Part shown: positions 1 through 36,061 of the stretch, piece by piece
How the letters are laid out: each line of letters begins with the position of its first letter
Position numbering within the stretch: position 1 is the first letter of the stretch
IMG/VR virus record: IMGVR_UViG_3300028569_000092
Span: 1-36,061 of that record
Origin: a virus
Reading direction: 5' to 3' (one strand)
Length of the DNA stretch: 36,061 nucleotides
Notes under the pieces: generated by a model
The model's database searches: none
Told to the model about the DNA's origin: nothing
Seen by the model: the letters and a program-made list of their open reading frames with translations, nothing else
Position numbers and translations under genes: made by a program

Positions 1-2
1 GA

Positions 3-617
3 ACAAGTTTAAAAGTTGGAGGAAGCAGCACTCCCGCGACAGGTGCCGTGAATGCATCATCATTGGCCATTGGATCGTCCAACAGTGAATTTACAGTAAG
101 CACAAGCGGTGCGGTTGTAGGAAGCAGTTTACATGTTGCCGGTTTGATCACCGCCGGTACAGTGACTGCGACATCATTTACTGGTGCTCTTAATGGAAAC
201 GCAAACAGCGCAACAACCGCAACAACTGCCGATAGTGCATCAACAGTTTCCAATGGTTCAATAACAGCACCAAAGCTTAACGGCGGGCAAATCGGACCGG
301 CACCTGTTTATGGAATCAGAGCATTCGCTTATGTGCAGGGCGGCAACAGTCCCCGTTTTCACGCAAACCAAGGGTTTGATGCTTCTGTACACAGAAGCGC
401 CCCCGGTCGATATACTTTGACATTATCGCATGCGCTTCCGCCAACAGCAAGTCCTGCATTTTTTGCAACAGCAGTTAGTAGCCAGAATAATGTAAGCGCT
501 GCAGTGCATGATTTTGTGATGGGAAAAACATTTCACATAAGAACGGGATTTGCAGATTTTAGACATAGAGACATTACTACTATTGATGCAGATTTTAGCG
601 TTATGGTTGTCTATTAA
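3..617 (+). CDS. Tail fibre protein, C-terminal part (5' end outside window)
   Basis: The reading frame is open to the left edge of the window, so the first in-frame ATG at 48 is probably internal and the gene starts upstream. The visible part begins with a low-complexity stretch rich in Ser, Thr, Ala and Gly (KVGGSSTPATGAVNASS and a later NANSATTATTADSA), which is typical of phage fibre shafts. It ends in a compact domain starting near ITAPKLNGG and closing with DADFSVMVVY. That C-terminal domain resembles the terminal knob found in many T4-like fibre proteins, with an aromatic-rich GIRAFAYVQGG segment. The role is inferred to be host recognition or fibre assembly. It lies upstream of other virion proteins. 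The exact fibre (long, short or whisker) cannot be told from the fragment. Confidence 0.75.
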   Translation, partial: TSLKVGGSSTPATGAVNASSLAIGSSNSEFTVSTSGAVVGSSLHVAGLITAGTVTATSFTGALNGNANSATTATTADSASTVSNGSITAPKLNGGQIGPAPVYGIRAFAYVQGGNSPRFHANQGFDASVHRSAPGRYTLTLSHALPPTASPAFFATAVSSQNNVSAAVHDFVMGKTFHIRTGFADFRHRDITTIDADFSVMVVY

Positions 618-628
618 AAACCTTACAG

Positions 629-636
629 TATAAATA
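629..636 (+). promoter_or_regulatory. T4-type late promoter for the 643 gene
   Basis: Exact TATAAATA. Six bases separate it from the ATG at 643, so the predicted start of transcription (T4 box spans -13 to -6) is about 1 nt before the start codon. Confidence 0.85.
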
Positions 637-642
637 TAAAGT

Positions 643-978
643 ATGGCCACATATTCAGATATCTATATTGACCAAGGGAGTACTTATTCTTCAACAATAA
701 ATATTAAAAATGTTGATGGTACACCTTTTGTCTTAACAGGTTATAGCGCTCGAGGACAAATAAGAAAAAGCTATAACTCTTTAACCGCTATATCTTTTGC
801 GACAAACATTAATGTTCCAACCAGTGGAAATGTTGGCATTTCTTTAACGGCAACACAAACACGAGCTATGAAACCCGGGCGATATGTGTATGATGTTGAG
901 GTATACAACTCTGGTGGTCATGTGTTGCGTATAGCTGAAGGTCAAGTTGAAATATCTCCGGCAAGTACACATCCTTAA
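643..978 (+). CDS. Small virion protein, BppU-like beta domain
   Basis: A 111-residue protein of one domain. It starts MATYSDIYIDQGSTY and contains an IKNVDGTPFVLTGYSARGQIRKSY segment followed by MKPGRYVYDVEV. This pattern (quasi-Ig strand order, 'GYSARGQIRKS', then 'PGRYVYDVEV') is known from small structural proteins of T4-like marine phages and from the N-terminal domain of baseplate upper proteins such as BppU. I infer a baseplate- or fibre-anchoring role. The start is fixed by the late promoter 6 nt upstream. No Shine-Dalgarno sequence is visible. The family assignment is from remembered patterns and is moderately sure. Confidence 0.75.
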   Translation: MATYSDIYIDQGSTYSSTINIKNVDGTPFVLTGYSARGQIRKSYNSLTAISFATNINVPTSGNVGISLTATQTRAMKPGRYVYDVEVYNSGGHVLRIAEGQVEISPASTHP

Positions 979-988
979 AAACAATACT

Positions 989-1450
989 ATGTCAGATATT
1001 ACATCAACCATTGCTCCCAATAATATTGTATTGTCTTCTTTATCAGGTGAACAAACATTAAATTCACTGACCACTAATATAGGTGCATTGTCACAACTTA
1101 CAGATGTTGATCTTCAAGGCGTAACCAACGGGTCGCTGTTAATATATGACACCAACGAGTTTGTTTCTCGTAATTTGACGGGTGCTATAAGTGTAAATGC
1201 TAATGGTCTGACCAGTGTAAATTCCAACGCAATAACTCTTGGAACACAAGCAATAAAAGTGTTTACGGATTCGGCTGAAGCACAAAGCTTTATTGCAAGT
1301 AAGATTGATGGATATGTTCCACTTGGTGTTCCAACAGGATACAGCGTATTATTCGCAGATGATGGTAGTGCTGAAATTGTTTATACACCACCGGTAATAC
1401 AGGAAACAATTGATGAATCGGAAATTGATAGTATAAATACAAGCATATGA
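989..1450 (+). CDS. Virion structural / fibre-associated protein
   Basis: A 153-residue protein if the ATG at 989 is used. A longer frame from 947 overlaps the preceding gene and is less likely. It contains LSQLTDVDLQGVTNGSLLIY, the 'L.DVD..GVTNG..L.YD' repeat found in many tail-fibre and collar proteins of T4-like phages, where it forms a short beta element. The C-terminus is acidic (ETIDESEIDSINTSI). There is no late promoter directly in front, so it is probably co-transcribed with the 643 gene. Its last codons contain the late promoter of the next gene. Role inferred: structural, probably in the fibre or baseplate. Confidence 0.7.
   Translation: MSDITSTIAPNNIVLSSLSGEQTLNSLTTNIGALSQLTDVDLQGVTNGSLLIYDTNEFVSRNLTGAISVNANGLTSVNSNAITLGTQAIKVFTDSAEAQSFIASKIDGYVPLGVPTGYSVLFADDGSAEIVYTPPVIQETIDESEIDSINTSI
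1432..1439 (+). promoter_or_regulatory. T4-type late promoter inside the preceding coding sequence
   Basis: Exact TATAAATA lying in the last codons of the 989-1450 gene, 7 nt before the ATG at 1447. The spacing matches that of the intergenic late promoters in this window. Confidence 0.7.
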
Positions 1451-1704
1451 ATAAAAACAATACAAGAGTTCAAGATTCAGCTGTGGTTTACGAACATGTT
1501 GTTTATAATAACAACGGTGTTTATGCGCAAGCAAATGGTAAAAGTTTTAAAGGATTACTAATTTCCGGTGCCGGCAATTTACACATTTACGGTTGTAATG
1601 GACAGGAAATTACGTTTCCCGTGACACCTGGTTTATATCCTTTTGCAGGAAACAGCATTGTACAAAATGGAACAACTGCAACAATAGCTGTTGTACTATT
1701 CTAA
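1447..1704 (+). CDS. Small beta-rich virion protein
   Basis: An 85-residue protein whose ATG overlaps the TGA of the preceding gene (ATGA). It is rich in Gly, Asn and Val with alternating hydrophobic residues (GLLISGAGNLHIYGCNGQ, then FPVTPGLYPFAGNSI), as in small beta-sandwich capsid or tail decoration proteins. I do not recognise a named family. It has its own late promoter inside the end of the upstream gene, so it is probably needed at higher level than its neighbour. Virion role is inferred from position and composition only. Confidence 0.65.
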   Translation: MNKNNTRVQDSAVVYEHVVYNNNGVYAQANGKSFKGLLISGAGNLHIYGCNGQEITFPVTPGLYPFAGNSIVQNGTTATIAVVLF

Positions 1705-1708
1705 TGCT

Positions 1709-3382
1709 ATGATTTCATTAAGTTTAAACTTGGCAGTATCGGTATACCCAAGAGACGGTGGTCCTTTAAGCATCAGCGGCTTCGCTTACCCGAATGAAAC
1801 CCTAGCCGCCCCAGCGGGTGCGAGTTACCAGTGGTATGTGAACGACATAGCGCGAGGAACGGCACAGACGTTAGTGCTGACTGTAAACGACATTGGCTTA
1901 GTTGTTCGCTGCGTTGTTAATGGAGTGGAATGCGCTCCCGTAACTGTCTGGCATCCAGATCAAATTTCCGCTGTGAAACACTTCTGGTGGGCGGCACAGG
2001 GAGCTTACTCTGTGATTGGAAATGATTATACTGATGAAACAGCACCATTTACTATCACCCAACCAGAGAGTATAACTATCAATAGAGCAGCCTTATCTGG
2101 CGTAGTCGTTTCTTTTAATGGGAAGGCTATTTATGGCTTCAATTCCACACCTATAATTGATACTGACTACTGCTATTGGGATAGCACCAACAGCCGATGG
2201 TACATGAACGTAGTTACTGCCCCTTACGGAGAGGCAGTCAACAATACTTATTTTAGCACGCATGATACCACATACCCGTGGCAAGCTACTACTTGGACAA
2301 ACTCTCAGACTGCTACGCGAGTAGCAACCACTACCACAACTCTTGCAACAGACGGGCAAGCGGTTATAGCATGGAGAGACATCATCGGCGGGAAAGATGC
2401 TACTACCTCCTCTCCCAACGCTGGGCTTTTTGAATCTACAGATTTAGATACTACCTCCATAAAATTTGATTCAACAGATTTTCTCAACCTCGCACCTGAG
2501 CATCGATCTGTTTTCAATTCCCAAAATTGTTGTTATATTTTTGCGGGAGCGCAGGATACAGCACCAACGGGCGGGGATACCACACACGGTGTTGTTTCGA
2601 TCAATAGAACTTCAACCATTCCTAAACTCGGATTATCTACACGAGCAAGCAGTAGTGTATTTAGAGCATCCGCTAGTTCGAATAATTCTACAGCAGTAAA
2701 TGCAAGTTCAACATCAAACGCTAACTACAACGTATTAACTGCGGAAGCACTTTTTACTAGCGGTAGTCTAAGACTCAGAGTTAATGGTAGTGTAACCGGT
2801 ACAACAGCTATATCCACCACAATTCCAAATAATACCGTTACTGCTTCGTTCATCGGTGCTGCCACAAGCAACACCACGACCAACTTCAACGGCTACATGA
2901 CAGCCATCATCCTTGCCTCTGGCAACAGCCCAATATCCGATACAGATCGTAGCCGCATTGAACGATTCATTGGATTGTTGGACGGATTAAACGTTGCATA
3001 TGAAGGTATTGGTGCAACTCGAGTTGGCAGCGACAATCCCGCAAACGCAGCAGAACCAAATGCTACTGCATGGGTGTTGATGGATGGACCGTGGTACAAC
3101 ACTCAAGGCGACCCTGGTTCAGGTTTCATTGGCGGTCAAAGTTGGCGCAAAATGGCTCCGATTGATTATGCACCGTATGGAAATAAAACTTATGTTTATG
3201 GTGATGAAACCGTACGATATGAAACCGGCGTTTGGCTCTATATAAATGCTACTCTCGGTGAAATTGCAAGAGCTTACGGCACTGAACCTTATCCTTGGTT
3301 GGCAACGTGGAACAACGGTTTCTCTGCGGCAAAAATTACATCAAGCTATAATAAAACTACCAATTATCCGGCAGTTCCATGA
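1709..3382 (+). CDS. Large tail adhesin with Ig-like and LamG-like regions
   Basis: A 557-residue protein using ATG 1709; the frame also extends to a TTG at 1691, but that overlaps the previous gene and lacks support. The N-terminal ~80 residues look like an Ig/PKD-type module (ASYQWYVNDIARGTAQTL followed by VVRCVVNGVECAP). The central part contains VIAWRDIIGGKDAT and SIKFDSTDFLNL, which resemble concanavalin/LamG-like phage adhesin domains that present glycan-binding surfaces. The C-terminal part is aromatic-rich (WVLMDGPWYNTQGDPGSG). I infer a receptor-binding or fibre-tip role. Base composition is clearly more GC-rich than the neck genes, which suggests exchange of this module between phages. 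Confidence 0.7.
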   Translation: MISLSLNLAVSVYPRDGGPLSISGFAYPNETLAAPAGASYQWYVNDIARGTAQTLVLTVNDIGLVVRCVVNGVECAPVTVWHPDQISAVKHFWWAAQGAYSVIGNDYTDETAPFTITQPESITINRAALSGVVVSFNGKAIYGFNSTPIIDTDYCYWDSTNSRWYMNVVTAPYGEAVNNTYFSTHDTTYPWQATTWTNSQTATRVATTTTTLATDGQAVIAWRDIIGGKDATTSSPNAGLFESTDLDTTSIKFDSTDFLNLAPEHRSVFNSQNCCYIFAGAQDTAPTGGDTTHGVVSINRTSTIPKLGLSTRASSSVFRASASSNNSTAVNASSTSNANYNVLTAEALFTSGSLRLRVNGSVTGTTAISTTIPNNTVTASFIGAATSNTTTNFNGYMTAIILASGNSPISDTDRSRIERFIGLLDGLNVAYEGIGATRVGSDNPANAAEPNATAWVLMDGPWYNTQGDPGSGFIGGQSWRKMAPIDYAPYGNKTYVYGDETVRYETGVWLYINATLGEIARAYGTEPYPWLATWNNGFSAAKITSSYNKTTNYPAVP

Positions 3383-3565
3383 TTAATCTTGTCCTAGGCA
3401 AACTTCCTTAAATTCGGAAGCTTCCAAATGTAACTTATGATTATTTGCTTTAAAGTAAACTTTACCATTTTCAATTTTGTACACAGTAATATAATCAAGT
3501 GGACCGCTATTTAATGCTTCAAGTTCTTCTTTAAAGCTTGATGTAATATAGATTTTATCATTCAT
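3383..3565 (-). CDS. Small leftward protein of unknown function with its own late promoter
   Basis: A 60-residue protein on the minus strand, the only convincing leftward gene here. It starts MNDKIYITSSFKEELEAL and has a balanced, charged composition with short beta-like segments (YITVYKIENGKVYFKANN), unlike the repetitive composition of antisense shadow frames. Its start codon lies 7 nt after a TATAAATA box on the same strand (3573-3580), the same spacing as the rightward late genes. Its stop codon abuts the stop of the adhesin gene, so the two genes converge tail to tail. I do not recognise the family. Late expression is inferred from the promoter; the function is unknown. Confidence 0.65.
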   Translation of the reverse strand: MNDKIYITSSFKEELEALNSGPLDYITVYKIENGKVYFKANNHKLHLEASEFKEVCLGQD

Positions 3566-3572
3566 AATAATT

Positions 3573-3580
3573 TATTTATA
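3573..3580 (-). promoter_or_regulatory. Leftward T4-type late promoter
   Basis: The plus strand reads TATTTATA, giving exact TATAAATA on the minus strand, 7 nt before the ATG of the leftward 60-residue gene. It faces away from the rightward late promoter at 3598-3605, forming a divergent pair. Confidence 0.75.
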
Positions 3581-3597
3581 ATCAAAAATGACCTCTT

Positions 3598-3605
3598 TAT
3601 AAATA
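3598..3605 (+). promoter_or_regulatory. T4-type late promoter for the 3642 gene
   Basis: Exact TATAAATA with 36 nt to the ATG at 3642, giving a leader of about 31 nt, longer than most in this window. No Shine-Dalgarno sequence is visible in it. Confidence 0.75.
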
Positions 3606-3641
3606 AAGATATAACTATTTCACATTTAATGCTCGAATAAA

Positions 3642-3947
3642 ATGCCAACTCCAAACACCAAACCGCCAACTCCAACCGCTTTTGAAAACGAACTTATGCT
3701 TATGCAGTTGGAATGGCGTAGGGAAATAAGTGATCAAATAAAAGATTTAAAGGCATTAAATACCGAATTGCGCCAGCAGTTGTATGAAATGCGCGAAGAT
3801 TTTGTAAAAAGTAATGAGTTGGTGGCGGTGCAAACGCGCGTCGATTCCTTAGAAAACGATCGTGCAAAAATTGTTGGTGGTATGTTTGTGTTACAAGTTG
3901 TAGGAAGCGCATTGCTATGGCTTATCATGAAATTTTGGAACAAGTAA
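3642..3947 (+). CDS. Coiled-coil protein with C-terminal membrane segment (holin/XhlA-like candidate)
   Basis: A 101-residue protein in three parts. Residues 1-13 are Pro/Thr-rich. Residues ~15-75 are a charged helix with heptad-like spacing (EISDQIKDLKALNTELRQQL), likely a coiled coil. Residues 77-96 form a single hydrophobic span (KIVGGMFVLQVVGSALLWLI) ending in a short basic tail. This helix-then-one-TM layout is that of XhlA-type haemolysin/holin-associated proteins of other phages and would place it in the inner membrane. T4's own holin gene t is different and was not seen here. A lysis role is inference; a membrane-anchored structural or superinfection role is also possible. Confidence 0.65.
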   Translation: MPTPNTKPPTPTAFENELMLMQLEWRREISDQIKDLKALNTELRQQLYEMREDFVKSNELVAVQTRVDSLENDRAKIVGGMFVLQVVGSALLWLIMKFWNK

Positions 3948-3953
3948 TAAAGT

Positions 3954-3961
3954 TATAAATA
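3954..3961 (+). promoter_or_regulatory. T4-type late promoter for the 3968 gene
   Basis: Exact TATAAATA, 6 nt before the ATG at 3968. It begins just after the stop codon of the coiled-coil/TM gene. Confidence 0.85.
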
Positions 3962-3967
3962 CAATAC

Positions 3968-4429
3968 ATGAGCATCGAATCCGTACCATATCCTACAAGA
4001 GAAATTTCCGATAATATCCCTTTGTTTTTATCTGATATTGGAGCCGTATCGCTCGGCGGATCGGAAGTACTTACAAACAAAACTCTTACCAATCCTACAA
4101 TTAATAACTATACTGAAGGCGTAGTAGACAATGGTACCAGTGGTATCAATGGTGCAACAAAAATCATTGAATTAACCTCAGGCACTTTTCAAACAGTAAC
4201 ACTCACAGGAAATTGTACGTTTACAATGCCTACTCCCACAGCGGGTAAAAGTTTTATTCTTAAGGTGATGACAGGTGGTGGTGGATTTACAGCCGCTTTT
4301 AATGGAGCCAAATGGTCGGATAACGTTGCGCCTGTTATTACAGCAGCTGCTAATCGCTATGACCTACTTTCATTTATCGCGGATGGCACTGCATGGAGTG
4401 GATCTGCAATTCAAAACTTTACACTATAA
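3968..4429 (+). CDS. Tail fibre-type structural protein
   Basis: A 153-residue protein. The N-terminal third contains LTNKTLTNPTINNYTEG, a sequence type found repeatedly in phage tail-fibre shafts. The C-terminal two-thirds is a beta-rich domain (TVTLTGNCTFTMPTPTAGKS, then AANRYDLLSFIADGTAW), a fold seen at the end of many phage fibre or appendage proteins. I infer that it forms part of a fibre together with the next two genes. Its start is fixed by the late promoter 6 nt upstream. The next gene starts 1 nt after its stop. Confidence 0.7.
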   Translation: MSIESVPYPTREISDNIPLFLSDIGAVSLGGSEVLTNKTLTNPTINNYTEGVVDNGTSGINGATKIIELTSGTFQTVTLTGNCTFTMPTPTAGKSFILKVMTGGGGFTAAFNGAKWSDNVAPVITAAANRYDLLSFIADGTAWSGSAIQNFTL

Positions 4430-4430
4430 T

Positions 4431-5246
4431 ATGTTCGCGGCACGAAACATGACTTTTGCTAAAAGCTCGCTCGATCCTGATGCAAATGCATACATTGCCG
4501 CGGTTGTCGCGCGCGGAGGCATTGTTAACGGGACGCAGAGGGATGTAATCAACACCTTCTACAGGACTGGGAAAAGTGATGGATGGTATTCCTCGATGAA
4601 ACGCCTTTATCTTCCAATCTGGAGAATCGCTGCGGCTAATGCTATTTGTATGACCAGTTTAACCAGCGGTACTTTTATGGGCGTCGTAACACATGGAGCT
4701 GGGTATGTCCTAAGTAATAGGACTAATGGCTACATGAGGACTAATGTTGGAATTAGGACATTAGGATTGTCTAAAGACAGCTACCACTTTGCAGGACTTT
4801 ACAAGGCATCATCAACAAATAACTACTCAGCTTTGTTCGGATCTCAGTTGGACATGTATGCAAATAAAATAAGTTTTTCTGCGACTACAATTACTGCGAT
4901 GTCCGGTTATGCTCCAGCAATAGGAGAGGTGAAAGCGGAAATTCCTTGGCATGATCGACTTGGTATTTTTACATTTAGTGGAGGAGCATCCAGTCGATTT
5001 TTAAAACGGCGTAAAACCAGCGGCGTAACTACACTTGGAACGACAAATAAAACTATCGCTACAGAACCAAACAATCTCAATGTCGCGTTTCTCGCTAACA
5101 ATGTTAACGGAGCGATAAGCAATTTTTGCGGTGAGCAGATTGGTGCATTTAGTCTCGGATTGAAACTGACTAACGCGCAAGATACTTCATATTCACTCGC
5201 TCTCAAAAACCTTTGGGAAGGCACAACCGGACTAACATTACCATGA
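4431..5246 (+). CDS. Fibre/receptor-binding-type protein (LamG-like adhesin family)
   Basis: A 271-residue protein using ATG 4431, which lies 1 nt after the upstream stop; a frame from 4275 overlaps the upstream gene and is rejected. The N-terminal part has FYRTGKSDGWYSSMKRLYLP, IAAANAICMTSLTSGTFMG and HGAGYVLSNRTNGYMRTN. This block is familiar from phage and prophage tail proteins of the concanavalin/LamG-like type. The C-terminal half includes an IGAFSLG segment, and the protein ends in a short hydrophobic tail. GC content is above that of neighbouring core genes; the 60 bases from 4501 hold 34 G or C. Receptor binding is inferred from family resemblance and position. Confidence 0.65.
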   Translation: MFAARNMTFAKSSLDPDANAYIAAVVARGGIVNGTQRDVINTFYRTGKSDGWYSSMKRLYLPIWRIAAANAICMTSLTSGTFMGVVTHGAGYVLSNRTNGYMRTNVGIRTLGLSKDSYHFAGLYKASSTNNYSALFGSQLDMYANKISFSATTITAMSGYAPAIGEVKAEIPWHDRLGIFTFSGGASSRFLKRRKTSGVTTLGTTNKTIATEPNNLNVAFLANNVNGAISNFCGEQIGAFSLGLKLTNAQDTSYSLALKNLWEGTTGLTLP

Positions 5247-5545
5247 TCGGATACGTCACTACACAAGAACAAGCGGAAGCAATTAATGACGTCATCGCAG
5301 AGGCGCAGACAAACCGTGGTCTGCCTGTATTTTGGTTGGCTGGCATCAACCCGATTTACAGCGGAGAGCACGCGGGAAGTTATTTTGTTCAATGCGACGA
5401 TGAGATACTTACTACTCCATTGATCGGAAATCCTCCACAGACTCCGCAGAATTTTCCCGAATTCGCCGCTATCATTAGTTCTATGGGTGGACTGGAAGCT
5501 CGCGTTGACATTCCAATATCCGATATTACATTAGAACAACCATGA
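5243..5545 (+). CDS. Small protein downstream of the fibre gene, unknown
   Basis: A 100-residue protein. Its ATG at 5243 overlaps the TGA of the preceding gene (ATGA), so translation is probably coupled. An upstream in-frame start at 5213 lies inside the previous gene and is not needed. It begins MIGYVTTQEQAEAINDVI and contains a Pro-rich turn (LIGNPPQTPQNFPEF). I do not recognise a family. Tight coupling to the fibre gene and similar GC content suggest a fibre chaperone, cap or accessory structural protein, but this is inference. Confidence 0.6.
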   Translation: MIGYVTTQEQAEAINDVIAEAQTNRGLPVFWLAGINPIYSGEHAGSYFVQCDDEILTTPLIGNPPQTPQNFPEFAAIISSMGGLEARVDIPISDITLEQP

Positions 5546-5590
5546 CCGCTTTAATATCTCAGTCTTATATGCTCAGGTAATAAAATAATT

Positions 5591-5598
5591 TATAAATA
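5591..5598 (+). promoter_or_regulatory. T4-type late promoter for gp13
   Basis: Exact TATAAATA, 6 nt before the ATG of gp13 at 5605. Confidence 0.85.
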
Positions 5599-5604
5599 AC
5601 ATTT

Positions 5605-6351
5605 ATGGCACGACCTTCTACAAGACAAGAATTGGTTGATTATTGTTTGCGCACTTTAGGTGCACCTGTAACTGAAATCAATCTGGACGAAGATCAAATT
5701 GAAGATCGCGTTGATGAAGCATTACAATACTATCAAGAATATCACAGTGATGGTATTGTTCGCACGTTTTACAAACATGTAATAACTCAAGAAGATTATG
5801 ATAATGACTATATCACAATTCCTGAGGATGTTATTGTTGTTCTTCGCGTGTTAAAAATTAATACAGGATATGCTGCGGACATGTTTAACATTAAGTACCA
5901 AATGTTTCTTAATGATCTTTACGGTCTCCGAAATCCTGAAGGATTGGTCAATTATGAAATGACAAAACAATATCTTGGTTTGATTGAAATGACTCTTACA
6001 GGTCAATCACAACAAATCAATTTTTCTCGTCACATGCACACAATTAAAATTCATGATGATTGGAAATCACATGTTGCAATAGGACAGTATATTATTATTG
6101 AAGGATATCAAACATTGAACCCTCAAAACTATACTGACATTTATAATGATATGATGTTTAAAAGATATTTGACAGCACTGTTAAAACGCCAATGGGGTCA
6201 AAATTTATTAAAGTTTGAAAATATGGTACTTCCTGGTGGTGTAACAATTAACGGCCGACAAATCTACGATGATGCACTTGCGGACATTGAAAAGATTGAA
6301 GCCGACTTTGAATTGAAATTTTCTTTTCCGCCGGATTTTTACGTTGGTTGA
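5605..6351 (+). CDS. 13: Neck protein gp13
   Basis: A 248-residue protein starting MARPSTRQELVDYCLRTLGA, followed by NLDEDQIEDRVDEALQYYQE. This N-terminus is characteristic of gp13 of T4-like marine phages. T4 gp13 is somewhat longer at 309 residues. With gp14 it completes the head after DNA packaging and forms the neck to which the tail joins. The C-terminal part (FKRYLTALLKRQWGQNLLKF) is helical and conserved in the family. It is the first gene of the gp13-gp14-gp15-gp16-gp17 run, in the same order as T4. The start is set by the late promoter 6 nt upstream, and no Shine-Dalgarno sequence is visible. Confidence 0.9.
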   Translation: MARPSTRQELVDYCLRTLGAPVTEINLDEDQIEDRVDEALQYYQEYHSDGIVRTFYKHVITQEDYDNDYITIPEDVIVVLRVLKINTGYAADMFNIKYQMFLNDLYGLRNPEGLVNYEMTKQYLGLIEMTLTGQSQQINFSRHMHTIKIHDDWKSHVAIGQYIIIEGYQTLNPQNYTDIYNDMMFKRYLTALLKRQWGQNLLKFENMVLPGGVTINGRQIYDDALADIEKIEADFELKFSFPPDFYVG

Positions 6352-6374
6352 GTCGAATTTTACTTCGGCTAACA

Positions 6375-6382
6375 TATAAATA
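6375..6382 (+). promoter_or_regulatory. T4-type late promoter for gp14
   Basis: Exact TATAAATA, 6 nt before the ATG of gp14 at 6389. Confidence 0.85.
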
Positions 6383-6388
6383 CCTTAC

Positions 6389-7321
6389 ATGGCCCGCAAT
6401 GTCTATATAAGTCACGGAACAAAAAGCGAGCAATCGCTGTATGATGATCTTATTATAGAAGCAATGAAGATCTACGGACATGATGTATACTACATTCCGA
6501 GAAAAATAGCACAAATAAACGGCATACTAAATGAAGATGTGCTGTCAAGTTTTAATGCCGCCTTTATGCTGGAAATGTATATTGAAAGCTTTGAAGGAAT
6601 GGAAGGTGATGGAAAACTTTTCAGTAAATTTGGTTTTGAAATTCGCGATCAACTTACTTTTGTTGTCAGCCGCCGCCGTTGGAATTCCATGATCGGCCGT
6701 TTTGGTTATACTCAAGGTGGCGTACGACCGCGTGAAGGTGATCTTATATATTTGCCATTATCCAAAGGATTGTTTGAAGTTCGTTATGTTGAAGACAAAA
6801 AACCATTTTATCAATTAGGTCACGTTCCGACATTTAAACTTACATGTGAACTGTTTGAATATTCCAATCAAGAAATTGATACAGGAGTTAAAGTGGTTGA
6901 TGATGTTCAGCGATTTAATCAACAAGCTTCCAACTTTAAAGTAACATACGATAGTATTACAGACAAATTCCAATTGGGTGAAACATTAATAATACAATTA
7001 CCAAGTGGCATTACAGGAAGTGTTGAATTTCTTGATCACAAAAAGAGCGAAGATGACAATTCGGACATTGCGCGTCTTGGTCCAACAACATTTAATGACG
7101 GCGCATATCATACTATAACGCCAAATACAACATTAACAGGAACGGTAAGTGGTAATGTTGCCACAGTTGATTCAGTTGTTGCAAGCACAAATGTTCGAGA
7201 TTCAACATATGGTAACGATGATGGTATGCAAAATCATGATTTTAAAACAATAGGGGCAAATGGATTTATTGACTTTTCAATTGATAATCCATTTGGAGAA
7301 CCGATACACGATACACCATAA
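6389..7321 (+). CDS. 14: Neck protein gp14
   Basis: A 310-residue protein. Residues ~10-100 carry the family's signature blocks: SHGTKSEQSLYDDLIIEAMK, GHDVYYIPRK, MLEMYIESFEGMEGDG and FEIRDQLTFVVSRRRW. These are conserved in gp14 of T4-like cyanophages and related marine phages. It is longer than T4 gp14 (256 residues), the extra length being a Thr/Asn-rich C-terminal part after about residue 200. gp14 partners with gp13 in the neck and stabilises the filled head before tail attachment. gp15 begins 2 nt after its stop, so the two are co-transcribed. Confidence 0.9.
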   Translation: MARNVYISHGTKSEQSLYDDLIIEAMKIYGHDVYYIPRKIAQINGILNEDVLSSFNAAFMLEMYIESFEGMEGDGKLFSKFGFEIRDQLTFVVSRRRWNSMIGRFGYTQGGVRPREGDLIYLPLSKGLFEVRYVEDKKPFYQLGHVPTFKLTCELFEYSNQEIDTGVKVVDDVQRFNQQASNFKVTYDSITDKFQLGETLIIQLPSGITGSVEFLDHKKSEDDNSDIARLGPTTFNDGAYHTITPNTTLTGTVSGNVATVDSVVASTNVRDSTYGNDDGMQNHDFKTIGANGFIDFSIDNPFGEPIHDTP

Positions 7322-7323
7322 CC

Positions 7324-8103
7324 ATGCTGGACAATCCTTACTATTACAATGGTACCATTAAAAAAATTATTGCCGTATTTGGTAGTATTTTTAATAATAT
7401 TCATACAGCAAAAATAATTGATGGTAAAATGACTACCGTTGCTCGAGTTCCGTTGGCGTATGGTCCCAAGGAACATACACTTGCAAGATTAAATTATAAC
7501 AACGATCCTAATTCCAAGGAAACTGCATTAGTTGCAGTAAAAGTTCCACGGATGAGTTTTCAAATAGCAAGTATTGAATATGATACAGGATCAAAATTAA
7601 ACAGATTAAATCAAACACTAATTCCCATCGCTGGCGATTCAGACCATAAACAAAGACAATGGCAAAGTGTTCCGTATAACATTGGTTTACAACTCAGTGT
7701 ATATGCAAGAAATCAAGATGATGCGCTTCAAATTGTTGAACAAATATTTCCCATCTTTACACCTGAATATACAATTGCGGTAAAAGATTTGGAAGGACCA
7801 AATACTTCAATTGATGTTCCTATTACTTTAACAGGTGTAACATTTTCGGATGACTATGAAGGAAGTTTTGAAACAGGAAGAAGAACATTAATTTATACAT
7901 TGGATTTTAATGTCAAATGTAGATTTGTTGCAAGTCCAAATTCCAATGTTGGTATTATTAAGAAAGTTGAAGTGAAACTTTATGATAATACACTTGTTAA
8001 CAATCCTACCGTTGCGGCTGGTGGAGTAAAAGTTGAAGTTAATCCTTTTACCGCAGGTCCTGATGATACACATACAATAGAAACAACATTCGGATTTATC
8101 TGA
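7324..8103 (+). CDS. 15: Tail terminator / proximal sheath stabiliser gp15
   Basis: A 259-residue protein close to T4 gp15 (272 residues). Matches to the family are YNGTIKKIIAVFGSIFNNI near the start, VARVPLAYGPKEHTLARL, and VYARNQDDALQIVEQIFPIF in the middle, which parallels the T4 'TRYEDDMFQIVEQILPYFQP' segment. gp15 forms a hexamer at the top of the finished tail and makes the connection to the neck. No separate promoter is visible; the ATG lies 2 nt beyond the gp14 stop. The C-terminal ~40 residues are Val/Pro/Thr-rich and less conserved. Confidence 0.9.
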   Translation: MLDNPYYYNGTIKKIIAVFGSIFNNIHTAKIIDGKMTTVARVPLAYGPKEHTLARLNYNNDPNSKETALVAVKVPRMSFQIASIEYDTGSKLNRLNQTLIPIAGDSDHKQRQWQSVPYNIGLQLSVYARNQDDALQIVEQIFPIFTPEYTIAVKDLEGPNTSIDVPITLTGVTFSDDYEGSFETGRRTLIYTLDFNVKCRFVASPNSNVGIIKKVEVKLYDNTLVNNPTVAAGGVKVEVNPFTAGPDDTHTIETTFGFI

Positions 8104-8121
8104 TAACGCACAATTTATATT

Positions 8122-8574
8122 ATGTACAATACCAAAAAAACTAAGGATGATATATTGTCCAATTTGAATGCAAATTTACCAATTGTTCAACGCAATTGTA
8201 CTGAACAAAACATTAAAAAAGGACCGTCAAATGACGATATTATTGTTGATGCCGAGGAAGATTATTCCTTTGCAAGAAGTCATATTAAAAAGCTAATAAA
8301 TACAAGTGATGATGCAATAGCCACAATGCACTCACTTGCATCAGATGCTGAACATCCAAGAGCATTTGAAGTACTATCAGCTATGATTAAAAGTGCTGCG
8401 GATATGAACAGTCAATTACTAAGCTTGCAAAAGGAACGTAAAAAGATTGTTCAGGAACCTGAGCCTGGATCTGTAAAAAGTACTACTACCAATAATTCAA
8501 TATTTGTGGGTACTACAACCGAATTACAAAAGTTACTTAAAACCAACGCCTTAAAGGATACTATTGATATTTAA
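8122..8574 (+). CDS. 16: Terminase small subunit gp16
   Basis: A 150-residue protein, close in size to T4 gp16 (164). It lies between gp15 and gp17 as in T4. The central region (DYSFARSHIKKLINTSDDAI, then HPRAFEVLSAMIKSAADMN) is a helical, probably coiled-coil segment of the kind through which small terminases assemble into rings. The tail is flexible (EPEPGSVKSTTTNNS) followed by a short helix. The protein recognises or prepares DNA for packaging and stimulates gp17 ATPase activity. An early-type promoter in the gap downstream (8643-8670) points leftward into this gene and may produce antisense RNA. Confidence 0.85.
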   Translation: MYNTKKTKDDILSNLNANLPIVQRNCTEQNIKKGPSNDDIIVDAEEDYSFARSHIKKLINTSDDAIATMHSLASDAEHPRAFEVLSAMIKSAADMNSQLLSLQKERKKIVQEPEPGSVKSTTTNNSIFVGTTTELQKLLKTNALKDTIDI

Positions 8575-8587
8575 CCTTCGCTCCGCG

Positions 8588-8614
8588 ATCCTAAAGGACA
8601 ATATATTTTAGGAT
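8588..8614. repeat. Perfect 8-bp inverted repeat downstream of gp16
   Basis: ATCCTAAA at 8588-8595 and TTTAGGAT at 8607-8614 with an 11-nt loop. No T-run follows on either strand, so it is not a classic terminator. It would form a hairpin near the 5' end of a leftward transcript from the 8643-8670 promoter. Confidence 0.5.
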
Positions 8615-8642
8615 TGTTTAGGCGTGATTGGAATCTAGTATT

Positions 8643-8670
8643 ATTATAACATAATACATAAGTATGTAAA
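8643..8670 (-). promoter_or_regulatory. Leftward early-type promoter between gp16 and gp17
   Basis: On the minus strand it reads GTTTACA, a 16-bp spacer, then an extended -10 TGTTATAAT (exact TATAAT). The predicted start is near 8636, going into the inverted repeat and then antisense to gp16. No convincing leftward gene follows. Confidence 0.55.
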
Positions 8671-8693
8671 CAACAAAATGAAATATTTTTAAC

Positions 8694-9581
8694 ATGATTG
8701 GCAATAACTTTTATCTTGGAAATCCACGTGTCAAAGGTGATGGAGTCCAACAAAATTTTACCGCACATGAAATAACTGAATATCAAAAGTGCATGAATAG
8801 TGTGGCATATTTTTGCGAGCACTACGTCAAGGTTATTGATCTTGACAACGGATTGGTACCATTTAAATTGCGTGGTTATCAAACAAAATTGGTTGATCAT
8901 TATAGTAATAATAGATTTAGTATTGTTTTAGCTCCTCGCCAAAGTGGTAAAAGTATAACATCGGTTGCATGGTTGCTTCATTATGTAATTTTTAACGGTG
9001 AAAAAAAGATTGGTGTTCTTGCCAACAAAGGCGCCACTGCTCGAGAAATGTTAAGTCGACTTACACTTATGTTGGAAAATTTACCATTTTTCCTTCAACC
9101 TGGATGTAAGGTACTAAATAAAGGAAGTATAAGATTTAGTAATAACAGCGAGATTATTGCAGCAGCCACAAGTTCAAGTAGTATTCGAGGCTTATCCTTG
9201 AACGTTATTTTCATGGATGAATTTGCATTCGTTCAAAATGCAAATGAATTTTATACTTCGACGTATCCTGTTATTTCATCTGGTAAGGAAACTAAAGTTA
9301 TTATTACAAGCACGCCAAACGGTGTTGGTAATATGTTTTATAAACTGTGGGAAGGATCAATACAAAAGAGCAACGAGTTTAAGCCGTTCCGAATTCGTTG
9401 GCAAGATGTTCCTGGTCGAGATGAAGAATGGAAACGACAAACAATTGCAAACACCAGCGAACTTCAGTTTGAACAGGAATATAGTTGTCTGCATGGTGAT
9501 ACACTTATCACTCTTAAAGATAAAGAATCAAATGAAATTATTAAAATAACATTAAATGAATATTATCAGCAATTTTCTTGA
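8694..9581 (+). CDS. 17: Terminase large subunit gp17, ATPase part fused to a split N-intein
   Basis: A 295-residue protein. Residues 1-264 are the gp17 ATPase domain, with Walker A APRQSGKS at 80-87, Walker B VIFMDE at 171-176, and the coupling motif TSTPNG at 205-210. From Cys265 the sequence changes to an intein start (CLHGDTLITL, block A) and ends after 31 intein residues (codons 9486-9578). The gene therefore lacks the nuclease domain, which is encoded from 10894 on. The protein should trans-splice with the product of the 10567-11700 gene to give a 532-residue terminase (T4 gp17 is 610). The break point, EQEYS/CSFIGSS, lies between the ATPase and nuclease domains. A 4-codon ATG frame directly upstream (8678-8692) is probably chance. 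Confidence 0.92.
   Translation: MIGNNFYLGNPRVKGDGVQQNFTAHEITEYQKCMNSVAYFCEHYVKVIDLDNGLVPFKLRGYQTKLVDHYSNNRFSIVLAPRQSGKSITSVAWLLHYVIFNGEKKIGVLANKGATAREMLSRLTLMLENLPFFLQPGCKVLNKGSIRFSNNSEIIAAATSSSSIRGLSLNVIFMDEFAFVQNANEFYTSTYPVISSGKETKVIITSTPNGVGNMFYKLWEGSIQKSNEFKPFRIRWQDVPGRDEEWKRQTIANTSELQFEQEYSCLHGDTLITLKDKESNEIIKITLNEYYQQFS
9486..9578 (+). other. Split intein, N-terminal fragment (31 residues)
   Basis: Encodes the residues from Cys1 to the stop of the gp17 N-part. Cys1 and the GDTLI block A are present, but block B (TxxH) is missing here and is found in the C-fragment instead. That very early split is the atypical arrangement of the AceL-TerL intein, whose N-fragment is 25 residues. Confidence 0.88.
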
Positions 9582-9589
9582 TCAAATAG

Positions 9590-9597
9590 TATAAATA
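9590..9597 (+). promoter_or_regulatory. T4-type late promoter for the homing endonuclease
   Basis: Exact TATAAATA, 5 nt before the ATG at 9603. The inserted endonuclease gene thus has the same promoter layout as the virion genes. Confidence 0.8.
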
Positions 9598-9602
9598 ACT
9601 TT

Positions 9603-10577
9603 ATGTCTAGAGGTAAAGATTTAAAACCAAGAAAAAAAGATTTATATGGATCGGGTAATTCGAAGCGAATGCTAAATCCGGAATATCGCGAAAAATTTTC
9701 AAATAGTATAAAGGAAAGTCGTGCTAATGAAATGGTCATAGAAAATGATATTAGTGAATATAGCTTTGAGGAAACACAAATAGAACTTAAAAAAATACTA
9801 CCTTGGACTCAAGGCACCAATAGAAAAGTTTACAAAAATAAACGATTGTATAAATCTATTAAATTTCATACATCTGAATTTATTGCTAGTAGTGATAAAA
9901 TTTCTGAATTAGTTAATTTTATATTGAATGATAAAAATATAAAAAATGTATGTGAACATTGTAATGAAAAGTTCAATTATATTTCATATAATATTGGATA
10001 TAATTGTTGTGGTAACCATTTATGTTCCAATAAAAACAAACAAAATCATTATACTAAAAAATTAAAAGAATTAAATAATGATGAGAAGCAGTATAAAAAA
10101 TGGTTAAAACTGAGAATTAATACTCATTCAGCTGAATGGTTTAAATTAAAATATAACGAAAATTGGTTTGAAAAACAAGAGAAATATAAAAAGAAAATGG
10201 GTGAAATTGCCATTCAAAATTTACAAAGAAACAATAATGTCAAATCATCTAAAATTGCTGCTAATACTCTTTTTAAATCTTTGCTTGAATCTGGATTTTC
10301 CGGTAGATGTGCTGAAAATGGCGGTGAAATTTGTATAAACATGCCATCATATAGTATACTGAATAAACACTGTATTTTCCTTGATTTTGTTTTAAATAAA
10401 AAGGTTATTGAATATGATGGTGATTATTTTCACAATACAGATGAAGACCACAAGAGAGATTTATATTTGAGGTCATTGGGATATGATGTTTTAAGAATAA
10501 AACATTCTGAATTTAGTAAACCTAGAAATAGAGATATAATTATTAGACAATGTATTAATTTTTTAAATGCAAACTAA
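9603..10577 (+). CDS. Free-standing homing endonuclease, Vsr-like (EDxHD type), inside the split intein locus
   Basis: A 324-residue protein. The N-terminal part is basic (RGKDLKPRKKDLYGSGNSKR). A Cys-rich patch at 117-141 (CEHC, then CC and HLC) may bind zinc. The C-terminal domain carries E270, D272, D274 and H277 in KKVIEYDGDYFHNTDEDHKRD, followed by YLRSLGYDVLRIKHSEF. This is the core of very-short-patch-repair-like nucleases of the PD-(D/E)XK fold. This nuclease family was described as the partner of split inteins in 'fractured' phage genes, where it cuts intein-free alleles so the locus is copied in by repair. It is far more AT-rich than its surroundings; the 60 bases from 9901 hold only 9 G or C. 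It overlaps the next gene by 11 nt. Confidence 0.85.
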   Translation: MSRGKDLKPRKKDLYGSGNSKRMLNPEYREKFSNSIKESRANEMVIENDISEYSFEETQIELKKILPWTQGTNRKVYKNKRLYKSIKFHTSEFIASSDKISELVNFILNDKNIKNVCEHCNEKFNYISYNIGYNCCGNHLCSNKNKQNHYTKKLKELNNDEKQYKKWLKLRINTHSAEWFKLKYNENWFEKQEKYKKKMGEIAIQNLQRNNNVKSSKIAANTLFKSLLESGFSGRCAENGGEICINMPSYSILNKHCIFLDFVLNKKVIEYDGDYFHNTDEDHKRDLYLRSLGYDVLRIKHSEFSKPRNRDIIIRQCINFLNAN

Positions 10578-10893
10578 TACCAAAAAACAATCAAAATATA
10601 AAATTCTTACCACAGAAGGTTTTAAGGATTTTTCAGGTATATCTAAAACGACAAATAAAGCAATATTAGAATTAATCTGTGAAAACAGCTCGATAAAATG
10701 TACATATGATCATAAATTTTTAAATTCTTTACACGAATGGCAGACTGCTTCGGAATTACAAATTGGTGATGTTTTATTAAAAGCTGGATGTATTAATAAT
10801 ATTGTAGAGTGTGGCCATGATGACGTGTATGATATATTACATGTTGATGACGTTAATCATTTTTTGGCCAATGATAATTTTATATCACACAAT
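10567..10893 (+). other. Split intein, C-terminal fragment (109 residues)
   Basis: Runs from the start codon to the terminal Asn before the +1 Cys codon at 10894. Contains intein blocks B, F and G. The opening KILTTEGFKDFSGISK closely resembles what I recall of the AceL-TerL C-fragment, which sits at the same terminase position. Confidence 0.88.
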
Positions 10894-11700
10894 TGTTCGT
10901 TTATCGGAAGTTCTCAAACATTGGTATCATCCGAATCGTTGCTTGGATTATCGGCGCTTGAACCATTAAAACGACAACACGGAATAAACTATTACTATGA
11001 ACCTGAGGAAGGTCATGATTATATTATGACTGTGGATGTAAGTAAAGGTCGTGGACAAGATTACAGCACATTCAGCATAATTGATATTTCGAGCATGCCG
11101 TTTAAAGTTGTTTGTACATACCGAGACAATATGGTTTCTCCGTTAATATTTCCTGAATATATTATGCGCGCGGCCAAACAATACAATGAAGCACTTGTTG
11201 TAATTGAAAATAATGATGCTGGTATTGTTGTTTGTAATGCCGTATATTATGACTATGAATATGATAATATGTTTGTTCAAAGCAGCACCAAAAGCAATGG
11301 CATTGGTGTTACCATGAGCAAAAGAGTAAAACGAATAGGTTGTAGCAATTTAAAAGATTTACTTGAAAGTGGTAAACTGCAAATTTGCGATGCACATACC
11401 ATTCAAGAATTAAGTAGCTTTGAACCTAAAGGTGACAGTTATTCCGCCAGTGGATCAGCACATGATGATATGGTTATGAATTTGGTAATGTTTGCCTGGT
11501 TTGTATCCACCGATGCTTTTGGAGGTATGAGTAATGTTGATCTTAAGGAATTGTTATACAGTGATAAAATTCGAGAAATGGAAGAAGACTTACCTCCATT
11601 TGGTATTATAAATAATGGTAACAACGATACTTCAAATTTTGAAAGTTTTGAAAAATATCAAGAAACACTTGACAGTATGCAGGAATGGGGCAACCTGTGA
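10567..11700 (+). CDS. 17: Split C-intein fused to the nuclease part of terminase large subunit gp17
   Basis: A 377-residue protein. Residues 1-109 are the C-intein: YKILTTEGFKDFSGISK, then ILELICENSSIKCTYDHKF with the block B T-x-x-H, and finally HVDDVNHFLANDNFISHN ending in the His-Asn pair. Cys110 is the first extein residue. Residues 110-377 are the gp17 nuclease domain: TVDVSKGRGQDY with Asp157, VVIENNDAG with Glu214, and SAHDDMVMNLV with Asp300/301. These match the T4 acidic metal ligands D401, E458 and D542. The protein acts only after trans-splicing with the 8694-9581 product, joining ATPase and headful-cutting nuclease. Its ATG overlaps the endonuclease stop, so translation is probably coupled. 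Confidence 0.92.
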   Translation: MQTNTKKQSKYKILTTEGFKDFSGISKTTNKAILELICENSSIKCTYDHKFLNSLHEWQTASELQIGDVLLKAGCINNIVECGHDDVYDILHVDDVNHFLANDNFISHNCSFIGSSQTLVSSESLLGLSALEPLKRQHGINYYYEPEEGHDYIMTVDVSKGRGQDYSTFSIIDISSMPFKVVCTYRDNMVSPLIFPEYIMRAAKQYNEALVVIENNDAGIVVCNAVYYDYEYDNMFVQSSTKSNGIGVTMSKRVKRIGCSNLKDLLESGKLQICDAHTIQELSSFEPKGDSYSASGSAHDDMVMNLVMFAWFVSTDAFGGMSNVDLKELLYSDKIREMEEDLPPFGIINNGNNDTSNFESFEKYQETLDSMQEWGNL

Positions 11701-11712
11701 AAATTAGATATT

Positions 11713-11720
11713 TATAAATA
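11713..11720 (+). promoter_or_regulatory. T4-type late promoter for gp18
   Basis: Exact TATAAATA, 64 nt before the gp18 ATG, giving an unusually long leader for this window. A 10-codon frame lies in the leader at 11748-11780. Confidence 0.8.
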
Positions 11721-11747
11721 GGTTTTAGATTGAATTACAAACTTATT

Positions 11748-11780
11748 ATGACAACTTATTATAAAACACTACTGAACTAA
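11748..11780 (+). other. Short open frame in the gp18 leader
   Basis: ATG followed by MTTYYKTLLN and TAA, ending 4 nt before the gp18 ATG. It could be a leader peptide that delivers ribosomes to gp18, or chance. No Shine-Dalgarno sequence precedes it. Confidence 0.3.
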
Positions 11781-11784
11781 ACAT

Positions 11785-14361
11785 ATGGCATTCTTAATAT
11801 CACCAGGCGTTCAAGTCAATGAAATCGACTTGACCAACGTCATTCCAGCACTCGCTTCCAGCACCGGTGGCTATGCCGGTCACTTCACATGGGGTCCTGT
11901 AGGACAACTTGTTACTGTAAGTTCCGAAAAGGACTTGATCACAAACTTCGGATCACCGGATGCAAGCACAGCAAAATCATTTTTTACTGCAGCAAGTTTC
12001 TTAAAATACGGAAATAATCTTAAAGTTTCTCGTGCTGTCGCAACAGATGCGAAAAATTCGACTGGAGCTGTAGCAGGTCAAACTGTTTCTAATGGTGATA
12101 CACGATTAATTCGTAATCTTGAAGAATACGAATCAATCACAACACCTATGACAACAGCGGCAATTACTGCTCGCTATCCAGGTGCAGCAGGTGACAGTAT
12201 TCGCGTTATTATTGCTCGTCCGAACGAGGCGGCGTGGGAGGCCAACAATGCTATTGCTAATACTGTCCGACAAAATTTCTCAAGCAAACCAAGTTCAACA
12301 TCCTTCGCTGACGCTTATGCGGCAAATATTGGTGCAGCAGATCCAATATTGGATGAAATTCACGTTCTTATCATCGACGAAAAAGGTGTTATTACAGGAA
12401 TTCCTGGTTCCATTTTGGAAAAATATGAAGGACTGTCACTTGCAAGTGATGCAAAAACAGAAAATGGCGCAACAAATTATTACAAAAATGTAATTAATCG
12501 TTCTTCTGGTTACATTTACATTACTTCATTAAGTTCCGTTGCCGTCGATGAATGGGAACGAGCAGATAAACCTATTGCTCAAGTATATGCTACGGGTGCA
12601 ACTGCGACCGTACCTGTTCTTAATTCCTTTGGTGTTCAATCCGTTGACACCAAATTATTTGGATATAATAATACTTATGACATCACCACTGGTACCGCAC
12701 AAGTAGAGACGCAAACAGTTGTTGCAGCATCGGGAGCTACCACAGCTGGTAACTTAAATGTAACAGTTACAAGTGCTCTTGTAACAGAATCACCTCTTGT
12801 AATTCCGGTTGCACTGACGACAGCGGATAACACAGCTACTTTAGTTGCGACTAAAATTCGCGCTGCGCTTAGTGCAACTGCAGACATTACCGCTCATTAT
12901 ACAGTAGGTGGTACAGGTGCTGTTTACAGCCTTACAGTTATTAAAAAGCCAACCAATTCTGGCATTACAGATACAACATTTAATATTGCACACGCCAATG
13001 ATACAAGCGCTGGTATTACCGCTGCAACAACTTCCGTAAGAACTCCTGGAGTTGTTATGAACCTGGTTCCTCGAACTGTTACAAATCTCCTTGCAGAAGA
13101 TGGTAATACATACAGCGTTGCTGTAACAGTTGAAACAACAACTGGCGGTCTTGCTGTTGATGCTCCCGTTACAACTGAAACTCCGGTTACTGTTACCGTA
13201 ACAACTGTTAAAACTATTGATGGTGTTGCGCAAACACCTGTGTCACAATCTTTCGATGTTATTATTGATGAAAATGTAGGAATTGATATTGCCGATAACT
13301 ATTATAATCTTAATATTGCTATTAATTCAACATCAAATATTATTGTTGAAATTCCTATTTTTCAAACAATAACAACAGGTGGTGGTTATGCCGCTGCTAC
13401 GGCCGCAGGTGTACAAAATATTCAATGCGACAATGCCGTTATCGGTTCTCTTACAACAGCTGGAAACATTACATCTGCATTACAATATTTTGCGGATTCC
13501 GAAACGGTTGATGTTAACTTTATTTTCAGCGAAACATATGTTCAAGGATTTGACACTTATGTTATTTCATCACAAAAAACAATTGATGATACAATTGCGA
13601 CTATTGTTAATGCGCGTAAAGATTGTGTAGGATTTATTTCTGCTCCTCTTGATATGTCAACACTATTTAGTGATACATCCAAGAAAACTTATTTGCTCGA
13701 TAAAGCAAATAACATTAACAGTTCAAGTTATCTTATCATGGATTCAACACCTGTTTATGTTTACAATAAGTATTCGGATTCATATGTTTGGATCTCGGCA
13801 TGCGGTCATATGGCCGGACTTTGCGCAAATGCAGATCGTGTTGCTGACGCATGGTTCTCACCTGCAGGTTTAAACCGCGGTGGATTACTCGGTATTACTA
13901 AATTGGCATACAACGCCGATCAAACATCTCGTGATGACATTTACAAACTTGGTGTAAACCCTATCGTTTCCTTCCCAGGACAAGGTATTATTCTTTACGG
14001 TGATAAAACACTTCAAAGAAAACCAAGTGCGTTTGATCGTATCAACGTGCGCAGACTGTTTATTACTCTTGAAAAAGCAATTGCAACCGCAGCCAAATTT
14101 CAATTGTTTGAACAAAATGATGATTTTACTCGCAGTTCATTCCGCAATACAATTGAACCGTTTTTACGCGATGTTCAAGGCCGTCGTGGTATTACCGACT
14201 TCCGAGTTGTTTGCGATGCCACAAATAATACAGGTGAGATAATTGACGGCAATCGTTTTGTTGCTGATATTTACATCAAACCTACTCGTTCAATTAACTA
14301 TATTACTCTAAACTTTATTGCAACGCGAACGGGTGTTGAATTCAAAGAAATCGTTGGATAA
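11785..14361 (+). CDS. 18: Contractile tail sheath protein gp18
   Basis: An 858-residue protein, longer than T4 gp18 (659). The N-terminus (FLISPGVQVNEIDLTNVIPA) and C-terminus (SINYITLNFIATRTGVEFKE) are the conserved sheath ends that link neighbouring subunits. The block from PGQGIILYGDKTLQRKPSAF to RINVRRLFITLEKAI is also diagnostic. The extra length is a Thr/Val/Ala-rich insertion at roughly residues 305-530, reading like one or two Ig-like surface domains (TAGNLNVTVTSALVTESPL, then TADNTATLVATKIRAAL). Such an insertion would lie on the outside of the sheath. The protein surrounds the gp19 tube and contracts on infection. It is followed by gp19, as in T4. Confidence 0.95.
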   Translation: MAFLISPGVQVNEIDLTNVIPALASSTGGYAGHFTWGPVGQLVTVSSEKDLITNFGSPDASTAKSFFTAASFLKYGNNLKVSRAVATDAKNSTGAVAGQTVSNGDTRLIRNLEEYESITTPMTTAAITARYPGAAGDSIRVIIARPNEAAWEANNAIANTVRQNFSSKPSSTSFADAYAANIGAADPILDEIHVLIIDEKGVITGIPGSILEKYEGLSLASDAKTENGATNYYKNVINRSSGYIYITSLSSVAVDEWERADKPIAQVYATGATATVPVLNSFGVQSVDTKLFGYNNTYDITTGTAQVETQTVVAASGATTAGNLNVTVTSALVTESPLVIPVALTTADNTATLVATKIRAALSATADITAHYTVGGTGAVYSLTVIKKPTNSGITDTTFNIAHANDTSAGITAATTSVRTPGVVMNLVPRTVTNLLAEDGNTYSVAVTVETTTGGLAVDAPVTTETPVTVTVTTVKTIDGVAQTPVSQSFDVIIDENVGIDIADNYYNLNIAINSTSNIIVEIPIFQTITTGGGYAAATAAGVQNIQCDNAVIGSLTTAGNITSALQYFADSETVDVNFIFSETYVQGFDTYVISSQKTIDDTIATIVNARKDCVGFISAPLDMSTLFSDTSKKTYLLDKANNINSSSYLIMDSTPVYVYNKYSDSYVWISACGHMAGLCANADRVADAWFSPAGLNRGGLLGITKLAYNADQTSRDDIYKLGVNPIVSFPGQGIILYGDKTLQRKPSAFDRINVRRLFITLEKAIATAAKFQLFEQNDDFTRSSFRNTIEPFLRDVQGRRGITDFRVVCDATNNTGEIIDGNRFVADIYIKPTRSINYITLNFIATRTGVEFKEIVG

Positions 14362-14364
14362 TAT

Positions 14365-14372
14365 TATAAATA
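14365..14372 (+). promoter_or_regulatory. T4-type late promoter for gp19
   Basis: Exact TATAAATA, 24 nt before the ATG at 14397. The A-rich leader shows no Shine-Dalgarno sequence. Confidence 0.8.
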
Positions 14373-14396
14373 AACATAATAACTAAAAACAATTAT

Positions 14397-14927
14397 ATGC
14401 CTAATATCGACGACTTTAAAACAAAATTAATCGGCGGTGGTGCTCGCGCAAACCTTTTCGAGGTAAAACTTGAATGGCCTGGTGCAGGATCATCCGATAA
14501 AAATGATGCATCATTTCTTATTAAAGCCGCATCCTTGCCCGCAAGCACAATTGAAAATATTGATCTTGCGTATCGCGGACGTATGCTTAAAATTGCAGGT
14601 GATCGTACCTATGAAAATTGGACTGTTACCGTAATTAACGATAATAACATGAAAATTCGTACGGCCATGGAAGAGTGGATGAATCTTATTAACAATAACG
14701 TATCCAATACTTCAGGTTCATTCAGCCCTCTTGATTACTACAGAGATTTGAGAATTACTCAACTTGATCGAAAAGAACAAAAAGGTAAATCTTATAGATT
14801 TGTTAATGCATATCCCATTGCCGTTTCAGCTATTGAAATGGCTTATGAAACAAATAATGCAATTGAAGACTTTACAGTTGAATTTGCATATCAATATTGG
14901 ACATCATCCTTTGGAGCAAGCGAATAA
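14397..14927 (+). CDS. 19: Tail tube protein gp19
   Basis: A 176-residue protein, near T4 gp19 (163). Diagnostic segments are GGGARANLFEVKLEWPGAG, FLIKAASLPASTIENIDLAY and GRMLKIAGDRTYENWTVTVI, followed by NNMKIRTAMEEWMN. These belong to the tail-tube fold shared by contractile injection systems. The protein stacks in hexameric rings to form the channel through which DNA passes. A strong terminator follows directly, giving gp19 a short transcript of its own, in keeping with its high copy number. Confidence 0.95.
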   Translation: MPNIDDFKTKLIGGGARANLFEVKLEWPGAGSSDKNDASFLIKAASLPASTIENIDLAYRGRMLKIAGDRTYENWTVTVINDNNMKIRTAMEEWMNLINNNVSNTSGSFSPLDYYRDLRITQLDRKEQKGKSYRFVNAYPIAVSAIEMAYETNNAIEDFTVEFAYQYWTSSFGASE

Positions 14928-14948
14928 TACAATATTCTAAACTTAACA

Positions 14949-14984
14949 AACTCGGTGGTGTCCATAATGCCACCGAGTTTTTTT
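14949..14984 (+). terminator. Rho-independent terminator after gp19
   Basis: Stem AACTCGGTGG (14949-14958) and CCACCGAGTT (14970-14979) with an 11-nt loop, running into a T-tract. The gp20 late promoter begins 2 nt further on. Confidence 0.9.
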
Positions 14985-14985
14985 C

Positions 14986-14993
14986 TATAAATA
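14986..14993 (+). promoter_or_regulatory. T4-type late promoter for gp20
   Basis: Exact TATAAATA, 5 nt before the ATG at 14999, directly after the gp19 terminator. It decides the gp20 start. Confidence 0.85.
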
Positions 14994-14998
14994 ATACT

Positions 14999-16741
14999 AT
15001 GAACCTATTCGGATTTGAAATAAGCAAAAAGATTGGAAAAACAGTTGAGGATGAATATGATTTAAAATCCTTTGCGCCACCACTTGAAAGTGACGGTACT
15101 GCAATTGTAAATTCATCATCAACAAGTGGTTATTATGGTCAAGTGCTTGATCTTAATGGTGCAATGGTCACCAACGAAAAAGATTTAATTCTTAAATATC
15201 GTAATGCGGCAAGTCAACCTGAATGTGATAGCGCTGTTTCCGATATTGTTGATGCGTCCATTGTAAATGATAGTGACGGTAGTCCTGTCAATTTGGTTCT
15301 TGATAATGTTGAATTACCTGAAAATATTAAGGATAAAATTCATGAGGAATTTAAAATTATTCTTAAGTTATTGGATTTTAACTATAACGGTTCGGATATT
15401 TTTCGCCGATGGTACATTGATGGCAAAATTTATTATCATTTAATGATTGATAATGAAAAATCAAAAGATGGTATTCGTGAAATTCGCCAAATTGATCCTT
15501 TAAGAATTAAAAAGGTCAAAGAAATTACCACAAAAATTGATAAAATCAGCGGTGTAAAAACTTCTTCGGTAAGCGGAGAATACTTTTTATACAGCGATGA
15601 TTTTAATGGATCACCAGGTTTGGGTAATACTACAAATGGTATTAGAATTGATCCTAATACAGTTGTTTATGTTCCTTCAGGATTGCTTGATGAAAGCGGT
15701 GTTGTTTCAATATCATATTTGCATAAAGCAACAAAAATGGTTAACCAGTTGCGTATGATGGAAGATTCATTGGTAATCTATCGTATGGCGCGTGCGCCTG
15801 AACGCCGTATTTTCTACATTGATATTGGTAATCTTCCAAAAGGAAAGGCAGAAGAATATGTCCAAGGCATTATGGCCAAATATCGTAATAAACTTGTTTA
15901 CGATGTTTCCACAGGCGAAATGCGAGATGATCGTAAAACAATGACAATGCTTGAAGATTTTTGGTTGCCTCGCCGTGATGGTGGAAGAGGAACGGAAATT
16001 ACAACATTACCTGGCGGTGAAAACTTAGGTCAAATTGATGACGTTGTATTCTTCCAAAGAAAACTATACAATTCTTTAAATGTTCCACCAAATAGACTTG
16101 AAAGTGCGACAGCTTATAACATAGGCCGCAGTACCGAAATTACAAGAGATGAAGTTAAATTTCAAAAATTTATTAATCGACTTCGTAAAAAGTTTTCTGT
16201 ATTGTTTATTAGCATGTTAAAAGTGCAATTGATTCTTAAAGGTATTATTACCGTTGACGATTGGGATGATATTAGAGAAAATATTGCGGTTGACTATCTT
16301 GAAGATAACTTTTTCAGTGAATTAAAAGACTTTGAAATTATGAATGAACGTATTACCATGCTTAATTCAATCGAAGATAAAATTGGCAAATACTATTCCG
16401 AAAAATGGGTTCGTTCCAATATTCTTAATCAATCGGATGAAGAAATTCAAAAAATGGATGAACAAATTGCGTTGGAAGCCGCTGCAAAACTTGAACCTAA
16501 GGAACCACAAAGTGATATGGGTGATGACGGTGGCTTTGATATGGGATCTGATACTGATGAAATGGATATGGAAACACCTGATAATGCTTTTGATGCTCCT
16601 GAGACAAATGAACCAGATGATAATTTTGATTTTGGTGCACAAGATAATGCAGCTGATACATCGGAACCATCTCCAGTTGCGGAACCTCAAGATATGGCTC
16701 CATCATCCTCACCCGCACCTGTTTTTAACCCAGGACAATAA
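14999..16741 (+). CDS. 20: Portal vertex protein gp20
   Basis: A 580-residue protein (T4 gp20 is 524) using ATG 14999; the longer frame from 14897 overlaps gp19 and its terminator and is rejected. Family segments include AASQPECDSAVSDIVDASIV, FRRWYIDGKIYYHLMID, APERRIFYIDIGNLPKGKAE and SLNVPPNRLESATAYNIG. The portal forms the dodecameric ring at one head vertex, starts head assembly, and docks the terminase. The last ~80 residues are an acidic, Met/Pro/Asp-rich tail (DMGDDGGFDMGSDTDEMDME, later PSSSPAPVFNPGQ), longer than in T4 and probably disordered. Confidence 0.95.
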   Translation: MNLFGFEISKKIGKTVEDEYDLKSFAPPLESDGTAIVNSSSTSGYYGQVLDLNGAMVTNEKDLILKYRNAASQPECDSAVSDIVDASIVNDSDGSPVNLVLDNVELPENIKDKIHEEFKIILKLLDFNYNGSDIFRRWYIDGKIYYHLMIDNEKSKDGIREIRQIDPLRIKKVKEITTKIDKISGVKTSSVSGEYFLYSDDFNGSPGLGNTTNGIRIDPNTVVYVPSGLLDESGVVSISYLHKATKMVNQLRMMEDSLVIYRMARAPERRIFYIDIGNLPKGKAEEYVQGIMAKYRNKLVYDVSTGEMRDDRKTMTMLEDFWLPRRDGGRGTEITTLPGGENLGQIDDVVFFQRKLYNSLNVPPNRLESATAYNIGRSTEITRDEVKFQKFINRLRKKFSVLFISMLKVQLILKGIITVDDWDDIRENIAVDYLEDNFFSELKDFEIMNERITMLNSIEDKIGKYYSEKWVRSNILNQSDEEIQKMDEQIALEAAAKLEPKEPQSDMGDDGGFDMGSDTDEMDMETPDNAFDAPETNEPDDNFDFGAQDNAADTSEPSPVAEPQDMAPSSSPAPVFNPGQ

Positions 16742-16744
16742 CAC

Positions 16745-16752
16745 TATAAATA
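16745..16752 (+). promoter_or_regulatory. T4-type late promoter for the gp67-like gene
   Basis: Exact TATAAATA, 7 nt before the ATG at 16760. Confidence 0.8.
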
Positions 16753-16759
16753 AAATACT

Positions 16760-16915
16760 ATGGACGCTAAAGAATTAATTCAAAATATAGTAAGCGGAGA
16801 TGCAAAAGCAACTGATGCGTCATTTAATGCGCTTATACAAGATAAAGCACGAACAATACTTGACATTAAAAAAGTTGAAATGACCGCTGATATCTACAAT
16901 AAACAAACAAAATAA
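16760..16915 (+). CDS. 67: Small prohead core protein, gp67/68-like
   Basis: A 51-residue protein starting MDAKELIQNIVSGDAKAT and ending in ADIYNKQTK. Small proteins of this form, with 'MDAK.L.Q.IV.GDA' and a later 'R..DIKKVE', lie between gp20 and gp21 in T4-like marine phages and are annotated as prohead core protein. In T4, gp67 (PIP) is an abundant part of the scaffolding core and is cut by gp21. The start is fixed by the late promoter 7 nt upstream. I am sure it is a gene, and fairly sure of the core role; assignment to gp67 rather than gp68 is positional. Confidence 0.75.
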   Translation: MDAKELIQNIVSGDAKATDASFNALIQDKARTILDIKKVEMTADIYNKQTK

Positions 16916-16952
16916 ACATTTGGTTGTCAATTGAGTTTGTTTTATCATTACC

Positions 16953-17585
16953 ATGAATAGACGAAAATTACATTCTCAAATATCTGATTGTACTTCACAA
17001 TTCAAAAAGTTTTTTGATTTTGCTTTGGATTATTTGGATGAGCATGGCAAGGAACTTGTAATTCACCCTGGCACAAAAATTAAATACGGAGATGATCCAG
17101 CCGAATGTACAGGTTGGTGTGATGGCGAATCCATCGAAGTGGCTCGCGAATTACATTTGTTTGAAGAAACATTTGTTCATGAGTTTTGTCATATGACACA
17201 AGCCGTCCAGAATACATCTTTATGGAATGATCATCAAGCATCCACATTTTGGGAAGATTTACAAGCCAACAATACTGATGGTATCAGTTTTTGGAATGAA
17301 ATGTATAAAACAATTTTATTGGAACAAGATTGTGAGGCACGCGTACTAAAACTAAACAAAGAATGGCAATTATTTGATGCCACTCTTTATGCCAAACAGG
17401 CCAATGCTTATTTGCATTTTTATCATTATGTTTATATAACTCGTAATTGGGAATTGGCAAGTCCATTATATTGTGAGGAATTGCTAAAAGTAATGCCGGC
17501 AAAATTGTGCACACCAAAGCAGCTTAAAAGTATTAATATGAATATTATGAGTGTATACGGTGAAATATTAAAAAAATGCGTGTAG
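16953..17585 (+). CDS. Putative zinc metallopeptidase (HExxH), unknown role
   Basis: A 210-residue protein inserted between the prohead core gene and the gp21 protease. It contains HEFCH at 76-80 (HExxH: H76, E77, H80) within ETFVHEFCHMTQAV, and a downstream acidic segment LEQDCEARVLKL (Glu124, Glu128) that could supply the third zinc ligand. This is the arrangement of zincin-type peptidases. There is no signal peptide, so it would act in the cytoplasm or in the capsid. No late promoter lies directly in front. T4 has no such gene here. Capsid maturation or host-protein attack are both possible; I cannot decide. Confidence 0.7.
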   Translation: MNRRKLHSQISDCTSQFKKFFDFALDYLDEHGKELVIHPGTKIKYGDDPAECTGWCDGESIEVARELHLFEETFVHEFCHMTQAVQNTSLWNDHQASTFWEDLQANNTDGISFWNEMYKTILLEQDCEARVLKLNKEWQLFDATLYAKQANAYLHFYHYVYITRNWELASPLYCEELLKVMPAKLCTPKQLKSINMNIMSVYGEILKKCV

Positions 17586-17598
17586 AAATATCGTTTTG

Positions 17599-17606
17599 TA
17601 TAAATA
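17599..17606 (+). promoter_or_regulatory. T4-type late promoter for gp21
   Basis: Exact TATAAATA, 9 nt before the ATG at 17616, a slightly longer gap than for most late genes here. Confidence 0.8.
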
Positions 17607-17615
17607 GATTCTATA

Positions 17616-18269
17616 ATGAAGTTAATAACCGAACATACAGAAAATGTCAAATATTCTTCTGAATCAGTTGGGTCCAATGGCGAAAAGAAATTTGTCATTG
17701 AAGGTATTTTCATGCAAGCTGAACAGCTTAATAGAAACAGTAGAATTTATCCAAAAACTGTTCTTGAAACCGCCGTTGACCGTTATGTTACCAATTATGT
17801 CAATAAAGGACGTGCGGTAGGTGAATTAAATCACCCTGAATCACCAAGCATAAACTTGGATAAAGTTTCACATCGCATTACAGACCTTTCATGGGACGGT
17901 AACGATGTGCTTGGCAAGGCGCTTATCTTAAACACTCCAATGGGAATTATTGTCAAAGGGTTACTTGAAGGTGGTTGCCAACTCGGTGTATCAAGCCGCG
18001 GTATGGGAACAGTTGATAACAAAAATGGCAAAACAACTGTTAACGATGATTTTGTTCTTTCAACAGTTGATATTGTTCAAGATCCTTCCGCACCTTCCGC
18101 ATTTGTAAACGGGATTATGGAAGGTGTAGAATACTTTTATAAAGGTAATTCAATTGTTGCGGTTACTTCGGATAAATACAAAAAAATTATTTCAAAAATG
18201 CCAAAAGCACAATTGGCAGAACAACAAATAAAACTCTTTTCAAATTTTCTTAAGGATATTAATCTTTAA
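17616..18269 (+). CDS. 21: Prohead core protease gp21
   Basis: A 217-residue protein, close to T4 gp21 (212). It carries GRAVGELNHPESPSINLD with His73 and the nucleophile region CQLGVSSRGMG with Ser126/Ser127, the pattern of the herpesvirus-type serine proteases that mature T4-like heads. It is packed in the prohead and cleaves the scaffold (gp22), the small core proteins, the major capsid protein and itself, making room for DNA. It lies between the core gene and gp22 as in T4, apart from the inserted HExxH gene. Confidence 0.93.
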   Translation: MKLITEHTENVKYSSESVGSNGEKKFVIEGIFMQAEQLNRNSRIYPKTVLETAVDRYVTNYVNKGRAVGELNHPESPSINLDKVSHRITDLSWDGNDVLGKALILNTPMGIIVKGLLEGGCQLGVSSRGMGTVDNKNGKTTVNDDFVLSTVDIVQDPSAPSAFVNGIMEGVEYFYKGNSIVAVTSDKYKKIISKMPKAQLAEQQIKLFSNFLKDINL

Positions 18270-18423
18270 GAACATTTACAAATTTTAAATTATGGATTAA
18301 CATCAAGTTGTTGTAAGTGAACTATTACTATGGGAAACATTGAATAATATGAGACAGAAATTGAAAAAACCTTTTGGTTTGTTCATTTCCTCTCCAAACA
18401 AACATTAAAAAGTAAAATAACAT
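18270..18423 (+). other. Intergenic region before gp22
   Basis: 154 nt without a TATAAATA box. It holds an inverted repeat (GTTTGTT and AACAAAC separated by 13 nt, about 18378-18404) and a 19-codon ATG frame at 18349-18408, starting MRQKLKKPFGLF, which may be chance. gp22 is probably expressed by read-through from the gp21 promoter. Confidence 0.35.
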
Positions 18424-20217
18424 ATGTCAAATACAAAACAAAAGGATGTCATTCAAGACATCACAGAACAAACGTTGCTTACTCTAGATGGTGTTGCCGA
18501 GGAAATTACAAAGCAAACCGTACAAGAGGAAGTTGATAATTTTATTGCTGAACGCACTTTGAAGGAAAATCCGGAAGAAGTTATTACAATCGCAAATAAA
18601 GTAAAAGAATACAAAAAAGGTGATAAAACCAACTTTGGTGTTGTTGTCGATGTATCTCCATCATCAATCACATTTAAAGGAAAGGATACACCTAAAACTA
18701 AAATCGTGTTTAATCAACGCAAATTGGGAAGTAAAGATTATGTTCTTTCCTCACTCGCTAAAATTAATGAGAGCATGGAAAAAATGTACAGTCTGGAAGA
18801 TATGGAAGATATGGAAAAAATGGAAGCCGAAGAAGAAACAATTGAATCACTTGCAGCAAAACTTGAATTAACTGATGAACAAGTGGAAACACTTGCCGCA
18901 AAGAGCAATGAAAAGTATGAAGAAGAAGGTGGTGCAGTGTTACTTGATATGCTCAAAATGGTAGCAATTCCTACTGATGAAGAACATAAATCAGCAATGA
19001 TGGAGTTAATCATCAATGGTGATTTTGATGCACTTGAAGCACTTGAAGCACATATTGCTGAAATGAAAGCACAGGAAGAATCCGACGAAGAAGAAATGAC
19101 TGAAGCAAAATTCAAAAAACTCACCAAACCTGAATTCATGAAACTTATCAAAAAAGAATCGGTTAACGAAGAAGATGAAGATGAGGAATTAAGTCAAGAA
19201 GAAGAAGATGCATGGCAATATTCAAATCAACTGATTGATGCTTTTAATGATAAGGATGAAATGTCCATAAAGGACTTTAAGTATTATGCTTATAAGTTTG
19301 CGCATACTATGGATAATCGCACTCTTCTTAATGTTAAATCATTATCAGATAAAGAACTTGTACAAGTTGTGGCAGATATTCTTGATATGGATATACAATT
19401 ACAAGGTGACACAGTTATTGGAAGTGAAAAACCTAGCACAATACCAACTGACATTGAAGAACTTGTTAAAGACGAAGAAGGTTTAACTGAAGGTTTCAAG
19501 GAAAAAGCAAGCATCATTTTTGAAGCTGCCGTTGCCTCGAAAGTTAAAGAAACCAAATCACTTCTTAAAGAACAATATGCAACACGCCTCAATGAGGAAG
19601 TTGAAGTGCTCAAAGAAAACTTGGTTGAAAAAATTGATTCATACTTGACATACGCTGTTGAGACATGGGTTAATGATAACAAAGTTGCAGTTGAATCCAC
19701 ACTTCGTACAGAAATTGCTGAAAGCTTTATTGGCTCTCTTAAAAATATCTTTACAGAACACTATATCGAAGTTCCTGAAAGTAAGGTTAATATTGTTTCA
19801 GATATGGAAGCACAAGTATCCTCACTAAAAGAACAAGTTGAGAAAAAAGGAAGAATTGCAAATGCACTTGCTGATCGTGTTGAAAAACTTACACGTCAAA
19901 AAGTTATTGCAGAAGCTTCCACTGGTCTTGCTGATACCCAAATTGCAAAATTAACTGAACTTGTTGAAGATGTTGAATTTATTAATGAAGATACCTTTAC
20001 CAAAAAGGTTGGAACCATTCGTGAATTTTACATTAACGGTCGTGCAGCTAATAAAAACACGTTAAATGAAAACGTTGACGATAACGCTTCATTTATTTCA
20101 AAAGAAACAATCATCGAAAACACAATTGAAGGAGAATCACTTTCCCCTTCAATGCAAAACTATTTAAGTGCAATGTCACGCATGAACAAGGCAACAACTG
20201 CCAATTTGGTCTGCTAA
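18424..20217 (+). CDS. 22: Prohead core scaffold protein gp22
   Basis: A 597-residue, strongly acidic helical protein, more than twice the size of T4 gp22 (269) but in line with larger scaffolds of marine T4-like phages. It contains many Glu-rich stretches (EDMEDMEKMEAEEETIESL, then NEEDEDEELSQEEEDAW). The C-terminal part is a long helix (MEAQVSSLKEQVEKKGRIAN, LADRVEKLTRQKVIAEASTG) that is the family's most conserved region. It ends in PSMQNYLSAMSRMNKA. The protein forms the inner core that templates the capsid and is then degraded by gp21. It lies directly before gp23. Confidence 0.9.
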   Translation: MSNTKQKDVIQDITEQTLLTLDGVAEEITKQTVQEEVDNFIAERTLKENPEEVITIANKVKEYKKGDKTNFGVVVDVSPSSITFKGKDTPKTKIVFNQRKLGSKDYVLSSLAKINESMEKMYSLEDMEDMEKMEAEEETIESLAAKLELTDEQVETLAAKSNEKYEEEGGAVLLDMLKMVAIPTDEEHKSAMMELIINGDFDALEALEAHIAEMKAQEESDEEEMTEAKFKKLTKPEFMKLIKKESVNEEDEDEELSQEEEDAWQYSNQLIDAFNDKDEMSIKDFKYYAYKFAHTMDNRTLLNVKSLSDKELVQVVADILDMDIQLQGDTVIGSEKPSTIPTDIEELVKDEEGLTEGFKEKASIIFEAAVASKVKETKSLLKEQYATRLNEEVEVLKENLVEKIDSYLTYAVETWVNDNKVAVESTLRTEIAESFIGSLKNIFTEHYIEVPESKVNIVSDMEAQVSSLKEQVEKKGRIANALADRVEKLTRQKVIAEASTGLADTQIAKLTELVEDVEFINEDTFTKKVGTIREFYINGRAANKNTLNENVDDNASFISKETIIENTIEGESLSPSMQNYLSAMSRMNKATTANLVC

Positions 20218-20262
20218 ACAATGCGCTTTATTCCCACAAACAATAAGTAAAACAACAACTAT

Positions 20263-20270
20263 TATAAATA
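20263..20270 (+). promoter_or_regulatory. T4-type late promoter for gp23
   Basis: Exact TATAAATA, 6 nt before the gp23 ATG at 20277. The most abundant virion protein would thus be made from an mRNA with a leader of about 1 nt. Confidence 0.88.
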
Positions 20271-20276
20271 ACTATT

Positions 20277-21656
20277 ATGTTTAATTCAGAACAACTCGAA
20301 AAAAAATGGGCTCCAGTATTGGAAGCCAAAGACGCTCCTGCATTTAAGGACAATTATCGTAAGTCGATTACCGCTGTGCTTCTTGAAAACCAAGAAAAAG
20401 CTCTTCGCGAAGAAAGTGCGCAAGCATCTTTCCTTAACGAAAGCAGCGCCATTGGTGATGGTTCCGGCTCTGTTAAGACCTGGGATCCAGTTCTTATCTC
20501 GCTTGTCCGTCGTGCAATGCCAAATATCGTTGCTTACGATATTGCTGGTGTTCAACCAATGACAATGCCTACCGGTTTGATCTTCGCAATGCGCAGTCAA
20601 TATCAAAACGCTGCTGGTGTAAATACTGCTGAAGCTCTCTTCAACAAGCCTGACAGTGCATTCTCCGGTCCTGTTACTACAGCACAAGGCGAAGTACTTT
20701 CAGGTAACGGTACCAACGGTAACTATGTTGACCCAAATACAGGCAACACTGTTCAAATTGGTCGTACCTCTGCAGGTTCCCCAGGTGGTTTCGGCCAAAT
20801 GGATTTCACAGTTGATAGAACAGCTGTTACTGCTCAAACACGTGCTCTTAAAGCTGAATACACAATGGAACTTGCTCAAGACCTTAAGTCCGTTCACGGA
20901 CTTGATGCTGAAGCAGAACTTGCAAACATCCTTTCTGTTGAAATCCTTGCGGAAATCAACCGTGAAGTGATTGACCTTGTTAATGCAAAAGCTATTCTTG
21001 GTGGTATTCGTAACACAACATTCGGTGGTGTTACTTCAACTGCAGGTGCAGGTAACACATCAATCGTTGTTGGTGCCGCAACTGGTGGTTTCGACATTCA
21101 CGAAGATGCCGATGGTCGTTGGGCCGTTGAAAAATTCAAGTCGCTTATCTATCAAATCGAACTCGAGGCTAACGCCGTTGCAAAAGCAACACGTCGTGGT
21201 AAAGGTAACATTGTAATCTGCTCATCCAACGTTGCAAGTGCTCTTGCAGCTGCTGGTGTTCTTGATTATGCGCCTGCTCTTTCCGCAAACCTTAATGTTG
21301 ACGACACAGGCAATGTTTTTGCAGGTATCATCAACGGTCGTTTGAAAGTATATGTTGATCCTTTTGCATTAACTGATTACATCACTGTTGGTTATCGCGG
21401 TTCAAACGCATATGACGCAGGTATATTCTATTGCCCATACGTTCCTTTGACAATGGTTCGCGCCGTTGATCCTAACACGTTCCAACCAAAAATTGGTTTC
21501 AAAACACGTTACGGTCTTGTTGCCAACCCATTTGCTGGTTCTCCAAATACCGACGGTGGTAAAGGTGCTGATCGTCAGAACCCATACTTCCGTACATTCC
21601 AAGTTACAAACCTTGGTGGTGGTTCTTACATCCCTACTGATACATCTGTTGTCTAA
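20277..21656 (+). CDS. 23: Major capsid protein gp23
   Basis: A 459-residue protein (T4 gp23 is 521; marine relatives are near this size). Diagnostic segments are SLVRRAMPNIVAYDIAGVQP followed by MTMPTGLIFAMRSQY, ALKAEYTMELAQDLKSVHGL with DAEAELANIL, and NPYFRTFQVTNLGG near the end. It builds the hexamers of the head. The N-terminal ~60 residues (delta domain) are probably removed by gp21. It is flanked by its own late promoter and a strong terminator, so it is a single-gene transcription unit. Codon use (many GTT, CTT, AAC) looks tuned for high expression. Confidence 0.97.
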   Translation: MFNSEQLEKKWAPVLEAKDAPAFKDNYRKSITAVLLENQEKALREESAQASFLNESSAIGDGSGSVKTWDPVLISLVRRAMPNIVAYDIAGVQPMTMPTGLIFAMRSQYQNAAGVNTAEALFNKPDSAFSGPVTTAQGEVLSGNGTNGNYVDPNTGNTVQIGRTSAGSPGGFGQMDFTVDRTAVTAQTRALKAEYTMELAQDLKSVHGLDAEAELANILSVEILAEINREVIDLVNAKAILGGIRNTTFGGVTSTAGAGNTSIVVGAATGGFDIHEDADGRWAVEKFKSLIYQIELEANAVAKATRRGKGNIVICSSNVASALAAAGVLDYAPALSANLNVDDTGNVFAGIINGRLKVYVDPFALTDYITVGYRGSNAYDAGIFYCPYVPLTMVRAVDPNTFQPKIGFKTRYGLVANPFAGSPNTDGGKGADRQNPYFRTFQVTNLGGGSYIPTDTSVV

Positions 21657-21680
21657 TCCTAACGGACGGTAAATAACTCT

Positions 21681-21714
21681 AAGCGGTTGGTCGAAAGGCC
21701 AACCGCTTTTTTAG
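21681..21714 (+). terminator. Rho-independent terminator after gp23
   Basis: Stem AAGCGGTTGG (21681-21690) and CCAACCGCTT (21699-21708) with an 8-nt loop, followed by a T-run. The next late promoter starts at 21715. Confidence 0.92.
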
Positions 21715-21722
21715 TATAAATA
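21715..21722 (+). promoter_or_regulatory. T4-type late promoter for the gp3-like gene
   Basis: Exact TATAAATA, 7 nt before the ATG at 21730, immediately after the gp23 terminator. Confidence 0.85.
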
Positions 21723-21729
21723 ATTTCAT

Positions 21730-22182
21730 ATGCAATACAACTTATTAGCACTTACCGGGTTTAAACTTACCATAGGTTCATCTGTCAACTATAAACTTTC
21801 AGAGTTTTTTGCAGTAAGCGCAACATTTCCAAATATTTCACTAGGTGAGGCAAGTGCATCATACAGAAACAGACAAGGGTTTGTTGCCGATGATGTATTA
21901 CAATACGAGCCATTTACAATCCGAATTGCTGTGGATGACCAATTATTGGCATATAATGAAATACACGATTGGATGTTATATAACACTCGAGAAGAAAAAT
22001 TAAAGACTGAGGAATTAACATTGCACTTTATGACTGGTCACAACAATGTTTCCAGAAGAGTCAAATTTATAGGTGCATTTCCAACAGCATTAGGTAGTAT
22101 TGAATTTAACACACAAAATACAAGTGTTGAATATGCATATGTTGACGTGACATTCCGATATGACCGATTCCAATTTATTTGA
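21730..22182 (+). CDS. 3: Tail-tube-fold protein, probable tail completion protein gp3
   Basis: A 150-residue protein between gp23 and uvsY, where T4-like cyanophages encode gp3, the tail completion and sheath stabiliser. The sequence (TFPNISLGEASASYRNRQGF, later YEPFTIRIAVDDQLLAYNEI then HDWM) follows the same strand pattern as the gp19 tube protein in this window (SLPASTIENIDLAYRGR, NWTVTVINDNN, EEWMN), so it has the tube fold. It could alternatively be a tube-baseplate adaptor of the gp54/gp48 type. Tail role is well supported; the exact number is positional. Confidence 0.7.
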   Translation: MQYNLLALTGFKLTIGSSVNYKLSEFFAVSATFPNISLGEASASYRNRQGFVADDVLQYEPFTIRIAVDDQLLAYNEIHDWMLYNTREEKLKTEELTLHFMTGHNNVSRRVKFIGAFPTALGSIEFNTQNTSVEYAYVDVTFRYDRFQFI

Positions 22183-22203
22183 TACATACTATATTACAAT
22201 ATT

Positions 22204-22650
22204 ATGACACTTGATGAAATACTAACATTATGGAAAGAGGACAGTAAAATTGACGAAGTCAATCTTGATATTACGAGCATAAAAAGCGCAAGTTTGCACG
22301 CAAAATATCTTGAATTATATGGCATATCAAAATTACGATATAAGAAAAAAGACCTTGAAATGGCGCATTTGAAAAAAGACAAGTGGTTATATTACAACGG
22401 TAAAATGACCAAAGCCGAAATGGATTCACGTGGTTGGAATTATGATCCATTTCACGGAATGGCCAAACCATTAAAAAGCGATATGGAAATGTTTTATGAA
22501 ACAGATCCTGATATTTCCAAATTGCGTTTGACTATGGACTATCAACAAACAATAGTTGATACATTAAAAGACATACTGGACAATATTAAATGGCGTCACT
22601 CTACGATTAAAAACATATTGGATTTTAGAAGGTTTACGAGCGGATCATAA
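22204..22650 (+). CDS. uvsY: Recombination mediator UvsY
   Basis: A 148-residue protein, close to T4 UvsY (137). The N-terminus TLDEILTLWKEDSKIDEVNL and the following SASLHAKYLELYGISKLRYK are conserved in UvsY of T4-like phages. UvsY loads the UvsX recombinase onto gp32-covered single-stranded DNA during recombination-dependent replication. It is followed 2 nt later by uvsW, as in cyanophages. No early- or late-type promoter consensus lies directly in front; it may be read from the gp3 promoter or an unrecognised middle promoter. Confidence 0.92.
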   Translation: MTLDEILTLWKEDSKIDEVNLDITSIKSASLHAKYLELYGISKLRYKKKDLEMAHLKKDKWLYYNGKMTKAEMDSRGWNYDPFHGMAKPLKSDMEMFYETDPDISKLRLTMDYQQTIVDTLKDILDNIKWRHSTIKNILDFRRFTSGS

Positions 22651-22652
22651 TT

Positions 22653-24170
22653 ATGGCACATATAACCGTAAAGAAAGTAAATGAATCGGTGCTTAAAATA
22701 AGTTCCGATGATCATGGTATTCTCATGGAAGCATGTGAATACTTTACTTTTATGGTTGACGGCTATAAATTTATTCCGGCGTATCGCAACAAGCTTTGGG
22801 ACGGCAAGGCGCGATTGCTTGATATGCGCAATCATACGTTACCATACGGATTGTTGTTGGAGTTAATGAAGTTTGCAAACAGTAGAAAATATACTGTAAG
22901 TATTGATGACGATATATCACAACGTGTTCCTACAAATAAAGAACATTTGGTTGATTATATAAAAACTTTAACATTAACGGGCAGCAATGGCGACAATATT
23001 CAAGCACGTGATTATCAAGTTTCAGCTTTTGCGCACGCATGCAGCGAAGGGCGCAGCTTGGTAATAAGCCCTACAGGAAGCGGTAAAAGTCTTATTATTT
23101 ACATGATGGTTCGCTGGTTTTTAGATCATCATGATGAAAAGGTTTTAATTGTAGTTCCTACAACAAGTTTGGTGGAGCAAATGAGCAAAGATTTTGATGA
23201 TTACAGCAGGCTGGATGATGAGTTTGATGCCGCCATTGATGTTCATAAAATTTATAGCGGTAAAGAAAAAAATCAATTTGACAGCAGAGTTGTAGTTACA
23301 ACATGGCAAAGCGCTATTACACTTCCCAAATCTTGGTTTTTACAATACGGTATGGTTGTAGGAGATGAAGCGCATTTATTTAAAGCCAAAAGTCTTAATA
23401 GCATTATGACCAATCTTGTCAATGCGCAATATCGTATTGGCACTACAGGAACAATTGATGGCAGTGTGTGTAACGAACTTGTTCTCATTGGTAATTTCGG
23501 ACCTATTCATCGAGTAATTACTACAAAACAATTGATGGATAATGATACACTTGCATCTTTAAAAATCAAATGCCTTGTTCTTAATCATGATGATGAATTA
23601 AAAAAGTTGGTATCCAAAATGGATTATCAAAAAGAAATTGATGCCATTGTATCACATCCCGGTCGTAATCTTTTTATATCCAAATTGGCGCTTGATCAAA
23701 AAGGTAATACACTTGTACTATTCAATCTTGTTGGCAAACACGGCAAACCTTTGTACAAACAAATACAGAATTTGATAAAATCTTCGGAAGATCAGGATCG
23801 CAAAGCATTTTATGTCAGCGGTGAAGTTAATGCGATGGACAGAGAAAATATTCGAGGTATTGTTGAAAATGAAAAGAACGCTATTATTGTTGCTTCGAGC
23901 GCCACATTTAGTACAGGGATAAATATTAAAAACTTACATACAATTATTTTTGCCGCACCAACAAAAAGTCAAATTAGAGTACTTCAAAGTATTGGCCGAG
24001 GATTAAGAAAATCCGATAACGGTAAAGGAACAGTTGTTTATGACATATCGGATAATTTCTCTTGGAAAAACAAAAAGAATTATACAATGAAACACGCGAT
24101 TGATCGCATTAAAATTTATGATAAAGAAAGTTTCGAGTACAAAGTTTATGAAATTCCCATGCCATTATGA
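22653..24170 (+). CDS. uvsW: DNA/RNA helicase UvsW
   Basis: A 505-residue superfamily 2 helicase. Residues 1-100 form the N-terminal DNA-binding domain seen in T4 UvsW (FTFMVDGYKFIPAYRNKLWD). Motif I is SPTGSGKS at 139-146, motif II DEAH at 238-241, motif III IGTTGT, and motif VI QSIGRGLRK near residue 460. It unwinds R-loops and branched recombination intermediates and helps shut off origin-dependent replication late in infection. Its last codon overlaps the ATG of the next gene (ATGA). Confidence 0.95.
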   Translation: MAHITVKKVNESVLKISSDDHGILMEACEYFTFMVDGYKFIPAYRNKLWDGKARLLDMRNHTLPYGLLLELMKFANSRKYTVSIDDDISQRVPTNKEHLVDYIKTLTLTGSNGDNIQARDYQVSAFAHACSEGRSLVISPTGSGKSLIIYMMVRWFLDHHDEKVLIVVPTTSLVEQMSKDFDDYSRLDDEFDAAIDVHKIYSGKEKNQFDSRVVVTTWQSAITLPKSWFLQYGMVVGDEAHLFKAKSLNSIMTNLVNAQYRIGTTGTIDGSVCNELVLIGNFGPIHRVITTKQLMDNDTLASLKIKCLVLNHDDELKKLVSKMDYQKEIDAIVSHPGRNLFISKLALDQKGNTLVLFNLVGKHGKPLYKQIQNLIKSSEDQDRKAFYVSGEVNAMDRENIRGIVENEKNAIIVASSATFSTGINIKNLHTIIFAAPTKSQIRVLQSIGRGLRKSDNGKGTVVYDISDNFSWKNKKNYTMKHAIDRIKIYDKESFEYKVYEIPMPL

Positions 24171-24568
24171 AAGAAGAAGAACAACAATTGGACATACGCG
24201 TATTTAATACATTTGGTGGTAGACAAATTATAGGATCATTAATTGATGTATGCGACGAATGTGTTTACCTAAGTTTTGCAATGGAGTGTAAAACACTTGT
24301 TTCGTATGACGGATCATATAAAACAACATTTATTCCTGCCATTCCTTTTGATGATTCAAATACTTTGGTGCTTCACATGAAAGCAATTGAATCCGAAACG
24401 TATGCAAGTGAGGAACTTGAACACATTTATATTAACCAACTTATACTTAATAACCTAAGTGTAATTGCAAGCGAATATTTTGATCAAAACGAACAGGATC
24501 AAACAAACTTAACATCACTTGCTAAACAGGATTACTGGAAGGATTTTAAAGATAATATGATGTCCTAA
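24167..24568 (+). CDS. Conserved small protein between uvsW and gp55, Sm-like candidate
   Basis: A 133-residue acidic protein translationally coupled to uvsW by a 4-nt overlap. The N-terminal ~75 residues (LDIRVFNTFGGRQIIGSLID, then VYLSFAMECKTLV) alternate hydrophobic and polar residues as in a small SH3/Sm-like barrel. The C-terminal part is helical and acidic (SEELEHIYINQLILNNLSVI). A protein of similar size lies at this position in T4-like cyanophages, but I know of no proven function. RNA binding would fit an Sm-like fold and is inference. A leftward promoter downstream would produce RNA antisense to its 3' end. Confidence 0.65.
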   Translation: MKEEEQQLDIRVFNTFGGRQIIGSLIDVCDECVYLSFAMECKTLVSYDGSYKTTFIPAIPFDDSNTLVLHMKAIESETYASEELEHIYINQLILNNLSVIASEYFDQNEQDQTNLTSLAKQDYWKDFKDNMMS

Positions 24569-24594
24569 CATCGTTTGCGGTTACCTTAATGGTT

Positions 24595-24622
24595 ATTATA
24601 ACATTTTGTAGAATGATGTAAA
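24595..24622 (-). promoter_or_regulatory. Leftward early-type promoter, divergent from the gp55 promoter
   Basis: On the minus strand it reads GTTTACA, a 16-bp spacer, then an extended -10 TGTTATAAT. The predicted start is near 24588, about 20 nt from the end of the 24167-24568 gene, which it would read in antisense. Its layout matches the leftward promoter at 8643-8670. Confidence 0.55.
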
Positions 24623-24664
24623 CCATAAAATTCGGATATTCGAAAATAAATTTGAAAAAAGTTG

Positions 24665-24692
24665 TTTACATTGCCTCAAATCCGTATAGTAT
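24665..24692 (+). promoter_or_regulatory. Early-type promoter for gp55
   Basis: An A-tract and TGTTTACA (-35 TTTACA at 24665-24670) with a 16-bp spacer and TAGTAT at 24687-24692. The 20 bases 24651-24670 match those in front of the CobT-like gene at 19 of 20 positions. The start codon is 9 nt after the -10. The exact -10 is uncertain because the region is A/T-rich. Confidence 0.6.
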
Positions 24693-24701
24693 ATAACATA
24701 T

Positions 24702-25322
24702 ATGGATGAAGAATACCCAGTAAAAAAACGAAGATCCCGTGGTGAAGATTATGTGAATAACAAAGAATTTTCCCAAGCATTATTTGAACACGTCAGCGGT
24801 GTAAAGAAGGACATTGCGGAAGGTAAAGAACCAAGACCGCTTAGCAATTACATTGGTGAATGTTTTTTGAAAATATGTTACGGTTTGTCAAAAAGTCCCA
24901 ACTTTGTCAAATACACATATAGAGATGATATGGTTATGGACGCAGTTGAAAATTGCATTAAAGCAGCCAATAACTATAATTTTGATGCTCCTACAAGAAC
25001 AGGATCCGCAAATGCGTTTTCCTATTTTACACAAATAAGTTACTTTGCCTTTTTGCGACGGATTGCCAAGGAAAAGAAACAAGTTGCAATTAAGCAATCT
25101 TTAATTGAACAAGGTAATATTGGAACCTTTGCTGAATTTGATGAATATTCCAACAACGGCAATGAAAGTATGATTGAAAAAATGCGCCAAAAGAATGATG
25201 CGTTTTACAATTATGATAATGAGGAACGATCAATAAAAGAAAATACAAAGCACCAAAAAGTTGACAAGAGAAAACATCCTGTTGTGCGCAAAGGATTGCT
25301 TGATAGCTTTTTGGAAGATTAA
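24702..25322 (+). CDS. 55: Late-transcription sigma factor gp55
   Basis: A 206-residue protein (T4 gp55 is 185). The central block VMDAVENCIKAANNYNFDAP followed by NAFSYFTQISYFAFLRRIAK is the sigma region 2-like core that reads the TATAAATA box. The last residues, LLDSFLED, form a hydrophobic-acidic C-terminal tail like the sliding-clamp-binding end of T4 gp55. With gp45 on DNA and host core polymerase it drives the late promoters listed here. It has an early-type promoter, as expected for a factor needed before late genes. gp47 starts 2 nt after its stop. Confidence 0.93.
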   Translation: MDEEYPVKKRRSRGEDYVNNKEFSQALFEHVSGVKKDIAEGKEPRPLSNYIGECFLKICYGLSKSPNFVKYTYRDDMVMDAVENCIKAANNYNFDAPTRTGSANAFSYFTQISYFAFLRRIAKEKKQVAIKQSLIEQGNIGTFAEFDEYSNNGNESMIEKMRQKNDAFYNYDNEERSIKENTKHQKVDKRKHPVVRKGLLDSFLED

Positions 25323-25324
25323 AT

Positions 25325-26404
25325 ATGAAAATAGCAATACTATGTGATACGCACGCTGGAATTAAAAACAGCAGTGATATATTTCTTAACTACGCTGAAA
25401 AATTTTACAGTAAAGTATTTTTCCCTTATTGTTTAAAGAATGACATTAAGAAGATAGTTCACCTTGGTGATTATTTTGACAATAGGAAAGTTCTTTATAC
25501 CAAAACATTGTCCAGAAATCGTTCCATGTTTCTAGAGAAATTGAGAGAATATGGTATGACGATGGATATTATTCCAGGTAACCACGATTGCGCTTTCAAA
25601 AATACCAATGACTTGTGCAGCCTTGTTGAAATTTTAAATCATTACAATGATTGCGTACAAGTTTATATGAATCCAACCGTTGTTAATTATGATGGAATGG
25701 CAATGGCATTGCTGCCATGGATTACCAGTGAAAACTATGCCGAAAGCATTAAATTTATTGAAACGGCAAATGCACCTATTATTGGAGCACATTTGGAACT
25801 GCAAGGTTTTGAAATGATGAAAGGTGCGCCATCAACAAGCCATGGTATGGATTCAGGTTTGTTTAACAGATATGAAATGGTTCTCAGCGGACACTATCAT
25901 ACAAAAAGCAGCAACGCAAATATTCATTATTTGGGAGTGGCATTTGAACACACGTGGGCTGATTGTAATGATCCAAAATATTTTCACATTCTTGATACCT
26001 CAACAAGAAAATTACAACCTGTGAGAAACAACATGTGCATTTTCAAAAAACTTGTATACAATGATACGGCGTATGATAATCCTGTTGAATCGGTAAAAGC
26101 TATGGATTTGTCACACGTTGCAGGTTCATTTGTTAAAGTTATTGTATCATCTAAAAAAGATCCGTATGCGTTTGACAAATACATTGATAAAATTAATGCA
26201 AATGATCCATTTGATCTTAAAATTGTCGAATCATTCGCGGAATATACCAGCGAAAATGTGGCAGACGAATCAATTTGTGTCAGCGATACCGGAACATTGT
26301 TAAATACATATGTTGATTCTGTTGAAACTGATTTGGATAAAGAAAGAATAAAATCAAAATTGCAAGAACTTTATACTGAAGCACAACAACTTGACGCACT
26401 ATAA
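25325..26404 (+). CDS. 47: Recombination nuclease subunit gp47 (Mre11/SbcD-like)
   Basis: A 359-residue protein (T4 gp47 is 339) with the calcineurin-like phosphoesterase motifs in order: CDTHAG (Asp8, His10), HLGDYFDNRK (Asp49), PGNHDC (85-88) and SGHYHTK (189-192). These coordinate the two metal ions of the nuclease. With gp46 it resects DNA ends for recombination and degrades host DNA. The gene follows gp55 by 2 nt and precedes gp46 by 3 nt, so gp55-gp47-gp46 read as one operon. Confidence 0.96.
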   Translation: MKIAILCDTHAGIKNSSDIFLNYAEKFYSKVFFPYCLKNDIKKIVHLGDYFDNRKVLYTKTLSRNRSMFLEKLREYGMTMDIIPGNHDCAFKNTNDLCSLVEILNHYNDCVQVYMNPTVVNYDGMAMALLPWITSENYAESIKFIETANAPIIGAHLELQGFEMMKGAPSTSHGMDSGLFNRYEMVLSGHYHTKSSNANIHYLGVAFEHTWADCNDPKYFHILDTSTRKLQPVRNNMCIFKKLVYNDTAYDNPVESVKAMDLSHVAGSFVKVIVSSKKDPYAFDKYIDKINANDPFDLKIVESFAEYTSENVADESICVSDTGTLLNTYVDSVETDLDKERIKSKLQELYTEAQQLDAL

Positions 26405-26407
26405 ACT

Positions 26408-28129
26408 ATGTTAATCTTTAAAAAATTACGATATAAAAATTTCCTAAGTGTTGGAGAGAATGAAATTGAAATTGATCTTAATAGCATTTCTTCAACATTA
26501 ATTGTTGGTCATAACGGCAGCGGCAAAAGCCTTATGCTGGATGCATTATCCTTTGCGCTGTTTGGTAAACCACACCGAAATATTACCAAACCTCAACTTA
26601 TTAATAGCATTAATGGTAAAGGTTGTAAAGTTGAAGTCGAATTTGCCATCGGATCAAACGAATACAAAATTATAAGAACAATGAAACCAAATACTTTTGA
26701 AATTTGGTGCAACGGTTCAATGATTAACCAAGAATCACATTCGCGCGATTATCAAAAACTATTGGAAACAAATATTCTTAAATTGAATCATAAAAGTTTC
26801 CACCAAGTTGTTGTTCTCGGCAGCGGAAACTTTATTCCGTTTATGCAACTGTCAACTCATCAACGACGTGAGGTTATTGAGGAATTGTTGGACATTGGTA
26901 TTTTTGGCAAAATGAATGTGGTATTAAAAGAAACACAATCAAAACTCAAGGATTCAATTAAGGATACAGAATATCAAATAGCGCACACAAAAGATTTGCT
27001 GGTTGTTCAAAATAAGCATCTTGATAAACTGCGCCAATTAAATGCCAGTAATGCAGCAAAATATGATGAGGAAATCAACGACCTTCAATTTCAAATTCAA
27101 GAACTGGTTGATAACAACGAAAAATTGTCAACCGTTTATGGAAACAGTTATGGAAAAGTAAAAAACAAACTTGACAGGGATACTAAAACAATGTCAAGTT
27201 TAAAATTGTACGAAAAGCAAATTAATGACAATATTAAGAAAATTAAATTTGATTCAGATTTTTACAAATCAAATGATGTATGTCCAACTTGCAGTCAAGG
27301 AATCGAATCACACATTCGTGATGGTAGAATAAAAGAATGTGATGATAAGTCACAAACAATGCTGGAAGGATACACATTGCTGCAGCAATCCATATCAAAT
27401 ACTTCCAGTGCTTTGGCGGATGCTGAAAGAGAATTGCAAGGTTTGCTAAAACTTAATAATGATGTTCGCGCAAATCAAGCATTAATTACCAAATTTGAAA
27501 AACGCATTTCCGAACTTATCACTTTAAAAAATACAAGCGGTGATCAAAAAGAACTTCAAACTGTGTTTGATGATCTTGAGAAATTGAAAAATACTCGTGA
27601 TGCTTTGTCGGACCTTAAATCCAATCAATTGGACGAACGGACTTACAATGATGTTATTGGAGAATTGTTGAAAGATACTGGCATTAAAACCAAAATCATC
27701 CGCCAATATCTTCCCGTTATGAATAAACTTATCAACAATTATCTTCAAATGCTTGATTTTTTCGTAAGCTTTGAACTTGATGAAAATTTCAATGAGACGA
27801 TCCGTTCACGCCACCGAGACGATTTTACATACAGCTCTTTTAGTGAAGGTGAAAAACAAAAGATTGACCTGAGTTTGTTGTTTGCGTGGAGACAGGTTGC
27901 CAAAATGAAAAACAGCAGCAACACAAACATTCTAATATTGGATGAAATATTTGATGCATCGCTGGATATTGAAAGCATTGAAAACTTGCTGCGAATCCTA
28001 CAAGACTTGGACAAGGAAACAAGAATATTTGTGATTAGCCACAAGCAAGACCTTCTAGAAGGTAAATTTGAAAGAAAGATCGAATTTGAGAAGAAAAAGA
28101 ACTTCACGCAAATCAAATCCATAACATAA
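26408..28129 (+). CDS. 46: Recombination nuclease subunit gp46 (Rad50/SbcC-like)
   Basis: A 573-residue SMC-type ATPase (T4 gp46 is 560). Walker A VGHNGSGKS is at 33-41, a zinc hook CPTC at 292-295 tips the coiled coil, the ABC signature FSEGEKQ is at 478-484, and Walker B ILILDE with the D-loop DASLD is at 508-520. Long coiled-coil arms flank the hook. It pairs with gp47 to process DNA ends. The operon closes with a palindrome and a terminator downstream. Confidence 0.96.
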   Translation: MLIFKKLRYKNFLSVGENEIEIDLNSISSTLIVGHNGSGKSLMLDALSFALFGKPHRNITKPQLINSINGKGCKVEVEFAIGSNEYKIIRTMKPNTFEIWCNGSMINQESHSRDYQKLLETNILKLNHKSFHQVVVLGSGNFIPFMQLSTHQRREVIEELLDIGIFGKMNVVLKETQSKLKDSIKDTEYQIAHTKDLLVVQNKHLDKLRQLNASNAAKYDEEINDLQFQIQELVDNNEKLSTVYGNSYGKVKNKLDRDTKTMSSLKLYEKQINDNIKKIKFDSDFYKSNDVCPTCSQGIESHIRDGRIKECDDKSQTMLEGYTLLQQSISNTSSALADAERELQGLLKLNNDVRANQALITKFEKRISELITLKNTSGDQKELQTVFDDLEKLKNTRDALSDLKSNQLDERTYNDVIGELLKDTGIKTKIIRQYLPVMNKLINNYLQMLDFFVSFELDENFNETIRSRHRDDFTYSSFSEGEKQKIDLSLLFAWRQVAKMKNSSNTNILILDEIFDASLDIESIENLLRILQDLDKETRIFVISHKQDLLEGKFERKIEFEKKKNFTQIKSIT

Positions 28130-28132
28130 AAC

Positions 28133-28148
28133 CGTTTAGATCTAAACG
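28133..28148. repeat. Perfect 16-bp palindrome after gp46
   Basis: CGTTTAGATCTAAACG, a perfect palindrome centred on a BglII-type AGATCT, 4 bp after the gp46 stop and 8 bp before the terminator. It may be an operator or simply a hairpin at the mRNA 3' end. Confidence 0.5.
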
Positions 28149-28156
28149 ATTGCATT

Positions 28157-28183
28157 AAAAACCGTAAAAAAGTTCGGTTTTTT
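28157..28183 (+). terminator. Rho-independent terminator after gp46
   Basis: AAAAACCG (28157-28164) and CGGTTTTT (28175-28182) around a 10-nt loop, ending in a T-run. It separates the gp46 operon from the CobT-like gene. Confidence 0.7.
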
Positions 28184-28194
28184 GAAAAAAGATG

Positions 28195-28223
28195 TTTACA
28201 AATCGGCTTCTTTATGGTAGAAT
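28195..28223 (+). promoter_or_regulatory. Early-type promoter for the CobT-like gene
   Basis: A-tract, TGTTTACA (-35 at 28195-28200), 17-bp spacer and TAGAAT at 28218-28223. The GTG start codon begins 6 nt later, at the expected first transcribed base. Confidence 0.8.
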
Positions 28224-28229
28224 GTTCTC

Positions 28230-30575
28230 GTGAAGGTTGCAAATACAAATACTCCAACAATGCTTGCCAAGCTTTTGTCAAAGGAAAACATCAACGTTGT
28301 TGTTGGAAACTACAATACGGCGTTCTTTGATGTTAAAAACCGAACTTTAGGACTTCCGACGTGGAACACCGAAAGTAAGTTTGTTTCTGATTTGCTTGTA
28401 GGACATGAAGTTGGTCACGCACTTCATACTCCAGAAGATGCAATTTCCCGCTTTCGCGAAAAGATTCCCGGTGCGCCATTTGCGATTGGCAACGTTGTTG
28501 AAGATATTCGCATTGAGCGAATGGTCCGCGACGACTATCCCGGTCTTGTTTATTCCTTTCGTGAAGGCTACAAACACTTTATTGAAAAGGACTTCTTTAA
28601 AATCAAAAATAAAGATCTTCGGAAGATGGGATTTATTGATCGCCTGAATCTTAAAGGTAAGATTGGCAATTTGGTTGATGTTCCTTTGACATCTGAAGAG
28701 GAAGTACTTTACAACCGCTGCTTGACCGCCGAATCATACGATGAGGTTCTTGAGATTTGCAAAGACATTTATGATTTTGTTGGCGCCGAAAAGAATAAGG
28801 AGCAACAAAATTCTTCACAATCGGCCGATCCCGAGGAAACTCAAGATGAAGACGAACAGTCTGTCGGCGGCGATCAGGGCGATCAGGAAGAACAAGACAA
28901 GACCGAGGACACAGACTCCGATCAAAATATTGATAAAAAGAAAAATGATTCCACCGGCTCAGATGCTGGTTCGGAAGATGCTGGTTCGGGAGATGATGGT
29001 TCGGGAGATGATGGTTCGGGAGATGATGGTTCGGGAGATGATCAATCACCCGATTCCAGCGCTGGTGCAGATTCCTTTAAACCGAACTATTCGGGCGATG
29101 TGGATCCTTTTGAATCGCAGACGCAAAATGAATTTGAATCCAATTTGAAAGATCTTCAAAAGAATATCGACTACAATGTGATTAATAGTCCGAAAAAAGA
29201 ACAAACAATGCGCGCCGTTGTTCCTCTTGAAAAGATTATGCACGCCCGTCAGTCTCATCCTCGGTATAATGCGGTAATGACCAACCCTGAATTTGTTGTG
29301 CACTTTGCTCAATTTAAAACTTCGACCAAAAAACACATTGCTGTTCTTATTAAGGAATTTGAACGGAGAAAATCTGCTTTTCAATACAGCCGTTCTCGGG
29401 AAAGCGACTCTGGTTCTATTAATGTCAATAAGCTTCATTCATACAAATTTGAAGATCAAATTTTCAAAAGTGTTACCACTTTGGCTGATGCTAAATCTCA
29501 CGGCATGGTGTTTTTCATCGACTATAGCAGCTCGATGCGCAACACTTTGGGAGATGTTATTGATCAAACACTTCAACTTGTTTACTTTTGCAAGGCGGTA
29601 GGAATTCCATTCGAGGTTTATGGTTTTACAAATCCTGATGATTTGTCGGCATATCATGGTGGAACATATAGTGCAAATTCCCATTCTTCGATGCTGGGTT
29701 TGAGTATCCGATTTGAAGATTCTACTCATATTTTTGAATTGCTTAACAGCGACACGAAAAAAGACAAGTTTGACTTGGCTGTTCGTGAACTCAAAGCTCA
29801 ACTGTTCAATTTTAACCGCGGAATGTGCAGATTTGCTCTGGAAACATGTTACGAAAAAATGTCCGGCACCCCTCTGCTGGAAGTTATTATTGCTGCTCAC
29901 GACATTGTGAAAAACTTTAAAGCCAAACATAAAATTCAAAAAATGAATACTGTCTTTCTTACCGACGGTGACGGCAGCCGGCTGATGTTGAATGACAATA
30001 ATTCCGATGTTACATTCCGTAAGCCTACCAGTGGAGGCACCTCGGTTTACGGTTGCAGCAAATATATGATTAAAGTTCACGGCAATGAAATTCACTTTGA
30101 TCAAAGTGGAGGCTATAATGGATACAATGCCTGCAACAAACAACTATATTCCGATCTTATCAAAAATCTAAAACATACTTGCGGCACATCTGTCCTCGGA
30201 TTCTTTGTTGCTCAAAATCAAAGAGATTTGAAAACCAATGGAATTGATTCCTTTGTCTACAATTCAAATAATAAAGAGCACGTTTCCTGGACCAATGCAT
30301 CCGAAACATTTAAGACTGCACTCAGAAAGAACAAAAAGGAAAAATGCCTGCTTGTGAAAGGCGCATTTAATTATGACGCATATTTCATTTTCGAGAACAC
30401 AAGAAATCTTAACATTGTTGAGGAAAATTCCTTTGAATCGGACAGCTTATCCTCTGGAAAAAGCTTCACCGAATCGAGTGTCCAAACCAAATTGGCCAAG
30501 GATTTTGCCAAATTTACCTCTGAGAAAAGAACATCTCGTGTGTTTCTTAACAAATTTGCTGAAATTATTGCATAA
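28230..30575 (+). CDS. CobT-like protein: HExxH domain, acidic linker, VWA domain
   Basis: A 781-residue protein starting at GTG 28230; ATG 28260 (residue 11) is the alternative. Residues 1-180 include GHEVGHALH (HExxH at 59-63) and GNVVEDIRIER (Glu91), a zincin-like layout. Residues ~190-290 are an acidic Asp/Ser/Gly linker with 15-bp DNA repeats. The C-terminal domain is von Willebrand A, with MIDAS motif FFIDYSSSM (431-435) and a later FLTDGDGS. This domain set is that of cobaltochelatase CobT-type proteins, which work with CobS/MoxR-type AAA+ ATPases; the partner is encoded next door. No cobalamin genes are nearby, so a chaperone-like or remodelling role is more likely than cobalt insertion. 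It has its own early promoter. Confidence 0.85.
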   Translation: MKVANTNTPTMLAKLLSKENINVVVGNYNTAFFDVKNRTLGLPTWNTESKFVSDLLVGHEVGHALHTPEDAISRFREKIPGAPFAIGNVVEDIRIERMVRDDYPGLVYSFREGYKHFIEKDFFKIKNKDLRKMGFIDRLNLKGKIGNLVDVPLTSEEEVLYNRCLTAESYDEVLEICKDIYDFVGAEKNKEQQNSSQSADPEETQDEDEQSVGGDQGDQEEQDKTEDTDSDQNIDKKKNDSTGSDAGSEDAGSGDDGSGDDGSGDDGSGDDQSPDSSAGADSFKPNYSGDVDPFESQTQNEFESNLKDLQKNIDYNVINSPKKEQTMRAVVPLEKIMHARQSHPRYNAVMTNPEFVVHFAQFKTSTKKHIAVLIKEFERRKSAFQYSRSRESDSGSINVNKLHSYKFEDQIFKSVTTLADAKSHGMVFFIDYSSSMRNTLGDVIDQTLQLVYFCKAVGIPFEVYGFTNPDDLSAYHGGTYSANSHSSMLGLSIRFEDSTHIFELLNSDTKKDKFDLAVRELKAQLFNFNRGMCRFALETCYEKMSGTPLLEVIIAAHDIVKNFKAKHKIQKMNTVFLTDGDGSRLMLNDNNSDVTFRKPTSGGTSVYGCSKYMIKVHGNEIHFDQSGGYNGYNACNKQLYSDLIKNLKHTCGTSVLGFFVAQNQRDLKTNGIDSFVYNSNNKEHVSWTNASETFKTALRKNKKEKCLLVKGAFNYDAYFIFENTRNLNIVEENSFESDSLSSGKSFTESSVQTKLAKDFAKFTSEKRTSRVFLNKFAEIIA
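28962..29042 (+). repeat. Five tandem 15-bp repeats in the CobT-like linker
   Basis: Five units of GATGMTGGTTCGGRA (28962-29036) plus a partial GATGAT, encoding DAGSE, DAGSG and three DDGSG units. Being a multiple of three, copy-number change would alter linker length without a frameshift. Confidence 0.9.
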
Positions 30576-30600
30576 AAATGAATCTTCCGATAAAAAGTTG

Positions 30601-30629
30601 TTTACAAACCGTGCAAAATATGGTACAAT
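30601..30629 (+). promoter_or_regulatory. Early-type promoter for the CobS-like gene
   Basis: AAAAAGTTG then TTTACA (30601-30606), 17-bp spacer and TACAAT (30624-30629). The predicted leader is about 38 nt, unlike the leaderless layout of the CobT-like gene. Confidence 0.8.
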
Positions 30630-30673
30630 AACTTCATCGGGAACGACACTCCGAATCTCACCACCTCTACATT

Positions 30674-31900
30674 ATGAAGAATATGAATGCATCAGCAAAA
30701 AATACATTGGACACATTGTTTCACTCCGGCGAAAAACCGTTTTTCGGAACGACCGCCATCAATGAAGCAGGTCGTCTGCACGGTATGAAATACAGCGAAA
30801 TTCGGGACACATTTATGACCGATGCGCTAAAAGTTGGTTATGGCAAATATGATTTGCGCGGCCTTTTCAAAACTCGAATGACCGGAAACTTCTCTCCGCC
30901 TGAAGGTGTGTGTGAATCACCTGTCGCGACCGCGGCTCCGGAGCCGGTTTTCAATATGTCCATTCCGACACCAACCAAAATTCACGCCTTTACCAATGAT
31001 GACGTCTATGTTCCTCCCGTGGATCCTACATTTGTCGCCTGGGGTGAACACGCCAGTATTAAAAAGGTAATTCAAAGCCGAATGTTTTTCCCTGTCTACA
31101 TTAGCGGTCTTTCCGGTAACGGCAAAACAATGATGGTGGAACAGGCGTGCGCCAAACTTAAGCGCGAGTACATTCGAGTTCAAATCAGCCCTGAAACTGA
31201 TGAAGATGATCTTATTGGTGGATTCCGTTTGATCAATGGTGAAACTGTCTTTCACAAAGGTCCGGTGGTAAAAGCGATGGAACGTGGATGCATTCTTCTT
31301 ATTGATGAAATTGACCGCGGTTCCAACAAAGTTATGTGCCTTCAAGGTGTTCTGGAAGGTAAACCTATTCTTATTAAAAAGATTGGTCAAGTTGTAGCTC
31401 CCGCACCTGGATTCAATATTATTGCAACTGCAAATACCAAAGGTCGTGGATCTGATGACGGACGCTATAGCGCCGCTAGTATTATTGACGATGCCTTTAT
31501 GGAACGATTTGTTGCAACAATCGACCAACCGTATCCAAACTTTAAGACTGAGCACAGTATTGTCAAAAAACATCTTGATGCACTTGATCTTAAAGATGAT
31601 GAATTTGTCGACAAACTTGTTGGTTGGAGCGCGGTAATTCGCAAAACATATGAAGCCGAAGGCGTTGATGAACTTATTTCCACTCGCCGCCTGTGCCATA
31701 TTGTAAAAGCTTACAGCGTCTTTAATGATCGCCTTACCGCAATTAATATGTGTATCAGCCGATTTGAAAATGAAACGCGGGAAGCATTCCTGGATCTTTA
31801 CACAAAAATTGATGGCAATGCAATTCAATTGAATGAGGATGGTCAAATCGTTCCACCTGCTCCGGTGGCAGAACCGGTGCCCGAGCCAATTCCTTTCTGA
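30674..31900 (+). CDS. CobS-like / MoxR-type AAA+ ATPase
   Basis: A 408-residue protein. Residues 1-110 are an N-terminal part of unknown fold. The AAA+ domain carries Walker A GLSGNGKT (145-152), Walker B ILLIDE (207-212) followed by IDRGS, and sensor 1 IIATANTKGRG (Asn254). The segment PETDEDDLIGGFRL is typical of the CobS/MoxR class. The tail is Pro-rich (PPAPVAEPVPEP). Such ATPases act with VWA partners to remodel protein complexes; the CobT-like partner is directly upstream. A CobS-like gene is a known feature of marine T4-like phages, where its role is unproven. Confidence 0.88.
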   Translation: MKNMNASAKNTLDTLFHSGEKPFFGTTAINEAGRLHGMKYSEIRDTFMTDALKVGYGKYDLRGLFKTRMTGNFSPPEGVCESPVATAAPEPVFNMSIPTPTKIHAFTNDDVYVPPVDPTFVAWGEHASIKKVIQSRMFFPVYISGLSGNGKTMMVEQACAKLKREYIRVQISPETDEDDLIGGFRLINGETVFHKGPVVKAMERGCILLIDEIDRGSNKVMCLQGVLEGKPILIKKIGQVVAPAPGFNIIATANTKGRGSDDGRYSAASIIDDAFMERFVATIDQPYPNFKTEHSIVKKHLDALDLKDDEFVDKLVGWSAVIRKTYEAEGVDELISTRRLCHIVKAYSVFNDRLTAINMCISRFENETREAFLDLYTKIDGNAIQLNEDGQIVPPAPVAEPVPEPIPF

Positions 31901-31933
31901 TAAAATTTTGGTGAGTGGTCCTTCATCAAATAT

Positions 31934-32230
31934 ATGAAACTGGCCAAAGAAAAAAAAGAAAAAAACAAATACATGACTAAGAAACAAACACAAAGACTGT
32001 CACGTCTTGCAAACAAAATGACTCAAGCCGATGCAATTTTTTCCTTCCTTCAGGATGGAAATGAATTTTCGGCCAATGAGGCAAAACAAAGCGGAATTGC
32101 GGATCCGGCTCGTGTGATCAGTAAGCTTCGCGGAGAAGGTTTCCCGATCTATCTCAACGATCGCAAAACCCGCAGCGGAGAAAAGGTTCGCCGCTATCGC
32201 CTTGGTTCTCATCGCGGAGTTATGGCCTAA
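31934..32230 (+). CDS. Small winged-helix-like DNA-binding protein
   Basis: A 98-residue basic protein, or 85 residues if it starts at ATG 31973 (MTKKQTQRLSRL). The core TQADAIFSFLQDGNEFSANE then ARVISKLRGEGFPIYLNDRK reads as a helix-turn-helix followed by a wing. This is a common form of small phage proteins that choose between helical DNA-binding and 'Rha/HTH-like' roles. It ends in a basic tail. It is the last gene of the CobT/CobS block and closes at a strong terminator, so it may regulate that block. Regulation is inference. Confidence 0.65.
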   Translation: MKLAKEKKEKNKYMTKKQTQRLSRLANKMTQADAIFSFLQDGNEFSANEAKQSGIADPARVISKLRGEGFPIYLNDRKTRSGEKVRRYRLGSHRGVMA

Positions 32231-32237
32231 TTTAAAC

Positions 32238-32274
32238 AGACGGGTGGACCGTAAAAAGTCCACCCGTCTTTTGT
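32238..32274 (+). terminator. Rho-independent terminator after the accessory block
   Basis: A 12-bp stem, AGACGGGTGGAC (32238-32249) with GTCCACCCGTCT (32258-32269), an 8-nt loop and a T-run. It ends transcription before the gp45 promoter. Confidence 0.93.
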
Positions 32275-32298
32275 GCCGTAATTTAAAATAAAAAACCC

Positions 32299-32327
32299 TT
32301 TACCTTTACCACAATTTATTGTACAAT
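32299..32327 (+). promoter_or_regulatory. Early-type promoter for gp45
   Basis: TTTACC (32299-32304), 17-bp spacer and TACAAT (32322-32327). The gp45 ATG begins 6 nt later, at the expected first transcribed base. The match to the other early promoters is weaker upstream of the -35. Confidence 0.7.
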
Positions 32328-32333
32328 TTATAT

Positions 32334-33005
32334 ATGACAAAACTAACATCACAAACACTCGATATTCTAAAAAACTTTTCATCAATTAATTCCAACCTGT
32401 TGGTAAAAGCAGGTGAGCCTATCTCGACAATTTCCGAAGCCAAAAATATTATGGCCATTGCCGATGTAAGTTCATTTGATTCCACCTTTGGAATTTATGA
32501 TCTTAATGAATTTATTTCCATGTTCGGATTAATGGAAGATCCTGAACTTCATTTTTCGGAAAATAGCGTGCTGTTCAAAAGCGGGCGCACTCAAGCATCG
32601 TACCGCTTTGCTGATCCAGGCATTTTGACAACTCCTAAAAGTAAAATTAACATGCCGTCAACCGATCTTGTTGTAACCATTACCGAAGAAGTCTTAGGGC
32701 AAATTCGTAAGGCCGCTGGCGCTTTAGGTCACTCAATGGTGGCCATCAGTGGTTCAAACGGTGTCGTGACTCTTTCGGTCGGTGACCCAAAAAACTCTTC
32801 GGCAAATACTTTTTCCGTTGTTATTGATGAGAATAACAGCCAAAAAGCATCATTTGATTTGCACTTTTTGATTGCCAATCTTAAAGTTGTTCCAGGTGAT
32901 TATGCAGTTGAAATAAGCAGCAAACTTATCTCGCGTTGGCCAAATCAATCACAACCTGTGCAATATTTCATCGCATTGGAAAAAACCTCATCTTTTAATC
33001 TGTAA
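32334..33005 (+). CDS. 45: DNA polymerase sliding clamp gp45
   Basis: A 223-residue protein (T4 gp45 is 228) using ATG 32334. A TTG at 32319 extends the frame into the promoter and is rejected. The start SQTLDILKNFSSINSNLLVK and the segments FDSTFGIYDLNEFISMFGLM and FLIANLKVVPGDYAVEISSK align with T4 gp45. The clamp holds gp43 on DNA and is also the mobile enhancer of late transcription through gp55 and gp33. The promoter is placed so that the transcript would start at the ATG itself. Confidence 0.95.
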   Translation: MTKLTSQTLDILKNFSSINSNLLVKAGEPISTISEAKNIMAIADVSSFDSTFGIYDLNEFISMFGLMEDPELHFSENSVLFKSGRTQASYRFADPGILTTPKSKINMPSTDLVVTITEEVLGQIRKAAGALGHSMVAISGSNGVVTLSVGDPKNSSANTFSVVIDENNSQKASFDLHFLIANLKVVPGDYAVEISSKLISRWPNQSQPVQYFIALEKTSSFNL

Positions 33006-33008
33006 ACC

Positions 33009-33212
33009 ATGAACGAAAAATCCGACAATACTGGTGTTGAAGTTTCTGTTCAAGATGTTCTTCTTGTGCTTAATATTATTAACACTGTCAGCAAACGAGG
33101 CGCATTTCAACCTGAAGAGTTTCAAATTGTGGGAACACTTTTTGAAAAATTGAGATCTTCAGTTGCTGAACAAGAAGAACAAAAAGAACAACTTGAACTT
33201 GACCTTTCCTAA
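33009..33212 (+). CDS. Small conserved protein after gp45, candidate clamp-binding factor
   Basis: A 67-residue acidic protein starting 3 nt after the gp45 stop. The middle, VSVQDVLLVLNIINTVSKRG followed by AFQPEEFQIVGTLFEKL, is helical and resembles a small protein conserved in T4-like cyanophages with no known function. It ends QLELDLS, a hydrophobic-acidic tail that fits the general QLxLxL clamp-binding pattern. In T4, dsbA (here the next gene) lies beside gene 33, the late-transcription coactivator whose C-terminus binds gp45. That makes gp33 one possible identity, but at 67 residues it is shorter than T4 gp33 (112). Confidence 0.6.
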   Translation: MNEKSDNTGVEVSVQDVLLVLNIINTVSKRGAFQPEEFQIVGTLFEKLRSSVAEQEEQKEQLELDLS

Positions 33213-33218
33213 AATAAT

Positions 33219-33473
33219 ATGAACCAACTGAAAGATACAAACGAACAACGCGCAATGCTGCAAGCAATTAAAGCAATCGGTGATGAGCTTTCCACCATGG
33301 ATGATGCGCGTGATCAAATTAAAGAAATTATTAATGCGACCAGTGATGCATTAGACATTGAAAAAAGTTTCATCCGTAAGGTTGCAAAACTTTATCATAA
33401 GAAAAACGCCGCTTCATTTGAAAAAGAAACAAGCGTTATCAAAGATTTGTATCAACAAATTACAACCATTTAA
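33219..33473 (+). CDS. dsbA: DsbA-like late-transcription DNA-binding protein
   Basis: An 84-residue protein. The C-terminal two-thirds (IKEIINATSDALDIEKSFIR, then KVAKLYHKKNAASFEKETSV) lines up with T4 DsbA, where the same region reads as 'LGVDGKMFNRLLALYHKDNRDVFEAET'. T4 DsbA (89 residues) binds double-stranded DNA and supports late transcription. The N-terminal ~25 residues form an amphipathic helix. It ends at a strong terminator 7 bp downstream, closing the gp45 transcription unit. Confidence 0.7.
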   Translation: MNQLKDTNEQRAMLQAIKAIGDELSTMDDARDQIKEIINATSDALDIEKSFIRKVAKLYHKKNAASFEKETSVIKDLYQQITTI

Positions 33474-33480
33474 ACAAACA

Positions 33481-33525
33481 GGCGCATCTGTCATATACAT
33501 ACAGATGCGCCTTCTTTTATTTTTT
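33481..33525 (+). terminator. Rho-independent terminator before gp44
   Basis: GGCGCATCTGT (33481-33491) and ACAGATGCGCC (33501-33511), an 11-bp stem with a 9-nt loop, followed by a T-rich run. It stands 10 bp before gp44, which then lacks an evident promoter and may depend on read-through. Confidence 0.9.
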
Positions 33526-33534
33526 TAATATATT

Positions 33535-34485
33535 ATGAATTCAAACAAAAACGAATATTTGTGGTGCGAGCGTTATCGCCCAACAACAATTGATGAGTGT
33601 ATCCTTCCATCTGATCTTAAAAAGACATTAAATGAACTTGTGTCTGGAGGTCAACTTCCAAACCTTATGTTTTCCGGAACGGCAGGTCTAGGAAAAACAA
33701 CTGCGGCCAAGGCATTGTGTAATATGCTAAACCTTGACTACATTCTTATTAACGGATCGGAAGAAAGTGGTATTGATGTTCTGCGCAATAAAATTAAACA
33801 ATTTGCCAGTACCGTATCATTGACGGGTGGTTATAAAGTTGTTATTCTTGACGAAGCGGATTATTTAAACCCTACCAGCACGATGCCTGCGCTTCGCGGG
33901 TTTATTGAGGAATTTAGTAACAATTGTCGTTTCATTCTTACGTGTAACTTTAAAAACAGGATTATTGAACCGTTGCACAGCAGATGTAGCGTTGTTGACT
34001 TTAACACAAATAAAAAACAACTTGCATCACTGGCAGGTGAATTTATGAAACGTCTTTCCACTATTCTTAAACAAGAAGGTGTGACGTTTCAAGAAAAAAC
34101 AATTGCCGAATTGATTATTCGTTATGCACCGGACTGGCGCCGAGTACTAAATGAATGTCAAAGATATTCTACAAGCGGTACCATTCCAACTGAAATTCTT
34201 GTAGGTATGAGTGATCAAAACATTGCTCAACTTACATCTTATTTGCGCGATAAAGATTTCAAAAGTATGCGCAGTTGGGTTGTCAATAACAGTTCACTTG
34301 ACAGCAGCGTTATTTTTCGTAAGATTTATGACGGACTGTATGATACAGCGGAACCGTCAACCATTCCAGCGGCCGTGCTTATCCTTGCCGATTACGGATA
34401 TAAAAATGCGTTTGCTGCTGATAGAGAACTTAACATGGTTGCATGCTTGACAGAATTGATGAGCAATGTAACTTGGAAAAGATAA
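33535..34485 (+). CDS. 44: Clamp loader ATPase gp44
   Basis: A 316-residue AAA+ protein, the size of T4 gp44 (319). Walker A is GTAGLGKT (48-55), Walker B VVILDEAD (DEAD at 106-109), sensor 1 FILTCNF, and the SRC motif with its arginine finger is at 149-151. Four gp44 and one gp62 form the loader that opens gp45 on DNA. It begins 24 nt after a strong terminator with only an A/T-rich gap between; no early or late promoter consensus is seen there. Confidence 0.96.
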   Translation: MNSNKNEYLWCERYRPTTIDECILPSDLKKTLNELVSGGQLPNLMFSGTAGLGKTTAAKALCNMLNLDYILINGSEESGIDVLRNKIKQFASTVSLTGGYKVVILDEADYLNPTSTMPALRGFIEEFSNNCRFILTCNFKNRIIEPLHSRCSVVDFNTNKKQLASLAGEFMKRLSTILKQEGVTFQEKTIAELIIRYAPDWRRVLNECQRYSTSGTIPTEILVGMSDQNIAQLTSYLRDKDFKSMRSWVVNNSSLDSSVIFRKIYDGLYDTAEPSTIPAAVLILADYGYKNAFAADRELNMVACLTELMSNVTWKR

Positions 34486-34486
34486 T

Positions 34487-34951
34487 ATGGCCGCGGCAAA
34501 AACTAAAGAACAAACTCTCGGGCCTAAAAAGCTTTCTCCTTTTGATTTTATTAACAACATTTGTGAAGGAGCAAGAGGTGTGAATCTTATGCAAAATTCA
34601 CGAGCAGATTATAGCGATACCTCGGCTGACATTGATGCTGTGGATAAACAATATTTGCCGTTTATGATTAACCGAGGGTTGTCGTATTTTCAAGATACAG
34701 TATTGTTTGCAAATGAAATGAATATTCGTTCATCGTGCGCACCTAAAATGCAATATGATTTCTTTCGTAATCTTATTAGACCACGCAAACGATTTAGTAA
34801 ATGGTCCAAGAAACCGGATGATACTGGAGATGTTGCCATGTTAATGGCGCACTACAATTACAGTTCAGAAAAAGCACGAAGTGTTCTTCCACTGTTTACG
34901 CCCGAAGCATTAGATCGCATAAGAGCACGTCGTGATGTTGGCGGCCGCTAA
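34487..34951 (+). CDS. 62: Clamp loader subunit gp62
   Basis: A 154-residue protein (T4 gp62 is 187) starting 1 nt after the gp44 stop, as in all T4-like phages. SPFDFINNICEGARGVNLMQ, then LPFMINRGLSYFQDTVLFAN and MQYDFFRNLIRPRKRFSKW, are recognisable gp62 segments. It completes the gp44/62 loader and contacts the template. The ATG overlaps closely with the gp44 end, so the pair is translationally coupled. Confidence 0.93.
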   Translation: MAAAKTKEQTLGPKKLSPFDFINNICEGARGVNLMQNSRADYSDTSADIDAVDKQYLPFMINRGLSYFQDTVLFANEMNIRSSCAPKMQYDFFRNLIRPRKRFSKWSKKPDDTGDVAMLMAHYNYSSEKARSVLPLFTPEALDRIRARRDVGGR

Positions 34952-34962
34952 AACAATATTGT

Positions 34963-34970
34963 TATAAATA
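34963..34970 (+). promoter_or_regulatory. T4-type late promoter before regA
   Basis: Exact TATAAATA. Six nt further is an ATG (34977) that opens a two-codon frame, ATG TTA TGA, whose stop overlaps the RegA start at 34982. Confidence 0.8.
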
Positions 34971-34976
34971 ACAATA

Positions 34977-34985
34977 ATGTTATGA
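34977..34985 (+). other. Minimal two-codon frame overlapping the RegA start
   Basis: ATG TTA TGA at the position, relative to TATAAATA, where other late genes here have their start codon. Its TGA overlaps the RegA ATG (ATGA), as for coupled re-initiation. Confidence 0.4.
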
Positions 34986-35410
34986 ATGATCTGCAAACAA
35001 TAATTGATTGGAGCCCATCAGATATGGTGGAAATATATTTGAGTGAACCTGACGACTTTCTTAAAATTAAAGAAACACTAGGTCGAATTGGCGTTTCCTC
35101 AAAAAAAGATCATAACACATTATATCAAAGTTGCCACATACTGCACAAGCAAGGGCGATATTTTATAGTTCATTTTAAGGAATTGTTTTCGCTTGACGGC
35201 AAACCAAGTACTTTTACACATGATGATCTTTGCAGACGCAATACTATTATTACACTTCTTTCCGATTGGGGTTTATTGCGTGTCGCAAATAACAACTCCA
35301 TTAAAGATGCATCGTCGCTTAAACAAATTAAAATTCTTTCACATAGAGAAAAGAAAGATTGGACTTGCTTAAATAAATACAGCATTGGAAATGTTAAGAA
35401 AAAAATGTGA
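34982..35410 (+). CDS. regA: Translational repressor RegA
   Basis: A 142-residue protein, against 122 in T4. From residue 15 it aligns with T4 RegA from its first Met: MVEIYLSEPDDFLKIKETLG, then LYQSCHILHKQGRYFIVHFK, matching 'LYQSCHILQKKGLYYIVHFK' in T4. The first 14 residues (MNDLQTIIDWSPSD) are an extension, or the true start is ATG 35024, which has GGAG 10 nt upstream. RegA binds the start regions of phage early mRNAs, including its own, and blocks translation. Here a late promoter precedes it. How RegA would work on leaderless messages is an open question. Confidence 0.93.
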   Translation: MNDLQTIIDWSPSDMVEIYLSEPDDFLKIKETLGRIGVSSKKDHNTLYQSCHILHKQGRYFIVHFKELFSLDGKPSTFTHDDLCRRNTIITLLSDWGLLRVANNNSIKDASSLKQIKILSHREKKDWTCLNKYSIGNVKKKM

Positions 35411-35412
35411 AG

Positions 35413-35910
35413 ATGGAAAGTTTTAAACATTGGATGTACGAAAATGATGGTTATTTTGCCGGATTAAGTCCTAGCACCATCAGCAAGAAAAAAGCACAAA
35501 TGGCAAAACAAGCAGCAATGGCCAATGATGATCCGGCGGCTTATAAAAAAATGCCTGGTGACACCAAAGGTCTAAGTACTTCAAAAGTATCCAAACACAC
35601 ACAAAAATATAAAGATATGTTTGGCAAGAAAGAAAAATCTTTACAAGAAAAATCCACAGATCGAGGTCCTATTGATAATGAAAGCATTGAAACGGCGCTT
35701 AAAAAGAAAAGTGAAGCCACTGGAATTTCCATTGGCATTCTTCGTGCTGTAATGCGCCGAGGTATGGGGGCGTGGAAAAGTGGCCATCGTCCTGGCGCAA
35801 CTCAAGAGCAGTGGGGATATGCACGTGTAAATTCGTTTGCGACTAAAAGTGCAGGAACTTGGGGTAAAGCAGATGCGGATCTTGCAGCTGAAGTAAAAGA
35901 TAAAAAATAA
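35413..35910 (+). CDS. DUF5824-like basic phage protein
   Basis: A 165-residue basic protein using ATG 35413, which lies 2 nt after the RegA stop; a GTG at 35407 overlaps RegA and is less likely. The C-terminal region holds GILRAVMRRGMGAWKSGHRP then QWGYARVNSFATKSAGTWGK, the signature of a small domain (DUF5824 as I recall it) found in many T4-like phages of aquatic bacteria. The N-terminal part is Lys/Ala-rich and low in order (KKKAQMAKQAAMANDD). The function of this family is unknown to me. It may be a DNA-binding or packaged protein. Confidence 0.7.
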   Translation: MESFKHWMYENDGYFAGLSPSTISKKKAQMAKQAAMANDDPAAYKKMPGDTKGLSTSKVSKHTQKYKDMFGKKEKSLQEKSTDRGPIDNESIETALKKKSEATGISIGILRAVMRRGMGAWKSGHRPGATQEQWGYARVNSFATKSAGTWGKADADLAAEVKDKK

Positions 35911-35932
35911 TTTTTCTTTAGGAAAAAATTTG

Positions 35933-35940
35933 TATAAATA
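35933..35940 (+). promoter_or_regulatory. T4-type late promoter for the gene at the right edge
   Basis: Exact TATAAATA, about 99 nt before the ATG at 36040. It is followed within 4 nt by a strong hairpin. Confidence 0.8.
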
Positions 35941-35943
35941 AAT

Positions 35944-35966
35944 TTTGTTACCACGGTGGTAACAAA
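35944..35966 (+). other. Hairpin at the start of a long late leader
   Basis: TTTGTTACCA (35944-35953) and TGGTAACAAA (35957-35966), a perfect 10-bp stem with a 3-nt loop. It covers the predicted first transcribed bases (near 35946). It is not followed by a T-run. Confidence 0.7.
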
Positions 35967-36039
35967 CAGCAGATGCCGTTATTGGGTTTGTTGATAACAC
36001 ATATAAAACTCGCTTAATTAGGAGAAACGAAAAAAAAAA

Positions 36040-36061
36040 ATGAAAATTAATACATACAAGC
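36040..36061 (+). CDS. Start of a gene continuing beyond the window
   Basis: Only MKINTYK is visible before the window ends. The ATG follows AGGAGAAACG (AGGAG at 36020-36024) and a run of As, the clearest Shine-Dalgarno-like sequence in the whole window, though 15 nt from the start. A late promoter with a long structured leader lies upstream. Its product cannot be identified. Confidence 0.55.

What the first reader, a model, noticed from the sequence alone, without database searches (positions are those of the whole stretch)
8694..11700. Fractured large terminase gene: split intein halves flanking a Vsr-like homing endonuclease
Seen: gp17 is cut after EQEYS by a Cys-led 31-residue N-intein. 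A 324-residue nuclease gene follows, then a 109-residue C-intein ending His-Asn before Cys and the gp17 nuclease domain. All ATPase and nuclease catalytic residues are present in the two halves. Known: fractured phage genes with split inteins and EDxHD/Vsr-type endonucleases, and the atypically split AceL-TerL intein at the same terminase site. Inference: trans-splicing is essential to this phage's DNA packaging. The early split point and new sequence make it a fresh member of a very fast, useful intein class.
Basis: partly seen in the sequence, partly recalled or inferred. Interest (0 to 1): 0.9.

Follow-up and report, generated by a model that had tools for sequence, protein, structure and literature searches.

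The report
Split-intein-fractured phage terminase gene
A mobile DNA element has cut this virus's DNA-packaging motor gene in two, and the element's own self-splicing protein pieces very probably stitch the motor back together after translation; it is a clear new example of an element class that is already known and turns out to be common.

Summary
In a T4-like phage contig, gp17 (TerL) is interrupted by exactly 1,408 bp (9486-10893). The order is: 264-aa ATPase extein plus 31-aa N-intein, stop codon, 324-aa EDxHD/Vsr-type nuclease gene, then 109-aa C-intein plus 268-aa nuclease extein. Two sibling contigs carry the same gene uninterrupted, joined at precisely this junction (94-97% protein identity), so this is a real insertion with a known empty site.

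The C-intein's best intein match among solved structures is CatC, half of the engineered consensus of the atypically split TerL inteins. The nuclease matches I-Bth0305I. Of 49 nuclease relatives examined in other phage contigs, 46 sit directly upstream of a C-intein, 25 of them at this same TerL site. Several cultured phages have gp17 fractured at this site. The kind is known and widespread; this is a new member.

The early split point is typical of the class.

New here: a T4-type late promoter motif sits just before the nuclease start codon, and TATAAATA recurs in 7 of 16 comparable elements (0.65 expected). A sibling TerL is split into three genes by two inteins.

The parts
8694..9485 (+). 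N-extein of TerL (gp17): ATPase half, 264 aa, ends EQEYS
   Evidence: Pfam Terminase_6N 3.5e-25; T4 gp17 3cpe_A residues 111-377, E=1.6e-52
9486..9578 (+). N-intein, 31 aa, Cys1 (CLHGDTLITL...YYQQFS); stop TGA 9579-9581
   Evidence: Only PDB hit is CatN 6dsl_A, nearly end to end but weak (E=1.1); same place and length as N-inteins of same-site relatives
9590..9597 (+). TATAAATA, T4-type late promoter motif starting 13 nt before the nuclease start codon
   Evidence: TATAAATA 19 in window against 3.9 expected; 8 genes including this one have it 12-16 nt before the start; gp55-type late sigma factor at 24702
9603..10577 (+). EDxHD/Vsr-type homing endonuclease gene, 324 aa; catalytic domain about residues 235-322 (E242, D261, E270, H277, D282)
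   Evidence: DUF559 5.8e-6; I-Bth0305I 3r3p E=4e-4 by profile and top fold match; alignment of relatives
10567..10893 (+). C-intein, 109 aa: block B TYDH, block F VYDILHV, block G ISHN
   Evidence: CatC 6dsl_B E=1.5e-8 alone, 2e-25 by profile; fold match to 6dsl
10894..11700 (+). C-extein of TerL: nuclease half, 268 aa, Cys+1 (CSFIGSSQTL...)
   Evidence: Terminase_6C 3.6e-15; T4 gp17 3cpe_A residues 380-584, E=9e-43; RB49/T4 gp17 fold
9486..10893 (+). Whole inserted element, 1408 bp (not a multiple of 3), GC 25.6% against 35.7% in the flanking terL
   Evidence: Empty-site alignments with L012 and L013; composition

Best explanation
This is a fractured terL gene. A mobile element made of an atypically split class-1 intein, with its EDxHD homing-endonuclease gene between the halves, inserted at the linker between the gp17 ATPase and nuclease domains (T4 residue about 378). 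The two TerL pieces are made as separate proteins. The 31-aa N-intein docks onto the 109-aa C-intein to complete a HINT fold, and Cys1, the block B TxxH, the terminal Asn and Cys+1 carry out trans-splicing to a 532-aa TerL. The nuclease cuts intein-free terL alleles near this codon, and recombination copies the element in (homing). A T4-type late promoter inside the element probably drives the nuclease and C-half together with other late genes. Shown by sequence: anatomy, homology, clean empty-site alleles, purifying selection on the exteins. Inferred from characterised relatives: splicing, cutting, homing and promoter activity.
For: Exact boundaries and motifs. Empty-site siblings L012 and L013. 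C-intein match to CatC. Nuclease match to I-Bth0305I by sequence profile and fold. 46 of 49 nuclease relatives are followed by a C-intein, 25 of them before HN|C-x-F-[LH]-G-S, the TerL site, and where upstream sequence was examined several have an N-part ending in a roughly 30-aa N-intein. Same-site split gp17 occurs in cultured phages PX29, PSTRCR_127, 92A1, EniLVp02 and Va1, and in contig L050. Both exteins have dN/dS 0.035-0.078 against intein-free siblings. AceL-TerL, GOS-TerL and Cat are active trans-splicing inteins (PMC11766414, PMC13014065).
Against: No splicing, cleavage or expression data exist for this copy. The N-intein alone gives only a non-significant PDB match (E=1.1). The nuclease model is poor outside its C-terminal domain (mean pLDDT 51.7). 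The dN/dS values mostly reflect time before the insertion. No second copy of this exact element was found.
Confidence: 0.92

Rival explanations
1. The halves work as two non-covalent subunits and the intein remnants are inactive, as in the reported genes-in-pieces ribonucleotide reductase of a phage.
For: Insertion lies between two domains that fold separately; such a case is known for a ribonucleotide reductase (mentioned in PMC10448857).
Against: All intein catalytic residues are intact, including Cys1, TxxH, HN and Cys+1; junctions match empty-site alleles to the codon.
Confidence: 0.04
2. The insert is a group I or II intron removed from RNA.
For: Intron-split terL next to a homing endonuclease exists in another phage (ICP1, PMC10448857).
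Against: No Rfam match in 9300-11100 even at E<=1; N- and C-terminal pieces are intein-coding and match Cat.
Confidence: 0.01
3. Assembly chimera or artefact.
For: Closest siblings L012 and L013 lack the insert; the window is a metagenome-derived virus record.
Against: Insert is precise, complete, and has the same gene order as many independent phages; complementary intein halves in the right order are very unlikely to arise by chance joining.
Confidence: 0.01
4. A single precursor is sometimes made by UGA readthrough and frameshifting, then spliced in cis.
For: N-part and nuclease share a reading frame with only the TGA at 9579 between them; in Va1 the nuclease is fused to the C-intein.
Against: It also needs a frameshift in the 11-bp overlap at 10567-10577; the nuclease has its own promoter motif and start codon; other elements have separate ORFs in different frames.
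Confidence: 0.02

Closest known systems
AceL-TerL / GOS-TerL natural atypically split inteins and the engineered Cat (6dsl)
   Same: Host gene TerL, short N-intein (25, 37 and 30 aa; 31 here), C-intein about 104 aa in Cat (109 here), Cys+1, sequence match E=1.5e-8 to CatC
   Different: Divergent sequence; activity and speed unknown; Cys1/Cys+1, unlike GOS-TerL (Ser1/Cys+1)
Fractured genes with EDxHD homing endonucleases (Dassa et al. 2009, Nucleic Acids Res 37:2560; paper not held, known here by citation and own knowledge)
   Same: Gene in two pieces, split intein halves, EDxHD nuclease gene between them
   Different: Nuclease shorter than most relatives (324 against roughly 390-410 aa for most); new host phage
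gp17 of Aeromonas phage PX29 (17A/17B)
   Same: Fracture at the same gp17 site, N-intein of 33 aa
   Different: Nuclease annotated GIY-YIG and fused to the C-intein half
Vibrio phage Va1 terminase
   Same: Same site and the only related nuclease in the cultured-phage collection (31% identity)
   Different: Nuclease and C-intein form one ORF

Membership tests
Class 1 intein (HINT) | Cys1, block B TxxH, block G HN, nucleophile +1 | tested here: met
   C at 9486, TYDH at 10702-10713, SHN|C at 10885-10896
Class 1 intein (HINT) | Sequence/fold similarity to known inteins | tested here: met
   CatC E=1.5e-8, profile 2e-25, Foldseek probability 1.00 but E only 2.6e-3; C-part model mean pLDDT 68.9
Class 1 intein (HINT) | Protein splicing activity | not testable with these tools
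   needs expression of both halves
Atypically split TerL inteins (AceL/GOS/Cat) | N-intein of 15-37 aa and large C-intein | tested here: met
   31 and 109 aa; range from PMC13014065
Atypically split TerL inteins (AceL/GOS/Cat) | Split directly after the first alpha helix (S2 site) | tested here: inconclusive
   N-intein aligns nearly end to end with CatN but at E=1.1; joined intein could not be modelled
EDxHD/Vsr-like homing endonuclease | Catalytic-domain homology to I-Bth0305I and conserved E, D, H, D | tested here: met
   3r3p E=4e-4, top fold hit with E=0.012 on a low-confidence model; E242, D261, E270, H277 invariant in 8 sequences
EDxHD/Vsr-like homing endonuclease | Cuts the intein-free allele and promotes homing | not testable with these tools
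   empty-site substrates are available in L012 and L013
Fractured gene arrangement | Host gene split into two ORFs with complementary split intein halves and a nuclease ORF between | tested here: met
   insert 1408 bp is out of frame; 46 of 49 nuclease relatives precede a C-intein
Group I/II intron | Ribozyme core in the insert | tested here: not met
   no Rfam match at E<=1

The most novel reading that the evidence does not exclude
TerL-fracturing split-intein elements in T4-type phages carry their own T4-type late promoter, often inside the N-intein coding sequence. This would restart transcription for the nuclease and the C-terminal half of the fractured protein. Here the motif is placed so that the nuclease mRNA would be leaderless, like several late genes of this phage. 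The same phage group can also carry a terminase assembled from three genes by two trans-splicing events.
Probability: 0.45. Interest if true: 0.5.

Novelty: new member of a known kind. Interest (0 to 1): 0.38.

Why it matters
It gives a clean pair of occupied and empty terminase alleles in sibling phages, which makes homing by an EDxHD nuclease and the need for trans-splicing in DNA packaging directly testable. The census shows that this arrangement is common at one TerL site, so a large natural library of short-N-intein split inteins is at hand for protein labelling. It also suggests that such elements bring a promoter with them, which would help explain how a phage tolerates an essential late gene being cut in two.

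Tried and rejected
RNA intron: no Rfam match. Close copies of the nuclease in IMG/VR with the single protein: none. Direct pattern scan with the C-intein alignment: not possible, alignment not conserved enough. An N-intein alignment failed for a frame error; individual N-inteins were compared instead. Tree of C-inteins: window position unresolved, so whether the intein came from the Walker B site or from same-site inteins cannot be told. Split-intein charge complementarity: halves are -2 and -5, uninformative. Primary papers Dassa 2009 and Bachmann 2015 are not held.

Full report
Observation. The window is a 36,061-base virus record from a T4-like phage. It has small terminase (8122), tail sheath (11785), tail tube, portal, major head protein, gp55-type late sigma factor and sliding clamp. 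The N-extein (264 aa, ending EQEYS) is followed in frame by 31 intein residues beginning with Cys, then TGA. The nuclease ORF is 9603-10577. The C-intein ORF starts at 10567, so it overlaps the nuclease by 11 bp in another frame, and runs through 109 residues ending FISHN into CSFIGSSQTL and the nuclease domain. Both halves match T4 gp17, at residues 111-377 and 380-584, so the cut lies at the linker between the two domains.

Is it real? Two sibling contigs, L012 (95-97% protein identity) and L013 (94-97%), have terL in one frame with residue 264 joined directly to residue 1 of the C-extein. DNA on both sides is collinear at 82-87% identity; in L012 the match ends at window position 9487 and resumes at 10900. 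The insert is 1,408 bp, not a multiple of three, with 25.6% GC against 35.7% in the flanking terL. Against these siblings and L036, dN/dS is 0.035-0.078 for both halves. Most of that divergence probably predates the insertion, so it shows a functional gene but not selection since the fracture.

Intein. The C-intein alone matches CatC, the C half of the engineered consensus TerL intein, at E=1.5e-8, and a profile of eleven relatives matches it at 2e-25. One hit with a lower E-value, an ankyrin DARPin (6mol_A), is a repeat artefact in which no single stretch passes. The N-intein's only PDB match is CatN, nearly end to end but weak (E=1.1). The predicted C-part (mean pLDDT 68.9) matches T4/RB49 gp17 nuclease and, more weakly, Cat and VidaL. 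Reported natural atypical N-inteins have 15-37 residues (PMC13014065), so 31 is ordinary. AceL-TerL and GOS-TerL splice at about 2e-3 per second; the engineered Cat at 1.6e-2 (PMC11766414). The speed of this copy is unknown.

Nuclease. Pfam gives DUF559 (5.8e-6) and MTES_1575. A two-sequence profile matches I-Bth0305I (3r3p, 4e-4), and that is also the top fold match, though at E=0.012 on a model that is reliable only in the C-terminal domain. A search for relatives gave more than 300 in viral contigs. Of 49 examined, some near-duplicates among them, 46 are followed by a C-intein, 25 of them just before C-x-F-[LH]-G-S, the TerL site of this window; others lie in a helicase-like gene, a Clp-like ATPase, gp46 and TerL at Walker A (gene names by inspection). 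Where upstream sequence was examined, several TerL cases also have an N-part ending in a roughly 30-aa N-intein. This is the fractured-gene arrangement described in 2009 by Dassa and colleagues (paper not held; known by citation and own knowledge).

Distribution. gp17 is fractured at this same site in cultured phages PX29, PSTRCR_127, 92A1, EniLVp02 and Va1 and in contig L050, some with a GIY-YIG-type nuclease instead. Va1 carries the only related nuclease in the cultured-phage collection, fused to the C-intein half. Other inteins sit at Walker A (305 phage records match that C-intein) or Walker B. So the same intein class occurs with different nucleases and at three TerL sites. A tree of C-inteins does not resolve where the window copy belongs.

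Expression. TATAAATA occurs 19 times in the window against 3.9 expected. On the plus strand it starts 12-16 nt before the start codon of 8 of 32 genes, the nuclease gene among them, against 0.08 expected by random placement. By the known layout of T4 late promoters (own knowledge) this would put the first transcribed base at or within a few bases of the start codon. No gene start examined has an SD-like motif. Among 16 split elements, 7 have TATAAATA within 150 nt of the N-intein start, 0.65 expected from dinucleotide shuffles; two of the seven (PSTRCR_127, 92A1) are related and two come from one contig, so they are not fully independent, and the test was made after the pattern had been seen in some of them. 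Inference: the elements carry their own late promoter.

Verdict. A well-supported fractured terL with an atypically split intein and an EDxHD nuclease gene: a new member of a known and common kind. Trans-splicing, cleavage, homing and promoter function are inferred, not shown.

Noticed in passing
L014 (IMGVR_UViG_3300033571_029756) 843-5318: In a sibling phage (C-extein 94% identical) terL is in three genes: one split intein at Walker A (PRQSGK|SITS), another at Walker B (SLN|CIFMDEF) with a GIY-YIG-like nuclease fused to its N-intein, while the window's site is empty. TerL would need two trans-splicing events.
   Followed up: partly
window, 32 gene starts: No SD-like motif at any gene start examined, and TATAAATA 12-16 nt before 8 start codons, suggesting leaderless late mRNAs in a T4-like phage.
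   Followed up: partly
N-intein regions of the window, L001, L003, L004, L050, L014 (two): T4 late-promoter motif within 150 nt of the N-intein start in 7 of 16 split elements against 0.65 expected.
   Followed up: partly
L036, L037 at the terL junction: Siblings with no intein have EFE|VAF instead of EYS|CSF and are more diverged in the blocks next to the junction (70-73% against mostly 74-97% elsewhere), which could be a homing-resistant allele.
   Followed up: no
L124 (Shigella phage SP21535), L122, L123: T4-like cultured phages carry Walker B-site gp17 inteins; L123 and L124 have the gene split with a separate ORF between the halves. E. coli phages such as HY03 match the same kind of C-intein and would suit experiments.
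   Followed up: no
L121 (Campylobacter phage CP21) 511-4818: Terminase gene with several intein segments, including two C-intein ends close together in one ORF.
   Followed up: no
window 11785-14361: Tail sheath protein is 858 aa, and the best tail-sheath profile (496 positions) covers residues 325-857, so it has a large extra region.
   Followed up: no
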